A stretch of 40,712 nucleotides of DNA from a virus. The DNA lies in the IMG/VR virus record IMGVR_UViG_3300036466_000091, positions 1-40,712 of that record. One strand, 5' to 3'. The translations under genes were made by a program, and so were the position numbers. Below, piece by piece: positions 1 through 40,712 of the stretch (its first letter is position 1; every line of letters begins with the position of its first letter). The notes under the pieces are model-generated. The model saw nothing but the letters and a program-made list of their open reading frames with translations. It did not search any database and was not told where the DNA came from.

Positions 1-827
1 ACAGACTCGTTGGTGCTGGTATTGCGTGCCAGTACTCGAAGGCGGCAGTAATAGGCTGAGTTGTTGGGCATTATCGCCACGGTTGTCGCGCTCAGGGCTG
101 CGCCGCCTACAGAGAGCTGCGTAGGGAGAGCGCCTGATGTGTCTTTGCTGTACGGGACTCGCGCCATCTGCGTCAGTGCCCCGAAACCCTCCGACCACCC
201 CTCAGCTGTAGCGCCCTTTACGCCGCGCACGCTTGTGCGCCGACCGGTGCAGAATGACGTATCCCCCCCCGCAATCGCGCCATCCCCTATTGCTACTGCT
301 TTAGGTGCCTGAGCCTGGTTATTGGAGCCTAATGCTACGGCTCCTCCCGAACCAGTAACTACGTTAAATAGCCCAGCACTAAACCCATATGCGCCGGTCA
401 CGCTATTATATGCCCCAGCAGCAAAGGCGTAGTCGCCAGACGCAACTTGGATAGCAGAGGATCTATTAGTCTGAAAATCCGCCGCACCAGCACCCCGTTT
501 GTTGCCCCTCGCAGCCGTATTGTCAGGTACTTGTGCAAGAATCGCCCCCGTCCCCTTCGGCGCAATTACGAAATCAATATCCGTCTCGTCGCCTATTGCA
601 TTAAGCGCGTGTACCGGCACAGTAGCGTTTGGGGCGGCTACCGAGCGAGATTCGGCGAATAGAGTAAGGCCACCTCCACCGCCGACCTCTTTAACTGTGC
701 CATTATCCCGCTTGGTGTACAGCTTGCCATCAGCCGTGTTGACGGCCAGCTCGCCTGGTGTCAAATCTCCTGCAGCGGGCACCTTGCCAGGCGTGTCTGC
801 CCGCTTGAGCAGGATCTTGTCTGCCAT
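1..827 (-). CDS. Tail fibre protein with YadA-like head repeats (3' end off the window)
   Basis: The frame starts at an ATG that overlaps the stop of the preceding fibre gene (TGATG) and stays open to the window edge, 275 complete codons. Residues 1-50 follow the fibre-head pattern ILLKR, TPGKVP, GELAVNTADGKLY. Residues of roughly 105-170 carry spaced A-x-G and N-x-x-x-G units (SGDYAFAAGAYNSVTGAYG and similar) like the left-handed head repeats of trimeric autotransporters, which suggests a trimeric receptor-binding fibre. It is the last gene of the late operon, where host-recognition proteins usually lie. The C-terminus is missing here. If the molecule is circular, the frame continues without a stop into the gene at the right end of the window. 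Confidence 0.75.
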   Translation of the reverse strand, partial: MADKILLKRADTPGKVPAAGDLTPGELAVNTADGKLYTKRDNGTVKEVGGGGGLTLFAESRSVAAPNATVPVHALNAIGDETDIDFVIAPKGTGAILAQVPDNTAARGNKRGAGAADFQTNRSSAIQVASGDYAFAAGAYNSVTGAYGFSAGLFNVVTGSGGAVALGSNNQAQAPKAVAIGDGAIAGGDTSFCTGRRTSVRGVKGATAEGWSEGFGALTQMARVPYSKDTSGALPTQLSVGGAALSATTVAIMPNNSAYYCRLRVLARNTSTNES

Positions 828-1291
828 CAGAAAGACCCGCCGTCCACACCGTCGATGAACTCTAGCGCGCTTTCACCTGCGTTCACTTTAACAATTCGGC
901 CAGCAGCGCCCGTAAATGTTGCCGGGGTATCGGTGAGCGCGACAAAAGTAGTCGCTCCAGAGCCGCCAGCCGCCTCCATCTTAAATACGCCATCACGGTA
1001 CACCAGAACTTGACCGTTAGCCGCACCGGTCAAATCTACATCGGACAGGTCGCCGATGCTTGCACTTGCAATAGCTGCGTCAACTGCGGTCAGAAAGTCA
1101 GAAATATCGGCGCTAGTTAATCCGTCCAGCTTATCTTTCAGCGCCTTTCCACCAATTACAATAGGGGCACCGTCGCTGATGCGACCATAGTACAGATAGC
1201 CGGACGCCTCAGAGTAAGCAAGCTCACCGGCGGCCAGGGATGAAGGTGCGGCGGTCACATCAGAGCGTTTAATGCGAATAACGTCAGTCAT
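827..1291 (-). CDS. Tail fibre protein, fibre-head N-terminus
   Basis: A 154-residue protein starting MTDVIRIKRSDVTAAPSSLA, the pattern of phage fibre head domains that dock on the tail (Mtd_N-like). It continues with GELAYSEASGYLYYG, a variant of the GELA/KLYYG motif that recurs in the next fibre gene. The middle is a low-complexity helix and beta mixture and the end is a short glycine-rich tail (GVDGGSF). The upstream fibre protein ends in a similar GGYF, so the two may share a binding or chaperone role. It lies between a DUF2793 protein and the YadA-like fibre, with a TGATG overlap to the latter. The exact role is inferred from position. Confidence 0.7.
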   Translation of the reverse strand: MTDVIRIKRSDVTAAPSSLAAGELAYSEASGYLYYGRISDGAPIVIGGKALKDKLDGLTSADISDFLTAVDAAIASASIGDLSDVDLTGAANGQVLVYRDGVFKMEAAGGSGATTFVALTDTPATFTGAAGRIVKVNAGESALEFIDGVDGGSF

Positions 1292-1300
1292 GTTAAATCC

Positions 1301-1846
1301 TCAAAAATATCCGCCATCCGGCGAAACTGGACGCCAAGCGGCATCATTATAGACTTGCAACTGCAAGGTTAGGGGGTTGTACCACGTCTGCTTTTCACCG
1401 GCGCTAGCAGGTGTTGAATCCTGAACGTATGTTACACCGCTTGCCGCAAGTAATGCGGCGACCAGGTCAACTTGATCCTCAATTGCCCCGGTTATGCCCC
1501 CCCACGCTGCGGCAGCGCCTGCGGTTGAAGGAACCCAGTCTGACCCTGTGTTTACATATATGGATGTTCCGAAGACCGCAGCGCTTGCTTCGTGGAACTT
1601 CCAGTTACTTTCAACTGACCGCACTGCTAGCTTTAGCGGCTGACCAGACCAAGCGCCGGTTGGGGAAAGGCCGACAATAAATCGGTCTCCGGCTACAGAC
1701 ACGACAGGTGGTGTATCGACTTTCATACCTATAACGTGCAACTGTAGAAGCGCGTCAATCGTGTTTAGCGAAAGGTTTAGCCCTGCCGCCGGATCGATGG
1801 TGTTCTCGGGCACGAAAGGAATGCTGTTGTTTACTGTGTCGGTCAT
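1301..1846 (-). CDS. DUF2793-like tail protein
   Basis: 181 residues. Residues 5-40 (NSIPFVPENTIDPAAGLNLS) and the block GDRFIVGLSPTGAWSGQP near residue 53, followed by W-x-F-H-E and a Y-V-N-T-G-S-D-W strand, match the layout of DUF2793 proteins found beside phage tail fibres. The last third contains WYNPLTLQLQVYNDAAWRP, a pattern also common in fibre-associated proteins. Its start overlaps the stop of a 55-codon gene (ATGA), which points to translational coupling. The function is not known. A structural or fibre-accessory role is inferred from its position among the tail fibres. Confidence 0.65.
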   Translation of the reverse strand: MTDTVNNSIPFVPENTIDPAAGLNLSLNTIDALLQLHVIGMKVDTPPVVSVAGDRFIVGLSPTGAWSGQPLKLAVRSVESNWKFHEASAAVFGTSIYVNTGSDWVPSTAGAAAAWGGITGAIEDQVDLVAALLAASGVTYVQDSTPASAGEKQTWYNPLTLQLQVYNDAAWRPVSPDGGYF

Positions 1847-2010
1847 GCTAGTATCCCTCTGTGGTCGCGGGTAACAGGTCTTAGTCCCACTGCTTGCAGA
1901 CGCCGGTTCAACTCCGGGCGACCATTCTTAACACTCCTCACTATCCCCGCAATACCCCCACCGATAAGGCTAAAGCAGCCATAAGCATATCCACTCTCTT
2001 CTAAATTCAT
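1843..2010 (-). CDS. Small protein of unknown function between tail genes
   Basis: A 55-codon frame that exactly fills the gap between the tail-tip hub and the DUF2793 gene. Its ATG overlaps the upstream stop (ATGA) and its stop overlaps the downstream ATG (ATGA), the coupling used throughout this operon. The N-terminal half has a glycine-rich hydrophobic stretch (CFSLIGGGIAGIV) that could be a short membrane segment. The C-terminal half is basic and is the reverse complement of a tRNA-like sequence. The family is not recognised. The double overlap is the main argument for translation; the tRNA-like overlap is the main reason for doubt. Confidence 0.5.
   Translation of the reverse strand: MNLEESGYAYGCFSLIGGGIAGIVRSVKNGRPELNRRLQAVGLRPVTRDHRGILA
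1862..1924 (+). other. tRNA-like sequence, probably degenerate
   Basis: The plus strand shows a perfect 7-bp acceptor-like stem (TGGTCGC with GCGACCA). A 4-bp stem CCGG/CCGG encloses TTCAACT, which fits the canonical T-loop TTCRANY. The length is 63 nt, about ten short of a normal tRNA, and I cannot form an anticodon stem. It lies antisense inside a 55-codon frame. It may be a tRNA fragment captured in the tail-gene region, or a chance resemblance. Confidence 0.35.
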
Positions 2011-3596
2011 ACAGTCACCGTAATGGATGGGCCATTGCCCGTGATGCGGTTAATCTGGTTGACGGATATTGTAACAGCCCCGCCCGGGTCGGTGACGGTT
2101 AAGCTGCGCGCTGTAGTGGTTTGCGCTGCCCCGTTAATCGATACGCGGTAACCGTCGAAATAAGCGCCCATGCCGATACGCGAACCGCCGCCAAGCCTGC
2201 CGACGCCTTGCCAGTCGATTACCAGCTGGCCGCCCGTGCGCTTAACTCGAAGGTAGGCCGGCTGGCGTTCAATCTGCGAGCGTCCGATAAATGGTGTCGT
2301 GAACACTTCCGACTCTCTGTCAGCGCCAAGCGAAGTGACGCGGAAAGTCAGATCCCGGCCAAGCATAAAAAGGTCGGTGCCGATGTAGGCCATAGAGCTA
2401 AGCGTCAGCATTACAAAGCGCGTACCGACGGGATGCGATACCGATGGGCTACCCTTGCGACCGCGCAGGAAGTAAGAGAGCTCCCACAGTCCCGGCTCAA
2501 TCTCTTCAGCACCAGCGAAGTTGACGATCTCGTCACCGATAAGGCATAGGTTCGCGCGGTTCATCATGCCGGTCAGGGTCGTCTCAAATAGCTCGCTGGT
2601 GTCGCGCAGTAGCCGAACCTGACAGGTATTAACCGCGTCTGGATAGTAGACGCTGCCGGCTGCTAGCGAGGTCTCCAGCACACCCATGACGGTTGGTGCG
2701 CCGCTAGTGTTGCTGTCGATGTAGTTCTCACCACCGTCAAGCGATAGCTCGACCTGGCACCCACGCCACACGTCTGGGCCGTTCGCTGCAAGGTAATAGC
2801 CTAGCGTGTCGTCAGCGTCCTCAAGAATGTGCGAGTCGATGAAGTGCAGAACCGTATCGCCGATGATCAGGGTTGGCGGAACTGATGGTTGATCAATCGG
2901 CACACCGTCAACCGTTGAGCTGTAAGCGCTGGTACGGTCGAATGATGTTTTATACGACTGATAGCCTTCGTTTATATCAATCTCAGTGATGCGCAGCCGC
3001 TCGCCTTCCAGGGTGACGATATCGCCGCACGTCAGCCAAATCCAAGAGTCCGGCAAGCTGAACTCATATCCGCCACGCTGCTCTTCGATCATCACTTTAT
3101 GCTGGATAACGGTCACACGGGCAGCGTCAGCAGTGCGCAGGATAACCGGCGTTTGGTTGCGCTGCTCGCCTAGACTGCGAATGTCTAGCGACCGGTCGCT
3201 GATCTGCTTGTCGGCAGTAAGGCCACCGTCGTAGTCCATGTATTCAAGGAACAGCACGCGAGGAACTTCAATGCTGTCGAGGCGCTCGCTTTTATCAACT
3301 TCACCGCTGTCTTCAACCAAGTCGTCAAGTGTCAGCTCCGCAACAACATCGCCGCCGCGCGGGATCATGTGTAGCTGGCCGTCGTAGTTCACAACGTCGA
3401 ATAGGAACAGGCCCGATAGCTGCTCGATTGTCGTGTATGCGTCTTGGTTGGCGCTGGCCATGATGCCGTCTACGCCGCCTTCGACCAGCTCAAAATCAAG
3501 CGCGTCATAGGGGATGCCGGAACGCGCGCAAACTTCGGCCAGCACTGATGCGATGGCCCAACTTGCAATCGGTTGATCCTGACCACCTGGGCGCAT
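2007..3596 (-). CDS. Tail tip/hub protein, Phage-tail_3 domain (TipJ C-terminal part)
   Basis: 529 residues from the ATG that overlaps the upstream stop (TAATG), with AGG eight bases before it. Frames further upstream overlap the neighbour by 70 bases and are less likely. The first 250 residues (ASVLAEVCARSGIPYDALDF, then FLFDVVNYDGQLHMIPRGG) match the Phage-tail_3 region of GTA/lambda J-like baseplate hub proteins, which form the central tail tip that contacts the host. The C-terminal part looks like beta-sandwich (fibronectin-like) modules ending in TVTDPGGAVTISVNQINR. In related phages this region is usually fused to the N-terminal hub domain. Here that domain is a separate gene (5108-6103), with two other genes between. 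Confidence 0.75.
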   Translation of the reverse strand: MRPGGQDQPIASWAIASVLAEVCARSGIPYDALDFELVEGGVDGIMASANQDAYTTIEQLSGLFLFDVVNYDGQLHMIPRGGDVVAELTLDDLVEDSGEVDKSERLDSIEVPRVLFLEYMDYDGGLTADKQISDRSLDIRSLGEQRNQTPVILRTADAARVTVIQHKVMIEEQRGGYEFSLPDSWIWLTCGDIVTLEGERLRITEIDINEGYQSYKTSFDRTSAYSSTVDGVPIDQPSVPPTLIIGDTVLHFIDSHILEDADDTLGYYLAANGPDVWRGCQVELSLDGGENYIDSNTSGAPTVMGVLETSLAAGSVYYPDAVNTCQVRLLRDTSELFETTLTGMMNRANLCLIGDEIVNFAGAEEIEPGLWELSYFLRGRKGSPSVSHPVGTRFVMLTLSSMAYIGTDLFMLGRDLTFRVTSLGADRESEVFTTPFIGRSQIERQPAYLRVKRTGGQLVIDWQGVGRLGGGSRIGMGAYFDGYRVSINGAAQTTTARSLTVTDPGGAVTISVNQINRITGNGPSITVTV

Positions 3597-4174
3597 TAGA
3601 AGTACCTGCAAAGTGTTTGTAGGCGAAGCCCACGATTGAACCCCATCTTGGCTATAGCCGTCCATGGGCCGGAGCTTAAATCGTATTCAATCAAAAAGCG
3701 GTCACGTTGCATTCGCATTTTAAGGCGACCATTGCGCACGTATTGCAGAATCACGTCACTGATTTGCACTTGGGTGAACCGCTTATCGTCAAGAATAACC
3801 TTCGGCGTTACAGCGTCGATTGGTAGATCGGTGACTACAAAGCCGGGTGCAGAAGAGTCGAACCAATATAACTTTGGCTGCCCATCCTGCACGTAAGCCA
3901 GTACTAACCTACCCTGCTGATCGAATGTAAAGCTGACCTCCGAAGAGCCTAGCGCCGTATAGGCCACGCATTCCGGTACGGTTGGAGCATCTAGCCAAAA
4001 CTCCCCCTCAATCAGCCGCATACGCCAGCGCTGAGCCTGAAGCCCCTGCGTCACGTCCTGTATCGCAATGGGGCCTTCCTCGTAGTCCACTTTTTCAAAA
4101 GACGCCAGCGCCCGCGCGCCGATAAAACTCGACGGTACGGGCGAAGACGAAAGGACGTTACCAGGCATCGCCAT
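3596..4174 (-). CDS. Tail-tip associated protein of unknown function
   Basis: 192 residues from the ATG that overlaps the preceding stop (TAATG). An earlier in-frame ATG at 4195 would overlap by 22 bases and has no better ribosome site. The sequence is a run of alternating short strands (WRMRLIEGEFWLDAP, VSFTFDQQGRLVLAYVQDG, QPKLYWFDSSAPGF) that suggests a beta-propeller-like or beta-rich fold, with no known catalytic motif. It lies between the N- and C-terminal hub proteins, so it probably belongs to the tail-tip complex. The family is not recognised by name. Confidence 0.6.
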   Translation of the reverse strand: MAMPGNVLSSSPVPSSFIGARALASFEKVDYEEGPIAIQDVTQGLQAQRWRMRLIEGEFWLDAPTVPECVAYTALGSSEVSFTFDQQGRLVLAYVQDGQPKLYWFDSSAPGFVVTDLPIDAVTPKVILDDKRFTQVQISDVILQYVRNGRLKMRMQRDRFLIEYDLSSGPWTAIAKMGFNRGLRLQTLCRYF

Positions 4175-5115
4175 TATAGTGCCTTCCGTGCCCATGAATG
4201 ACGGAAAGTAAGCGTAAGTGTGTCGTCGGCGGTCTTCATAATGCTGGGTGTGAACCCAAACTGGTAAAGTCCGATTCCAAGCCTTACCCTTATCGACGCG
4301 ATGCCTGACAGGTTATTACCCTCTGAATTACCAAAAAAAACAGATATTTCTCGCTGTAAAGACGATGCAGAGTATGCGGCAGCGGTTACGGATGTTGCCG
4401 GCATTGCCGTGCCTGATGGGGATAGTGCCGTTACCGCGCCTATAGGCCCTGTATATGCGCTTGTCAAACCTATTGATGTGTCGCCAGCGCCTGCTCCAGC
4501 CAAACCAATGTACCAAACAGGCAAATTAGGGTTAGGACCGGCAGAATTTACGGCAGCGGCCCTACTTACAACGCCGTGTAGAATTGATCTTAATGTAATG
4601 TCACCCGCCCAGTCAGCTGCCGGCGGGTACTGTCTAAATTGATAGGTTACATCAAGAACTTCATCGGATAGCACTGTTATTGTTGTCGGGGAACCCATAG
4701 CATCTAGAATCAGCGCCCGACTGAACAAGTTAGAAGTTGATCCCCAACCTATACCGACCTCTGCCAAATTGCCGGCGGCAACGCCAGTCGCGAAGCGATA
4801 TGTCTTTGTTCGTGATATGTAAAAGGGCTCGCTAGATTGAGCGGTAATATTGTTCGCCAATACGGTATTTGACCCGGCAACACGGGATACCAGGGAAGTA
4901 TCACCGGCAGTCGGCGCAGTTGCGCCTCCGCCGACTTGGCACCAGGTCAGCCAGTCGCTGTTATCCCCCATTCGATTAAGTCCGCTGTCTGTGATCATAT
5001 TCCTGAATGGCGGAACAGGCTGGCGGCGGCTTCCATGTATTTCCTCGCCGTTCTCGTTTACTCTAAAGGTCGATATAGAAAACCAGCCTTCGCATGGTGT
5101 ATGTATGTTAATCAA
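4174..5115 (-). CDS. Putative tail-tip or fibre protein
   Basis: 313 residues from a TTG start. A strong GGAGG lies five bases upstream of that TTG, which also overlaps the upstream stop. The frame is open further upstream but without a ribosome site. Residues 55-130 contain a short loop and the block WCQVGGGATAPTAGDTSLVS, resembling adhesin or fibre modules of phage minor tail proteins (N-terminal domain, then G-rich beta strands). There is no catalytic motif. It is inserted between the N-terminal hub gene and the rest of the tip genes. Its A+T content looks a little higher than that of its neighbours, which hints at a mosaic insertion. The function is inferred from position only. Confidence 0.55.
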   Translation of the reverse strand: MINIHTPCEGWFSISTFRVNENGEEIHGSRRQPVPPFRNMITDSGLNRMGDNSDWLTWCQVGGGATAPTAGDTSLVSRVAGSNTVLANNITAQSSEPFYISRTKTYRFATGVAAGNLAEVGIGWGSTSNLFSRALILDAMGSPTTITVLSDEVLDVTYQFRQYPPAADWAGDITLRSILHGVVSRAAAVNSAGPNPNLPVWYIGLAGAGAGDTSIGLTSAYTGPIGAVTALSPSGTAMPATSVTAAAYSASSLQREISVFFGNSEGNNLSGIASIRVRLGIGLYQFGFTPSIMKTADDTLTLTFRHSWARKAL

Positions 5116-6103
5116 GTGAACCTCCAATAATAGCTGCTGGTGCAGCGTCAACCGCTTCGGCTGGGTAGTTTTCGTATTTTATCAGAGTATCTTTCAACGT
5201 ACCCGATAGTATGGCCGCTACTGAATCAGTCGCTTCGGCTGGTGTTATTCCATAACGCTTAAGCGTTTGTTTTAGCTCGCCTGTTACAGTGCTTGCGGGT
5301 GCAGAGCCAACCGCTTCTGCGAAAGCATAACTGAGTAGAGTTGCACGTAGTTCGCCGGATACGACGTTCGCTTGGGAGGAATCAGCCGCCTCTAAAAATA
5401 GGTATTCAGGGCTTGCTCTAACACTTGGTGGCGAGGCGTCCGTGTAATCGAAGTTCTCAAGCGCGTAGGGTTTAGAGGTTAGCGCTACACCCTCTGCCCT
5501 TTCAACCTCATATATGTACTGGGGGATAGCACCACCAAGCTCTGTCAGGTCTTCGTCGGGCACGACCATGTAACAGGTGCCGCGATAGGCCGGTACGTTC
5601 CCCGCACCCCACTGCGACTCTAGCGTAGGATCCGGCATCTGAGCCCATGCGCCCAGGTAGAAGCGTGCGCGATTCAGGAATACACCGTTGTTCTGCGCGC
5701 CCCACGCATTGCCGCGAGCGTCGTAGACAAGTTTATTGTTTCGCCATACGCGGATGATTGCAGTGATCGGCCCTTCGCAGATACGGATAGCGTAGGTTCG
5801 GAAGACGCGCTCCTCATACTGCTTTGGCTCTTTCTTCTTGCCGCCTTTACCGCCGCCGCTGGTTGACTGCCCTTGTACCTCCCGCGTGATGATTCGCGGC
5901 GGGCTGCTGTGCATGATGTTGCCGGATATTGGGCGAACGCGACCCCACACGATTGGGCGCGGCTCGCCTTCCTTTGCGGTTTGCTGCGACAGTTCACCGA
6001 TGCGCTGAGTGGTCGCCTTCGGTGATTTCGTTTTGAATAGCTGACCGAGGATGGTGAACGTGAACGCTACCGTTACAGCCTCGACTAATCCGCCTGTGCT
6101 CAT
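5108..6103 (-). CDS. Tail tip protein, N-terminal TipJ-like domain with repeats
   Basis: 331 residues; the ATG overlaps the NlpC/P60 stop (ATGA). A hydrophobic N-terminus (VAFTFTILGQLF) is followed by EGEPRPIVWGRVRPISGNI, the signature of hub proteins downstream of NlpC/P60 in lambda-like and GTA-like tails. A G-K-K-rich linker comes near residue 90 and a conserved block to about residue 210 (TCYMVVPDEDLTELGGAIPQ). The last 100 residues are about three 30-residue repeats built on SGEL-x-x-TL-x-x-Y followed by AEA-x-D. Full-length hub proteins are much longer. The missing C-terminal domain matches the product of 2007-3596, so the hub seems split. Confidence 0.7.
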   Translation of the reverse strand: MSTGGLVEAVTVAFTFTILGQLFKTKSPKATTQRIGELSQQTAKEGEPRPIVWGRVRPISGNIMHSSPPRIITREVQGQSTSGGGKGGKKKEPKQYEERVFRTYAIRICEGPITAIIRVWRNNKLVYDARGNAWGAQNNGVFLNRARFYLGAWAQMPDPTLESQWGAGNVPAYRGTCYMVVPDEDLTELGGAIPQYIYEVERAEGVALTSKPYALENFDYTDASPPSVRASPEYLFLEAADSSQANVVSGELRATLLSYAFAEAVGSAPASTVTGELKQTLKRYGITPAEATDSVAAILSGTLKDTLIKYENYPAEAVDAAPAAIIGGSLD

Positions 6104-6522
6104 GCATCACCCCACGGGCGGTAGGCGGCAACGATCAGCTTTTGCCACTCGTCATCAATGCGGTGCTCAGCGACGCCGAAGTCATTATGCGCGTGGATGA
6201 TTGACAGGCCGCCGTGGCAGTAGTCGCCAATGATTCCAACGTGCGAGGGGTCGGGCTTGTCGCGCCACTGCATCAGCACCACGTCACCCGGCTGCATCTC
6301 GTCAACCGGCGCGCCGAAGTGGTCTTCCATTTCCTGCTGTAGACCATCGTTCCACGGCTCACGGCCATAGTCGCGCCGGTCGCGCATCTGCACGCCACCA
6401 GCGGCAACCGATAGCACCAGAATGCCGATGCAATCAATCGCCCAGGGTTTGCGGCCACGGTGCCGCCACTTGGTGCCTACGTAGGTGCGAGCGTGCGTAA
6501 CGCATAACTGTGCAGGCGTCAT
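6100..6522 (-). CDS. NlpC/P60 family tail peptidase
   Basis: 140 residues from the ATG in a TGATG overlap with the DUF2163 gene. Catalytic Cys31 sits in WAIDCIGI and catalytic His94 in PDPSHVGIIGD, with a further His in IIHAHN. This is the Cys-His layout of NlpC/P60 cell-wall peptidases. In lambda-like tails the equivalent protein (gpK) sits in the tail tip and is thought to cut peptidoglycan during DNA entry. The order DUF2460, DUF2163, NlpC/P60, hub is the standard order for such tails, so the assignment is firm. No signal peptide is seen, as expected for a virion protein. Confidence 0.9.
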   Translation of the reverse strand: MTPAQLCVTHARTYVGTKWRHRGRKPWAIDCIGILVLSVAAGGVQMRDRRDYGREPWNDGLQQEMEDHFGAPVDEMQPGDVVLMQWRDKPDPSHVGIIGDYCHGGLSIIHAHNDFGVAEHRIDDEWQKLIVAAYRPWGDA

Positions 6523-7445
6523 CAATCTATAACCTCGCTTCCAAGTACGCCGCCAGGTATCTGCGAATTAGGCGTGCCAGTTTCCAGGCCGTCACCGACA
6601 GGGATATAGGGTTCGGCTTTCATGTTCAGCACGTTACCATAGGACTTGCACGCCGCTAAGGTTTTGGCGCAGTCAGGGCGAATATGGAAGGTGTCTCCGG
6701 GCTGCACGTCATAGGGCAGCGCTTCGATTAGCGCGATGGTGCCGCTTACCGAACTGTAAGCCTCAACCTGGTACAAGCGGTTACGCGCCGCGTTCTGGCC
6801 GGTTAACCATTGCACGCGCCCGGGTATCGGCTGCGGCGTAATGAGTAGCGCTGAATCGGCGAACACTCGACGCGGTTCGCTGGTCGATACACCTGTCACT
6901 GTACCCGCCCGCCATAGCGCATCAGCATTTACGCCGCATCCAAGCTGACCATCCTGCGGATTACCGAAGGTAGCGCGGCAGGTGCGCGAATCGAGGCCGC
7001 CGATAGGCTGGCGCAGGCGCATCACATAGCTGACCAGCTCGACGTTGTATGCCGCCCGCTGCTCGGTCGTGACGTTGCCCACGTCGCCAGCATCAAGTAA
7101 GCCGTGACCCATGGATAGGTCAGCCCAGTTCACCAGCATCATGCGCCACTGGGCGTCGTCAAGCTCTCCGGCGTCGATCATCTGCAAAGTGATGCCGCCA
7201 CCCGTAGGCGCGGAGAACAAGCTATAAGCCTCGCCGTTATCGACAGACAGGCCGGAGTCGGTAGCGATGACGCTGGAGTCAATACCGTTACTTGCCTGAT
7301 ACGTCACGCCCCGATAAACCACATCACGGTCAAGCGAGGTCATACCGTAAACGCGACCGTCATGCAGCTTGATCCAGAGCAGGCGGCACGTGGTCGTGAC
7401 AGGTAGCTGTAGGTGCGCGATTAAATCAGCTGGCCAATTCCTCAC
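6522..7445 (-). CDS. DUF2163 / BR0599-family tail tip protein (gpL-like)
   Basis: 307 residues; a GTG start overlaps the upstream stop (GTGA). The N-terminal part (LLWIKLHDGRVYGMTSLDRD, then GVTYQASNGID) is the DUF2163 domain and the C-terminal part is the BR0599 domain. Four cysteines near the end, in CRATFG, LGCGV, RPDCAKT and AACKSYGN, correspond in layout to the cysteines that hold an iron-sulfur cluster in lambda gpL and its relatives. Cluster binding here is therefore an inference from the family. The protein would form a ring of the tail tip between the distal tail protein and the hub. Confidence 0.88.
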   Translation of the reverse strand: MRNWPADLIAHLQLPVTTTCRLLWIKLHDGRVYGMTSLDRDVVYRGVTYQASNGIDSSVIATDSGLSVDNGEAYSLFSAPTGGGITLQMIDAGELDDAQWRMMLVNWADLSMGHGLLDAGDVGNVTTEQRAAYNVELVSYVMRLRQPIGGLDSRTCRATFGNPQDGQLGCGVNADALWRAGTVTGVSTSEPRRVFADSALLITPQPIPGRVQWLTGQNAARNRLYQVEAYSSVSGTIALIEALPYDVQPGDTFHIRPDCAKTLAACKSYGNVLNMKAEPYIPVGDGLETGTPNSQIPGGVLGSEVID

Positions 7446-8035
7446 GCGCTTAGATCCTCGACAAGCTGCACGGAAATAGTGCTAGCGCCAAAGGTTTCGA
7501 TCATGCCGACGAATTCGTCATTCTCAAAGCTGACCGGCACGTCAAATTCCCCAGACCATGTGATTTCAGCGCCGACAGTGGCTTGAAACGTAGCCAGCCC
7601 ATTGGTGTAGTTTACAGTTGATGCAATTGGCGTGCCATCTGCATAGAGCTGCACGGCACCATCAACCGGCTTGCGGATCATTACCGAGTTAGTTGCATGA
7701 CCGAACGTATACGTTTTGGTTAGCTGTAAGGTCTGGATTGCGCCGGTGGCGACGCCGATAACCTCGTCTTCGGCCTGGTAGTCGAGCCAGTTTTTAAAGC
7801 GAAAACTTGCCGCCGCGCCGTATGTCGCGTGGTAGGCGTTCAGCAGCGCATCAACCACGGCTACATCACGCCGATCAAAAGATCCTGAGAATTTGTGCAG
7901 TGGTCGCGACCGGCGAACAATGCGCCGCTCAATGCCGGATCTAAGGCCAACGCGCAAAGTGCTGTAGGTTGGCCCGCCGCTAAAGCCATATGCCATATCG
8001 TCAATAAGACGCTCTTCAATGAACGGCGGAATCAT
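7442..8035 (-). CDS. DUF2460 distal tail protein
   Basis: 197 residues starting MIPPFIEERLIDDMAYGFSG and continuing GGPTYSTLRVGLRSGIERR, the typical opening of DUF2460 proteins. The middle (DALLNAYHATYGAAASFRFK) and the later block ADGTPIASTVNYTNGLATF also match that family. DUF2460 proteins are the distal tail (gpM-like) component that joins the tube to the tip. The start overlaps the tape-measure stop (ATGA) and the stop overlaps the DUF2163 start, consistent with a coupled tail-tip operon. Confidence 0.9.
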   Translation of the reverse strand: MIPPFIEERLIDDMAYGFSGGPTYSTLRVGLRSGIERRIVRRSRPLHKFSGSFDRRDVAVVDALLNAYHATYGAAASFRFKNWLDYQAEDEVIGVATGAIQTLQLTKTYTFGHATNSVMIRKPVDGAVQLYADGTPIASTVNYTNGLATFQATVGAEITWSGEFDVPVSFENDEFVGMIETFGASTISVQLVEDLSA

Positions 8036-10341
8036 GCACCAAACCTCGCGCGGCTACGGGATTGCTCTTGCGCCATTTTAGCAGCAATTTGGCTCTGGGT
8101 GCGGCGATCTGGCGTACCTTGAACGATGAAGTTGACCGTTTGATTGGATCCACCGACAGGCATTTGCTGCCCCTTGGTGTGATCGATTACGGTTTCGTTC
8201 GGGTGCATCATCGCCATGAAGCCGCCTTTGCCGTCCAGGCCACCTGCACGCGCACCGCCGCCAGTGAATCCGCCGCCGTCAAAGCTGGCAACCGTCTGGC
8301 CTGCGATCATGCCGGCAGTGACAAAACCCATGCCCATGGCGACGTTAGCGTGCACCTCGCCAGCCGCCAGTAATGCCGGCGCAGCAGGGCCAGACATAGC
8401 GGCCATTTGCGCGTAGGCGACGCGAATCGCCATGGCTGACTGGAAGCCCTGAATGATTGCGTTTGCGCCCGCCAGAGCCTGCGAGAAGATAAAGAACGCA
8501 CGCCCTGCCGCACTGCCTTCGTCGTAAAGGCCCTGCATTGTGCTGATTTGCGCAGACGTGATGCTGATAATGCTCGCTGCTGACGAAAGCGCTTGCTCTT
8601 GGTCGCGAGCCATTGTCTCTTCTAAAATCTGTTGGCGTTGCGCGGAGTAGGCAAGGTCAAGATTAAGCATTGCCTCGTCGTGCATTTGCTTGTTCAGGTA
8701 TTCGGTCTGGTATGCCGCCTCAATGATTGCGCGCTTCTGCTCTTGCTCAACACGCAACCGCTCAAGCTCTGGCGACTCGCCACCCGGCAGGGTTGACATT
8801 GCTTGCTCAAACTCACTACCTGCCGCCTTGCGCGCCTCCATCCGATACAGGGCATCGGACAGACTGTTAACCTGCGCTATCTGCTCGGCGGTTGCGTACT
8901 GGTTAAGGCGTAGCTCGGCCTGGCGCTGTGCTAGTGCATCGGCTGGCAGGGTTGCCTGGTATAGGGATTCGGCGAGGTCGGTGATGACATCAACGTTTGA
9001 CTGTTGATCCTTGGCTAGCTGCTTCGCCTCTTTAATCGCGGCTTTTTGAGCGGCTGTCAGCTTCTCTGTGGCGGTTGATGCTGATTCCGTCCCTACCTTG
9101 TACTTGGCTAAACGGTCGCCATCCTCGCGCTCTCGATTGTCGTATTCTTCTCGAAGCCTTTTAGACTCTTTGATTTGAGAATCAAAGCTATTTAGGGCTG
9201 TATCTCTCTCCTCAAGAATCGATGAAATAGAGCTTTCCCGAGCGTCTCGCGCAATGTTTAGCTCTGTTTCAAGCCTTGCCCCGACGCCAGCAAAAGTGTC
9301 GTTTGTAAAAATTGCGTTTATGCCATCATTGAATGATCGAGCATAAGCCTTTACCTGATCGAAGCCGGACACAATCTCAACTGTCATGATCTGAATCAGT
9401 GCTCTGACGTTTTCCGGCAGATTCCTGAAAGTGTCGATCATGTTTTTTACATTGTTATCTGTCAGCGATGCCCAATAACCGGTCTCATCCTCGAATAACC
9501 CGCTGATAATATTTAGCGACTCGCTAATATCTCGGGAGAAACCGTCAAACTTTCCAGCAATAGCAGATAGCTCGGCCTGCAACTGGCCGGAGGCTACCTG
9601 GTCTGTAAGCTCCTGCATCGCTGCTGTCGCTGTTCTTACCTGCTCCTCAATAAGAGAGCCAACACCAGCCGCGCTAACCTCACGAAAAAGACCGTCCATC
9701 GTGTCGCCAAAGTTTGATAGCGCACCATCAAGCGTGTTTATTCGCTTTTCCATTGCGCCGGCAAACTGGTTTTCACCGATAGATGTTAGGTATCTCTCAA
9801 TCTCTGCGGCGTTCTTGCCGATTGTTGTCGTTACGCCTTGAAACGTAAACGAAACCTTATCGCCTTCGCTCTTAGACTTAATGCCGAACTCTTTTAGGCG
9901 CTCAAATTCACCAGTAGAGGCATCAGCTACAGCCTCGATCATCTGATTTAAGTCTTTACCAAGGGCGGACGCGGTGTTGCCGTAAGAGGTTAATGCCGCT
10001 TCACTTGGTGTCAGGCCGAGGTTTACGAGCTTAGTGAACCCCTCGACCGCTTGGTCAAGTGAGTAAGGCGTCTTGGCTGCAAAGTCTTGAAGCGCCTCGA
10101 AAGCCTTGGCGGCACCCTCGGCGCTACCGGTGGCTGTTTGAAGGCCAGCGTTAAGCACGTCGAATTGACGCTGCACAGCCACGAGCTTAGATAGTGATCC
10201 AGCGATCGTGCCGATAGCGGCTAACGGGCCAAGCAAGTCCTTGATAGTGCCGGTTGCGGTCTTGGCCGTATCACTGAACTGCTTTAGCTCACGCTTTGCG
10301 CCCGCTGCGTCAACGGCTATCTGTAGGCGTGCAATTTCCAA
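8032..10341 (-). CDS. Tail tape measure protein
   Basis: 769 residues, the longest protein of the window. The N-terminus (IDAVDAAGAKRELKQF-type, then TIKDLLGPLAAIGTIAGSL) and the block SLDQAVEGFTKLVNLGLTPS match TP901/lambda-H-type tape measures. Long helical stretches follow, with a charged coiled-coil zone around residues 345-460, and there are hydrophobic, alanine-rich helices near residues 610-690 that could insert in the membrane during DNA entry. The C-terminus is Gly-rich (FDGGGFTGGGARAGGLDGKG) and resembles the usual tape-measure end. At about 0.15 nm per residue the tail would be near 115 nm, an estimate from family rules. Confidence 0.93.
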   Translation of the reverse strand: MEIARLQIAVDAAGAKRELKQFSDTAKTATGTIKDLLGPLAAIGTIAGSLSKLVAVQRQFDVLNAGLQTATGSAEGAAKAFEALQDFAAKTPYSLDQAVEGFTKLVNLGLTPSEAALTSYGNTASALGKDLNQMIEAVADASTGEFERLKEFGIKSKSEGDKVSFTFQGVTTTIGKNAAEIERYLTSIGENQFAGAMEKRINTLDGALSNFGDTMDGLFREVSAAGVGSLIEEQVRTATAAMQELTDQVASGQLQAELSAIAGKFDGFSRDISESLNIISGLFEDETGYWASLTDNNVKNMIDTFRNLPENVRALIQIMTVEIVSGFDQVKAYARSFNDGINAIFTNDTFAGVGARLETELNIARDARESSISSILEERDTALNSFDSQIKESKRLREEYDNREREDGDRLAKYKVGTESASTATEKLTAAQKAAIKEAKQLAKDQQSNVDVITDLAESLYQATLPADALAQRQAELRLNQYATAEQIAQVNSLSDALYRMEARKAAGSEFEQAMSTLPGGESPELERLRVEQEQKRAIIEAAYQTEYLNKQMHDEAMLNLDLAYSAQRQQILEETMARDQEQALSSAASIISITSAQISTMQGLYDEGSAAGRAFFIFSQALAGANAIIQGFQSAMAIRVAYAQMAAMSGPAAPALLAAGEVHANVAMGMGFVTAGMIAGQTVASFDGGGFTGGGARAGGLDGKGGFMAMMHPNETVIDHTKGQQMPVGGSNQTVNFIVQGTPDRRTQSQIAAKMAQEQSRSRARFGA

Positions 10342-10344
10342 GGC

Positions 10345-11087
10345 TTATCTCCTGCGCCTGAGCGCATTGCGTACATCTTGCGCGACCTGTTCGCGGTTTA
10401 GTGAGTCACTAACCCATGGCGATGCTGCCGGCTTTTGATCAAATTCAAAGCATGCCGCGTTGTACGCGGAAGCCATGCGCATAATCGCGCCTGCCTCCCA
10501 AGACGATAAGCGCGTTCCTGTTGCTTGCCTCCATGCGTTCAACTCCTGCCACGTCAGCCCGCGCATCCCGCATTCCATGGCCATATTTACCACATAGTCC
10601 GCGCCATCGAGAGGCGGCATCCCGTTACCCTTGTTAGCCTCGTAACGCGCCGCCCCGTTCTTGGTTGGCCTTGTGTGTAGCCAGCCTAAGTACCTGCCGT
10701 AAAGCTCAAGGGCGCTTAGGCTTTGGGCAAAAAATTGCCTACCGTAAAGATGAACCGATCAACTTGTCTGCGGATCTCGTCAGAGCGCGTGTAAATATCA
10801 ACGGCAGACTGTTTGCTGAATTGAACAGCCTTTCCACCCTCGACGATGCCGACCCATCCTTTTGTCAGTTCAGCCAGCCGTGCCGCGTCAACTTCCTTGC
10901 CTTCTGGTGGTTCCTTGCCTTCTGCCTTTAATTTCAGCGCGGTGGCTTGGGCCGCCTTCATAGTATTGCGGAAAGTATCGGAATCCATGCCATACAGAGT
11001 TATTGAAATATCGGTAGGCTTGCCGTTATGCGGGTTTTTGATAACGCATTCTGCGGTATCAGAAGAAATCAAAAGGGACAAATCCAT
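10345..11087 (-). CDS. Tail assembly chaperone GT fusion made by -1 frameshift
   Basis: The shorter chaperone frame (10716-11087) contains the slippery heptamer T TTT TTG at 10734-10728, three codons before its stop. A -1 slip there enters a frame with no stop for 36 codons that runs straight into the 91-residue frame at 10345-10620. The predicted fusion is about 247 residues. This is the arrangement of lambda G and GT, where G alone and the GT fusion together load the tape measure before tube assembly. The T part has GMRGLTWQELNAWRQATG and LSSWEAGAIMRMASAYN, patterns seen in GT-like C-terminal parts. A separate start for the T part at 10620 has no clear ribosome site, which favours the fusion. 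Confidence 0.85.
10716..11087 (-). CDS. Tail assembly chaperone G
   Basis: 123 residues, starting MDLSLLISSDTAECVIKNPH and continuing PTDISITLYGMDSDTFRNTM, typical of G-like chaperones that lie between tube and tape-measure genes. It has an alanine/lysine helix in the middle and ends NFLPKA just past the frameshift site. It binds the tape measure in the cytoplasm and is not part of the virion in known systems. A hairpin with a T-run stands between the tube gene and this one, so less message should reach it than the tube gene. Confidence 0.85.
   Translation of the reverse strand: MDLSLLISSDTAECVIKNPHNGKPTDISITLYGMDSDTFRNTMKAAQATALKLKAEGKEPPEGKEVDAARLAELTKGWVGIVEGGKAVQFSKQSAVDIYTRSDEIRRQVDRFIFTVGNFLPKA
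10728..10734 (-). promoter_or_regulatory. -1 ribosomal frameshift site (T TTT TTG)
   Basis: Read on the minus strand, the zero-frame codons are AAT TTT TTG, so T TTT TTG fits the X XXY YYZ rule. The -1 frame beyond it is open for 36 codons up to the ATG of the T part at 10620. Position and frame agree with the lambda G/GT slip. Confidence 0.85.
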
Positions 11088-11101
11088 GCGTACAACTCCA
11101 G

Positions 11102-11129
11102 AAAAAGCAGCCCCCGTTTCCAGGGGCTA
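11102..11129 (-). terminator. Hairpin terminator after the tail tube gene (probably leaky)
   Basis: On the minus strand AGCCCC and GGGGGCT pair around TGGAAAC and are followed by a T-run (GCTTTTTC). It lies between the stop of the tube gene and the start of chaperone G. Since the tape measure and tip genes downstream have no other promoter that I can see, it must be read through in part. Confidence 0.7.
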
Positions 11130-11133
11130 ACAG

Positions 11134-11814
11134 TTAGATCAGCGCGAAGTTCGCGGTGACAGTCACGTTACCCATAACGTCTACGTCCTGGCGCGGGTTG
11201 TCGGTCTTGCCGTCGCTCCAGTCAACAAACTCATAGGTGGATGCCGCCACAGCCGCCACAGCTGTGCCGTCGCCGCCATAGGTGATGACCTGCGGGCTTG
11301 CACCGATCAGCGAGCCGTTAGCGCCAGCTGTGTAGGTCAGCGTGACAGTGGTAGTGCCTGGGCCTGCAACAGACACAACGTCGCGGTAGTCGCGGCGGAA
11401 GGTCACTGTTGCTTGGCGCAGGGTGTTTGAGTCACCGCCGGCACCAGTAAACGAATAAACAAGCGCCTGGAAGTAGTCGATCTCGCCGTTGTTGTAGACG
11501 ACCTTGAAGGCGTATTGATTATCGGAGTCGCGCGCGGTTTTCAGCAGCACTTGGCCGGCGTCCGAACGGTCAACCAGGATCTCCATGGTTTCTTCGTTCT
11601 GGTCGCTGGTGCCTTTGAAGTGCAGGGTTGCTCGACGACCGAGAACCGAGACAGGCACGTCTTCATATACGGTGCCGCCTTCGCCTGGCGCGGAAACGAT
11701 CTCGCCAACGCTGGTATAGGTCAGCGCCGCAAAGCCTGCCTCATCGTAGGTTACGGGCACGCCAGCGCTAACGCTGATCTGCGTACCCGCAAAGGTAACT
11801 GCGTTTGTGGTCAT
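11134..11814 (-). CDS. Major tail tube protein with C-terminal repeat domain
   Basis: 226 residues. Residues 1-150 (SAGVPVTYDEAGFAALTYTS, then GTSDQNEETMEILVDRSDAG) match lambda/GTA-type tail tube proteins. Residues from about 152 onward (TYTAGANGSLIGASPQVITY, then YEFVDWSDGKTDNPR and VTVTANF) form a Flg_new_2/InlB-B-like repeat, a small beta-rich decoration that projects from the tube surface. It lies just before the chaperone and tape-measure genes as expected, with its own promoter region upstream. The repeat domain is an optional extra in this family and may mediate surface binding. Confidence 0.88.
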   Translation of the reverse strand: MTTNAVTFAGTQISVSAGVPVTYDEAGFAALTYTSVGEIVSAPGEGGTVYEDVPVSVLGRRATLHFKGTSDQNEETMEILVDRSDAGQVLLKTARDSDNQYAFKVVYNNGEIDYFQALVYSFTGAGGDSNTLRQATVTFRRDYRDVVSVAGPGTTTVTLTYTAGANGSLIGASPQVITYGGDGTAVAAVAASTYEFVDWSDGKTDNPRQDVDVMGNVTVTANFALI

Positions 11815-11855
11815 GGTGTAAATCCTCTAGCTAGTAGGTGCATGCATATGCTTGA

Positions 11856-11884
11856 GGATTATGGCATAGATCGTGCTAAGGCAA
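11856..11884 (-). promoter_or_regulatory. Leftward promoter for the tail tube operon
   Basis: Minus strand: -35 TTGCCT at 11884-11879. The -10 may be CATAAT (15-bp spacer) or TAATCC (17 bp). A TATGCAT sequence follows, a weaker copy of the motif seen at the portal, scaffold and connector promoters. It lies just downstream of the C39-peptidase terminator. Confidence 0.5.
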
Positions 11885-11912
11885 AAGGCGTGCCAAGTTA
11901 AACTGTATGCAA

Positions 11913-11940
11913 GAAAAAGCCCGCTGCTTGAGCGGGCTTA
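11913..11940 (-). terminator. Rho-independent terminator after the C39-like gene
   Basis: Minus strand: AAGCCCGCT and AGCGGGCTT form a nine-base stem with a five-base loop followed by a T-run (TTTTTCTT). It starts 15 bases after the stop of the gene at 11955. Confidence 0.85.
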
Positions 11941-11954
11941 AGCGCTGAGTTAGC

Positions 11955-12413
11955 TTAGTCCTTCCAGTGCAAGTAAGCGTCTATGGTGAAGCCGCCAAGC
12001 TCTTCCTCTAAAGCTGAAGAAACATCTCCACGCTTAACATAGTAACGCCTCCCATCGCGGCCCATAACAGGATCTATAACGCGATAGTCGTCTTCTGTAA
12101 CCTCAATTACAATCTGGTGATTTCCGCCTGTAAAATTCAGGCTAGGAACTGTAACTAAATAAGCGCCAGGCTCAAAAAGATCCCCACCGTCTAATGAGTC
12201 AAAAGTCTTAAATCGCAATCCAAGGTCAACCATGATTTGGCGTACCTTTATGCCCCCATCACGGTATCTCTGATGATAAGTATCAATTACTTTTTCGGCT
12301 GGAACACCGGCCAGTATAGCCAGTGACGTGCAGACACAGCTATAAGGGCATGGCTGCATCTGGTGTTTTAGTTTTTGTTTTGAATCGACAGAATTTGATT
12401 CGTTAGCGATCAT
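11955..12413 (-). CDS. C39-like (papain-fold) cysteine peptidase, accessory gene
   Basis: 152 residues. Gln20 and Cys26 (QPCPYSCVCTSLA), His99 (GGNHQIVIEV) and Asp114 (RVIDPVMGR) give the Gln/Cys/His/Asp layout of C39-like peptidases, including the usual Gln-x5-Cys spacing. There is no signal peptide, ABC domain or double-glycine partner, so this is a stand-alone enzyme, probably cytoplasmic. It sits between the tail terminator and tail tube genes with its own terminator, and a promoter follows for the tube gene. I could not find a convincing promoter of its own. The substrate is unknown. A role in modifying a host or virion protein is conceivable, but nothing in the sequence shows it. Confidence 0.65.
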   Translation of the reverse strand: MIANESNSVDSKQKLKHQMQPCPYSCVCTSLAILAGVPAEKVIDTYHQRYRDGGIKVRQIMVDLGLRFKTFDSLDGGDLFEPGAYLVTVPSLNFTGGNHQIVIEVTEDDYRVIDPVMGRDGRRYYVKRGDVSSALEEELGGFTIDAYLHWKD

Positions 12414-12500
12414 AACGTCACCGTAAGTTAATCACCGGAAAAGGAATGCGCCAGCCAGTCGGTGCACTGGTTTTCGGGGATCAACCTAGGCGCTTATGTA

Positions 12501-12899
12501 CTATACAGCCACAAAACCACGATACTCAACACTAACCACGGCGCGATACCAACCATCAACCGGCCCAAGCGGCACATACGATACCGCGCCAACCTCAACG
12601 CCACTAACCCGCGTGCCACGCTTGAAGTGCGCACGGATCTGTTGAGCCATGGTCTGCGCCGCGCCAGCGCCCTTGTTTAGCGGGTAGTTTAGATCGATCT
12701 GAAATACGCCCGGCATTTCGTCAGAGTCGGCCAGCGACAGCGCCGCAGTGGTTGCTGGAATGTTAAAGGCGGACGCCCATGCAACGGTTGGCGCTGGCTT
12801 AGTGAATGCCGCGTTGGGGTATGCAGTAAGCGCATCCGTGAAAAATGCGCCGGCTCGGTAATGGGCGATGAGTGCGGCGGGGATGGTGTTGAAGCTCAT
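12501..12899 (-). CDS. Tail terminator protein (DUF4128-like)
   Basis: 132 residues, starting MSFNTIPAALIAHYRAGAFF, with ADSDEMPGVFQIDLNYPLNK and a C-terminal strand WYRAVVSVEYRGF. This matches DUF4128/tail-terminator-like proteins (lambda gpU position), which cap the tube and join it to the head. The start overlaps the stop of the small gene upstream (ATGA). It is the last connector gene before the C39 cassette and the tube gene. Confidence 0.75.
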   Translation of the reverse strand: MSFNTIPAALIAHYRAGAFFTDALTAYPNAAFTKPAPTVAWASAFNIPATTAALSLADSDEMPGVFQIDLNYPLNKGAGAAQTMAQQIRAHFKRGTRVSGVEVGAVSYVPLGPVDGWYRAVVSVEYRGFVAV

Positions 12900-13051
12900 T
12901 TAGCAAGCTCCATGCGCATGCCTTTTGCGGCGATTTCAGCAGCTCGCGTCAGGCTAATTAGGCGCAGCTTATAAGCAGCCTTCAAAGCGAAGAAGACAGG
13001 CCAGAAAAACCAGCGCTTCGAGCATTCGACTTTAATCATGATTTCAGCCAT
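12896..13051 (-). CDS. Small basic protein in the connector operon
   Basis: 51 residues. The start overlaps the upstream stop (TAATG) and the stop overlaps the next ATG (ATGA). It contains an aromatic and hydrophobic stretch (RWFFWPVFFALKAAYKLRL) that could be a membrane segment, then a basic helix. The family is not recognised. Being locked between the HK97 gp10-like and tail terminator genes by overlaps at both ends argues that it is translated. Confidence 0.55.
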   Translation of the reverse strand: MAEIMIKVECSKRWFFWPVFFALKAAYKLRLISLTRAAEIAAKGMRMELAK

Positions 13052-13440
13052 TAGACTTTGTTCTCCGCTACGGCCTTGCGAACGATTGATTTAATGCGAG
13101 CTACGTTCTTGCGCGCCATACCTGACGGTGCCTGCTGCGACCAGCCGAACTCAAGCCGATAGATGTAGGGCAAATTGTTCGCCAGGTAAATCAGCTTACC
13201 CATCCCAAATACGGATGTTTCGCGAGCTGTTTCTTGAAGTGCGGCGCTTAGGTCGCGATCTACTTCGCCTTCCTTCGGATTCCACAGCGAAGTTTGCCAG
13301 TTTCCGCGCGCACGCCCCGTATCTACTGGCGTGTCCTTGATTACCGAACCAAACAGCTCAAGCGTGATTGCGCGACCGGTTTCATCCAGACTGGAATTAG
13401 TCAGCTTGGCGAACTTGGCAATGTCGCTGGCAAAGCTCAT
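13051..13440 (-). CDS. HK97 gp10-like head-tail protein
   Basis: 129 residues from the ATG in a TGATG overlap; a GTG three bases upstream is the alternative. The core KDTPVDTGRARGNWQ is the diagnostic block of HK97 gp10-like proteins, followed by a helix with NNLPYIYRLEFGWSQQAPSG. The family is a head-tail connector or tail-completion component. Its place, between the stopper-like gene and the tail terminator, is the usual one. Confidence 0.85.
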   Translation of the reverse strand: MSFASDIAKFAKLTNSSLDETGRAITLELFGSVIKDTPVDTGRARGNWQTSLWNPKEGEVDRDLSAALQETARETSVFGMGKLIYLANNLPYIYRLEFGWSQQAPSGMARKNVARIKSIVRKAVAENKV

Positions 13441-13640
13441 CACTTATCGCCAAGCGTGACGGCCACGCGGATAACTGCGGTGATTAAGCTATTGGTTTCA
13501 ATCTTTTCAATGTCTACGTCAAAAACGCAATCTACTTCCGTGTCTCCTACCATAAGAACCAAGCTGCTTGCGCTCATGGCCTCGCTCACTCCCCCGGTCG
13601 GCCTTGTGAAAATACGAATAACGTCTTTTTTTGCTTCCAT
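13440..13640 (-). CDS. Small connector-operon protein of unknown function
   Basis: 66 residues from the ATG of a TGATG overlap with the upstream stop. The sequence EAKKDVIRIFTRPTGGVS followed by VLMVGDTEVDCVFDVDIEK suggests a small beta-rich domain. No motif is recognised. It stands between the head-tail stopper-like protein and the HK97 gp10-like protein, and its stop overlaps the next start, so co-translation with head-tail connectors is likely. The function is unknown. Confidence 0.6.
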   Translation of the reverse strand: MEAKKDVIRIFTRPTGGVSEAMSASSLVLMVGDTEVDCVFDVDIEKIETNSLITAVIRVAVTLGDK

Positions 13641-14002
13641 CACTTACGCCCCTGCAACTCAAACAACAGATTAATGCCAGCCGGTGACAGCGCTTTGACC
13701 GCCTGCACGGTGTAAGCGTCCGTGCCGTCGATTACCTGCGCCCCGGTTGTCGGCTCTGGCGCATCAGATACGCTCAACAGTAGCTTTTTGTCGTCAGTCT
13801 GAACGTAGGTGCCAGATTCATTCGTGCGGCCTTTGTAGTTCAGCACAAGCCCGCTGACAGGGTAATCAGTGTAGGCCGGCACATTCGTTTGCGTTGCTGG
13901 ATCGTATACCGAGCCGGTCTGAATGCGCAGCGTCATAGGCTTGCCGAACTGGGTTAGCAGGCGGCTAGCGGTTGACTGTAGGCCGCTGTAGAAGTCACTC
14001 AT
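13640..14002 (-). CDS. Head-tail joining/stopper-like protein
   Basis: 120 residues: an N-terminal helix (FYSGLQSTASRLLTQFGKPM) and then a beta-barrel-like series (RIQTGSVYDPATQTNVPAYT, GLVLNYKGRTNESGTYVQTD, KKLLLSVSDAPEPTTGAQV). This is the pattern of phage head closure or stopper proteins (HK97 gp7/SPP1 gp16-like, lambda FII analogues). The start overlaps the upstream stop by eight bases. The placement after the adaptor and the Ntn-hydrolase-like gene supports the assignment, but I have no diagnostic motif. Confidence 0.65.
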   Translation of the reverse strand: MSDFYSGLQSTASRLLTQFGKPMTLRIQTGSVYDPATQTNVPAYTDYPVSGLVLNYKGRTNESGTYVQTDDKKLLLSVSDAPEPTTGAQVIDGTDAYTVQAVKALSPAGINLLFELQGRK

Positions 14003-14456
14003 TAAGGGTCACCCACTGACCTGTTTTAATATCTAGCGCGCTGATCTTTCCGCCAGTTCTTACATCTCGCGTGGCGGCGTATTTTACTGCATCAACAGCC
14101 GTTTTCCCGTGATCCATGGCGGCACTAGCAAAGTGTATGCCTGATCCTTGCGCTACGTTATATGTCGCCATACTGCGCCACGGCTCACCCTCTCGCGTCA
14201 ATCCGGCCTCGTAGCACTTACCATCAGACGCGACCAAGGCCGAGCAGCTAACCGAAAATTCAGGCGCGCCGGAAAGCTTTTTAGTGTGGTAGTCAATGAA
14301 CCTATCAAAGTCAGCAACAGCTCCACATAAGAACCATACCTCATCACCGACTACCCGCCACTTTTGAAAGTCTCGGCAGGCAATCAGGTCGTCTGCGGTT
14401 ATCATTCCATCAACTGCAATCACGCCGCTTGCATGGTGGTAGGCAATGGTAGTCAT
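13995..14456 (-). CDS. Proteasome/HslV-like Ntn-hydrolase family protein
   Basis: 153 residues starting MTTIAYHHASGVIAVDGMIT. Removal of Met1 would leave an N-terminal Thr, the nucleophile of proteasome-beta and HslV-type Ntn hydrolases. An Asp-Gly pair (AVDG), a lysine in FQKWRVVG, a glycine-serine turn (AQGSGIHFASAAMDHGK) and a C-terminal DVRTGGKISAL also fit that fold. Proteins of this group are common in phage head-tail operons, and their substrate is not known. It could act in maturation or be a structural relic. The start overlaps the upstream stop (ATGA) within the connector operon. Confidence 0.7.
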   Translation of the reverse strand: MTTIAYHHASGVIAVDGMITADDLIACRDFQKWRVVGDEVWFLCGAVADFDRFIDYHTKKLSGAPEFSVSCSALVASDGKCYEAGLTREGEPWRSMATYNVAQGSGIHFASAAMDHGKTAVDAVKYAATRDVRTGGKISALDIKTGQWVTLNE

Positions 14457-14935
14457 ACCCGAGTAACCGCAAAGTTAGAGCCGCCTGCGCTAGTGCGAAA
14501 GAGTGGTTTCAGCAAGCCAGTGACCGCCGTGAAAATAGGCTGAGTATTGTTGTACCCCTCGGCATATTTAACGGTCACAACGTCCACGGTTTCCTCGATC
14601 ACACTGCCAGTCGAACCGACGCCGACGGTAGGCATCAGCGCAACCCCTGAATCAGCCTCAAGCGCCAAGCGGATCTGCGCGTCTTTCAGGCTTTGCGGGA
14701 TAGCGTCATCAGCCAGCGCAGTGCCGTACACATACACACCTGTGCGCGGCCATGCTAGCGGTTGTGATGCTGACGCGCGCACGCCCTGCCATTGATCCTC
14801 AAGCGTGGCGAGAAAATCCATGGCTAGCGTGAGAATGACCGACTGCGAGCCTGTCACGGTGATGCCGCGCGCTGCTGCGTAGGCGTCAAGCTCGGCTTCG
14901 GTTGCGTATGTGTCGGTGCCTGGTGTTAGTGGCAT
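14453..14935 (-). CDS. Head-tail adaptor (DnaT_2-like family)
   Basis: 160 residues. The N-terminal block DTYATEAELDAYAAARGITV and the later SQPLAWPRTGVYVYG with DAIPQSLKDAQIRLALEAD match a family often labelled DnaT-like ssDNA binding protein but found as the head-tail adaptor (first connector below the portal) in many siphophages. A helical bundle followed by a C-terminal extension is the expected shape. It is the first or second gene of the connector operon, with a promoter 240 bases upstream. Confidence 0.78.
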   Translation of the reverse strand: MPLTPGTDTYATEAELDAYAAARGITVTGSQSVILTLAMDFLATLEDQWQGVRASASQPLAWPRTGVYVYGTALADDAIPQSLKDAQIRLALEADSGVALMPTVGVGSTGSVIEETVDVVTVKYAEGYNNTQPIFTAVTGLLKPLFRTSAGGSNFAVTRV

Positions 14936-15144
14936 TAAGCGAACGCCTCCCGGCGCATAGTCTTGAGCATTACGCGAGCAATGCGGAGTGATTTAGATTT
15001 GGCGAACTGGCTGATTTTATGCAGGTCGCCTACTTCCTCGTAGCGTGCCCCGTCGAATTCGCCAAAGGCTACTTGGTCAACACGCTCAAAGATTCCGCGA
15101 TGATCGGTGATTAATGCTATTTCCCCGCTCTTCTGGATTTGCAT
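14935..15144 (-). CDS. Small protein at the head of the connector operon
   Basis: 69 residues from the ATG that has AGAGG nine bases upstream. A longer frame starting further up crosses a terminator and promoter and is rejected. Sequence: MQIQKSGEIALITDHRG, then FGEFDGARYEEVGDLHKISQ and a basic C-terminal helix. No family is recognised. Its stop overlaps the adaptor ATG (TAATG). It is the first gene after a late-class promoter at 15171-15199. Confidence 0.65.
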   Translation of the reverse strand: MQIQKSGEIALITDHRGIFERVDQVAFGEFDGARYEEVGDLHKISQFAKSKSLRIARVMLKTMRREAFA

Positions 15145-15170
15145 GCTACTGGCCTCTGTTGTGTATGCAT

Positions 15171-15199
15171 ATGTTATGCCAGATTGGTGGTTAGGGCAA
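15171..15199 (-). promoter_or_regulatory. Leftward late-class promoter for the connector operon
   Basis: Minus strand: -35 TTGCCC, a 17-bp spacer, -10 TAACAT, inside the shared motif GGCATANNATNTGCAT. It follows directly on the terminator of the accessory gene at 15230. Confidence 0.7.
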
Positions 15200-15202
15200 A
15201 AG

Positions 15203-15225
15203 AAAAGCCCGCGATTGGCGGGCTT
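15203..15225 (-). terminator. Rho-independent terminator after the 15230 accessory gene
   Basis: Minus strand: AAGCCCGC and GCGGGCTT form an eight-base stem with a five-base loop, followed by TTTCTTTT. Confidence 0.85.
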
Positions 15226-15229
15226 GGTT

Positions 15230-15475
15230 TTACTCTGTTCCTGCAATCCAGCAGGGAACCTTGGCTTCTGATAGCAATTTACGAAGCGTTCCGCAAGGCT
15301 CCTTTGTGTCCTCATCAACCCACTGAGTTTCTAGAAGCTCGCCAACTACTAGGCTTACATCGCTAATTTCATCGAAATCAAGCCCATTCATTTCCATATG
15401 TAGTTGCTTTGCCTGATTTGCAGATTCTGCTGCATAGTAGTCATGATCTCCGACTAAGTAGCAATTCAAGTTCAT
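15230..15475 (-). CDS. Accessory protein of unknown function
   Basis: 81 residues from the ATG with GGAG eight bases upstream; an in-frame ATG 72 bases further up lies on the far side of the promoter -10 box and is rejected. The sequence MNLNCYLVGDHDYYAAESAN followed by MEMNGLDFDEISDVSLVVG and LLETQWVDEDTKEPCGTL is acidic with a conserved WVDE-type core, seen in small phage hypothetical proteins. It has its own -10 box (TATACT) and its own terminator between the capsid and connector genes, which marks it as an inserted accessory cassette (moron). The function is unknown. Confidence 0.65.
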   Translation of the reverse strand: MNLNCYLVGDHDYYAAESANQAKQLHMEMNGLDFDEISDVSLVVGELLETQWVDEDTKEPCGTLRKLLSEAKVPCWIAGTE

Positions 15476-15511
15476 CTCTATTACTCCATAAGCGCACCAT
15501 TGCGCACGCCT

Positions 15512-15517
15512 AGTATA
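15512..15517 (-). promoter_or_regulatory. Leftward -10 box TATACT with AGGC extension
   Basis: Minus strand TATACTAGGC, identical to the -10 region of the promoters at 18340 and 21421. No good -35 is visible at 15-17 bp; TTGTCT occurs only nine bases upstream. It lies 37 bases before the start of the 81-residue accessory gene. Confidence 0.5.
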
Positions 15518-15530
15518 CTCAAGTCTAGAC

Positions 15531-15557
15531 AAAAGAAAAGCCCGCATTGCACGGGCC
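15531..15557 (-). terminator. Rho-independent terminator after the small genes below the capsid gene
   Basis: Minus strand: GCCCGT and GCGGGC pair around GCAAT and are followed by TTTTCTTTT. It closes the capsid-distal transcript before the accessory cassette at 15230-15517. Confidence 0.75.
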
Positions 15558-15562
15558 TATCA

Positions 15563-15631
15563 CTACGCCGATGCTGGCCGCTCTTCCCAGGCTAGTGTGA
15601 ACCGCCCGCCTTTAAGCGGTGGCGCGCTCAT
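15563..15631 (-). CDS. Very small frame after the 55-residue gene
   Basis: 22 codons (MSAPPLKGGRFTLAWEERPA and two more). The start overlaps the upstream stop (TAATG) and the stop lies just before the terminator at 15531-15557. The tight placement is the only support; there is no ribosome site besides coupling. It may be a real micro-protein or chance. Confidence 0.3.
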   Translation of the reverse strand: MSAPPLKGGRFTLAWEERPASA

Positions 15632-15798
15632 TACTTGTCAGCCTTGCGCACATACGGGCGCTTTTCAGGCTCAGGCTGCATTACTGGCTCATAACCATCC
15701 GGCGCAAAACGAATGTCCAGAATCTTGTAACCGGCTTTGCGCAGCTGTGCCTCGCGACCTTCCGGCATCGGGTGTTTCTCGTAAGCGATCTTTTGCAT
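15631..15798 (-). CDS. Small protein below the major capsid gene
   Basis: 55 residues with GAGG nine bases before the ATG. The sequence MQKIAYEKHPMPEGREAQLR, then AGYKILDIRFAPDGYEPVM and a charged tail, has the layout of small phage proteins that follow capsid genes in siphophages (a conserved G-x-K-I-L-D-x-R-F-x-P core). It stands between the capsid terminator and the next terminator, so it would be expressed by read-through from the capsid message. The function is unknown. A head-related role is inferred from position. Confidence 0.6.
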   Translation of the reverse strand: MQKIAYEKHPMPEGREAQLRKAGYKILDIRFAPDGYEPVMQPEPEKRPYVRKADK

Positions 15799-15815
15799 GG
15801 TGCAATCCTCAGATA

Positions 15816-15841
15816 GTAAAAAGGGCGACCTAAGCCGCCCC
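15816..15841 (-). terminator. Terminator after the major capsid gene
   Basis: Minus strand: GGGCG and CGCCC form the stem around a short loop, followed by TTTTTACT. It lies 18 bases past the capsid stop. Partial read-through is needed for the small gene that follows. Confidence 0.75.
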
Positions 15842-15858
15842 CTCTATTTTACGTCAAG

Positions 15859-16830
15859 TTACGCCTTGGCAACGTCACCGATGGTGATAACACCAGCGGT
15901 GTGCTTGAGGTCGGTGGCAACCTTAGTCCAGTTGCTGCCGGTAGCCAGCTCAGCATCGGTTGGCGACTTGCCGCCTGCCGATTCGTTCCAGGTGTAGCCC
16001 TTCAAGCCGAGGCCAAAGGTGTAATCAACCTGCATGGTGGTTTCGATGCGGGTCTGGCCGTTGTTGGTCTCAATGTTGCTGATAAGGTCAGCGCCATCGG
16101 AAACAATCGCGGCATCCGGAGCCAGGGACAGAACAAAATCCTTGTTCGGAGTGCCAGCCAGGTACAGGCCCGGTGCGTCGGTAACGATCACCGCCTTACC
16201 GAGAATATCCACAACGCGCACGCCTTGAGCCTGGAACAGCTGTGGCGTGTTGGTCAGGTTTGCACCGATCAGCTTGTGGTATACCGCGCCGGTCATGATC
16301 TGGGCAACCAAGTCGCCAGAGCGATCACCGAACTTGGCGTGAGCGCCGTTCATCGAGCTGTAGTTGATGCCAGCGGTGGCCGATACGTCGTTGGTGGCAG
16401 CAGCCTGGTTAGAGATAGCAGCCACCAGCGCAGCAATCGCGGTGTTGAGCTGATCTTTCATCAGCGCTTCAGCGAAGTTGCGCGAGGCTACTTCAATGCC
16501 CTCAGTGGTCGGCTTTTCCAGCCAGGTCATCTGGCTCGGCTCGTAACGGATCGGGCCGAAACCGCCGGCAACTTTAACCGAGCTGTGTTGCAGCTGGGTC
16601 AGGTCGGTGGCTGATGCACTGGCTTGCGCGGCATAACGATCAACGCGACGCTGTGCCGAGTGAATAGCTGCGAAGAAAGATTCTTGCAGGAAGTCACCAG
16701 TGAAGCCTTCGGTGGTCAGGCGAATAGCACCATTGGACGCGCCGTTGAACTTCTCGACCATCTGGCCAAGGGTTTCGATGGTGGCGGGCATGATGTATTC
16801 ATTGAATACTTTCATTTGCGAGAGGGACAT
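15859..16830 (-). CDS. Major capsid protein
   Basis: 323 residues starting MSLSQMKVFNEYIMPATIET, with GEPSQ-like region RYEPSQMTWLEKPTTEGIEV and a C-terminal series DFVLSLAPDAAIVSDGADLI, QVDYTFGLGLKGYTWNESAG. Size, position directly after a scaffold-like gene and before connectors, and the long N-terminal helix followed by mixed alpha/beta sequence all fit an HK97-fold capsid protein of the type seen in Pseudomonas siphophages. There is no protease gene next to it, so maturation may rely on the separate scaffold protein. A terminator follows directly, as expected for the most abundant product. Confidence 0.88.
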   Translation of the reverse strand: MSLSQMKVFNEYIMPATIETLGQMVEKFNGASNGAIRLTTEGFTGDFLQESFFAAIHSAQRRVDRYAAQASASATDLTQLQHSSVKVAGGFGPIRYEPSQMTWLEKPTTEGIEVASRNFAEALMKDQLNTAIAALVAAISNQAAATNDVSATAGINYSSMNGAHAKFGDRSGDLVAQIMTGAVYHKLIGANLTNTPQLFQAQGVRVVDILGKAVIVTDAPGLYLAGTPNKDFVLSLAPDAAIVSDGADLISNIETNNGQTRIETTMQVDYTFGLGLKGYTWNESAGGKSPTDAELATGSNWTKVATDLKHTAGVITIGDVAKA

Positions 16831-16841
16831 AATTTTGAATC

Positions 16842-17462
16842 CTATTTTGGTAGATCAGGGAAACGCGCAGCGATAGCCGCTTGGCGTTCAGATTTGGTGC
16901 CGCCTAAATTGCCTTTCGCGGCCCCGCCGCCTGATTTGCCACCGGGTGCCCCGCCCCCGCTTGACTGATTACCATCGACCAAGAACGGATAGCTCTCAGC
17001 GATGTGCGCAACCACTTTGGCGCGGTCAACCTCAACCCCGCCCATTTCAAACTTAACGCCGTCCTCGCTGTAGCGCGCGAACTGGCTGATTTCCTTCTTG
17101 AGCAATTCCGCGCGCTTGGTATCGCGGGTCAGCTCATTGGCAATAGATCCGGCTGACAGCTCAACCTCTTTTGCCTGGATCTTCTTTGCAAAGCCTTCGT
17201 ACTTGTCTGCAAGCTCGGCCTTTGCCTTCTGCTCGCGCTCGTACAGCTCCTTAAATTCGCCTTTCTCTTTGGCGCGGGCTTCTTCTGCCGCCGCCTGAGC
17301 CTCTTCAAGCTCCTTTGCTTTCTGCTTGGCTGTTTTCGTTTCGCCTAGCAGCTCATCGAGCTTTGACTTTAGGCCGCTGGTTTCTTGCTCAAGTCGAGCG
17401 CTAACCTCGTCTGCGGTAAATGCCTCGACCTCTGTGCCGTCTTCCAACTTAAACTTTGCCAT
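16842..17462 (-). CDS. Capsid scaffolding protein
   Basis: 206 residues. A short N-terminal domain (MAKFKLEDGTEVEAFTADEV) is followed by a long charged coiled coil from about residue 25 to 105, rich in K, E and A, then a small domain (FARYSEDGVKFEMGGVEVDR) and a Gly/Ser-rich linker before a basic C-terminal tail (KSERQAAIAARFPDL). This is the standard layout of GP20/DUF4355-type scaffolds that bind capsid protein through the C-terminus. It lies just upstream of the capsid gene with its own late-class promoter. Confidence 0.85.
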   Translation of the reverse strand: MAKFKLEDGTEVEAFTADEVSARLEQETSGLKSKLDELLGETKTAKQKAKELEEAQAAAEEARAKEKGEFKELYEREQKAKAELADKYEGFAKKIQAKEVELSAGSIANELTRDTKRAELLKKEISQFARYSEDGVKFEMGGVEVDRAKVVAHIAESYPFLVDGNQSSGGGAPGGKSGGGAAKGNLGGTKSERQAAIAARFPDLPK

Positions 17463-17505
17463 TTCGCACCCTGTGCAGTAAATGCGGCCCAGCCGCTACA
17501 TGCAG

Positions 17506-17534
17506 ATTCTATGCCAGCTTGCTACCTGTTGCAA
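17506..17534 (-). promoter_or_regulatory. Leftward late-class promoter for scaffold and capsid
   Basis: Minus strand: -35 TTGCAA, a 17-bp spacer, -10 TAGAAT within GGCATAGAATCTGCATG, a copy of the shared late motif. Confidence 0.7.
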
Positions 17535-17560
17535 GTCTCGTGCCAGCATTTGCGCAGGAC

Positions 17561-17589
17561 AAGAAAAAGCCCGCTTGTGGGCGGGCTTT
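17561..17589 (-). terminator. Rho-independent terminator after the DUF2829 gene
   Basis: Minus strand: AAGCCCGC and GCGGGCTT stem with a six-base loop, followed by TTTTTCTTG. It lies 11 bases beyond the DUF2829 stop. Confidence 0.88.
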
Positions 17590-17599
17590 CCGTTGTCAG

Positions 17600-18076
17600 C
17601 TATAGCATCTGCCAGTCGTCGGCGAGCATGTCGGTTTGCGAGGCGAGCCACGGAACGAAACATTCATCAGCGGTACGCATACCGATCCATGGCGAGGCAT
17701 TGAGGCTCACGTCGCCGGTTCCGTTAACGAGCGGATCAATGCTCCACGAAGCCATCTTGACGTGCGTGATCCACATGCCTTTGCCATTCCAGCCGGCGCG
17801 GGCTACGCGCCTGCCAAGCTTCAGCGCCTCAATAGCAAGGCCGAAGCTCATGCCATCAACCGGGCGATAGGCTTGGTCATGCACATCTTTCGGCGACCAA
17901 CTGATGTATCCGGCGTGGTCTGGGTGATTCGGCGCGCCGCCGTCCAGATACTCGACAAAATAGCCTTCGTCTGCACCGTTCTCGTCAGCCGGAAGCGTCC
18001 ATCCGCGATATCTGCACCACTCCAACCTAGTCATAGGCGTCGAGCAAATCATCTTTGTACCAATGTACTTTTGCAT
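17600..18076 (-). CDS. Two-domain protein with C-terminal DUF2829 (Tad2-like)
   Basis: 158 residues with AGGAG seven bases before the ATG. Residues 1-72 (MTRLEWCRYRGWTLPADENG, then YFVEYLDGGAPNHPDHAGYI) are a small phage domain of unknown role. Residues 75-158 are a clear DUF2829 domain: MSFGLAIEALKLGRRVARAG, WNGKGMWI and the C-terminal VPWLASQTDMLADDWQ. DUF2829 is the fold of Tad2, an anti-Thoeris protein that captures the gcADPR signal molecule, so an anti-defence role is a reasonable inference but not shown. The gene sits between MuF and scaffold genes with its own promoter and terminator. Confidence 0.85.
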   Translation of the reverse strand: MQKYIGTKMICSTPMTRLEWCRYRGWTLPADENGADEGYFVEYLDGGAPNHPDHAGYISWSPKDVHDQAYRPVDGMSFGLAIEALKLGRRVARAGWNGKGMWITHVKMASWSIDPLVNGTGDVSLNASPWIGMRTADECFVPWLASQTDMLADDWQML

Positions 18077-18104
18077 TGTAATCTCCTGTTATTTGTCTGC
18101 CTTG

Positions 18105-18176
18105 CTATTCAAGCGTAACCACCTCCCGCGCCCGCAACTCCTCAAGCGTATAAAGCCGCCCGCTATCGTCAGCTAC
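18105..18176 (-). pseudogene. Remnant resembling the 3' end of the MuF gene
   Basis: In one frame this stretch reads VADDSGRLYTLEELRAREVV then TLE and a TAG stop. The MuF protein ends FTDDAGRTLSLDELRALEDM then TLA and TAG. The last 21 positions share about half of their residues, and the DNA aligns to the stop. The frame is closed upstream at 18192 and has no start. It begins where the 45-residue gene ends, so it is either an orphaned copy of the MuF 3' end or the frameshifted tail of the 45-residue gene. Confidence 0.55.
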
Positions 18177-18310
18177 GAGTAAATAACAAAACTAACCAGA
18201 TCATCGTCACGCTTGAAATCCATCGCTGGGCGATCCCAGCCTTTCTGGCGATACTTGATCTTTTCATCTTTTGAGGGTTGTGGGATTTTGAATTCTGCTG
18301 GCTTGTTCAT
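18173..18310 (-). CDS. Small accessory protein after MuF
   Basis: 45 residues with AAGGAG a good distance before the ATG and a strong promoter just upstream. The sequence MNKPAEFKIPQPSKDEKIKY, then RQKGWDRPAMDFKRDDDLVS is charged and soluble-looking, with no recognised family. A -1 shift near its end would extend it with a tail like that of MuF (DDSGRLYTLEELRAR), making about 70 residues. It is co-transcribed with the DUF2829 gene downstream. Whether the gene is intact or frameshifted cannot be decided from one sequence. Confidence 0.55.
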   Translation of the reverse strand: MNKPAEFKIPQPSKDEKIKYRQKGWDRPAMDFKRDDDLVSFVIYS

Positions 18311-18339
18311 TTTTAGCTCCTTTGCTTGCTTATGTGCCT

Positions 18340-18368
18340 AGTATAAACAGGCATTGATAACTAGGCAA
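18340..18368 (-). promoter_or_regulatory. Leftward promoter for the DUF2829 cassette
   Basis: Minus strand: -35 TTGCCT, a 17-bp spacer, -10 TATACT, then AGGC. The -35 overlaps the stop codon of the MuF gene, so the cassette starts right at the end of that gene. Confidence 0.78.
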
Positions 18369-19380
18369 GCGTCATATCTTCCAACGCTCTCAACTCGTCA
18401 AGACTTAGCGTCCTTCCCGCGTCATCCGTAAACTTGTCAACGTTCATGCCACCACGGAATAGCTTGGCACGCTCAGGCCCAAGAACAGAATCCTGGAACG
18501 CTTTAGGCTGGCGTTTTAGCCATGCGTTGTAGGTTGTCTGACTGCTAACAGGGCCGTCCATGCTTGCCCGAGTTGCGCCCTCGCGCAGCGCTGCGAACCG
18601 GTCATCCACTACCGGGGTGCGCACAGACCGGCAATTGTAATGCGCTGGCGGCATTGGCCCCTCGCCTACTGGGAAGGTCTTGCCGTCGCGCCCCTGGCAT
18701 ACCAGCGTCGTTCGCCCGTCGAGCGTACTCGTCCACTCTTCACCCTTGAGAACGTCTGAGTTCTGCTTGTACGTTTCAGCTCTCGCAGTCGCGCCAACAT
18801 GGTTGGCCATAGTTCGAACAACCGCCTCTGCTTGCTGCCTGGTTCGGCTATTAACCATGCCCATTAGCTCGCGGACGATTTCAGGCGTGGTTTTCCCGCC
18901 CGCTATACCAGCATTAACCGCCGTCATTACCTCTCGCGAGGTTCCTTTGGCGAAAACGTCAAAAAGGCCAGGCGCGTTTGTTTCGATTATCTTTTTACCG
19001 CTAACCAGCGTTATCGGGGCGTTTATTGATGCCGCAACAATTGGCGCTGTATTGAGTCCAGCCAGTTGCACAGTGACCGAGTTTTCCAGCGCTTTGAATG
19101 CGAACTGAGCTTCATACTGAGCCAGCTTCTCAAGCTCAGGCAGGGTCTGCCCGGCCAACTCAATGCCGGCGCGGTTTGTGATGTTGTTTATCTCAACTTG
19201 CAACGCTGTCAGCCTTGCTGATTCGAAGCTCGTCAGGTCGTGCTGTAGGAGTTGAGCGCGAATATCTGCCGCCATCCTTCGAAGGATTGGCAAGTTGGCA
19301 CGCACCAGACCGCCACCATACCTCTGCAAAAATATCTGGTGGCGAGTGAATACGTCCGCTAAGTAGCCGTTGGCGCTCAT
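18361..19380 (-). CDS. MuF-type head morphogenesis protein
   Basis: 339 residues; the ATG overlaps the portal stop (ATGA). The C-terminal half holds the MuF block EEWTSTLDGRTTLVCQGRDG followed by GPMPPAHYNCRSVRTPV, which includes the conserved Cys and His positions. The N-terminal half is helical. MuF proteins are minor head proteins next to the portal, ejected or needed for head assembly depending on the phage. The very end (DDAGRTLSLDELRALEDMTL) is echoed by a short remnant just downstream. Confidence 0.88.
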   Translation of the reverse strand: MSANGYLADVFTRHQIFLQRYGGGLVRANLPILRRMAADIRAQLLQHDLTSFESARLTALQVEINNITNRAGIELAGQTLPELEKLAQYEAQFAFKALENSVTVQLAGLNTAPIVAASINAPITLVSGKKIIETNAPGLFDVFAKGTSREVMTAVNAGIAGGKTTPEIVRELMGMVNSRTRQQAEAVVRTMANHVGATARAETYKQNSDVLKGEEWTSTLDGRTTLVCQGRDGKTFPVGEGPMPPAHYNCRSVRTPVVDDRFAALREGATRASMDGPVSSQTTYNAWLKRQPKAFQDSVLGPERAKLFRGGMNVDKFTDDAGRTLSLDELRALEDMTLA

Positions 19381-20798
19381 GCCTGAACGCTACCGGTTAC
19401 GACTGGGGCTAACGGCTCAATCTCGGCAGCCTCTGCATCAATATCTTCGTCCGTGCGGTCACTCTCAAGATAAGCCGTACCGCGCAACATGGTGCGAGTA
19501 TCCGCCAGCGCTGTTACGCCACGGTCTTGCAGCTGAATCGCTGCCATTACGTCTTGAGCCGATACGCTGCGCGGGTAGAATTCGCGGTTTAGCTTGAACA
19601 GCACCTGGGCTGGATCACCACCCATGAACAATGCTGCGTCTTCAAGCGCCGCCTCGATAGCCTCGCCGACGTTATCGGACGCGCACAGTAACGCGCTCGA
19701 CTTGGTGCCGGCGTCAATCCGTGCAGCCTCTGCGGTTTCGTTATCGCCGCGCTCGGTAATCAGGTGCGCGCCTACTGCTAGCATCTGCTCTTCAATGCGC
19801 TTGAGCTTTTCCTCGACTGCGGAGGCTGGCTCAAGCTGCAATATATCAGCACTGCCATTCGGGCCAACGTGCAACCCTTGGTCAGCGCCTACCGTGATGC
19901 CGTTGGGGTTGTACAGATCCCACTGCTCTTTGCTCATCTCGGTGGAAAGAATCATCGTGCCGCCCGAATGGATGTGCAGATTTTTCATACTGTCGGCAGT
20001 GAGCTGGTAGTGCGACGTATTCAGGTCAACGATGCCAGACAGAACGGCGCGATCTACGTTAGGCCGGTTGTTCTCGGAGCCGACGAAATAGAACGGGATG
20101 TGATCCCATGTTGCACCGCTTGCTTGGCGAGGCGCGAACTCATCGATTACAACGTCTTCCTTGTCGTCGTACACTGCCTGAGTATAAACGCCGTCACGCA
20201 AGCGCAGGACTCGATAGCGGGTTTCGTATGTAGACAGGAACTCGTCTTTCTCCAGCTCATCAACTTCGCACAGCTTGACCATCGTCAGCTTGAGAACGCC
20301 GCCGATCATCTCGTATTTCCAGTTATCGACAGCCTCGGCGCGGTAGATAGTTAGGCGTGCTTGCAGGTTTCGGAGCGCTACTTCCTCGGCAGACAAGCCG
20401 GCTTCTGACTGCGGGTACTCTGCCAGGATGCCAACGCGGCCAACCTCAAGCGTTTCCTCGGTAGCCATGCGCGCGACTTGCGTAAGGCTTAGCCCGCCAC
20501 CGTCTGCGTTCTCTTTGAGGTATTCAAGCTGGCTCGGTAGCTCGACCTCTGGAGGCTTGCGAAACACCATGCCCAGCAAGCCTTGCTTAGTGTAGCCGGC
20601 GCACGGAAACCAAGTGGCGCGCAGGATGTAGCGCTGATAACGGTCGCGCGCTTCTCGGCTAAGGTCGTTAGCGCCGTCATCAGGAAGAAACAGCGTGGCG
20701 CATTCCTTGACCTCATCCTGGCCGGCGCATGCGGCGCGGTTGCGCTTCCACCGCTCAACGTATTGGCCGTACTCGGGATGTTGCGTAGTGATGGGCAT
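19377..20798 (-). CDS. Portal protein (DUF4055 family)
   Basis: 473 residues. The opening MPITTQHPEYGQYVERWKRN, the block YTKQGLLGMVFRKPPEVELP and the helix VARMATEETLEVGRVGILAE are characteristic of DUF4055 portal proteins. The later block NTSHYQLTADSMKNLHIHSG and SAVEEKLKRIEEQMLAVGAH also fit the portal stem and crown layout. The portal is the DNA channel at one head vertex. The gene begins a new transcription unit after the accessory gene at 20889, with a late-class promoter about 30 bases upstream. Confidence 0.9.
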   Translation of the reverse strand: MPITTQHPEYGQYVERWKRNRAACAGQDEVKECATLFLPDDGANDLSREARDRYQRYILRATWFPCAGYTKQGLLGMVFRKPPEVELPSQLEYLKENADGGGLSLTQVARMATEETLEVGRVGILAEYPQSEAGLSAEEVALRNLQARLTIYRAEAVDNWKYEMIGGVLKLTMVKLCEVDELEKDEFLSTYETRYRVLRLRDGVYTQAVYDDKEDVVIDEFAPRQASGATWDHIPFYFVGSENNRPNVDRAVLSGIVDLNTSHYQLTADSMKNLHIHSGGTMILSTEMSKEQWDLYNPNGITVGADQGLHVGPNGSADILQLEPASAVEEKLKRIEEQMLAVGAHLITERGDNETAEAARIDAGTKSSALLCASDNVGEAIEAALEDAALFMGGDPAQVLFKLNREFYPRSVSAQDVMAAIQLQDRGVTALADTRTMLRGTAYLESDRTDEDIDAEAAEIEPLAPVVTGSVQA

Positions 20799-20829
20799 AC
20801 TAAGGCACCGTTATGTAATTCGTATGCAC

Positions 20830-20858
20830 ATAGTATGCCAGTTTGCAACTGTAGGCAA
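20830..20858 (-). promoter_or_regulatory. Leftward late-class promoter for portal and MuF
   Basis: Minus strand: -35 TTGCCT, a 17-bp spacer, -10 TACTAT within GGCATACTATGTGCATA. This is the best copy of the late motif. Confidence 0.78.
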
Positions 20859-20859
20859 A

Positions 20860-20882
20860 AGATAGCCCGCATTTAGCGGGCT
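20860..20882 (-). terminator. Rho-independent terminator after the 20889 accessory gene
   Basis: Minus strand: AGCCCGC and GCGGGCT form a seven-base stem around TAAAT; the tail is ATCTTTTG, a weak T-run. The next promoter -35 directly follows. Confidence 0.7.
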
Positions 20883-20888
20883 TGGGTG

Positions 20889-21389
20889 TTAGGGTTTTGG
20901 CTGCTTTATCCAGCCGGCGTCGTATAGCAGCTGTGCCTGATCCCGTGTTTTTGAGGTGTCCGGCCTACCAGCGTCTTCAAGCATCTCTTTAATCGCCGCC
21001 TCCCGCTCATCCGCCGCGATTTGCTCTGGGGTGCGGATTGGGCGGAATTTCATAGACCGCAAATAATAGTGCTGCTCGATTCCCGCGAAATCGGCAACAA
21101 TTACATAAGCGCTGCCGGTGTATTTAATTTCTGCTTTATGCCATGCGCCCTTGTTTGCCTCGTGCTCCCACTCACACACCACCCCAACAGGCGGCAAACC
21201 CTCGCCGCTCCAGGGTGTGGATGGGCGCGGGATAAGCGATTCAACCCAAGAAGCTGGCGAGTTAACTCTACCTGCTTCAATATTCTCAGCAAAATAGAAT
21301 TCATCCCCTATTTTGGTGTAAAAACTTCCATGGCTTGGCCAGTAATGCGTAGCCCCTTCCGGCGCTTTACCCCAATCAATCTCGCTCAT
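20889..21389 (-). CDS. Accessory phage protein of unknown function
   Basis: 166 residues. It begins MSEIDWGKAPEGATHYWPSH and has a conserved central block GLPPVGVVCEWEHEANKGAW, a run of beta strands (AEIKYTGSAYVIVADFAG), and FRPIRTPEQIAADEREAAIK near the end. This is a family common in Pseudomonas and enterobacterial phages with no known function. The final part (LLYDAGWIKQPKP) is also typical. It has its own promoter upstream (overlapping the terminase stop) and terminator downstream, hence an accessory cassette between the terminase and portal genes. Confidence 0.72.
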   Translation of the reverse strand: MSEIDWGKAPEGATHYWPSHGSFYTKIGDEFYFAENIEAGRVNSPASWVESLIPRPSTPWSGEGLPPVGVVCEWEHEANKGAWHKAEIKYTGSAYVIVADFAGIEQHYYLRSMKFRPIRTPEQIAADEREAAIKEMLEDAGRPDTSKTRDQAQLLYDAGWIKQPKP

Positions 21390-21420
21390 TTCTGCTGCTC
21401 CGTTCGGTTAGTGTTCGCCT

Positions 21421-21448
21421 AGTATACCGCATTGCGCGGTGGCGTCTA
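21421..21448 (-). promoter_or_regulatory. Leftward promoter for the 20889 accessory gene
   Basis: Minus strand: -35 TAGACG, a 16-bp spacer, -10 TATACT then AGGC. It overlaps the stop codon of the terminase gene, as the promoter at 18340 overlaps the MuF stop. Confidence 0.7.
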
Positions 21449-22720
21449 GTAACTAAACCGAATCGGAGTGTGAATCACTGGCTTGCTGATTGGCATCTCG
21501 TAGGATATCGGATAACCGGAGGCGTCGTTCTGATGGTCGTTGCCAGATGACTTGTCAGGCTCACCGTTTGAGTCATACGCCTGCTGCTCAAGACAGCGCG
21601 CAGTGGTAGGGCATAGCTTATCGTTGACGAACAGACGTCCCTTGCTAAACGCCGTGTTCATAGACAGCAGGCGGTCTTTAACGGCTGGGTTCTTGCTCTT
21701 GGCGCGAACCTCGAAGCGTGCCTGCTGCAATAGCGCAATGTCTGAGCTGCTGGCATCAACCGATTTACGACTCCCGCCACTGGCGTCAGGGTAGACAATG
21801 ATCCGGTGCCCTTGCGCCTGCCACTTTTCCTGAATGATGCGCACCATGTCCGGCGTATCGAGAATGTCCTTTAGCTCTGCGACGGCGTGCCAGGTTTCTC
21901 CTCGGATAACGTAAACCGTCGCGGCCATGCGCTGAACGTTGAAGTCCATTCCGATGTACAGCGGTTCGTTAGGCTGGATTACCTCGGTGGACCGGCATCG
22001 CACACGGTCATAGCTGCGATAAACTGTCCCGCTAATCAGGTTTACAAACTGGCCGCGCAAGTAGGCATCGATCAGCTCTTCTGGATACGTCTCGACCAGT
22101 GAAGGAATGTAGTCGGCTGGCAGGTTCTTGGCGTTGTCATAGGTGCTGGCCTGAATCATGCCGTATCGTTCGCGGATCTCAGGTCGATCATTGCAGGCGA
22201 CCACGAACATCTTATGCGTGAACTTGAAACCCTCTGGTGTCGTGGTGACGTCCACGCCATTGCGTAAGCCTTCCTGGTTGTAGCGCATACGGGCGATGAT
22301 CTTGCGCCACGCTGCCTCTGCCTTGTCGGCCTTCATTACGTCCAACTCATCAACCAAGGCGTTGCCAATCTTGAAGCCGACGATGGTTTCCGGGCGCTCC
22401 ATAGACCGGCAGATAGTGGTGCCTCGGTACTTTGCGCCGCTGTAGAAGTGCACCTCCTTGTTACCCTCGCGCACCTCTACCCGCTGACCCATCTGGAATG
22501 CGACTTCCTCAATGGTCGGGTAAAAGATGTCGCGGATCTGCGCGTAGGTCGGCGCGAAGTAGCCCTGGTTAATGCCAGGGAACTCCCAATACTGCTGGCA
22601 TTGCGCCATTGAGCCAACCCAAGTCTTACCCGAGCCGAAGCCGGCAACGAATGCGCGGAACTTCTGAGGCATCGCAAGGAACTGGCCCTGCGGTTTGTTA
22701 GCCTTCGCGGTTACTTGCAT
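21446..22720 (-). CDS. terL: Terminase large subunit
   Basis: 424 residues from the ATG that lies inside the small-subunit end, with AGG six bases upstream; a TTG two codons earlier is the alternative. Walker A is GFGSGKTW (about residues 27-34) and Walker B is in NALVDELDVM. The C-terminal nuclease has acidic residues in YIGMDFNV, IVYPDASGG and NDHQNDASGY. This is the ATP-driven packaging motor with an RNase H-like nuclease that cuts concatemers. It forms the usual pair with the small subunit and is followed by an accessory cassette instead of the portal gene. Confidence 0.95.
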   Translation of the reverse strand: MQVTAKANKPQGQFLAMPQKFRAFVAGFGSGKTWVGSMAQCQQYWEFPGINQGYFAPTYAQIRDIFYPTIEEVAFQMGQRVEVREGNKEVHFYSGAKYRGTTICRSMERPETIVGFKIGNALVDELDVMKADKAEAAWRKIIARMRYNQEGLRNGVDVTTTPEGFKFTHKMFVVACNDRPEIRERYGMIQASTYDNAKNLPADYIPSLVETYPEELIDAYLRGQFVNLISGTVYRSYDRVRCRSTEVIQPNEPLYIGMDFNVQRMAATVYVIRGETWHAVAELKDILDTPDMVRIIQEKWQAQGHRIIVYPDASGGSRKSVDASSSDIALLQQARFEVRAKSKNPAVKDRLLSMNTAFSKGRLFVNDKLCPTTARCLEQQAYDSNGEPDKSSGNDHQNDASGYPISYEMPISKPVIHTPIRFSY

Positions 22721-23141
22721 CTTCAACCTGAATGATTACGCGAACCGGTGCGGCTTGCTCAGCTTCCTTCTCGACTGCTTTGTCCAGGCCGGCCAGCTTT
22801 GCGCGGCCCATCACAGCTGCAACTGCGGCGCTGCACTGCGGAGTATCAGCGCCAAGCGCGATCAACTTAATCTCAGTCAGCTCTTCTAGAAGAGACTCAA
22901 CACTAATCATGTACCTCTCCCGCAATTCTTTGCGTAATTCTTCTGCGTACTCTTGCATAGCCGGGGCGCGGAACAATCGAGACGCCATGCTCCCGGCTGA
23001 CTGCCGACTCGCATTCCCGCCGAAAATATCGTAATAGTGGTCGGCAAGGTCTTTTGTTTTCTTCACGTCATAGACGACTGCCTGCACGAATGCGCGGTTT
23101 CTGTCTGTCTGGCTGACTGTGCCGTCTTGGTGTTTGCTCAT
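22698..23141 (-). CDS. terS: Terminase small subunit
   Basis: 147 residues from the ATG overlapping the preceding stop (ATGA); an upstream extension of 21 codons lies inside that gene and is rejected. Residues 10-60 (TDRNRAFVQAVVYDVKKTKD then YYDIFGGNASRQSAGSMASR) form a helix-turn-helix suited to pac or cos recognition. They are followed by a helical region (EYAEELRKELRERYMISVES) and an acidic tail. Position before TerL and size are as expected. I could not identify the pac or cos sequence it would bind. Confidence 0.85.
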   Translation of the reverse strand: MSKHQDGTVSQTDRNRAFVQAVVYDVKKTKDLADHYYDIFGGNASRQSAGSMASRLFRAPAMQEYAEELRKELRERYMISVESLLEELTEIKLIALGADTPQCSAAVAAVMGRAKLAGLDKAVEKEAEQAAPVRVIIQVEDASNREG

Positions 23142-23305
23142 TTCTGAATCTGCCTGCACTCGAAGCCAGTGCGGCGCAGCGTGAATGAGTGCCCATACTT
23201 GCAATCGTTCGCAATCGACTGGCGCTCAGCAGCCGCACCAACCTCTTTGCCGACGAACATGCCCAGCACGCACGCCAGTGCAATCCCTGCAATCCATCCG
23301 CCCAT
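23138..23305 (-). CDS. Small membrane protein before terminase
   Basis: 55 residues; the start overlaps the upstream stop (TAATG) and the stop overlaps the terS ATG (ATGA). The N-terminus WIAGIALACVLGMFVGKEVG is a single membrane span; then comes a basic segment with two cysteines (NDCKYGHSF and FECRQIQK). The arrangement, a membrane span then a short soluble tail, resembles several small phage proteins near the lysis or terminase genes. The function is unknown. Confidence 0.65.
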   Translation of the reverse strand: MGGWIAGIALACVLGMFVGKEVGAAAERQSIANDCKYGHSFTLRRTGFECRQIQK

Positions 23306-23601
23306 TATCGCCCGCCTAGCAGTCTGAGAAGCTCCGGGCCTGCCTGGAATATAAACCAGACGGCAGCGGCACCGTAAAGGATCCCATTCGTTAGCGTGAA
23401 CCCTTTGCGGATCATATCGCCCTGCTCGCGGATCTCTTTACGGATGTGCGGCATATCCTCTACAGCCTGCTCAACACGCGTCAGGCGGTGCGGCGTGTCT
23501 TTGTGGGTGTCTTCCAGTGACGACAGGCGGTGCCTGATCGTGTGAACCTCCCTTTCCACCTCGTTTAACCGTGGCGGTATTGTGCTCATGTCGTCAGCCA
23601 T
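23305..23601 (-). CDS. Coiled-coil membrane protein (XhlA-like or holin-associated)
   Basis: 98 residues from the ATG before DDMSTIPPRL; longer starts lack a ribosome site. The N-terminal 65 residues are a heptad-rich helix (LNEVEREVHTIRHRLSSLED, then RLTRVEQAVEDM). A membrane span follows near the end (GILYGAAAVWFIFQAG). This layout is that of XhlA and other phage proteins linked to lysis. The holin and endolysin of this phage are elsewhere (37235-38055), so this could be an accessory to lysis or to head assembly. The assignment is tentative. Confidence 0.5.
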   Translation of the reverse strand: MADDMSTIPPRLNEVEREVHTIRHRLSSLEDTHKDTPHRLTRVEQAVEDMPHIRKEIREQGDMIRKGFTLTNGILYGAAAVWFIFQAGPELLRLLGGR

Positions 23602-23675
23602 CGCTCGGCATGCCTTTGTTTGTGATGTTGGCATGGTACATGCATGGGAGTATGACGGGCAATAAAAGACCAGCA

Positions 23676-23828
23676 CTAGGCGGGTTTTTGATTTGCTTGG
23701 CGCAAAATCTCAATGCACTTATGGCAGGTAATCAATCTTTCTTCCTTAGCGGAGCTAACCGAATGAGCACCGCACTGGCCTTGCATGTAGATTTCCCCGT
23801 CGCGCGGGTAGTGAACTACCGGTTTCAT
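23676..23828 (-). CDS. Small Cys-rich (zinc-ribbon-like) phage protein
   Basis: 50 residues; the ATG overlaps the upstream stop (ATGA). The Cys19 and His22 pair (GQCGAHS) followed by Cys35 and Cys38 (ITCHKCIE) gives a small zinc-binding pattern. Such 50-residue proteins are common in phages of Pseudomonas and enterobacteria and have no known function. It is co-transcribed with the small gene upstream from the promoter at 24017. Confidence 0.65.
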   Translation of the reverse strand: MKPVVHYPRDGEIYMQGQCGAHSVSSAKEERLITCHKCIEILRQANQKPA

Positions 23829-23980
23829 TTTCCTGTCGCCTTTGCATACCATTTCTGCGCGCCGGCTTGTGTCTTGAAGTTCTTGCTGCGAGTGAATGTC
23901 ATTGCTGTAAAAGTTCCGTCACGCTCGGCAATGATGCCAGTGCTGATTTGCTCGTTATTTCCAAGGTTCAAGGTTTTCAT
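23825..23980 (-). CDS. Small phage protein of unknown function
   Basis: 51 residues, MKTLNLGNNEQISTGIIAER then GTFTAMTFTRSKNFKTQAGA and a basic end KWYAKATGK. The repeated T-F-T strand followed by S-K-x-F-K-T is a pattern seen in small phage proteins that carry a short beta sheet and helix. It is the first gene after the promoter at 24017-24044, and its stop overlaps the next start (ATGA). No function is assigned. Confidence 0.6.
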   Translation of the reverse strand: MKTLNLGNNEQISTGIIAERDGTFTAMTFTRSKNFKTQAGAQKWYAKATGK

Positions 23981-24016
23981 TTAGGTTACTCCGTAGCTGC
24001 TTGTCTGTATGTGTCT

Positions 24017-24044
24017 AGTATACAGCAGCCATACACACCGTCTA
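24017..24044 (-). promoter_or_regulatory. Leftward promoter for the pre-terminase genes
   Basis: Minus strand: -35 TAGACG, a 16-bp spacer, -10 TATACT then AGAC, the early-class pattern. It lies about 40 bases before the first small gene and just after the terminator of RNA B. Confidence 0.7.
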
Positions 24045-24062
24045 GTTTTATTTTCAGAAGGC

Positions 24063-24103
24063 AAGAAAAACCCCAGCGTTACCCGAAGGTAAGAGGCCGG
24101 GGG
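24063..24103 (-). terminator. Terminator with UUCG-loop hairpin after RNA B
   Basis: Minus strand: CCCC and GGGG enclose an inner hairpin TTACC-TTCG-GGTAA, followed by TTTTTCTT. It ends the RNA B transcript. Confidence 0.8.
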
Positions 24104-24112
24104 CATGTTGCT

Positions 24113-24180
24113 GCCATAGTCTCACCCAGTGCGGCGAATCTGCACGCTATCCGCCTGGGTTCCTGCGCGCTGCGTATGGC
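24113..24180 (-). ncRNA. C4/CI-type antisense immunity RNA, copy B
   Basis: A 68-nt element with a closed outer stem (GCCATA with TATGGC). An inner stem ACCCAG/CTGGGT is extended, past a one-base bulge, by GCGG/CCGC. A 16-nt apical loop contains ATAGCG. The 68-nt length, the GGAACCC and GGGTGAGAC boxes and the closing stem resemble the C4 RNA of P1 and the CI RNA of P4, which are about 70-80 nt and act on their own leader. Against copy A, five pairs change on both sides while pairing is kept. The G-U pair in copy A fixes the minus strand as the RNA strand. Its own promoter and terminator flank it. Confidence 0.7.
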
Positions 24181-24254
24181 TTTACCGCGTGTGCGGGCTT
24201 CGGCTTCCTTTCGGATCGCATCGGGCGCGATAAACCGACTTCCCCCGTATATGT

Positions 24255-24277
24255 CGGATAGCTGAGGAGGCTATCCG
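24255..24277 (-). repeat. Inverted repeat in the RNA B leader, complementary to RNA B
   Basis: On the minus strand CGGATAGC and GCTATCCG pair across seven bases. GCTATCCG is also exactly complementary to CGGATAGC inside copy B (element positions 28-35). This could be a target comparable to seqA of P4, so the leader may either fold on itself or pair with the RNA. Confidence 0.45.
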
Positions 24278-24305
24278 GGTATCACTGGATGCAGTCACGT
24301 TGCTA

Positions 24306-24334
24306 ATTATAGCCATTAGCCATGCAATAAAAAA
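24306..24334 (-). promoter_or_regulatory. Leftward promoter for RNA B
   Basis: Minus strand: perfect -10 TATAAT (24311-24306) with a 17-bp spacer to TTTTTT, which is the T-run of the RNA A terminator serving as a weak -35. The start would fall near 24299, giving an RNA of about 235 nt up to the terminator. Confidence 0.5.
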
Positions 24335-24383
24335 GCCCCAGCGCCGCGCTGTCAGGATCGCTGACGCTCTTCGTGTGGGGCCG
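24327..24383 (-). terminator. Terminator after RNA A
   Basis: Minus strand: GCCCCA and TGGGGC close a long stem that holds an inner hairpin GTCAG-CGATC-CTGAC; the tail is TTTTTTATT. Confidence 0.8.
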
Positions 24384-24448
24384 TGTTGCATGTCGGCGGC
24401 GATTTGAGCATAGCTAAGTAGCGCTAGAGGCGTGCCGCCTTGTTTGGT

Positions 24449-24516
24449 GCCAGGGTCTCACCCGATACAGCAAATCCACACGCTATCTGCTCGGGTTCCT
24501 GCGTGTTGCGCCTGGC
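24449..24516 (-). ncRNA. C4/CI-type antisense immunity RNA, copy A
   Basis: A 68-nt element aligned without gaps to copy B (52 of 68 identical). The outer stem is GCCAGG with CCTGGC, the inner stem ACCCGA with TCGGGT, and the extension GCAG pairs with TTGC-type bases through one G-U. Ten of the sixteen differences form five compensated pairs, one makes the G-U pair, and the other five lie in loops. Its terminator is 65 bases further on. It has no obvious separate promoter and would be made from the early leftward transcript. The C4 assignment rests on memory of the family plus structure; no search was run. Confidence 0.65.
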
Positions 24517-24885
24517 AAAAAGGTAATGAATGGGCCGGAGCTGATCCCGGCATACATGAGCGCTTAAACGTGTCACCACAATAAGCATTCCATTCATTCG
24601 GCTGGTGACTGTCCAGTGTTGCGCGATCTAAGCCGCCATTACTGGTGCGCATCAATCACCATGCGAATAAATCCCCGTCTTTCCGGGGCGTCAGATCGAA
24701 TCGAGCCTCGTGATCAGCGAGAGAAAGAGGTGCATCCACCTTGCTCTAAACCAAATCCAGGGGCCGCTGTGTCGGGGAGTATGCCGACCTTCGCAAAGCT
24801 ACCCAGTCGTTTCGCGTTTGGCCTCACGCGGCGCATTTAAGCGCTAGTGTGTGCGAGGCTTGAGGATAGCGCCAAGACTGCTCAG
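24517..24885 (-). other. Non-coding leader upstream of RNA A
   Basis: No convincing gene is present. A nine-base inverted repeat (AATGAATGG at 24525-24533 and CCATTCATT at 24590-24598) and a strong CCCCG/CGGGG hairpin at 24673-24688 suggest a folded RNA leader. The open frame at 24458-24655 crosses RNA A and shows no family. Confidence 0.5.
24665..24690 (-). terminator. Terminator-like hairpin after the early leftward genes
   Basis: Minus strand: CCCCG and CGGGG pair around GAAAGA and are followed by ATTTATT. The T-run is imperfect, so it may only attenuate transcription into the RNA A leader. Confidence 0.45.
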
Positions 24886-25086
24886 TTACAAGCGATTGAA
24901 CACTGTGCAGAACACAACACTTCCAGGCTGATCTTTTAATTTTTCCTCTGCGCTTTCCTTTGCGCAATCAAAAATAGAATCAACATTTTCGAACCATGAT
25001 CTTGCTGTAACTGTCATGCTGTTTTCTGCGTACCGGCCATTATCAGCAGTCTTTCTGAAAACCATGAAATAAGATCGCTTAATCAT
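24886..25086 (-). CDS. Small early protein of unknown function
   Basis: 66 residues; the ATG overlaps the upstream stop (ATGA). It reads MIKRSYFMVFRKTADNGRYA then ARSWFENVDSIFDCAKESAE, a short alpha/beta sequence with conserved aromatic residues. No family is recognised. It is the last protein gene of the early leftward run before the C4-like RNAs. Coupling to the upstream membrane protein suggests they are made together. Confidence 0.55.
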   Translation of the reverse strand: MIKRSYFMVFRKTADNGRYAENSMTVTARSWFENVDSIFDCAKESAEEKLKDQPGSVVFCTVFNRL

Positions 25087-25280
25087 CGGCCTGCTCCCTG
25101 CGCCAACAACTTCTCAATCCGGCGCTCAATCTTGCCGCGCTCAATTGCGTTACTGATCGCGAATAGGATCCACATGATGATCCAAAGCCCGCCCGTCAAG
25201 ATGCTCGCGATAAAGTGCCAGCCGTGCGAGGTTTCGTGTCGGTTTAGTTTGTTGATTAGGACCTGCATGTTGTCGGTCAT
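25083..25280 (-). CDS. Small membrane protein
   Basis: 65 residues with GGAG nine bases before the ATG. The central stretch HFIASILTGGLWIIMWILFA is one or two membrane helices, preceded by a polar N-terminus (MTDNMQVLINKLNRHETSHG) and followed by a basic helix (ERGKIERRIEKLLAQGAGR). The G-G-L-W-I-I-x-W-I pattern resembles small phage membrane proteins and superinfection-exclusion-type proteins, but nothing specific can be claimed. Its stop overlaps the next start. Confidence 0.6.
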   Translation of the reverse strand: MTDNMQVLINKLNRHETSHGWHFIASILTGGLWIIMWILFAISNAIERGKIERRIEKLLAQGAGR

Positions 25281-25325
25281 TCTTAAATCTCCAGTCAGCC
25301 CGCCGATTGACGTGCTTTGGTTGGG

Positions 25326-25751
25326 TTAGCTCGCAATGCACGCACAATGCTCAGCGATGCAGTCGGGGCAGCGGAGCATGGGGCCGGCGTTGATTGTGTT
25401 CTGTTGGCCGAATGACTCTGGCAATGCAGCGGCCTTGATTTCTTCGGATGTCCAGCCACTGTTGCGATCCCGTACAGCAGCCTCACCAGCAAGCGCGAAG
25501 TATGCAGCACCATCTTCGTATGAGTCTGCGCGGTACGCACCCTGCTGACTGCGCACGGCCTTTAGAAGCGCCATAAACAGCCAGCCCTGCTCCTCGGTCA
25601 TAAGCACGCCAGTTATGGCCGCAAACGCCAGCACAGTGCTCCCCATGCTGCGTTCGCCTTCCGGCTTATCGTAAGTTGCGGCCCGGTCTTCCATGTGGCC
25701 TATAGCCGCTCTTAGGATGTTTGATGCTGTGCTGCCGTCGCTGGTGGTCAT
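25326..25751 (-). CDS. DUF6378 family protein
   Basis: 141 residues; the ATG overlaps the upstream stop (ATGA). Residues 8-95 (AAIGHMEDRAATYDKPEGER, then LTEE-like MTEEQGWLFMALLKAVRSQQ and DSYEDGAAYFALAGEAAV) match DUF6378, an all-helical phage family that resembles MazG/NTP-pyrophosphohydrolase-like bundles. Its function is not established. The C-terminus adds a cysteine cluster (LRCPDCIAEHCACI) that may bind a metal and is not part of the usual domain. Confidence 0.75.
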   Translation of the reverse strand: MTTSDGSTASNILRAAIGHMEDRAATYDKPEGERSMGSTVLAFAAITGVLMTEEQGWLFMALLKAVRSQQGAYRADSYEDGAAYFALAGEAAVRDRNSGWTSEEIKAAALPESFGQQNTINAGPMLRCPDCIAEHCACIAS

Positions 25752-25957
25752 TTGGCAGCCCTCTCGCGAGACAAAGCGCCTTTTGCGTAATCTACAGCGC
25801 TGCGGTCTTCGCTATTATCTACAATAACTTCTAGCGCCTCTCTCAGTCTTACGCACTCAGCCTCAAGCGCGGCGTAATCGGAGTGACGAACATAATCGCC
25901 CCAGTCAGCCTCGCTCACACAGTCGCAGGTAGTAACAAAGCGCTTAACCTGGCTCAT
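25748..25957 (-). CDS. Small phage protein with coiled coil
   Basis: 69 residues from the ATG that overlaps the upstream stop (ATGA); the track-type start four codons earlier has no support. It reads MSQVKRFVTTCDCVSEADWG, then DYAALEAECVRLREALEVIV, a short coiled coil typical of many phage hypothetical proteins (LEAECxxLREAL). No function is known. Confidence 0.6.
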   Translation of the reverse strand: MSQVKRFVTTCDCVSEADWGDYVRHSDYAALEAECVRLREALEVIVDNSEDRSAVDYAKGALSRERAAK

Positions 25958-26136
25958 TTCACCACCCACTTATCCTTCTTGCGCTGCAACTGACCCGCAG
26001 CAGCCTCTGGATTGAGAATCTGATACATGCGCGCGCGGCTCATTGGGTAGATTTCCATCAGCTTGGCGGCGCTAATGCCTTCTGCGCGTTTCGCTCGGAT
26101 CTCTTCGTCTCGCTCTTTGTTTCGTACTGCAACCAT
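25954..26136 (-). CDS. Small helix-turn-helix protein
   Basis: 60 residues. Residues 10-45 (REAKRAEGISAAKLMEIYPM-like: RAKRAEGISAAKLMEIYPMS then RARMYQILNPE) form a resolvase-type helix-turn-helix. The tail is basic (QRKKDKWVVK). A DNA-binding regulator is likely; the target is unknown. It starts the coupled run of small genes at 24886-26136, and the stop overlaps the next ATG. Confidence 0.6.
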   Translation of the reverse strand: MVAVRNKERDEEIRAKRAEGISAAKLMEIYPMSRARMYQILNPEAAAGQLQRKKDKWVVK

Positions 26137-26177
26137 TGCTGTTACTCCTTTAGTGTGTGGCTAGATTCTAGCATCTT

Positions 26178-26378
26178 CTAGCCATCTGCGCATAGGTCTT
26201 TGACGCGTGTGAACGTGCGCAAGTCAGAGCCTACGCCGTGCCGTATTTCAAGCATTGGGCAGATGTGCTGGTAATCGACTGCCTGGCGATACGCTTCGGC
26301 GACGACTGGCGCGCAGGTGGCCCAGCATAGCCATAGAACGCACCAGAACATGAGCCAGCCGGCGGTTAGGTTAGCCAC
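26178..26378 (-). CDS. Small membrane protein, start uncertain
   Basis: About 66 residues from a GTG that overlaps the end of the upstream small gene; an ATG at 26351 is the alternative and lacks a ribosome site. The region WLMFWCVLWLCWATCAPVVA is a membrane span rich in W and C. The remaining residues (YRQAVDYQHICPMLEIRHGV, then DLRTFTRVKDLCADG) are polar, with Cys. No family is recognised. Confidence 0.5.
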   Translation of the reverse strand: MANLTAGWLMFWCVLWLCWATCAPVVAEAYRQAVDYQHICPMLEIRHGVGSDLRTFTRVKDLCADG

Positions 26379-26514
26379 GTGCAAGCGCTCGATATACAGC
26401 GCCGTAGATGGCTGACTGCTCGTAGCCGGTAAGCCTGGCGATTAGCTTCCATGGCATGCGGTATTCCTGGCGCAGTTCGTGGGCGAAGGCTATGTCGGCG
26501 GGTGGTATGGTCAT
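26371..26514 (-). CDS. Small HTH-like protein
   Basis: 47 residues; the ATG overlaps the upstream stop (ATGA). The sequence HELRQEYRMPWKLIARLTGY then EQSAIYGAVYRALARG looks like a short helix-turn-helix of the transposase/recombinase type (PWKLIARLTG-turn). A DNA-binding role is an inference. It is one of several tiny HTH genes of this phage. Confidence 0.55.
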   Translation of the reverse strand: MTIPPADIAFAHELRQEYRMPWKLIARLTGYEQSAIYGAVYRALARG

Positions 26515-27143
26515 GGCTTCACCTCCAGGCTTTCCAGCTTGGCTTCTATTCTGCCAAGCACGTTTCCAGCGCCAAAAGAATAAACAGCTCTTGCGTATAC
26601 ATGCGCATGCGCTTCACGCAACAACTCCACCAGCTCAGCGTCAGGCGCTGGCGGGGCGGTGTATGTGTCGCAGTTCTCGCACACGCCGTTATTGGCCGCC
26701 ATGAATCCAGCACCGTAACTGTTCGCGGCGTACTCATCACCACAGGCGCATTGTGAATTTGTCAGGGCAGGGTCAATGAGTGGTGGGGCGGTTAGCGCCG
26801 CCAGAATGCGCTGGTGCTGGGCGACGGTCATAAGGGGTTCAGCGCATCTCCCGACAGGGAGGTACTTATCTGCCGACCTTTTGTTGGGGTATAACGTGCC
26901 GCCATCCCCTAAATACGCCACCACCTCAACAGCCTCGCCCTCTTGGCTGGTCAGAATGGCTCGTTCAGCGACAAACTTCCCGTCTTCGAAGGCAGTTTCA
27001 AGCTCTGCTGCTACTACCATGCATTGCTTCTGGTGGCCCTTGAATAACTCCCTTGTTCCGTCGCCCGCGCGAACGCAGTACGGCCAGAATCCATAACCTG
27101 TTTTTTCGACACGGTATCGACACGCTTTCAATTCTTCTTCCAT
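26511..27143 (-). CDS. Phage protein with C-terminal Cys cluster, unknown function
   Basis: 210 residues starting MEEELKACRYRVEKTGYGFW. The first part (RELFKGHQKQCMVVAAELET then AILTSQEGEAVEVVAYLGDG) is beta-rich; the middle helix contains VAQHQRILAALTAPPL, common in mosaic phage proteins. A cluster CACGDEYAANSYGAGF and NGVCENCDTY suggests a zinc-binding element. The C-terminal helix ends LESLEVKP. Its stop overlaps the next ATG. The family is unnamed, and blocks are shared with other accessory phage proteins. Confidence 0.6.
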   Translation of the reverse strand: MEEELKACRYRVEKTGYGFWPYCVRAGDGTRELFKGHQKQCMVVAAELETAFEDGKFVAERAILTSQEGEAVEVVAYLGDGGTLYPNKRSADKYLPVGRCAEPLMTVAQHQRILAALTAPPLIDPALTNSQCACGDEYAANSYGAGFMAANNGVCENCDTYTAPPAPDAELVELLREAHAHVYARAVYSFGAGNVLGRIEAKLESLEVKP

Positions 27144-27145
27144 CG

Positions 27146-27253
27146 TTAGCTACTCCGCTGCTTGTTGATTGCATAAGCGGCGGTGCTCTCGTCGCCCGTT
27201 TCCTTGTGAGCAAGGTTGGTGTAATCGAAGCTGGTGACGTTGTTTGCTGCCAT
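27146..27253 (-). CDS. Very small protein, coupled
   Basis: 35 residues (MAANNVTSFDYTNLAHKETG, then DESTAAYAINKQRSS). The start overlaps the upstream stop (TGATG), which is the main argument for translation. No family is recognised. Confidence 0.45.
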   Translation of the reverse strand: MAANNVTSFDYTNLAHKETGDESTAAYAINKQRSS

Positions 27254-28368
27254 CACCCTTGCTCCTTCTGACTGCCTGCTGATGGGGCGGCGCCTCTGTA
27301 CTCCATGCACTTCTTGCCTAGGTATTCCGATAGCTCCTTGCTCTGCCGACCATGCCTAACCAGACCTGCTGCATCCATAACGGCTGACAGGAATTGCGAG
27401 AACTCCTTTCCTTCCGGCACACCATGGCTAGGCGCTGAGAGAGCGGCGCGGGCTTGCCAAATTAGCCATAGTTCTTGGATGTGGTGGACGTAGTAGCCTT
27501 CATCAGTACGCGACTCTAAATGCCGCATATCGCCCTGGTGATGCCTGCGCACAGCAGCCTCAAACGCCGCTCGCTCATCCACCCAGCCAGCGCTGGCAGG
27601 CTGGTTAAGGCGGGCGACTTCATCAAGGCAGGCGTTGTGCGCCTCTGTCTTAATAAAGCCCTCTCTACCTGTAACCTGATTCCAGGTTTTACGCTCAGGC
27701 AGCACCAGCTCGCTATGGTTAGCGGATAGGGCGGCGCGGGATAATGCGGCAGACCAAACTACTCGCGCAAGCGCCCAATCCGTGTTCCCGTACAGTTTTC
27801 CGGTATATCGACCGCCAATGCCGAACTTGCCCTTTGCCCACTCCTCCAGCCCTTCCTCTGAATTTTCATCTAAAGCGCTGGCAGGCTGGTTGAGGCTGGC
27901 GACCTCATCAAGGCAGGCGTTAAATCCGTCTGCGTGGCCTTCATCATAGTTGCCGCCCATATCGTAGCCCCATGATGGGCTCTCCTGTTTGCGCTCAGGC
28001 AGCACCACCCCGCTCGGCTGGGCGTTCAGGGCTGCAAGCTCATTCTCAAGCGACTCAATGTAGCTCTGAGTTGCGGTATCAAGATTCAAGCTTGAGCTAG
28101 TTACAGATTCACGATGTTTTTCATGCGCCCTGCATGCCATGTCAAGCCGCTCAATCTCCCGCACCTGCGCCCTATGATCCTCGACAAGCCACTCAGTAAT
28201 ACTGCAACCCAGCGGACCAGTGCATACAGAGCGCGCGTAATCCATAAGAGGATTCATTAACGCAAACTCTTCGGCTTTCCATGCTTCAAGCTCTTCAACC
28301 TGCGCCCGCAAAACCTCTATATTCTCCAGCGATACGGCGTAACGGTCTAATTCGTTCACTTCTTCCAC
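27253..28368 (-). CDS. Large mosaic phage protein with internal duplication
   Basis: 371 residues. An N-terminal coiled coil (VEELEAWKAEEFALMNPLMD, then EDHRAQVREIERLDMACRAH) is followed by two related modules. One has VVLPERKQESPSWGYDMGGN and FNACLDEVASLNQPASA; the other has LVLPERKTWNQVTGREGFI and HNACLDEVARLNQPASA. The last third has AAVRRHHQGDMRHLESRTD and a C-terminal QFLSAVMDAAGLVRHGRQSK. It is of the Ead/Ea22-type patchwork kind common in Pseudomonas phages. Its function is unknown. It is driven by the promoter at 28390. Confidence 0.65.
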   Translation of the reverse strand: MEEVNELDRYAVSLENIEVLRAQVEELEAWKAEEFALMNPLMDYARSVCTGPLGCSITEWLVEDHRAQVREIERLDMACRAHEKHRESVTSSSLNLDTATQSYIESLENELAALNAQPSGVVLPERKQESPSWGYDMGGNYDEGHADGFNACLDEVASLNQPASALDENSEEGLEEWAKGKFGIGGRYTGKLYGNTDWALARVVWSAALSRAALSANHSELVLPERKTWNQVTGREGFIKTEAHNACLDEVARLNQPASAGWVDERAAFEAAVRRHHQGDMRHLESRTDEGYYVHHIQELWLIWQARAALSAPSHGVPEGKEFSQFLSAVMDAAGLVRHGRQSKELSEYLGKKCMEYRGAAPSAGSQKEQG

Positions 28369-28389
28369 TCCAGTAAGTTCGGCCTAGGC

Positions 28390-28418
28390 ATTATCGCCTA
28401 GGCATGTGGATGTGTCTA
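28390..28418 (-). promoter_or_regulatory. Leftward early-class promoter
   Basis: Minus strand: -35 TAGACA, a 17-bp spacer, -10 GATAAT followed by GCCTAGGC. It lies about 20 bases before the start of the 371-residue gene and follows the stop of the preceding gene. Confidence 0.75.
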
Positions 28419-28420
28419 GA

Positions 28421-28687
28421 CTAATCGTGCATTGATTCACCGATAGCCGCTGCTGCGCTGACGATGTCAGTGCGAACATCATTCATATCATTGCATTCAT
28501 CAAGGTTGAGCTGCATGCCTAGTGCGTGCGCCAACCGCAGCGCGTCGCCGTCGTCGGTAAGTGGCTCCCAGTACGGCGCACCCAAGTAATGCACGCTAGA
28601 AGGGTGAACATCTGTCACATTGCGACCGTGCGCCAAAACAATTCCGGCGGCCTTTGCTGCAAGCTGAATAAGTTTGTCGTCTTCCAT
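28421..28687 (-). CDS. Small early phage protein (DDKLIQLAAKAAG family)
   Basis: 88 residues from the ATG before EDDKLIQLAAKAAGI, the usual start of this family; the frame is open for 20 more codons (GTG overlap with the upstream stop), so the start is uncertain. The conserved core is YWEPLTDDGDALRLAHALGM, seen in many Pseudomonas phage proteins. The function is unknown. It lies in the early leftward operon. Confidence 0.65.
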   Translation of the reverse strand: MEDDKLIQLAAKAAGIVLAHGRNVTDVHPSSVHYLGAPYWEPLTDDGDALRLAHALGMQLNLDECNDMNDVRTDIVSAAAAIGESMHD

Positions 28688-28743
28688 TTTTATATCAACT
28701 CTCTTAAATCCAAAAATACCCATCAGGGCGTCGGCTGCTGCTG

Positions 28744-29043
28744 TCACTTAGTTTTAACTCCGGCTGCGTGGATGGCTTCGATAATGTCGTCGCGCATCTG
28801 GCCTGCAAGGTGGCATTCATCCAACCCGTCACGGCTCAGGTGGCAGTCAGCAGGCAACTCCACACACAACGCAGCGCGCGAGGCTTGCCAGGCTAACCAG
28901 GCCGACTCAGCGTTAGCCCAGATATAAACGCCACCTTGCCGATCAAGCCTAATTTCTTCTGGCTGATCAAAACGATCCTCGCATAAGCTTGCGTTGTGAT
29001 TCTTTACCCACGCCTCAAAATCTTCCCGCATCGATTCGCTCAT
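28744..29043 (-). CDS. Small early phage protein
   Basis: 99 residues starting MSESMREDFEAWVKNHNASL, with GGVYIWANAESAWLAWQASR in the middle. The REDFEAW and SAWLAWQASRAAL patterns are typical of short phage proteins that precede replication genes. No function is known. It is the first gene after the promoter at 29105. Confidence 0.6.
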   Translation of the reverse strand: MSESMREDFEAWVKNHNASLCEDRFDQPEEIRLDRQGGVYIWANAESAWLAWQASRAALCVELPADCHLSRDGLDECHLAGQMRDDIIEAIHAAGVKTK

Positions 29044-29104
29044 TCCAAAAACTACAAATAAATACTTGACTTTTGAGTCAGGCTATACCCCCGACTTAGC
29101 TAGT

Positions 29105-29133
29105 ATATTAATCTAGCCGGCAGTCAGTGTCTA
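29105..29133 (-). promoter_or_regulatory. Leftward early-class promoter next to the iteron region
   Basis: Minus strand: -35 TAGACA, a 17-bp spacer, -10 TAATAT. A TATACTAG sequence overlaps it, in line with the other early promoters. It fires away from the origin candidate into the early operon. Confidence 0.75.
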
Positions 29134-29209
29134 GCTGTTATTGCGCGCAAACACGAAATAAAGCGCCGCCACTTGAAGCTCCGTTAGAGAGCCACGATTC
29201 ACCTGGAAA

Positions 29210-29606
29210 CTGTTCGTTATTCCACGACACGAAACACGAAACAAAACCCGGCACCTGTACGTTCCACCCCACTCTATAGAGTGGGGGGTGGAATGTTTCG
29301 GTCGTGCAACTGTAAAAAATTCAGAACATTAGCGAAACAACCCTGTGTTTTGTGCGCCTATTAAACCCAGTAAAATCAAGCATTTAGACCGAAACAAACG
29401 AAACAAGCCTGGAATGTTTCGGTGTTTCGTTAGCTTGCTACTGTTCGTTATTCCACAAAAAACGAAACAAAAACTGCTTGTTTCGGTGCCTGTTTTTGAG
29501 GCTTCCTTGTTTCGCTAGAATCGTCGTAAGTCATTGATTTATAAGGGTTCGCAAAAACACCGAAACATCGTTAGGAAGCTATCGATGTTTCGTTAGCTTG
29601 CTATGC
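29210..29606. other. Putative replication origin with 13 CGAAACA iterons
   Basis: Thirteen copies of CGAAACA in either orientation lie at 29230, 29237, 29294, 29333, 29390, 29399, 29415, 29423, 29463, 29479, 29508, 29561 and 29586 (start of each). Chance would give about 0.04 in 363 bp. There are also two copies of CTGTTCGTTATTCCAC and two of TGTTTCGTTAGCTTGCTA. The area has no gene and lies between the early promoter and the RepA-like gene, as in iteron origins. Confidence 0.65.
29262..29293. other. Long hairpin inside the origin region
   Basis: TTCCACCCC and ACTCTATAGAGT form a palindromic stem with GGGG(GG)TGGAA: twelve bases of perfect palindrome, four more C-G pairs, then five more pairs across a two-base bulge. 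It directly touches an iteron (29294). There is no T-run, so it is not a terminator. Confidence 0.7.
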
Positions 29607-29639
29607 ATTATGTTGGTGCGCGCGTAAGCATCAGTCATT

Positions 29640-29663
29640 AAAAAGCCCGCAGTTAGCGGGCTG
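29640..29663 (-). terminator. Rho-independent terminator after the primase-helicase gene
   Basis: Minus strand: AGCCCGC and GCGGGCT pair around TAACT, followed by TTTTTAATG. It is about 20 bases after the stop and protects the origin region from that transcript. Confidence 0.85.
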
Positions 29664-29680
29664 TAGGCGTATCGTGTTGC

Positions 29681-31153
29681 TTAGAAAGGGTCGGCTCTGG
29701 TTATCTTGCCGGCTTCATCCATTGAAACCCACTCTTCTTCGATCAGGTGCTTTAGTGAGCGGTTGAACTGCACTCTGGCGCTGTCGGATTTGCCGCCCAT
29801 TGCGTGATAGAACGAATCACGCACCAGCTCCTTCATTACCCAGTCATCGCCAGTTCGCGCCATTTCTCGCGCTACTAAGTTGTTGAGCGTTTGGTTGGTG
29901 CCGTTTAGGTCTTGGCGTTCATGGCTTGCGGCTTGGTCATGTTTCGGCACCAGGCTAACCATTGGGCGGCCCTTGCTATCCTTGCGGCCAATGTCTACGG
30001 ACTCAAGCTTGAAGCCCATATCTTCAATCGGGTCGCTGTCTTTTGCTTTTGTGCAGGTCAGCTTTGTGACCTTCTTTCCACTACTCGTTACCTTGAACTC
30101 AAAGTCACATGCCGCACGCAATGCAGAAGAGCCGCGTGCGCCTTTCTCTGCGTCTTTGCCGCTATGGTGGATGACTAGGACGGTTGCGCCTGTTACGTCG
30201 CGTATACGGTCACAGGCGCGGACGAATGCGCCCATCTCTGCTGCGCTATTTTCATCGCCGGCAAATGTACGCGCCAGGGTGTCGATAACCACCAGGCGGA
30301 TCGGGTCATTTAGCTCTTCTGCCGCTGTCAGGCATAGATCCACGAGCAGCTGGCATTCGAGCGCATCATTGATCGTTACTGCCGTGCCGAGTATGCCGAG
30401 GTTGCGCAAAGGTAACTGGTAACGGATCTCCCACGCCTTTTTACGCAGGTGCAAGCCTGCCGCGCCTTCTGCGCCGATGTAGATAACGTGGCCCGGGTTA
30501 TCAGTGTCGCGGTCGTGCCACTTTTTAGCGCCGGCAATACTTGCGGCCATATCTAGCGCAAGGAATGACTTGTAAGCGCCGGACGGGCCAAATATCACGC
30601 CGAATGCATCAGCAGGAAGCACGCCATCAATTAGCCATTGCTGATTGGCGATAGTGTCAAGCGCTGAATCTGAATCGTATGCCAGGCGCTTTGCTAGCGG
30701 GTTTTCTTCCTGCTCTTCTGGCTCGCTTGCGTTGAGTGCTTCAAGCTGCGCATTGGCTTCTTGAAGTCGCTGGTGAGCATCGGCCAGCTGGGCAATGTCG
30801 GCGTCGGCTAAGTCTTCTTTAAGTGCTTGAGCGGCTGCAATGTCAACGATCAGCTTTGCATGGTCGCGAGCCGATGAAGCCGCCTGTATTTGGTACTCTC
30901 TGCGCTTTGCTGGGTTTAGTGAGTCCGTGAATAGGTCTGATAGGCGCAGGTCTACCGCCTCGACAACCTCGCGAGCATCGCAGCCTGCAAAGCAGTGCAC
31001 TAGGACGCGACCGTCTTTCTCTGCAACCGTTAAGCAGTCGTGCCCGCCATGAGCCGGGCAACTCGACATCCAGCCGTTTCCTGACTTCTTGACGTTAGCA
31101 AGCCGGCTCAACAATAAATCAGCCGCGCCGCCGTGCGTGTGTTTGTGCTTCAT
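29681..31153 (-). CDS. Primase-helicase: CHC2-like zinc domain plus RepA/AAA_25 ATPase
   Basis: 490 residues. The N-terminal zinc site uses Cys32, His35, Cys54 and Cys58 (SSCPAHGG, VHCFAGC), as in primase zinc-binding domains. A coiled linker (residues 95-150) leads to an AAA_25/RepA-type hexameric helicase: Walker A GPSGAYKS (residues 189-196), Walker B RLVVIDTLAR and the sensor block TVLVIHHSGKDAEKGARGSS. The C-terminal 80 residues look winged-helix-like. A full primase polymerase domain is not evident, so priming may be partial. The neighbouring iteron region is a natural site for its action. A small Cro-like gene precedes it in the same operon. Confidence 0.88.
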   Translation of the reverse strand: MKHKHTHGGAADLLLSRLANVKKSGNGWMSSCPAHGGHDCLTVAEKDGRVLVHCFAGCDAREVVEAVDLRLSDLFTDSLNPAKRREYQIQAASSARDHAKLIVDIAAAQALKEDLADADIAQLADAHQRLQEANAQLEALNASEPEEQEENPLAKRLAYDSDSALDTIANQQWLIDGVLPADAFGVIFGPSGAYKSFLALDMAASIAGAKKWHDRDTDNPGHVIYIGAEGAAGLHLRKKAWEIRYQLPLRNLGILGTAVTINDALECQLLVDLCLTAAEELNDPIRLVVIDTLARTFAGDENSAAEMGAFVRACDRIRDVTGATVLVIHHSGKDAEKGARGSSALRAACDFEFKVTSSGKKVTKLTCTKAKDSDPIEDMGFKLESVDIGRKDSKGRPMVSLVPKHDQAASHERQDLNGTNQTLNNLVAREMARTGDDWVMKELVRDSFYHAMGGKSDSARVQFNRSLKHLIEEEWVSMDEAGKITRADPF

Positions 31154-31180
31154 CCTTTCGCCCTCTATGGCTTTGGGCTT

Positions 31181-31366
31181 TTATTGTTGGATGTCGCCCT
31201 GTGCTTCAACCCAATCACTGAGCTTTTCGAGCGTTCGGTACTGCGGGTTCGTATCGATTCCGCTGGCGATGCGCCACACCTGCTGATAATGAATACCGGT
31301 CTCTTTTGCGCAGGTGGACAGGCTGGCGGTTTTGAGTGCTTCTTTGATCTGTTTGATATTGAGCAT
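31181..31366 (-). CDS. Small Cro-like DNA-binding regulator
   Basis: 61 residues with a helix-turn-helix core IKEALKTASLSTCAKETGIH then YQQVWRIASGID, as in phage Cro/CI-type and YdaS-like repressors. It is transcribed leftward with the primase-helicase and faces the rightward helicase operon across a 92-bp gap that contains an inverted repeat. It probably controls the rightward promoter, and perhaps its own. The repressor is small and has no dimer or cleavage domain, so a full lysogeny switch is not indicated. Confidence 0.75.
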   Translation of the reverse strand: MLNIKQIKEALKTASLSTCAKETGIHYQQVWRIASGIDTNPQYRTLEKLSDWVEAQGDIQQ

Positions 31367-31370
31367 TTGG

Positions 31371-31427
31371 TTTCAACTCATGCGGTTAAATTTACAGGTT
31401 GAAAGGTTAGGGTGATCAGTCTAGGAT
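31371..31427 (+). promoter_or_regulatory. Rightward promoter with overlapping operator
   Basis: An inverted repeat TTTCAAC (31371-31377) and GTTGAAA (31398-31404) has one half-site overlapping the -35. The promoter is TTGAAA, a 17-bp spacer, TAGGAT (31399-31427), about 30 bases before the helicase ATG. This is a good target for the Cro-like protein. Confidence 0.65.
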
Positions 31428-31458
31428 TGCAAGCACTTAAACGAACCGAGGGTATAGA

Positions 31459-33234
31459 ATGGAAATCAGGCTGCGGGATTATCAGAATGAGGTATATGAA
31501 AAGGTTGTCGCTCACTTTCGCTCTAAGGAAGGCGCGAATCCTGCAATCGTTGACATGTCAGTGGGCAGCGGGAAGACGGCGCTTGCTGCCTTCCTTGCAA
31601 AGCACACCGCTGATAAAGGTGGCCGGGTGATGATTCTTGCCCGTCAAGGCGAGCTAGTGCAGCAAGACGGCGAGTTTGCCGAGATGATTGGCGTCAAGGT
31701 CAGCTATTACAGCGCGTCGCTAGGGGCCAAGAGTGTACGCCATAGCGTTATTGCAGGCACAGAGGGAACCGTGGCGAGGCAGCTTGATAAGGCGTTCGCC
31801 AGCTGGTTGCCTGACCTTGTGCTGGTTGATGAGTGCCACCAGGCCGACCATGAAGACGAAAGCACCATGATGATGCGCATCATGCTGCACTTCCAAACGC
31901 TAAACCCGAAGGTTCGCATCCTTGGCCTTACTGGCTCGCCTTTTCGTGGAACCGAGACGATCATCGGTGACTTCTGGTCTAAGTGCCTGGCGAGTATTCC
32001 GACCGAGTTTCTTGTTAATGACGGCTGGCTTGTCCCTGTTCATTTTGGCTGGCCTGAGCATGACGAGGACTCATTCGACTTTAGCAAGCTGGAGCAGGAA
32101 AATGGCGGGCTTGAGTTTACCGATGCTCAGATGGATAAATTCCGCGCAGGGGATCCAACAAAGACCGAGCGCATCATGGCGGAGGTCGTCCAGCGCACCG
32201 CTGATGATCTTGGCGTTTTGATTTTTGCGCAGACCAAGAAGCACTGCGCGGAAATTTCCGGGGCTTTGCCGCCTGGAAGCTGGGCAATTATCACCGACGA
32301 TACGCCAGACAAGGAGCGGGCCGAGTCGCTGGCAAAAGCAAAGACCGGCGCAATCAAATACATGATCAACGTCGCAGTCTTGACCACGGGCGTTGATGTG
32401 CCTTATTGGCAGTCGATCGTATACCTTCGACCTGTCGGATCGCTGGTTCTGCTCATCCAGTCTATCGGGCGAATCCTGCGCCTACTGATCGAATCGGGGG
32501 CAGACATGGGTGCGCTTGATGCAGAAGGTCGCGCCGCTGAAATCGCCGCAAGCCGCAAGCCGTTCGGTCGCGTGTATGACTATGCCGGCGTAATGGATCG
32601 GCTTGGGCACCTTTACGAGAATCCGATGCTGGCTCAGGCACAATATGAGTGCGCAAAACGTGAAGGCTCGACCATCGTATGTCCGCGCTGCAATTGCGAG
32701 AACAGCGACAAGGCCAGGCGATGCATTGGCGTCGATTCATCCGGCGTGCGCTGCGATTTTTTCTGGATCAAGCAAGACTGCCGAAAGTGTGGCGCACCCA
32801 ATGACGTGACCGCTCGCGATTGCCGCGTTTGTGGGGAGCAGTTGATTGATCCGAACGCCAAGCTACTCCACAAAGCGTACACCGACAGCGAAATGGTGCC
32901 GCTTGCTGATATGCAGATGGAGCCGACCAAAAACGGCGGGCTGCTGGTGCGTTATGTGCTGGATATGGAAAAGCCCGAACATGGCTGGCCTGTTGAGTTT
33001 TACAGCCCAGGTGGATCGCCAACGGCTAAGCGTGTTTGGTACAACCAGTTCGTCAAGTCACACGTGCGTGATGCATCCTGGCAATCGAAAATCTACCCGA
33101 TGGGCGTGGCTGGCATTCTCAAGATGAAGGCTGCTTTTGATAAACCAACCCACATCACGTACCGGATAAACGAAAAGGGAAAGTTTGTGATTGGTCGTAA
33201 GCGGTTTATTAGCGGGCGGGAGGAAGGGAAGTGA
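31459..33234 (+). CDS. SF2 DNA helicase with zinc ribbons
   Basis: 591 residues; GAGG lies before the ATG. Helicase motifs run in order: Q-like RLRDYQNEVY, Walker A SVGSGKT (Lys39), DECH (LVLVDECHQAD, about 122-130), LTGSPFRG (III), TTGVDVPY and motif VI QSIGRILR. The last third contains two zinc ribbons (CPRCNCEN, then CRKCGAPN and CRVCGEQ). This is the ResIII/DEAD-like helicase found in many Pseudomonas siphophages next to a VRR-NUC nuclease. It probably unwinds DNA at the fork or in recombination. It is the first gene of the rightward replication operon. Confidence 0.88.
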   Translation: MEIRLRDYQNEVYEKVVAHFRSKEGANPAIVDMSVGSGKTALAAFLAKHTADKGGRVMILARQGELVQQDGEFAEMIGVKVSYYSASLGAKSVRHSVIAGTEGTVARQLDKAFASWLPDLVLVDECHQADHEDESTMMMRIMLHFQTLNPKVRILGLTGSPFRGTETIIGDFWSKCLASIPTEFLVNDGWLVPVHFGWPEHDEDSFDFSKLEQENGGLEFTDAQMDKFRAGDPTKTERIMAEVVQRTADDLGVLIFAQTKKHCAEISGALPPGSWAIITDDTPDKERAESLAKAKTGAIKYMINVAVLTTGVDVPYWQSIVYLRPVGSLVLLIQSIGRILRLLIESGADMGALDAEGRAAEIAASRKPFGRVYDYAGVMDRLGHLYENPMLAQAQYECAKREGSTIVCPRCNCENSDKARRCIGVDSSGVRCDFFWIKQDCRKCGAPNDVTARDCRVCGEQLIDPNAKLLHKAYTDSEMVPLADMQMEPTKNGGLLVRYVLDMEKPEHGWPVEFYSPGGSPTAKRVWYNQFVKSHVRDASWQSKIYPMGVAGILKMKAAFDKPTHITYRINEKGKFVIGRKRFISGREEGK

Positions 33235-33662
33235 TCGAATGCATCCCCGGCGATTACCTAACCTTTCGCCCAGTCGAAAACCCGAAAGCCTGCCGAAAGG
33301 AATGGAACGAACAGGTCGATTTTATCGCTTGGCTTCGCGAGTTTTATCCCGGCTACGCGGCGATGACGCTGCACCCGGCAAACGAAGGCGACATTCTTCC
33401 GCAGTACCGGCAGCAGCAGATAAAGGCCGGGTTGCTAAAGGGTGCTAGCGACGTGATCATTCTAAAGTCAGGAGCTAACCACGCCGCCGGACTTATCGAG
33501 CTTAAACGCCGCTGGAGGAAGTCAAAGCCAACGCCAGAGCAATGCGACCTTCTGCGCCTAGCTGCTGCCGATGGAAAGTTCGCAGCGGTTGCGCATGGTG
33601 CTGACGCCGCTAAAGTGGCATTCCTTTTTTATGCAACTGGGTGCTTGCACGACCGTGTTTAG
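33231..33662 (+). CDS. VRR-NUC domain nuclease
   Basis: 143 residues from a GTG that overlaps the helicase stop (GTGA). The VRR-NUC core is visible: KGASDVIILKSGANHAAGLI followed by ELKRRWRKSKPTPEQ, with catalytic Asp, Glu and Lys (SDV, IELK). VRR-NUC proteins are PD-(D/E)XK nucleases that cut branched DNA. It is coupled to the helicase, so the two probably act together. The next gene has its own promoter, which overlaps the end of this one. Confidence 0.85.
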   Translation: MIECIPGDYLTFRPVENPKACRKEWNEQVDFIAWLREFYPGYAAMTLHPANEGDILPQYRQQQIKAGLLKGASDVIILKSGANHAAGLIELKRRWRKSKPTPEQCDLLRLAAADGKFAAVAHGADAAKVAFLFYATGCLHDRV

Positions 33663-33673
33663 TCTAGTAAGAT
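33645..33673 (+). promoter_or_regulatory. Rightward promoter for the recombination genes
   Basis: -35 TTGCAC, a 17-bp spacer with AGTCTAG, -10 TAAGAT. The -35 and spacer overlap the stop of the VRR-NUC gene, the same economy seen at 18340 and 21421. The exonuclease ATG is about 30 bases further on. Confidence 0.65.
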
Positions 33674-33703
33674 TGTATTACTTTCAACGCAGGGGTAGAA
33701 AAA

Positions 33704-34528
33704 ATGCAAGTAGGAATTTACACACGCGAACAGCTCAGCAATGAGCAGTACCACGCGAGCGCAGGTATCAGCAAAAGTGGCCTTGATCTTATTGACCGAA
33801 GCCCCGCGCACTTCAAGGCAAAAAGCTTTGAAAGCACGCGAGCAATGGAAATTGGTACAGCGATCCATACCGCTATTCTTGAGCCTGAAATCTATACAGG
33901 TGATTACGCTGTAATTGATTGCGAAGACCGTCGCAGTGCAATTTATAAAGCCGCATGCAAAGAGCGCGCCAGTTCAAATGTCTTGACGCAGGCAGAAGGC
34001 GACCGTGTAAGCGGCATGTTTGATGCTGTTTATTCGCACAAGCCAGCGCGCGCAATCATGGATGCTCCAGGTCGCAATGAATTGAGCGTGTACGCTAAAG
34101 ACCCTGAAACCGGCGTTTTGGTTAAGTGCCGTTTCGATCGTCTGCTTGATTGCGGCATTGCTGCGGATCTTAAAAAGACCCAGGACGCGCGGCCTGATGC
34201 CTTTACGCGAGCAATCGACAATTACCGCTATTACGTGCAGGCCGCGTTCTATATGGACGTTTACAAATGGGCGACCGGCGAAACATTGCAGGCATTTAAG
34301 CTCATCGCAATCGAAGAGTCTGCGCCACACGGCTGCCGTGTTTATCAGATTGATGACCTTTCAATTGAGTTCGGTCGCATGGCATACCGTAGCGCGCTGA
34401 ACACTTACGCCGACTGCCTGGCTAAAGACATCTGGCCGGCATACGCAGAAGACGAGCAAGAAATCGGCATCAGTAATTGGCTGGTGAGCAAAATTGAAGA
34501 ATCAATGGAGGTGCAATTAGATGACTGA
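33704..34528 (+). CDS. RecE/DUF3799-like PD-(D/E)XK exonuclease
   Basis: 274 residues. The opening YTREQLSNEQYHASAGISKS followed by SPAHFKAKSFESTRAMEIGT, then AIHTAILEPE, is the DUF3799/RecE-type start. Catalytic residues lie in VLVKCRFDRLLDCGIAADLK (Asp, then D-L-K) and YVQAAFYMDVY. It is expected to resect 5' ends of double-stranded DNA so that a partner anneals the strands. The stop overlaps the next gene (eight bases), which supports a partnership with that protein. Confidence 0.85.
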   Translation: MQVGIYTREQLSNEQYHASAGISKSGLDLIDRSPAHFKAKSFESTRAMEIGTAIHTAILEPEIYTGDYAVIDCEDRRSAIYKAACKERASSNVLTQAEGDRVSGMFDAVYSHKPARAIMDAPGRNELSVYAKDPETGVLVKCRFDRLLDCGIAADLKKTQDARPDAFTRAIDNYRYYVQAAFYMDVYKWATGETLQAFKLIAIEESAPHGCRVYQIDDLSIEFGRMAYRSALNTYADCLAKDIWPAYAEDEQEIGISNWLVSKIEESMEVQLDD

Positions 34529-35096
34529 TGCAACCAATTTGCGCGACACAATCGCGCCAAAGTCTGACCGCGTGAACGCTGACGACTTCCTGGCCGGCCC
34601 TGAAACCGTGACCATTACCGCTGTAAAGCGTGGCGATGCCGATACACCTGTTGCGATCCATATCGAAGGTCGCAAGCCGTACTACCCATGCAAATCAATG
34701 CGCCGCGTACTGATTAGCGCGTGGGGTGATAACGGGCCTGACTGGGTTGGTAACTCGATGACCCTTTATACTGACCCGTCTGTCAAGTTTGGCGGCGTGG
34801 CAGTCGGCGGGATTCGTATCAGCCACCTGTCGAATATTGAAAGCGATCTTTCGTTAGCGCTTACCGCTACCCGTGGAAAGCGTGCGCCGTTCACCGTTCG
34901 CAAGCTGGCCGCAAAGCAAGTATCGGCATATCCGGCCGAACAATTCGCTGAAAAACTGCCAGCCATGCGCCAGGCAATAGCAGATGGCAAGATGGACGCA
35001 GCAAAGGTTATCGCGCATTGCGAAAAAACCGGAAAATTAACCGAAGAACAAAAGGCAGCGATCCGCGCGCCTATCACTGAGGAACCGCAACAATGA
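34521..35096 (+). CDS. Recombination-module protein of unknown function
   Basis: 191 residues. The conserved core is GRKPYYPCKSMRRVLISAWG, then NSMTLYTDPSVKFGGVAVGG and IRISHLSNIESDLSLALTAT. The C-terminal part is a helical segment (QFAEKLPAMRQAIADGKMDA). It is placed between the exonuclease and the SSB, where lambda-like phages encode a strand-annealing protein, so it may be an annealing partner of an unnamed type. I do not recognise a Red-beta, Erf or RecT signature, so the role is inferred from neighbours only. The start overlaps the exonuclease stop and the stop overlaps the SSB ATG. Confidence 0.6.
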   Translation: MTDATNLRDTIAPKSDRVNADDFLAGPETVTITAVKRGDADTPVAIHIEGRKPYYPCKSMRRVLISAWGDNGPDWVGNSMTLYTDPSVKFGGVAVGGIRISHLSNIESDLSLALTATRGKRAPFTVRKLAAKQVSAYPAEQFAEKLPAMRQAIADGKMDAAKVIAHCEKTGKLTEEQKAAIRAPITEEPQQ

Positions 35097-35512
35097 ACCT
35101 ATTCGCAGCAACAGGGAACCTTGGCAAAGACTGCCGCAAAGGCGAAGTAAGTGGCACAGCCGTGCTGAATTTCAGCATTGGCGTTAAGTCTGGCTATGGC
35201 GACAAAGAGCAAACCCTGTGGGTCGATTGCGCTCTTTGGGGTAAGCAGGCAGAAAGCAAGCTTGCTGATTATCTTGTCAAGGGTCAGAGGGTTGCCGTTA
35301 CTGGTGAGCTTGGCCAGCGCGAACACGAAGGCAAAAACTACCTGACTCTGCGCGTTGCCTCGATTGATCTTTGCGGCGGCAAGAGTGAAGGCGGTTCGCA
35401 GGCAGTACCACAACAGTCTGCGCAAAAGCCACAGCAAAGCCAGCAAGGTACGAATGGCCCCGACGCATTCGACGACGACATCCCATTTAGCCAACTGCAT
35501 TACCTGGCTTAA
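35093..35512 (+). CDS. ssb: Single-stranded DNA-binding protein
   Basis: 139 residues. The OB-fold opening MNLFAATGNLGKDCRKGEVS, then LNFSIGVKSGYG and LWVDCALWGKQAE, LADYLVKGQRVAVTGELG, follow SSB. The Q/S-rich linker (PQQSAQKPQQSQQGTNG) leads to an acidic tip DAFDDDIPF, the partner-binding tail. It does not end right at DIPF but runs on with SQLHYLA, an unusual extension. A forward terminator follows. Confidence 0.92.
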   Translation: MNLFAATGNLGKDCRKGEVSGTAVLNFSIGVKSGYGDKEQTLWVDCALWGKQAESKLADYLVKGQRVAVTGELGQREHEGKNYLTLRVASIDLCGGKSEGGSQAVPQQSAQKPQQSQQGTNGPDAFDDDIPFSQLHYLA

Positions 35513-35519
35513 ACAATAA

Positions 35520-35546
35520 CCGCCCGCCACAACGGCGGGCATTTTT
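35520..35546 (+). terminator. Rightward terminator after ssb
   Basis: Plus strand: GCCCGCC and GGCGGGC stem around ACAAC, followed by ATTTTT. It precedes the dUTPase ribosome site (GGAG) directly, so the dUTPase depends on read-through. Confidence 0.8.
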
Positions 35547-35558
35547 GGAGTGATAGGA

Positions 35559-35978
35559 ATGAAACTAAAACGAATAGGCGGTCACCCGCTAGTGATGCCA
35601 ACACGCGCAACAGAAGGCAGCGCAGGATATGACCTTTCGAGCGCCATCGAATGCGATATATACCCAGGGCAGCGCATGGTTGTTAAGACTGGTTTTGCAT
35701 GGCAGTTTCCTGGCGGCTATTCCGGGCAGATATGGCCCAGATCCGGGTTATCCGCAAAACACGGGATTGATGTTCTCGCCGGTCTTATTGATAACGACTA
35801 CCGTGGTGAGGTCGGTGTCGTGCTGATCAATCATGGTGATCATGTTTTTCATATCAGTATTGGCGACCGTATCGCGCAGATGGTTTTGATTGCGCCGGGC
35901 GCTTTCGCTCCGTCTCTGGTTGAGGTTTTAGAAGAAACCCGGCGCGGCGATGGTGGATTCGGGAGTACGGGGAAATGA
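35559..35978 (+). CDS. dut: dUTPase (dUTP diphosphatase)
   Basis: 139 residues from the ATG with GGAG nine bases upstream; an earlier GTG lacks a site. All five trimeric dUTPase motifs are visible: SAGYDLSS, PRSGLSAK, LIDNDYRGEVGVVLIN, GDRIAQMV and the C-terminal RGDGGFGSTG. It keeps uracil out of phage DNA by converting dUTP to dUMP, which is used for dTTP synthesis. The enzyme looks complete. The next gene overlaps its stop (ATGA). Confidence 0.95.
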   Translation: MKLKRIGGHPLVMPTRATEGSAGYDLSSAIECDIYPGQRMVVKTGFAWQFPGGYSGQIWPRSGLSAKHGIDVLAGLIDNDYRGEVGVVLINHGDHVFHISIGDRIAQMVLIAPGAFAPSLVEVLEETRRGDGGFGSTGK

Positions 35979-36133
35979 ACCCACGCAAAGGCCAACCACG
36001 CCGCAAAGTGACCGACGAACAAGCGCGTGAGATACGCGAGAACCGCAAAGGCTTAACCCGTCGCAAGTTGGCAGAGGAAACCGGCGTTAATTTCCACACG
36101 GTTTGCTATGTGCTGGACAAGGCGCGGTATTGA
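35975..36133 (+). CDS. Small HTH protein
   Basis: 52 residues from the ATG in an ATGA overlap with dUTPase. The sequence KVTDEQAREIRENRKGLTRR then KLAEETGVNFHTVCYVL is a helix-turn-helix of the homeodomain-like, transposase type often found next to HNH genes. It ends by overlapping the next ATG (TGATG). A DNA-binding role is inferred. Confidence 0.65.
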   Translation: MNPRKGQPRRKVTDEQAREIRENRKGLTRRKLAEETGVNFHTVCYVLDKARY

Positions 36134-36321
36134 TGCCGGCACCGATAAACCCTGCGCGCGGCGCTGAGTTGCCGCACGCTAAGCTAACGCCTGAGAAGGT
36201 CGCAGTGATACGGATACGCGCCAGCATGGGCGTATCACAGCGCAAGATGGCCAAAGAGTATGGCGTGCATCACAACACGATTAACCGGGCAATTTCGTAC
36301 CAAAACTGGTGGCATTTGTGA
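36133..36321 (+). CDS. Small HTH protein
   Basis: 62 residues from the ATG of a TGATG overlap; a longer frame that begins inside the previous gene is rejected. Residues 15-55 (KLTPEKVAVIRIRASMGVSQ then RKMAKEYGVHHNTINRAISY) form a second helix-turn-helix of the same type as the upstream protein. The two neighbours share the V-x-E/x-I-R pattern, so they may come from an old duplication. Role: probable DNA binding. Confidence 0.65.
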   Translation: MPAPINPARGAELPHAKLTPEKVAVIRIRASMGVSQRKMAKEYGVHHNTINRAISYQNWWHL

Positions 36322-36446
36322 AACGCAACTGGCAGGTTAAGGTGGTAGGAAAACCGCCTTTTACAATGGGCGGAATTGAGAATTGGGAAGACGCGCATCA
36401 TGTGTGTTTTTCTATCTGGGGTTGTCGTCTGGAGTGGGTGAAATGA
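36318..36446 (+). CDS. Very small protein, coupled
   Basis: 42 residues from a GTG that overlaps the upstream stop (GTGA); its stop overlaps the DUF4942 start (ATGA). It reads MKRNWQVKVVGKPPFTMGGI then ENWEDAHHVCFSIWGCRLEW. This pattern (WQVKVVGKPPF) is seen in short phage proteins of unknown role. Overlaps at both ends are the main support. Confidence 0.55.
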   Translation: MKRNWQVKVVGKPPFTMGGIENWEDAHHVCFSIWGCRLEWVK

Positions 36447-37210
36447 GCGTTTTTACAAGTATTGCGCTTCCAACAACATTAACCGAGCTATTACAGGCTA
36501 GAGGGGAGGCGCTGCGCCTTCTTTCAGATGCGCGACGCTGTACTGATATGGCGAAGGAGCTTTTGAACGCTCACGGGCGCTACCTGATGCCGCACAATGG
36601 TCAGCTACGCGACAGCGCCGAACGTGTACAGGCAGAGCTGGATGCGAGCATGTGGCGGCGAGCTTTCGACCTGACAGGCTTCAAGCAACTAATGGACGCC
36701 CAGGCCGTTTCCGAGTTTGAGAGCAGTCTAAGCCCTAAGCCGCCTGAGTTCACCGAGGCGAACATCCGCAGTACGTTTATCGAACTGCACGGCAAGTCTC
36801 GCGAGATGTTCCGGCGCGGCGTGGTTAACGTATTCCGCTACCTGAGCGACGATTACAAGACGAACAGCCGCGAGCCGTTCCGCATAGGTCGCAAGCTGGT
36901 AATGACCTGCATGACTAACAAGTCGTTTGGTGGTGGCCTGGAGCTGCATTACGGCGGCGCACGCGACAAGCTAAACGATATTGACCGGGTGATCCGCACG
37001 CTTGGCGGCATGACATTCACGGCGGGTTCGCTCCCGGTGCTGGTCAACCAAGCGCTGAAGCTGGGCGCGGTGTATGACTGCGAACTGTACCGGGCGAAAG
37101 GATTCAAGAATGGCAACATGCACTTCGAATTCAAGCGCGAGGACTTGCTCGACCTTCTGAACGAGCAGATAGCCGAGCATTACGCCAACACCCTGCCTGA
37201 TGGTAGATGA
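36443..37210 (+). CDS. DUF4942 family protein
   Basis: 255 residues from the ATG in an ATGA overlap. The sequence RCTDMAKELLNAHGRYLMPH, then AFDLTGFKQLMDAQAVSEF, IELHGKSREMFRRGVVNVFR and NLPCE-like FKNGNMHFEFKREDLLDLLN match DUF4942, a phage family of unknown biochemical function that is often placed near replication or defence-related genes. No catalytic motif is visible. It ends the rightward early operon; the next genes come from the other strand. Confidence 0.85.
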   Translation: MSVFTSIALPTTLTELLQARGEALRLLSDARRCTDMAKELLNAHGRYLMPHNGQLRDSAERVQAELDASMWRRAFDLTGFKQLMDAQAVSEFESSLSPKPPEFTEANIRSTFIELHGKSREMFRRGVVNVFRYLSDDYKTNSREPFRIGRKLVMTCMTNKSFGGGLELHYGGARDKLNDIDRVIRTLGGMTFTAGSLPVLVNQALKLGAVYDCELYRAKGFKNGNMHFEFKREDLLDLLNEQIAEHYANTLPDGR

Positions 37211-37234
37211 ATAAAGCTTGTGCAGCCATGGCTT

Positions 37235-37672
37235 TTACTTCGTCATCGCATTCACTCGCTTCCACCGATCAGCCGACCGCATAGCGCCAAGTCCGAGCAT
37301 CCCGAAAATCATCTCAAATAGAACGCCGTCCAGCGAGGGAAGTGGCGGCGCTTCTACTCCTGAGACTGTAAGCACCCAAGGCAGCATCGGGCGCAACAGG
37401 AACTCATAACCCATGCCTGCCACGCACATATAGCCAGCAAGCGGACGCCAGCCAGCCTGGAAGCCGTTTTGTGAAGCGGCCTCCACTTTGTTTATTTCGG
37501 CCTGCGCCAGGTTGATTTGAAGCTGCGCGTCCAGCTCCTTGAATGCGCCGTCCTGCTGTAGCTTGAGCAAGTCAAGCTGAGCCTTGGCGCGCGCTTCTGG
37601 ATCTGGAATCAGCCTATCGAGCAGGCCGGAGATTGTCGGGAGTAGAGCTGTTGCTGCTGCTAGGAAGCTCAT
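37235..37672 (-). CDS. Holin (GTA_holin_3TM type)
   Basis: 145 residues. It has a helical N-terminus (FLAAATALLPTISGLLDRLI), a charged amphipathic region (residues 30-70), then NGFQAGWRPLAGYMCVAGMG followed by FLLRPMLPWVLTVSG and a final hydrophobic helix (VLFEMIFGMLGLGAMRS). The W-R-P-x-x-G-Y and final G-x-L-G-x-x-R-x-x-x-R-x pattern (RSADRWKRV) are typical of 3TM holins. The overlap with the endolysin gene (ATGA) supports the pairing. It forms the membrane lesion that releases the endolysin. Confidence 0.88.
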   Translation of the reverse strand: MSFLAAATALLPTISGLLDRLIPDPEARAKAQLDLLKLQQDGAFKELDAQLQINLAQAEINKVEAASQNGFQAGWRPLAGYMCVAGMGYEFLLRPMLPWVLTVSGVEAPPLPSLDGVLFEMIFGMLGLGAMRSADRWKRVNAMTK

Positions 37673-38055
37673 GGATAGACCCTGCGATCAAGCTCAAAGT
37701 GCGGGCCGTCGGGGAAGCTCGCCCAATCCCCGCCCCAGACAATAGCGACTCCAAGCTCTTTGGCCGCTGACTTCATCGCCGCTGCAATCTTGTGGTAGAG
37801 CGGCCAATCCCAGCGAACCTCTGCGCCGACATACGCCGCAAGGTCAACAGCGTGGCCCGTAAGGTGCCGGCTGTTCATCGTCTTGCTCGCACCTTTGGCG
37901 ACGTACTCGCGCTGCTTCTCGATGGTGCGCACGCCCTCTGTCACGCCGAAGTCAACTTCCGTCAACTGGATAGCGCGCATGACAACGCGCACCAGGTCAG
38001 GGTGAACTTTTTGCAAGCGCTCAAGACTGCGCAGGCTCAGTTTGTAATCGCTCAT
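37669..38055 (-). CDS. Endolysin, M15 (L-alanyl-D-glutamate/D,D) peptidase
   Basis: 128 residues. The zinc site is His64 and Asp71 (SRHLTGHAVDLAA) with His119 (DGPHFEL), and the block GVTEGVRTIEKQREYVAKG precedes it, the layout of VanY/T5-type endolysins. It lacks a signal peptide, so it needs the holin. The gene is the first of the leftward lysis pair. No spanin gene is recognised next to it; a spanin may be among the small membrane proteins before terS or may be missing. Confidence 0.9.
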   Translation of the reverse strand: MSDYKLSLRSLERLQKVHPDLVRVVMRAIQLTEVDFGVTEGVRTIEKQREYVAKGASKTMNSRHLTGHAVDLAAYVGAEVRWDWPLYHKIAAAMKSAAKELGVAIVWGGDWASFPDGPHFELDRRVYP

Positions 38056-38103
38056 TATGCAAACCTCATGCCATTTATCGACAGTTTACCTCAAATAAAT
38101 ATG

Positions 38104-38131
38104 TTTGCTAGTCTAGTTTATTGCGTATACT
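38104..38131 (+). promoter_or_regulatory. Rightward promoter before the right-end accessory genes
   Basis: -35 TTTGCT with a 16-bp spacer (or TTGCTA with 15), -10 TATACT followed by AGGC. It is the only rightward copy of the TATACTAGGC pattern and lies about 35 bases before the first gene. Confidence 0.65.
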
Positions 38132-38166
38132 AGGCACAACGAAACGGATAACACGGAGTAAAAGGA

Positions 38167-38580
38167 ATGAGTAACTTGCGAAACGCACAGCTTGCATACG
38201 ACAACCGCGAGCCAGACGACTCCACGCCTGCGCTTGAAGTTACCGAGGTGATGAATTGGATAGAATCAGCCGCGCAAGACCTGATGTCGGGCGCAGACGT
38301 AACTCTTAACGGTCGCATCATCGTCGAATCATACCTGCTGTCTGATGCCGCTGCTGATTACGTTGTTGCGCGGTTTCAAGATGGCGACGATCAAGACGGT
38401 ATGCTTGGCCAGGTTCTATTGGCTGCAATGGATTACGACGCGAGTAAGGCGGCAAGCTGTGCGCGCGCATGTTTTGGCCCGGATAAGGGCTGGTGCGTTG
38501 AGAAGGCTGTCGAGCTAATCACGCCTTACGCTGATGACATTCTGGCTCAGATTATTGAGGATAACCGTGATGATTTCTAA
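38167..38580 (+). CDS. Conserved phage protein of unknown function
   Basis: 137 residues. It has MSNLRNAQLAYDNREPDDST at the start, then LEVTEVMNWIESAAQDLMSG and VTLNGRIIVESYLLSDAAAD. The first block is a strongly conserved opening in phages of Pseudomonas and enterobacteria (NLRxAQxxYDxxxP). The C-terminal half (AASCARACFGPDKGWCVEKA) has three cysteines. The function is not known. It follows the promoter at 38104. Confidence 0.7.
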   Translation: MSNLRNAQLAYDNREPDDSTPALEVTEVMNWIESAAQDLMSGADVTLNGRIIVESYLLSDAAADYVVARFQDGDDQDGMLGQVLLAAMDYDASKAASCARACFGPDKGWCVEKAVELITPYADDILAQIIEDNRDDF

Positions 38581-38749
38581 CCTGAAAACCTGGTGGCACA
38601 GCAAGAGCCAGCACAAGAAAGGCAACTGGTTAATGCTCGCGCTGGCGATTGCATTTTTCGCCGGCTGCACAGTCGAGGCGCTGACTTACTGGGCGCTGAT
38701 TGGTGCGCTGCCTGGTGTTGGTTTGGTTTGGTTGGAGGGTGCGCGATGA
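38570..38749 (+). CDS. Small membrane protein
   Basis: 59 residues from the ATG with GAGG nine bases before; a GTG codon just upstream is an alternative. It reads MISNLKTWWHSKSQHKKGNW, then a hydrophobic segment LMLALAIAFFAGCTVEALTY and WALIGALPGVGLVWLEGAR, so probably two membrane spans. It overlaps the previous gene by 11 bases, and its stop overlaps the next ATG. The function is unknown. Confidence 0.6.
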   Translation: MISNLKTWWHSKSQHKKGNWLMLALAIAFFAGCTVEALTYWALIGALPGVGLVWLEGAR

Positions 38750-38841
38750 GCGTCATCCTGATAATGCTGCTGTTTTACCCTGCGATAGTTCTGCTTATAG
38801 CGCTAACTACCAACGACCGCGAAGATCCACGGAGAAACTGA
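38746..38841 (+). CDS. Tiny membrane protein
   Basis: 31 residues: MSVILIMLLFYPAIVLLIAL then TTNDREDPRRN. It is a single membrane span with a charged tail. The ATG overlaps the upstream stop (ATGA), and the ribosome site of the next gene overlaps its end. Short single-span proteins of this kind are easily missed in annotation. Confidence 0.55.
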   Translation: MSVILIMLLFYPAIVLLIALTTNDREDPRRN

Positions 38842-38842
38842 A

Positions 38843-39121
38843 ATGACCACATCCCCAGTCGTATCGATAACAGATGAGCTGATTGCTGAGCTTGAAAATG
38901 AATGCAGAAGCGGCGTTGATGTTTATACGCCTAGAGGTATTATGCGCGCCCTACTCGCAGAACGCGCAGAGCTAAAGCGGGATGCGCAGCGGTATCGGTG
39001 GCTGCGTGACCGTATCGAGAATAAAGGCGATATGGTTATCGCCAAGGTCAGCGAGTGGTCAATTGAGTCGTGGTCTGGCGACGATCCAGACGCCGCCATA
39101 GACGCCGCCATGCAATCATGA
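38843..39121 (+). CDS. Small phage protein with RYRWLR motif
   Basis: 92 residues with GGAG nine bases before the ATG. N-terminal VSITDELIAELENECRSGVD is followed by YTPRGIMRALLAERAELKRD and AQRYRWLRDRIENKGDM, a coiled coil with a conserved RYRWLR block seen in many phage proteins of unknown role. The tail ends GDDPDAAIDAAM. Confidence 0.65.
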   Translation: MTTSPVVSITDELIAELENECRSGVDVYTPRGIMRALLAERAELKRDAQRYRWLRDRIENKGDMVIAKVSEWSIESWSGDDPDAAIDAAMQS

Positions 39122-39157
39122 CCTTTTGCGGCAATGGATTGCACTGGGCTTCTGAGA

Positions 39158-39215
39158 TATAATCATTTTGCGGCTAGGGGGCACCTGAACGCTAGCTAGT
39201 CACTGGCTGCCGCAA
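39158..39215 (+). promoter_or_regulatory. Perfect -10 box and folded leader before the endonuclease gene
   Basis: TATAAT at 39158-39163 with no good -35. Just downstream TTGCGGC (39168-39174) and GCCGCAA (39209-39215) can pair, so the start of the transcript would fold into a hairpin. The 128-bp gap also holds several CTAG sites. Confidence 0.5.
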
Positions 39216-39249
39216 TCCCTTCGACTACCTCTAGACTGGGGCGTATCTA

Positions 39250-39846
39250 ATGAGAAAAAAATCAAAACTTGTTTTTGGCGTTGGAATTAATGATTTACAA
39301 TCAAATGTTTACAAATATGAAACGGTTGACGGGATTCACGGACTTTCATGGAAGTGCCCCATTTACGAAAAATGGACTTGCATGCTTAGGCGGTGTTACT
39401 CAAAAAAACTTCATGAAAAAAGACCTACTTATATAGGATGCTCCGTTGTTTCTGAGTGGATTTATTTTTCTGCATTTCATTCCTGGATGTCAAGTCAGCA
39501 ATGGGATGGGCTTGAGTTAGATAAGGACATTTTATTCCCGGGAAACAAGGTTTATGGCCCCGATACATGCGTATTTATTCCAGGCCACCTAAACAGGCTG
39601 CTAACTGATCACGCATCTGCGCGAGGGGAATACCCATTAGGGGTTAAGTGGCACAAAACTAACCGAAAGTTTCACGCTCAATGCTGCAATCCGTTTACCG
39701 GGAAGCGTGAGCATCTTGGGTATTTTAATTGCGCGGAATCTGCGCACGACTCATGGCGTAAACGAAAACACCAATTGGCTTGCATGTACGCAGATATGCA
39801 ATCAGACCAGCGAATTGCTAGCGCCCTGCGTGAAAGATATGCCTGA
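39250..39846 (+). CDS. HNH/AP2-type mobile endonuclease-like protein
   Basis: 198 residues. The N-terminal and middle blocks are WTCMLRRCYSKKLHEKRPTY, SEWIYFSAFHSWMSSQQW, DGLELDKDILFPGNKVYGPD and TCVFIPGHLNRLLTD. These match a phage HNH-like family in which the D-K-D-I and the Y-G-P-D-T-C blocks are conserved. The C-terminal part (YPLGVKWHKTNRKFHAQCC followed by REHLGYFNCAESAHDSWRKR) resembles an AP2 DNA-binding domain. The reading frame is visibly A+T-rich compared with its neighbours, a sign of recent transfer. It has its own -10 box and leader, consistent with a self-spreading gene. Confidence 0.7.
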   Translation: MRKKSKLVFGVGINDLQSNVYKYETVDGIHGLSWKCPIYEKWTCMLRRCYSKKLHEKRPTYIGCSVVSEWIYFSAFHSWMSSQQWDGLELDKDILFPGNKVYGPDTCVFIPGHLNRLLTDHASARGEYPLGVKWHKTNRKFHAQCCNPFTGKREHLGYFNCAESAHDSWRKRKHQLACMYADMQSDQRIASALRERYA

Positions 39847-40027
39847 GAAGATGAGCTTTCTTGAGTTCATTATATGCTGCCAAATATCAAGGGAGATCCA
39901 TGGCAGTGACGATGCGATCCGCTACACCGCGTACCAATGCCGTGACAAAGTTAAACGGGAGCATAGGCCGCTGCTTAGCCGCTTGGCTCGCCACCCACGA
40001 ATAGCAGAATGGTTAAATGAAGTCTGA
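39839..40027 (+). CDS. Small phage protein of unknown function
   Basis: 62 residues from the ATG overlapping the endonuclease stop; an ATG 12 bases later (MSFLEFIICC) is the alternative. It contains ICCQISREIHGSDDAIRYTA then RHPRIAEWLNEV, a small helical protein with a conserved R-x-x-I-A-x-W tail. No family is known. The start is uncertain. Confidence 0.5.
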   Translation: MPEKMSFLEFIICCQISREIHGSDDAIRYTAYQCRDKVKREHRPLLSRLARHPRIAEWLNEV

Positions 40028-40208
40028 TATTTACATGCTTGGCCGGCAGCACTACTACGAAGGTTTGCCGGCAAGCGCAATGCAACACGCCGAGCCAGGC
40101 GCACAAATTAGCTGGCTTTCTGGCTGGCTTGATGCACAGCTAGAGTGCAAAGTAATCAGAAAGAAAGCAAGGAGGCTCAACAATGCAGTACGAATGGAAC
40201 AGCGCTGA
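40017..40208 (+). CDS. Rmf/CrpP-like small protein
   Basis: 63 residues (or 57 from Met7). The part GRQHYYEGLPASAMQHAEPG then SWLSGWLDAQLE has the G-x-x-Y-x-x-G and W-L-x-G-W-x-D-A pattern of ribosome modulation factor and of the related phage/plasmid CrpP family. A ribosome-binding or stress-type role is possible, but the match is short. It overlaps the previous gene by 11 bases. Confidence 0.5.
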   Translation: MKSDIYMLGRQHYYEGLPASAMQHAEPGAQISWLSGWLDAQLECKVIRKKARRLNNAVRMEQR

Positions 40209-40368
40209 AAGATTGCCACCAGTTGGTTGCCCTCTGGTGATTAACATTAATGGCTCAGCAGTTAGGGCCGCCAGGTTAAGCCATCTGAGCGACCGAAGCG
40301 GCCAAATGGATTACCGCTTGGCCGCTGGTGATTTAATCACTGGTCGTTTTGAGTGGTCTTATCCATAA
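40183..40368 (+). CDS. DUF551-like small phage protein
   Basis: 61 residues with a perfect GGAGG seven bases before the ATG. The opening MQYEWNSAERLPPVGCPLVI then NINGSAVRAARLSHLSD is like DUF551-type and other short phage proteins with a W-x-x-x-x-x-L-P-P-x-G core. It overlaps the previous frame by 26 bases and converges with the leftward fibre frame by 32 bases. The function is unknown. Confidence 0.6.
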   Translation: MQYEWNSAERLPPVGCPLVININGSAVRAARLSHLSDRSGQMDYRLAAGDLITGRFEWSYP

Positions 40369-40712
40369 CCCACAGGCGGGCCTGTTCAGCACCCGCCAAA
40401 GCTAAAGCCTCGCGCAGCTCTAAACCAGTGGCATCAATAACCGTGTTGTCATGCAGAACCCAGCTTACGGTTTGACCATCCGGTAACGCGAGAATTGCAC
40501 GGGCCATACGCCCCTGGCTTACCTCATCACCGTCGAAGGTGTTGCCTGCGGCAGTGGTCACTGTGATGTTCTGGACGGCTTCAGCTCGCTGGGCCTTGAA
40601 GGCTTGGCGCGGTGCTAGCAGTGCCGGTAGCCCGTTAACTCGCTCAGCCTCAATTACCTGCGCCTCCTCGGCGTAGGTCAGTGGCTCAAGCACCCACGTT
40701 TCATACCACATG
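40337..40712 (-). CDS. DUF4376-like fibre/fibre-assembly C-terminal part (5' end off the window)
   Basis: The 124 visible codons read YETWVLEPLTYAEEAQVIEA, then a helix, then the DUF4376 core: AVQNITVTTAAGNTFDGDEV, SQGRMARAILALPDGQTVSW and ELREALALAGAEQARLWVM. DUF4376 occurs in fibre-assembly proteins and at the C-terminus of fibres. The opening (MWYETW) matches the middle of such proteins, not a true start, so the 5' part lies beyond the window. If the molecule is circular, the YadA-like fibre frame enters here in phase (NESV then MWYETW), giving a protein of about 400 residues. Confidence 0.75.
   Translation of the reverse strand, partial: MWYETWVLEPLTYAEEAQVIEAERVNGLPALLAPRQAFKAQRAEAVQNITVTTAAGNTFDGDEVSQGRMARAILALPDGQTVSWVLHDNTVIDATGLELREALALAGAEQARLWVMDKTTQNDQ

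Follow-up and report, generated by a model that had tools for sequence, protein, structure and literature searches.

RNA68, a previously uncatalogued family of compact pseudoknotted noncoding RNA from phages and a Pseudomonas megaplasmid

Among the described small RNAs closest to the element analysed here, the put RNAs of phage HK022, about 70 nt long and present as two similar copies per phage, suppress terminators without the help of a phage protein (PMC9378689). The C4 RNAs (RF01695; P1, P4 CI and N15) are short, processed phage RNAs with a closing stem; RNase P cuts them at the 5' end of their P1 stem, and their a'/b' loops are complementary to a target mRNA nearby. The abiF RNA (RF03085), small and structured, has conserved unpaired boxes and is arranged as a promoter–RNA–terminator unit; its C. 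difficile representative, RCd22, neutralises the AbiF toxin by direct binding, both in cis and in trans (PMC12373285). ToxI and pseudo-ToxI (type III; phage PhiTE) are intergenic, phage-carried RNAs that form an H-type pseudoknot, and the RNA anti-CRISPRs (Racrs, solitary repeat units) are phage noncoding RNAs that mimic an RNA of host defence. Phages are known to make RNAs that mimic antitoxins, and others that mimic CRISPR repeats (PMC3475682, PMC10651486).

RNA68 is a previously uncatalogued family of compact pseudoknotted noncoding RNA of about 70 nt. With HK022 put it shares its size, the occurrence of two diverged copies in one phage and the proximity of terminators, but put consists of two stem-loops, whereas RNA68 is an enclosed, covarying pseudoknot. 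It resembles C4 as a short phage RNA with a closing stem; C4, however, comprises three stem-loops. The likeness to abiF lies in the small structured RNA, the conserved unpaired boxes and the promoter–RNA–terminator arrangement, but abiF is a single hairpin of different sequence, and RNA68 has no adjoining toxin gene and no host system was found for it. ToxI, too, is a phage-borne H-type pseudoknot between genes; by description, it is a tandem repeat of ~36 nt, whereas RNA68 is ~70 nt long, closed by an outer stem (P1) and usually single. A pseudoknotted RNA unit, as found in RNA68, is in any case a feature common to many kinds of RNA, and where type III systems place the RNA upstream of a toxin gene, the genes downstream of RNA68 encode holin or terminase, HNH or unknown products. 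Racrs exemplify the mimicry of a host-defence RNA that is proposed below for RNA68, but they do so by copying CRISPR repeats. No description of RNA68 was found in the open-access papers searched.

Fold and covariation of RNA68

The starting point was a virus record of 40,712 nt (IMGVR_UViG_3300036466_000091; hereafter the window). Its minus strand at 24180-24113 (copy 1) and 24516-24449 (copy 2) aligns without gaps, with 52 of 68 positions identical, exactly at the coordinates and on the strand given by an earlier note on this DNA; in a search of 23900-25000 with a repeat finder, this pair (starting at 24113 and 24449) is the sole direct repeat. The five compensated pairs that had been claimed, 5/64 and 6/63 in the outer stem and 25/53, 26/52 and 29/48 in the inner stem, are real. 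Of the five differences that had been assigned to loops, those at positions 40 and 45 are indeed unpaired, but those at 11, 39 and 13 are engaged in a 6-bp pseudoknot (11-16/34-39) that had not been seen: 11 pairs with 39, as G-C in copy 1 and as A-U in copy 2, which adds a sixth doubly compensated pair, and 13 stays paired with 37 through a change from G-U to A-U. The 16 differences between copies thus divide into 12 that make up six compensated pairs, two that are one-sided with pairing retained, and two at unpaired positions. The original observation is therefore confirmed, and is stronger than had been claimed.

RNA68 comprises four helices: P1 (1-6/63-68), the pseudoknot helix (11-16/34-39), P2 (22-26/52-56) and P3 (27-30/47-50). 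Together these make up an H-type pseudoknot, formed by 11-16/34-39 and P2–P3 and enclosed by the outer stem P1, and they leave the conserved boxes CGCA, AGGAA, ATA and TGAGAC unpaired. All four are present in copy 1 (24113..24180, minus strand; 85.7 bits in cmsearch, as a training sequence of the model), where the 5' arm of the pseudoknot (24165..24170, minus strand) pairs with the 3' arm in the P3 loop (24142..24147, minus strand), the helix being marked out by covariation. Copy 2 (24449..24516, minus strand; 84.8 bits, likewise a training sequence) has the same fold with the six doubly compensated pairs.

The folding energy of the copies lends no support when compared with shuffled sequences (z of -0.7 and -0.9). 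Since minimum free energy is no different from that of shuffles, the case for an RNA fold rests on covariation. The earlier note had proposed such a check over a wider alignment of homologues, and its outcome is clear: in an alignment of 19 members (A7), standard pairs occupy 97.1% of pair cells and double compensatory changes occur at 19 of 21 pairs, values reached in 0 of 500 shuffles, although kinship among the contigs inflates these shuffle controls and, A7 having been fitted to P1, P2 and P3, the counts for those helices lean towards the model. When pair partners in A7 were slid as a control, the signal fell to near zero. Safer measures are how varied the pair types are and the result for the pseudoknot, which was never part of the alignment model: over 18 distinct sequences, 100% of its cells are paired, and five of the six pairs have changed on both sides. 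Its arms read, for example, GUACAC/GUGUAU in Pseudomonas phage vB_PsaM_M1, GCUAGC/GCUAGU in contig L333 and GCAAGC/GCUUGC in contig L002. A coding explanation is rejected: indels of 1-3 nt separate the members, which are 67-72 nt long, and the changes between them track pairing. With 19 members and the additional pseudoknot, a selected RNA fold on the minus strand is very strongly supported.

Members of the family and their surroundings

Beyond the two copies in the window, 17 members were identified. IMG/VR phage contigs account for 15 of them; the other two come from an isolated phage and a Pseudomonas megaplasmid. Degenerate DNA patterns run over IMG/VR yielded the first homologues (L001, L002 and L013), the other initial pattern matches being coding repeats or chance. 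A covariance model built from three sequences (R1) confirmed pattern matches in L329-L336 and L343, and a second model (R2) then confirmed L396, L407 and L412. The megaplasmid copy (locus L344; Pseudomonas silesiensis, NZ_CP143488.1) was found by BLAST, and the isolate copy (L367; vB_PsaM_M1, OP714164.2 39205-39274, 66.9 bits; host Pseudomonas sp. ZM01) by running a model over entire phage records. True members score at least 66 bits with R2, L396 and L367 standing outside its training set; matches in H35 (Manatee Spring phage) and H30 (ZC03) were set aside as chance. BLAST comparisons of distant members show identity across the ~70-nt RNA only, and it stops near the RNA ends. Among the records searched, the window alone holds two copies.

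Searches with described RNA models were negative. At gathering cut-off, none of the 4227 models of Rfam 15 matched over RNA68 in the window or in 12 member loci; permissive Rfam searches of six stretches gave nothing convincing over RNA68, and nothing at E 10 around the copies in the window. A tRNA/tmRNA search likewise had no match over RNA68, and BLASTN of the entire intergenic region of the window against phages and plasmids returned nothing useful. When the RNA models were run over 391 + 399 + 395 + 37 genomes under strict filters, all matches stayed below 30 bits and were taken as chance, the best one lying inside a chemoreceptor gene. In ~1,200 genomes of three orders there was no host counterpart of RNA68 adjoining a toxin or defence gene, nor was a host counterpart found by BLAST in an E. 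coli collection. This lack of a host version weighs little, because the ~1,200 genomes are a sample, the filters were strict and Pseudomonas was not singled out.

In most phage contigs RNA68 lies between early genes and a terminase/holin operon, often with the order holin-terS-terL, and the terminase families beside it are unrelated (PHROG 2/10250, 3717 and 979). Relatives of the window's TerL lack RNA68, so the RNA does not follow that terminase. In the window, both copies lie in an intergenic stretch of ~0.9 kb on the late-gene strand, between small early-type genes and terS/terL/portal; the small terminase subunit (22698..23204, minus strand; PHROG 51) and the large subunit (21446-22726; PHROG 2/10250) are the first identifiable late genes downstream. 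Directly after copy 1 there is an intrinsic terminator (24066..24103, minus strand; hairpin and T-run). Copy 2 is followed directly by a degenerate abiF-like hairpin (24395..24439, minus strand), recognised by its pattern (GGCGGC-A-CGCCT...GCTCAAATC-GCCGCC) and too degenerate for Rfam, which gave no match, and then by a terminator-like element (24324..24389, minus strand) whose sequence is conserved with L332 at 84% identity. A conserved 5' domain before copy 2 (24517..24621, minus strand) is likewise common to the window and L332; read from its sequence, it has complementary stretches at its two ends (AATGAATGG / CCATTCATT). Because L332 has a single RNA68 between flanks that match the outer ones of the pair in the window, the window resembles a unit to which a second copy was added.

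Promoters were scored with approximate sigma-70 weights drawn from general knowledge. For copy 1, a promoter is predicted at 24306..24333 (minus strand; TTTTTA-16-TATAAT, with TATAAT at 24306-24311), starting ~118 nt upstream of the RNA; 60 stretches sampled from the record all scored lower. Another is predicted between the terminator of copy 1 and the late genes (24016..24043, minus strand; TAGACG-16-TATACT; top 4% of random stretches). Of the 17 phage copies scanned on their 3' side, 10 have an intrinsic terminator 21-166 nt after RNA68 and two more have one at 232 and 376 nt; at four loci the terminator is followed by a promoter-like site whose score ranks in the top 1-4% of random stretches. 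With terminators after the RNA and promoter-like sites beyond, RNA68 units look autonomous.

Two contigs, L333 and L343, show a reversed order with respect to other members: a terminator-like hairpin and T-run lie ~12 nt before RNA68, with a strong promoter-like site ~115-120 nt upstream of it, and no such hairpin turned up in the 450 nt that follow RNA68. L333 also has a group I intron (3302-3527; RF00028, 75 bits) after an HNH-type frame, with the long terL frame directly downstream of the intron. In vB_PsaM_M1, RNA68 is situated in ~0.7 kb of DNA that is largely without annotation, ahead of tRNA-Pro, tRNA-Asn and tRNA-Thr and more than 4 kb before terL; a hypothetical gene (UZS00911.1; OP714164.2:38756-39220) on the opposite strand overlaps its first 16 nt and may be an over-annotation. 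The copy in the P. silesiensis megaplasmid has no recognisable toxin adjoining. Upstream of it (L344:5541-6623) lies a gene for an HNH protein like type IV restriction enzymes (PADLOC mREase_IV), of which a paralogue without the HNH part is encoded downstream of RNA68.

The 3' flanks are mosaics in which the identity and order of modules differ between phages. An abiF-type element lies 6 nt 3' of RNA68 in L330 and L331, 122 nt in L335 and 328 nt in L412; a second module, MB, is at +2 in L334 and at +327 in L396. A third, MC (~110 nt), is structured, with compensatory changes visible in its three sequences, and occurs ~70 to 250 nt after RNA68 in two phages (L396 and L412) and the Pseudomonas megaplasmid (L344:8100-8310). 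Yet another conserved stretch, element 2 (ATYGAAAGGCYGGAYACNAC...), is found just 3' of RNA68 at L329:3497, L344:8065 and L367:1568 (vB_PsaM_M1), in records that are otherwise different. In L334 (+112) and L335 (+30) the sequence GGCTGRTGACGATCAGCTAAAGYCGTCC (E3) has a loop, GACG, that could pair with a following CGTC; this could form a small H-type pseudoknot-like hairpin reminiscent of type III antitoxin units.

The abiF-type elements are clearer in these contigs than in the window. They were located in L335 (6690-6732, minus strand; 28.3 bits with RF03085, E 0.0035 against all Rfam), L412 (12666-12709, minus strand; 26.1 bits, E 0.018), L331 (3391-3431, plus strand; 20.3 bits) and L330 (908-945, minus strand; boxes as in the other elements), all scores being below the gathering cut-off of 37 bits and the contigs partly related. 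All four carry the boxes AAGCCTATG...GCTCAAAT and double as terminators. In a sample of 342 genomes, host abiF RNAs share these boxes (CCAAGCCTATG...GCTCAAATCG), and the ones displayed have a T-run at their end; in both genomes searched for Abi_2, the gene lies just downstream of the RNA. One of these two RNAs, 144 nt before its Abi_2 match, scores 34.7 bits, also below 37. A search of 12 phage records, several of them fragments and L412 not among them, turned up no Abi_2 gene. Because they have host-type boxes, because no Abi_2 was found with them and because RCd22 works in trans, the phage elements look like orphan antitoxins and are candidates for that role.

Possible modes of action

The conserved boxes and compact fold, set against helices whose sequence is free to change, favour a protein-binding RNA. 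The varied context, the autonomous-looking units and the abiF-type neighbours make action in trans the likeliest reading: RNA68 would be a noncoding RNA domain that most probably serves as a protein-binding decoy against host defence, a proposal we advance tentatively. The phage RNA would occupy an RNA-regulated host defence protein, as a decoy or as a mimic of its antitoxin. We infer that RNA68 is transcribed, that it binds protein and that a defence protein is its target. The argument from the abiF-type neighbours is weak, being one of guilt by association. Against the decoy stand the missing host counterpart in the genomes sampled, the lack of a recognisable toxin next to the megaplasmid copy, abiF-type scores under the gathering cut-off in partly related contigs, and the degeneracy of the abiF-like hairpin in the window. 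The unrelated terminases and the setting in vB_PsaM_M1 fit action in trans, and the latter, before a tRNA cluster, argues against a dedicated late-operon leader; the recurrent placement ahead of the late operon would suit action in cis as well.

The main mechanistic rival is such an action in cis, with nascent RNA68 binding host RNA polymerase in the manner of put and promoting read-through of the following terminator into the late genes. Size and the two copies resemble HK022 put, most members stand just before the terminase/holin operon with intrinsic terminators after them, and the spacing between RNA and terminator, from 21 to more than 300 nt without overlap, is what processive antitermination allows and a riboswitch-type switch does not. 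However, the copy in vB_PsaM_M1 precedes a tRNA cluster rather than a late operon, the plasmid copy is without late genes, and the hairpin of L333 and L343 precedes the RNA. At the four loci with strong promoter-like sites beyond the terminator, read-through would be unnecessary. The RNA68 model also finds nothing in the complete HK022 record, and put, for which PMC9378689 mentions no pseudoknot, is built differently. We consider this mechanism unlikely.

The main structural rival, to which we also give only a small chance, is that RNA68 belongs, as a recurrent domain, to larger and perhaps ornate noncoding RNAs of phages, comparable to GOLLD or ROOL, with a structural or tRNA-linked role and none in anti-defence. 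The noncoding stretches of 0.2-0.9 kb around RNA68 do carry more conserved structured modules, and that of the isolate precedes a tRNA cluster, a position in which GOLLD-type RNAs are known. But the modules vary and are reordered between phages, unlike the parts of a single large conserved RNA; among the large RNAs of Rfam, GOLLD and ROOL included, none matched; and several loci have a terminator within 20-60 nt after RNA68.

An antisense-type regulatory RNA acting in the C4/CI mode, by base-pairing with phage or host mRNA, appears improbable. The earlier note had seen a resemblance to C4/CI immunity RNAs; RNA68 is indeed short, structured, phage-borne and of C4/CI-like size, and two diverged copies could mean two targets. 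Yet the C4 model (RF01695) is silent in the window, L331 and L336, whereas it recovers its positive controls from P4 (74.9 bits), N15 (78.8 bits) and P1 (68.8 bits); conversely, the RNA68 model finds nothing at the P1, P4 and N15 C4 loci, and the GGAACCC and GGGTGAGAC boxes on which the likeness had been based are absent within these C4 RNAs. Nor is there a clear antisense target: in the window phage the longest complements are 11-14 nt and none is clearly above shuffles, copy 1 having none above them and copy 2 a 14-nt match inside a coding gene at 8875, with shuffles reaching up to 12. Moreover, the unpaired positions of RNA68 are conserved, whereas antisense loops vary with their targets. 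Least probable of all is a riboswitch-like attenuator, a ligand- or protein-sensing leader of the late operon, which the compact pseudoknot, conserved unpaired boxes and downstream terminators would suit but which is opposed by the lack of overlap or consistent spacing between RNA68 and terminator, by the absence of a conserved gene immediately downstream in all members, and by the different contexts in the isolate and the plasmid.

Returning to the decoy reading, an extension of it that we hold possible, and more speculative, is that gammaproteobacterial phages carry shuffling arrays of small structured RNA decoys, each directed against a different RNA-regulated defence, with the abiF-type elements as modules that can be recognised and RNA68 as one that is widespread. 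Such arrays would sit where early genes give way to late ones, or ahead of tRNA clusters, and it is conceivable, at the same level of confidence, that the target of RNA68 is an undescribed defence protein.

RNA68 adds to the known RNAs a pseudoknotted family that is absent from Rfam 15 and shows covariation in every helix, and since it is present in an isolated phage it is testable at once. Finding abiF-type RNAs in phage contigs without finding Abi_2 there is the pattern expected if phages disarm RNA-restrained defences by means of RNA mimics. If RNA68 is such a mimic, its protein partner would identify an as yet undescribed host defence.
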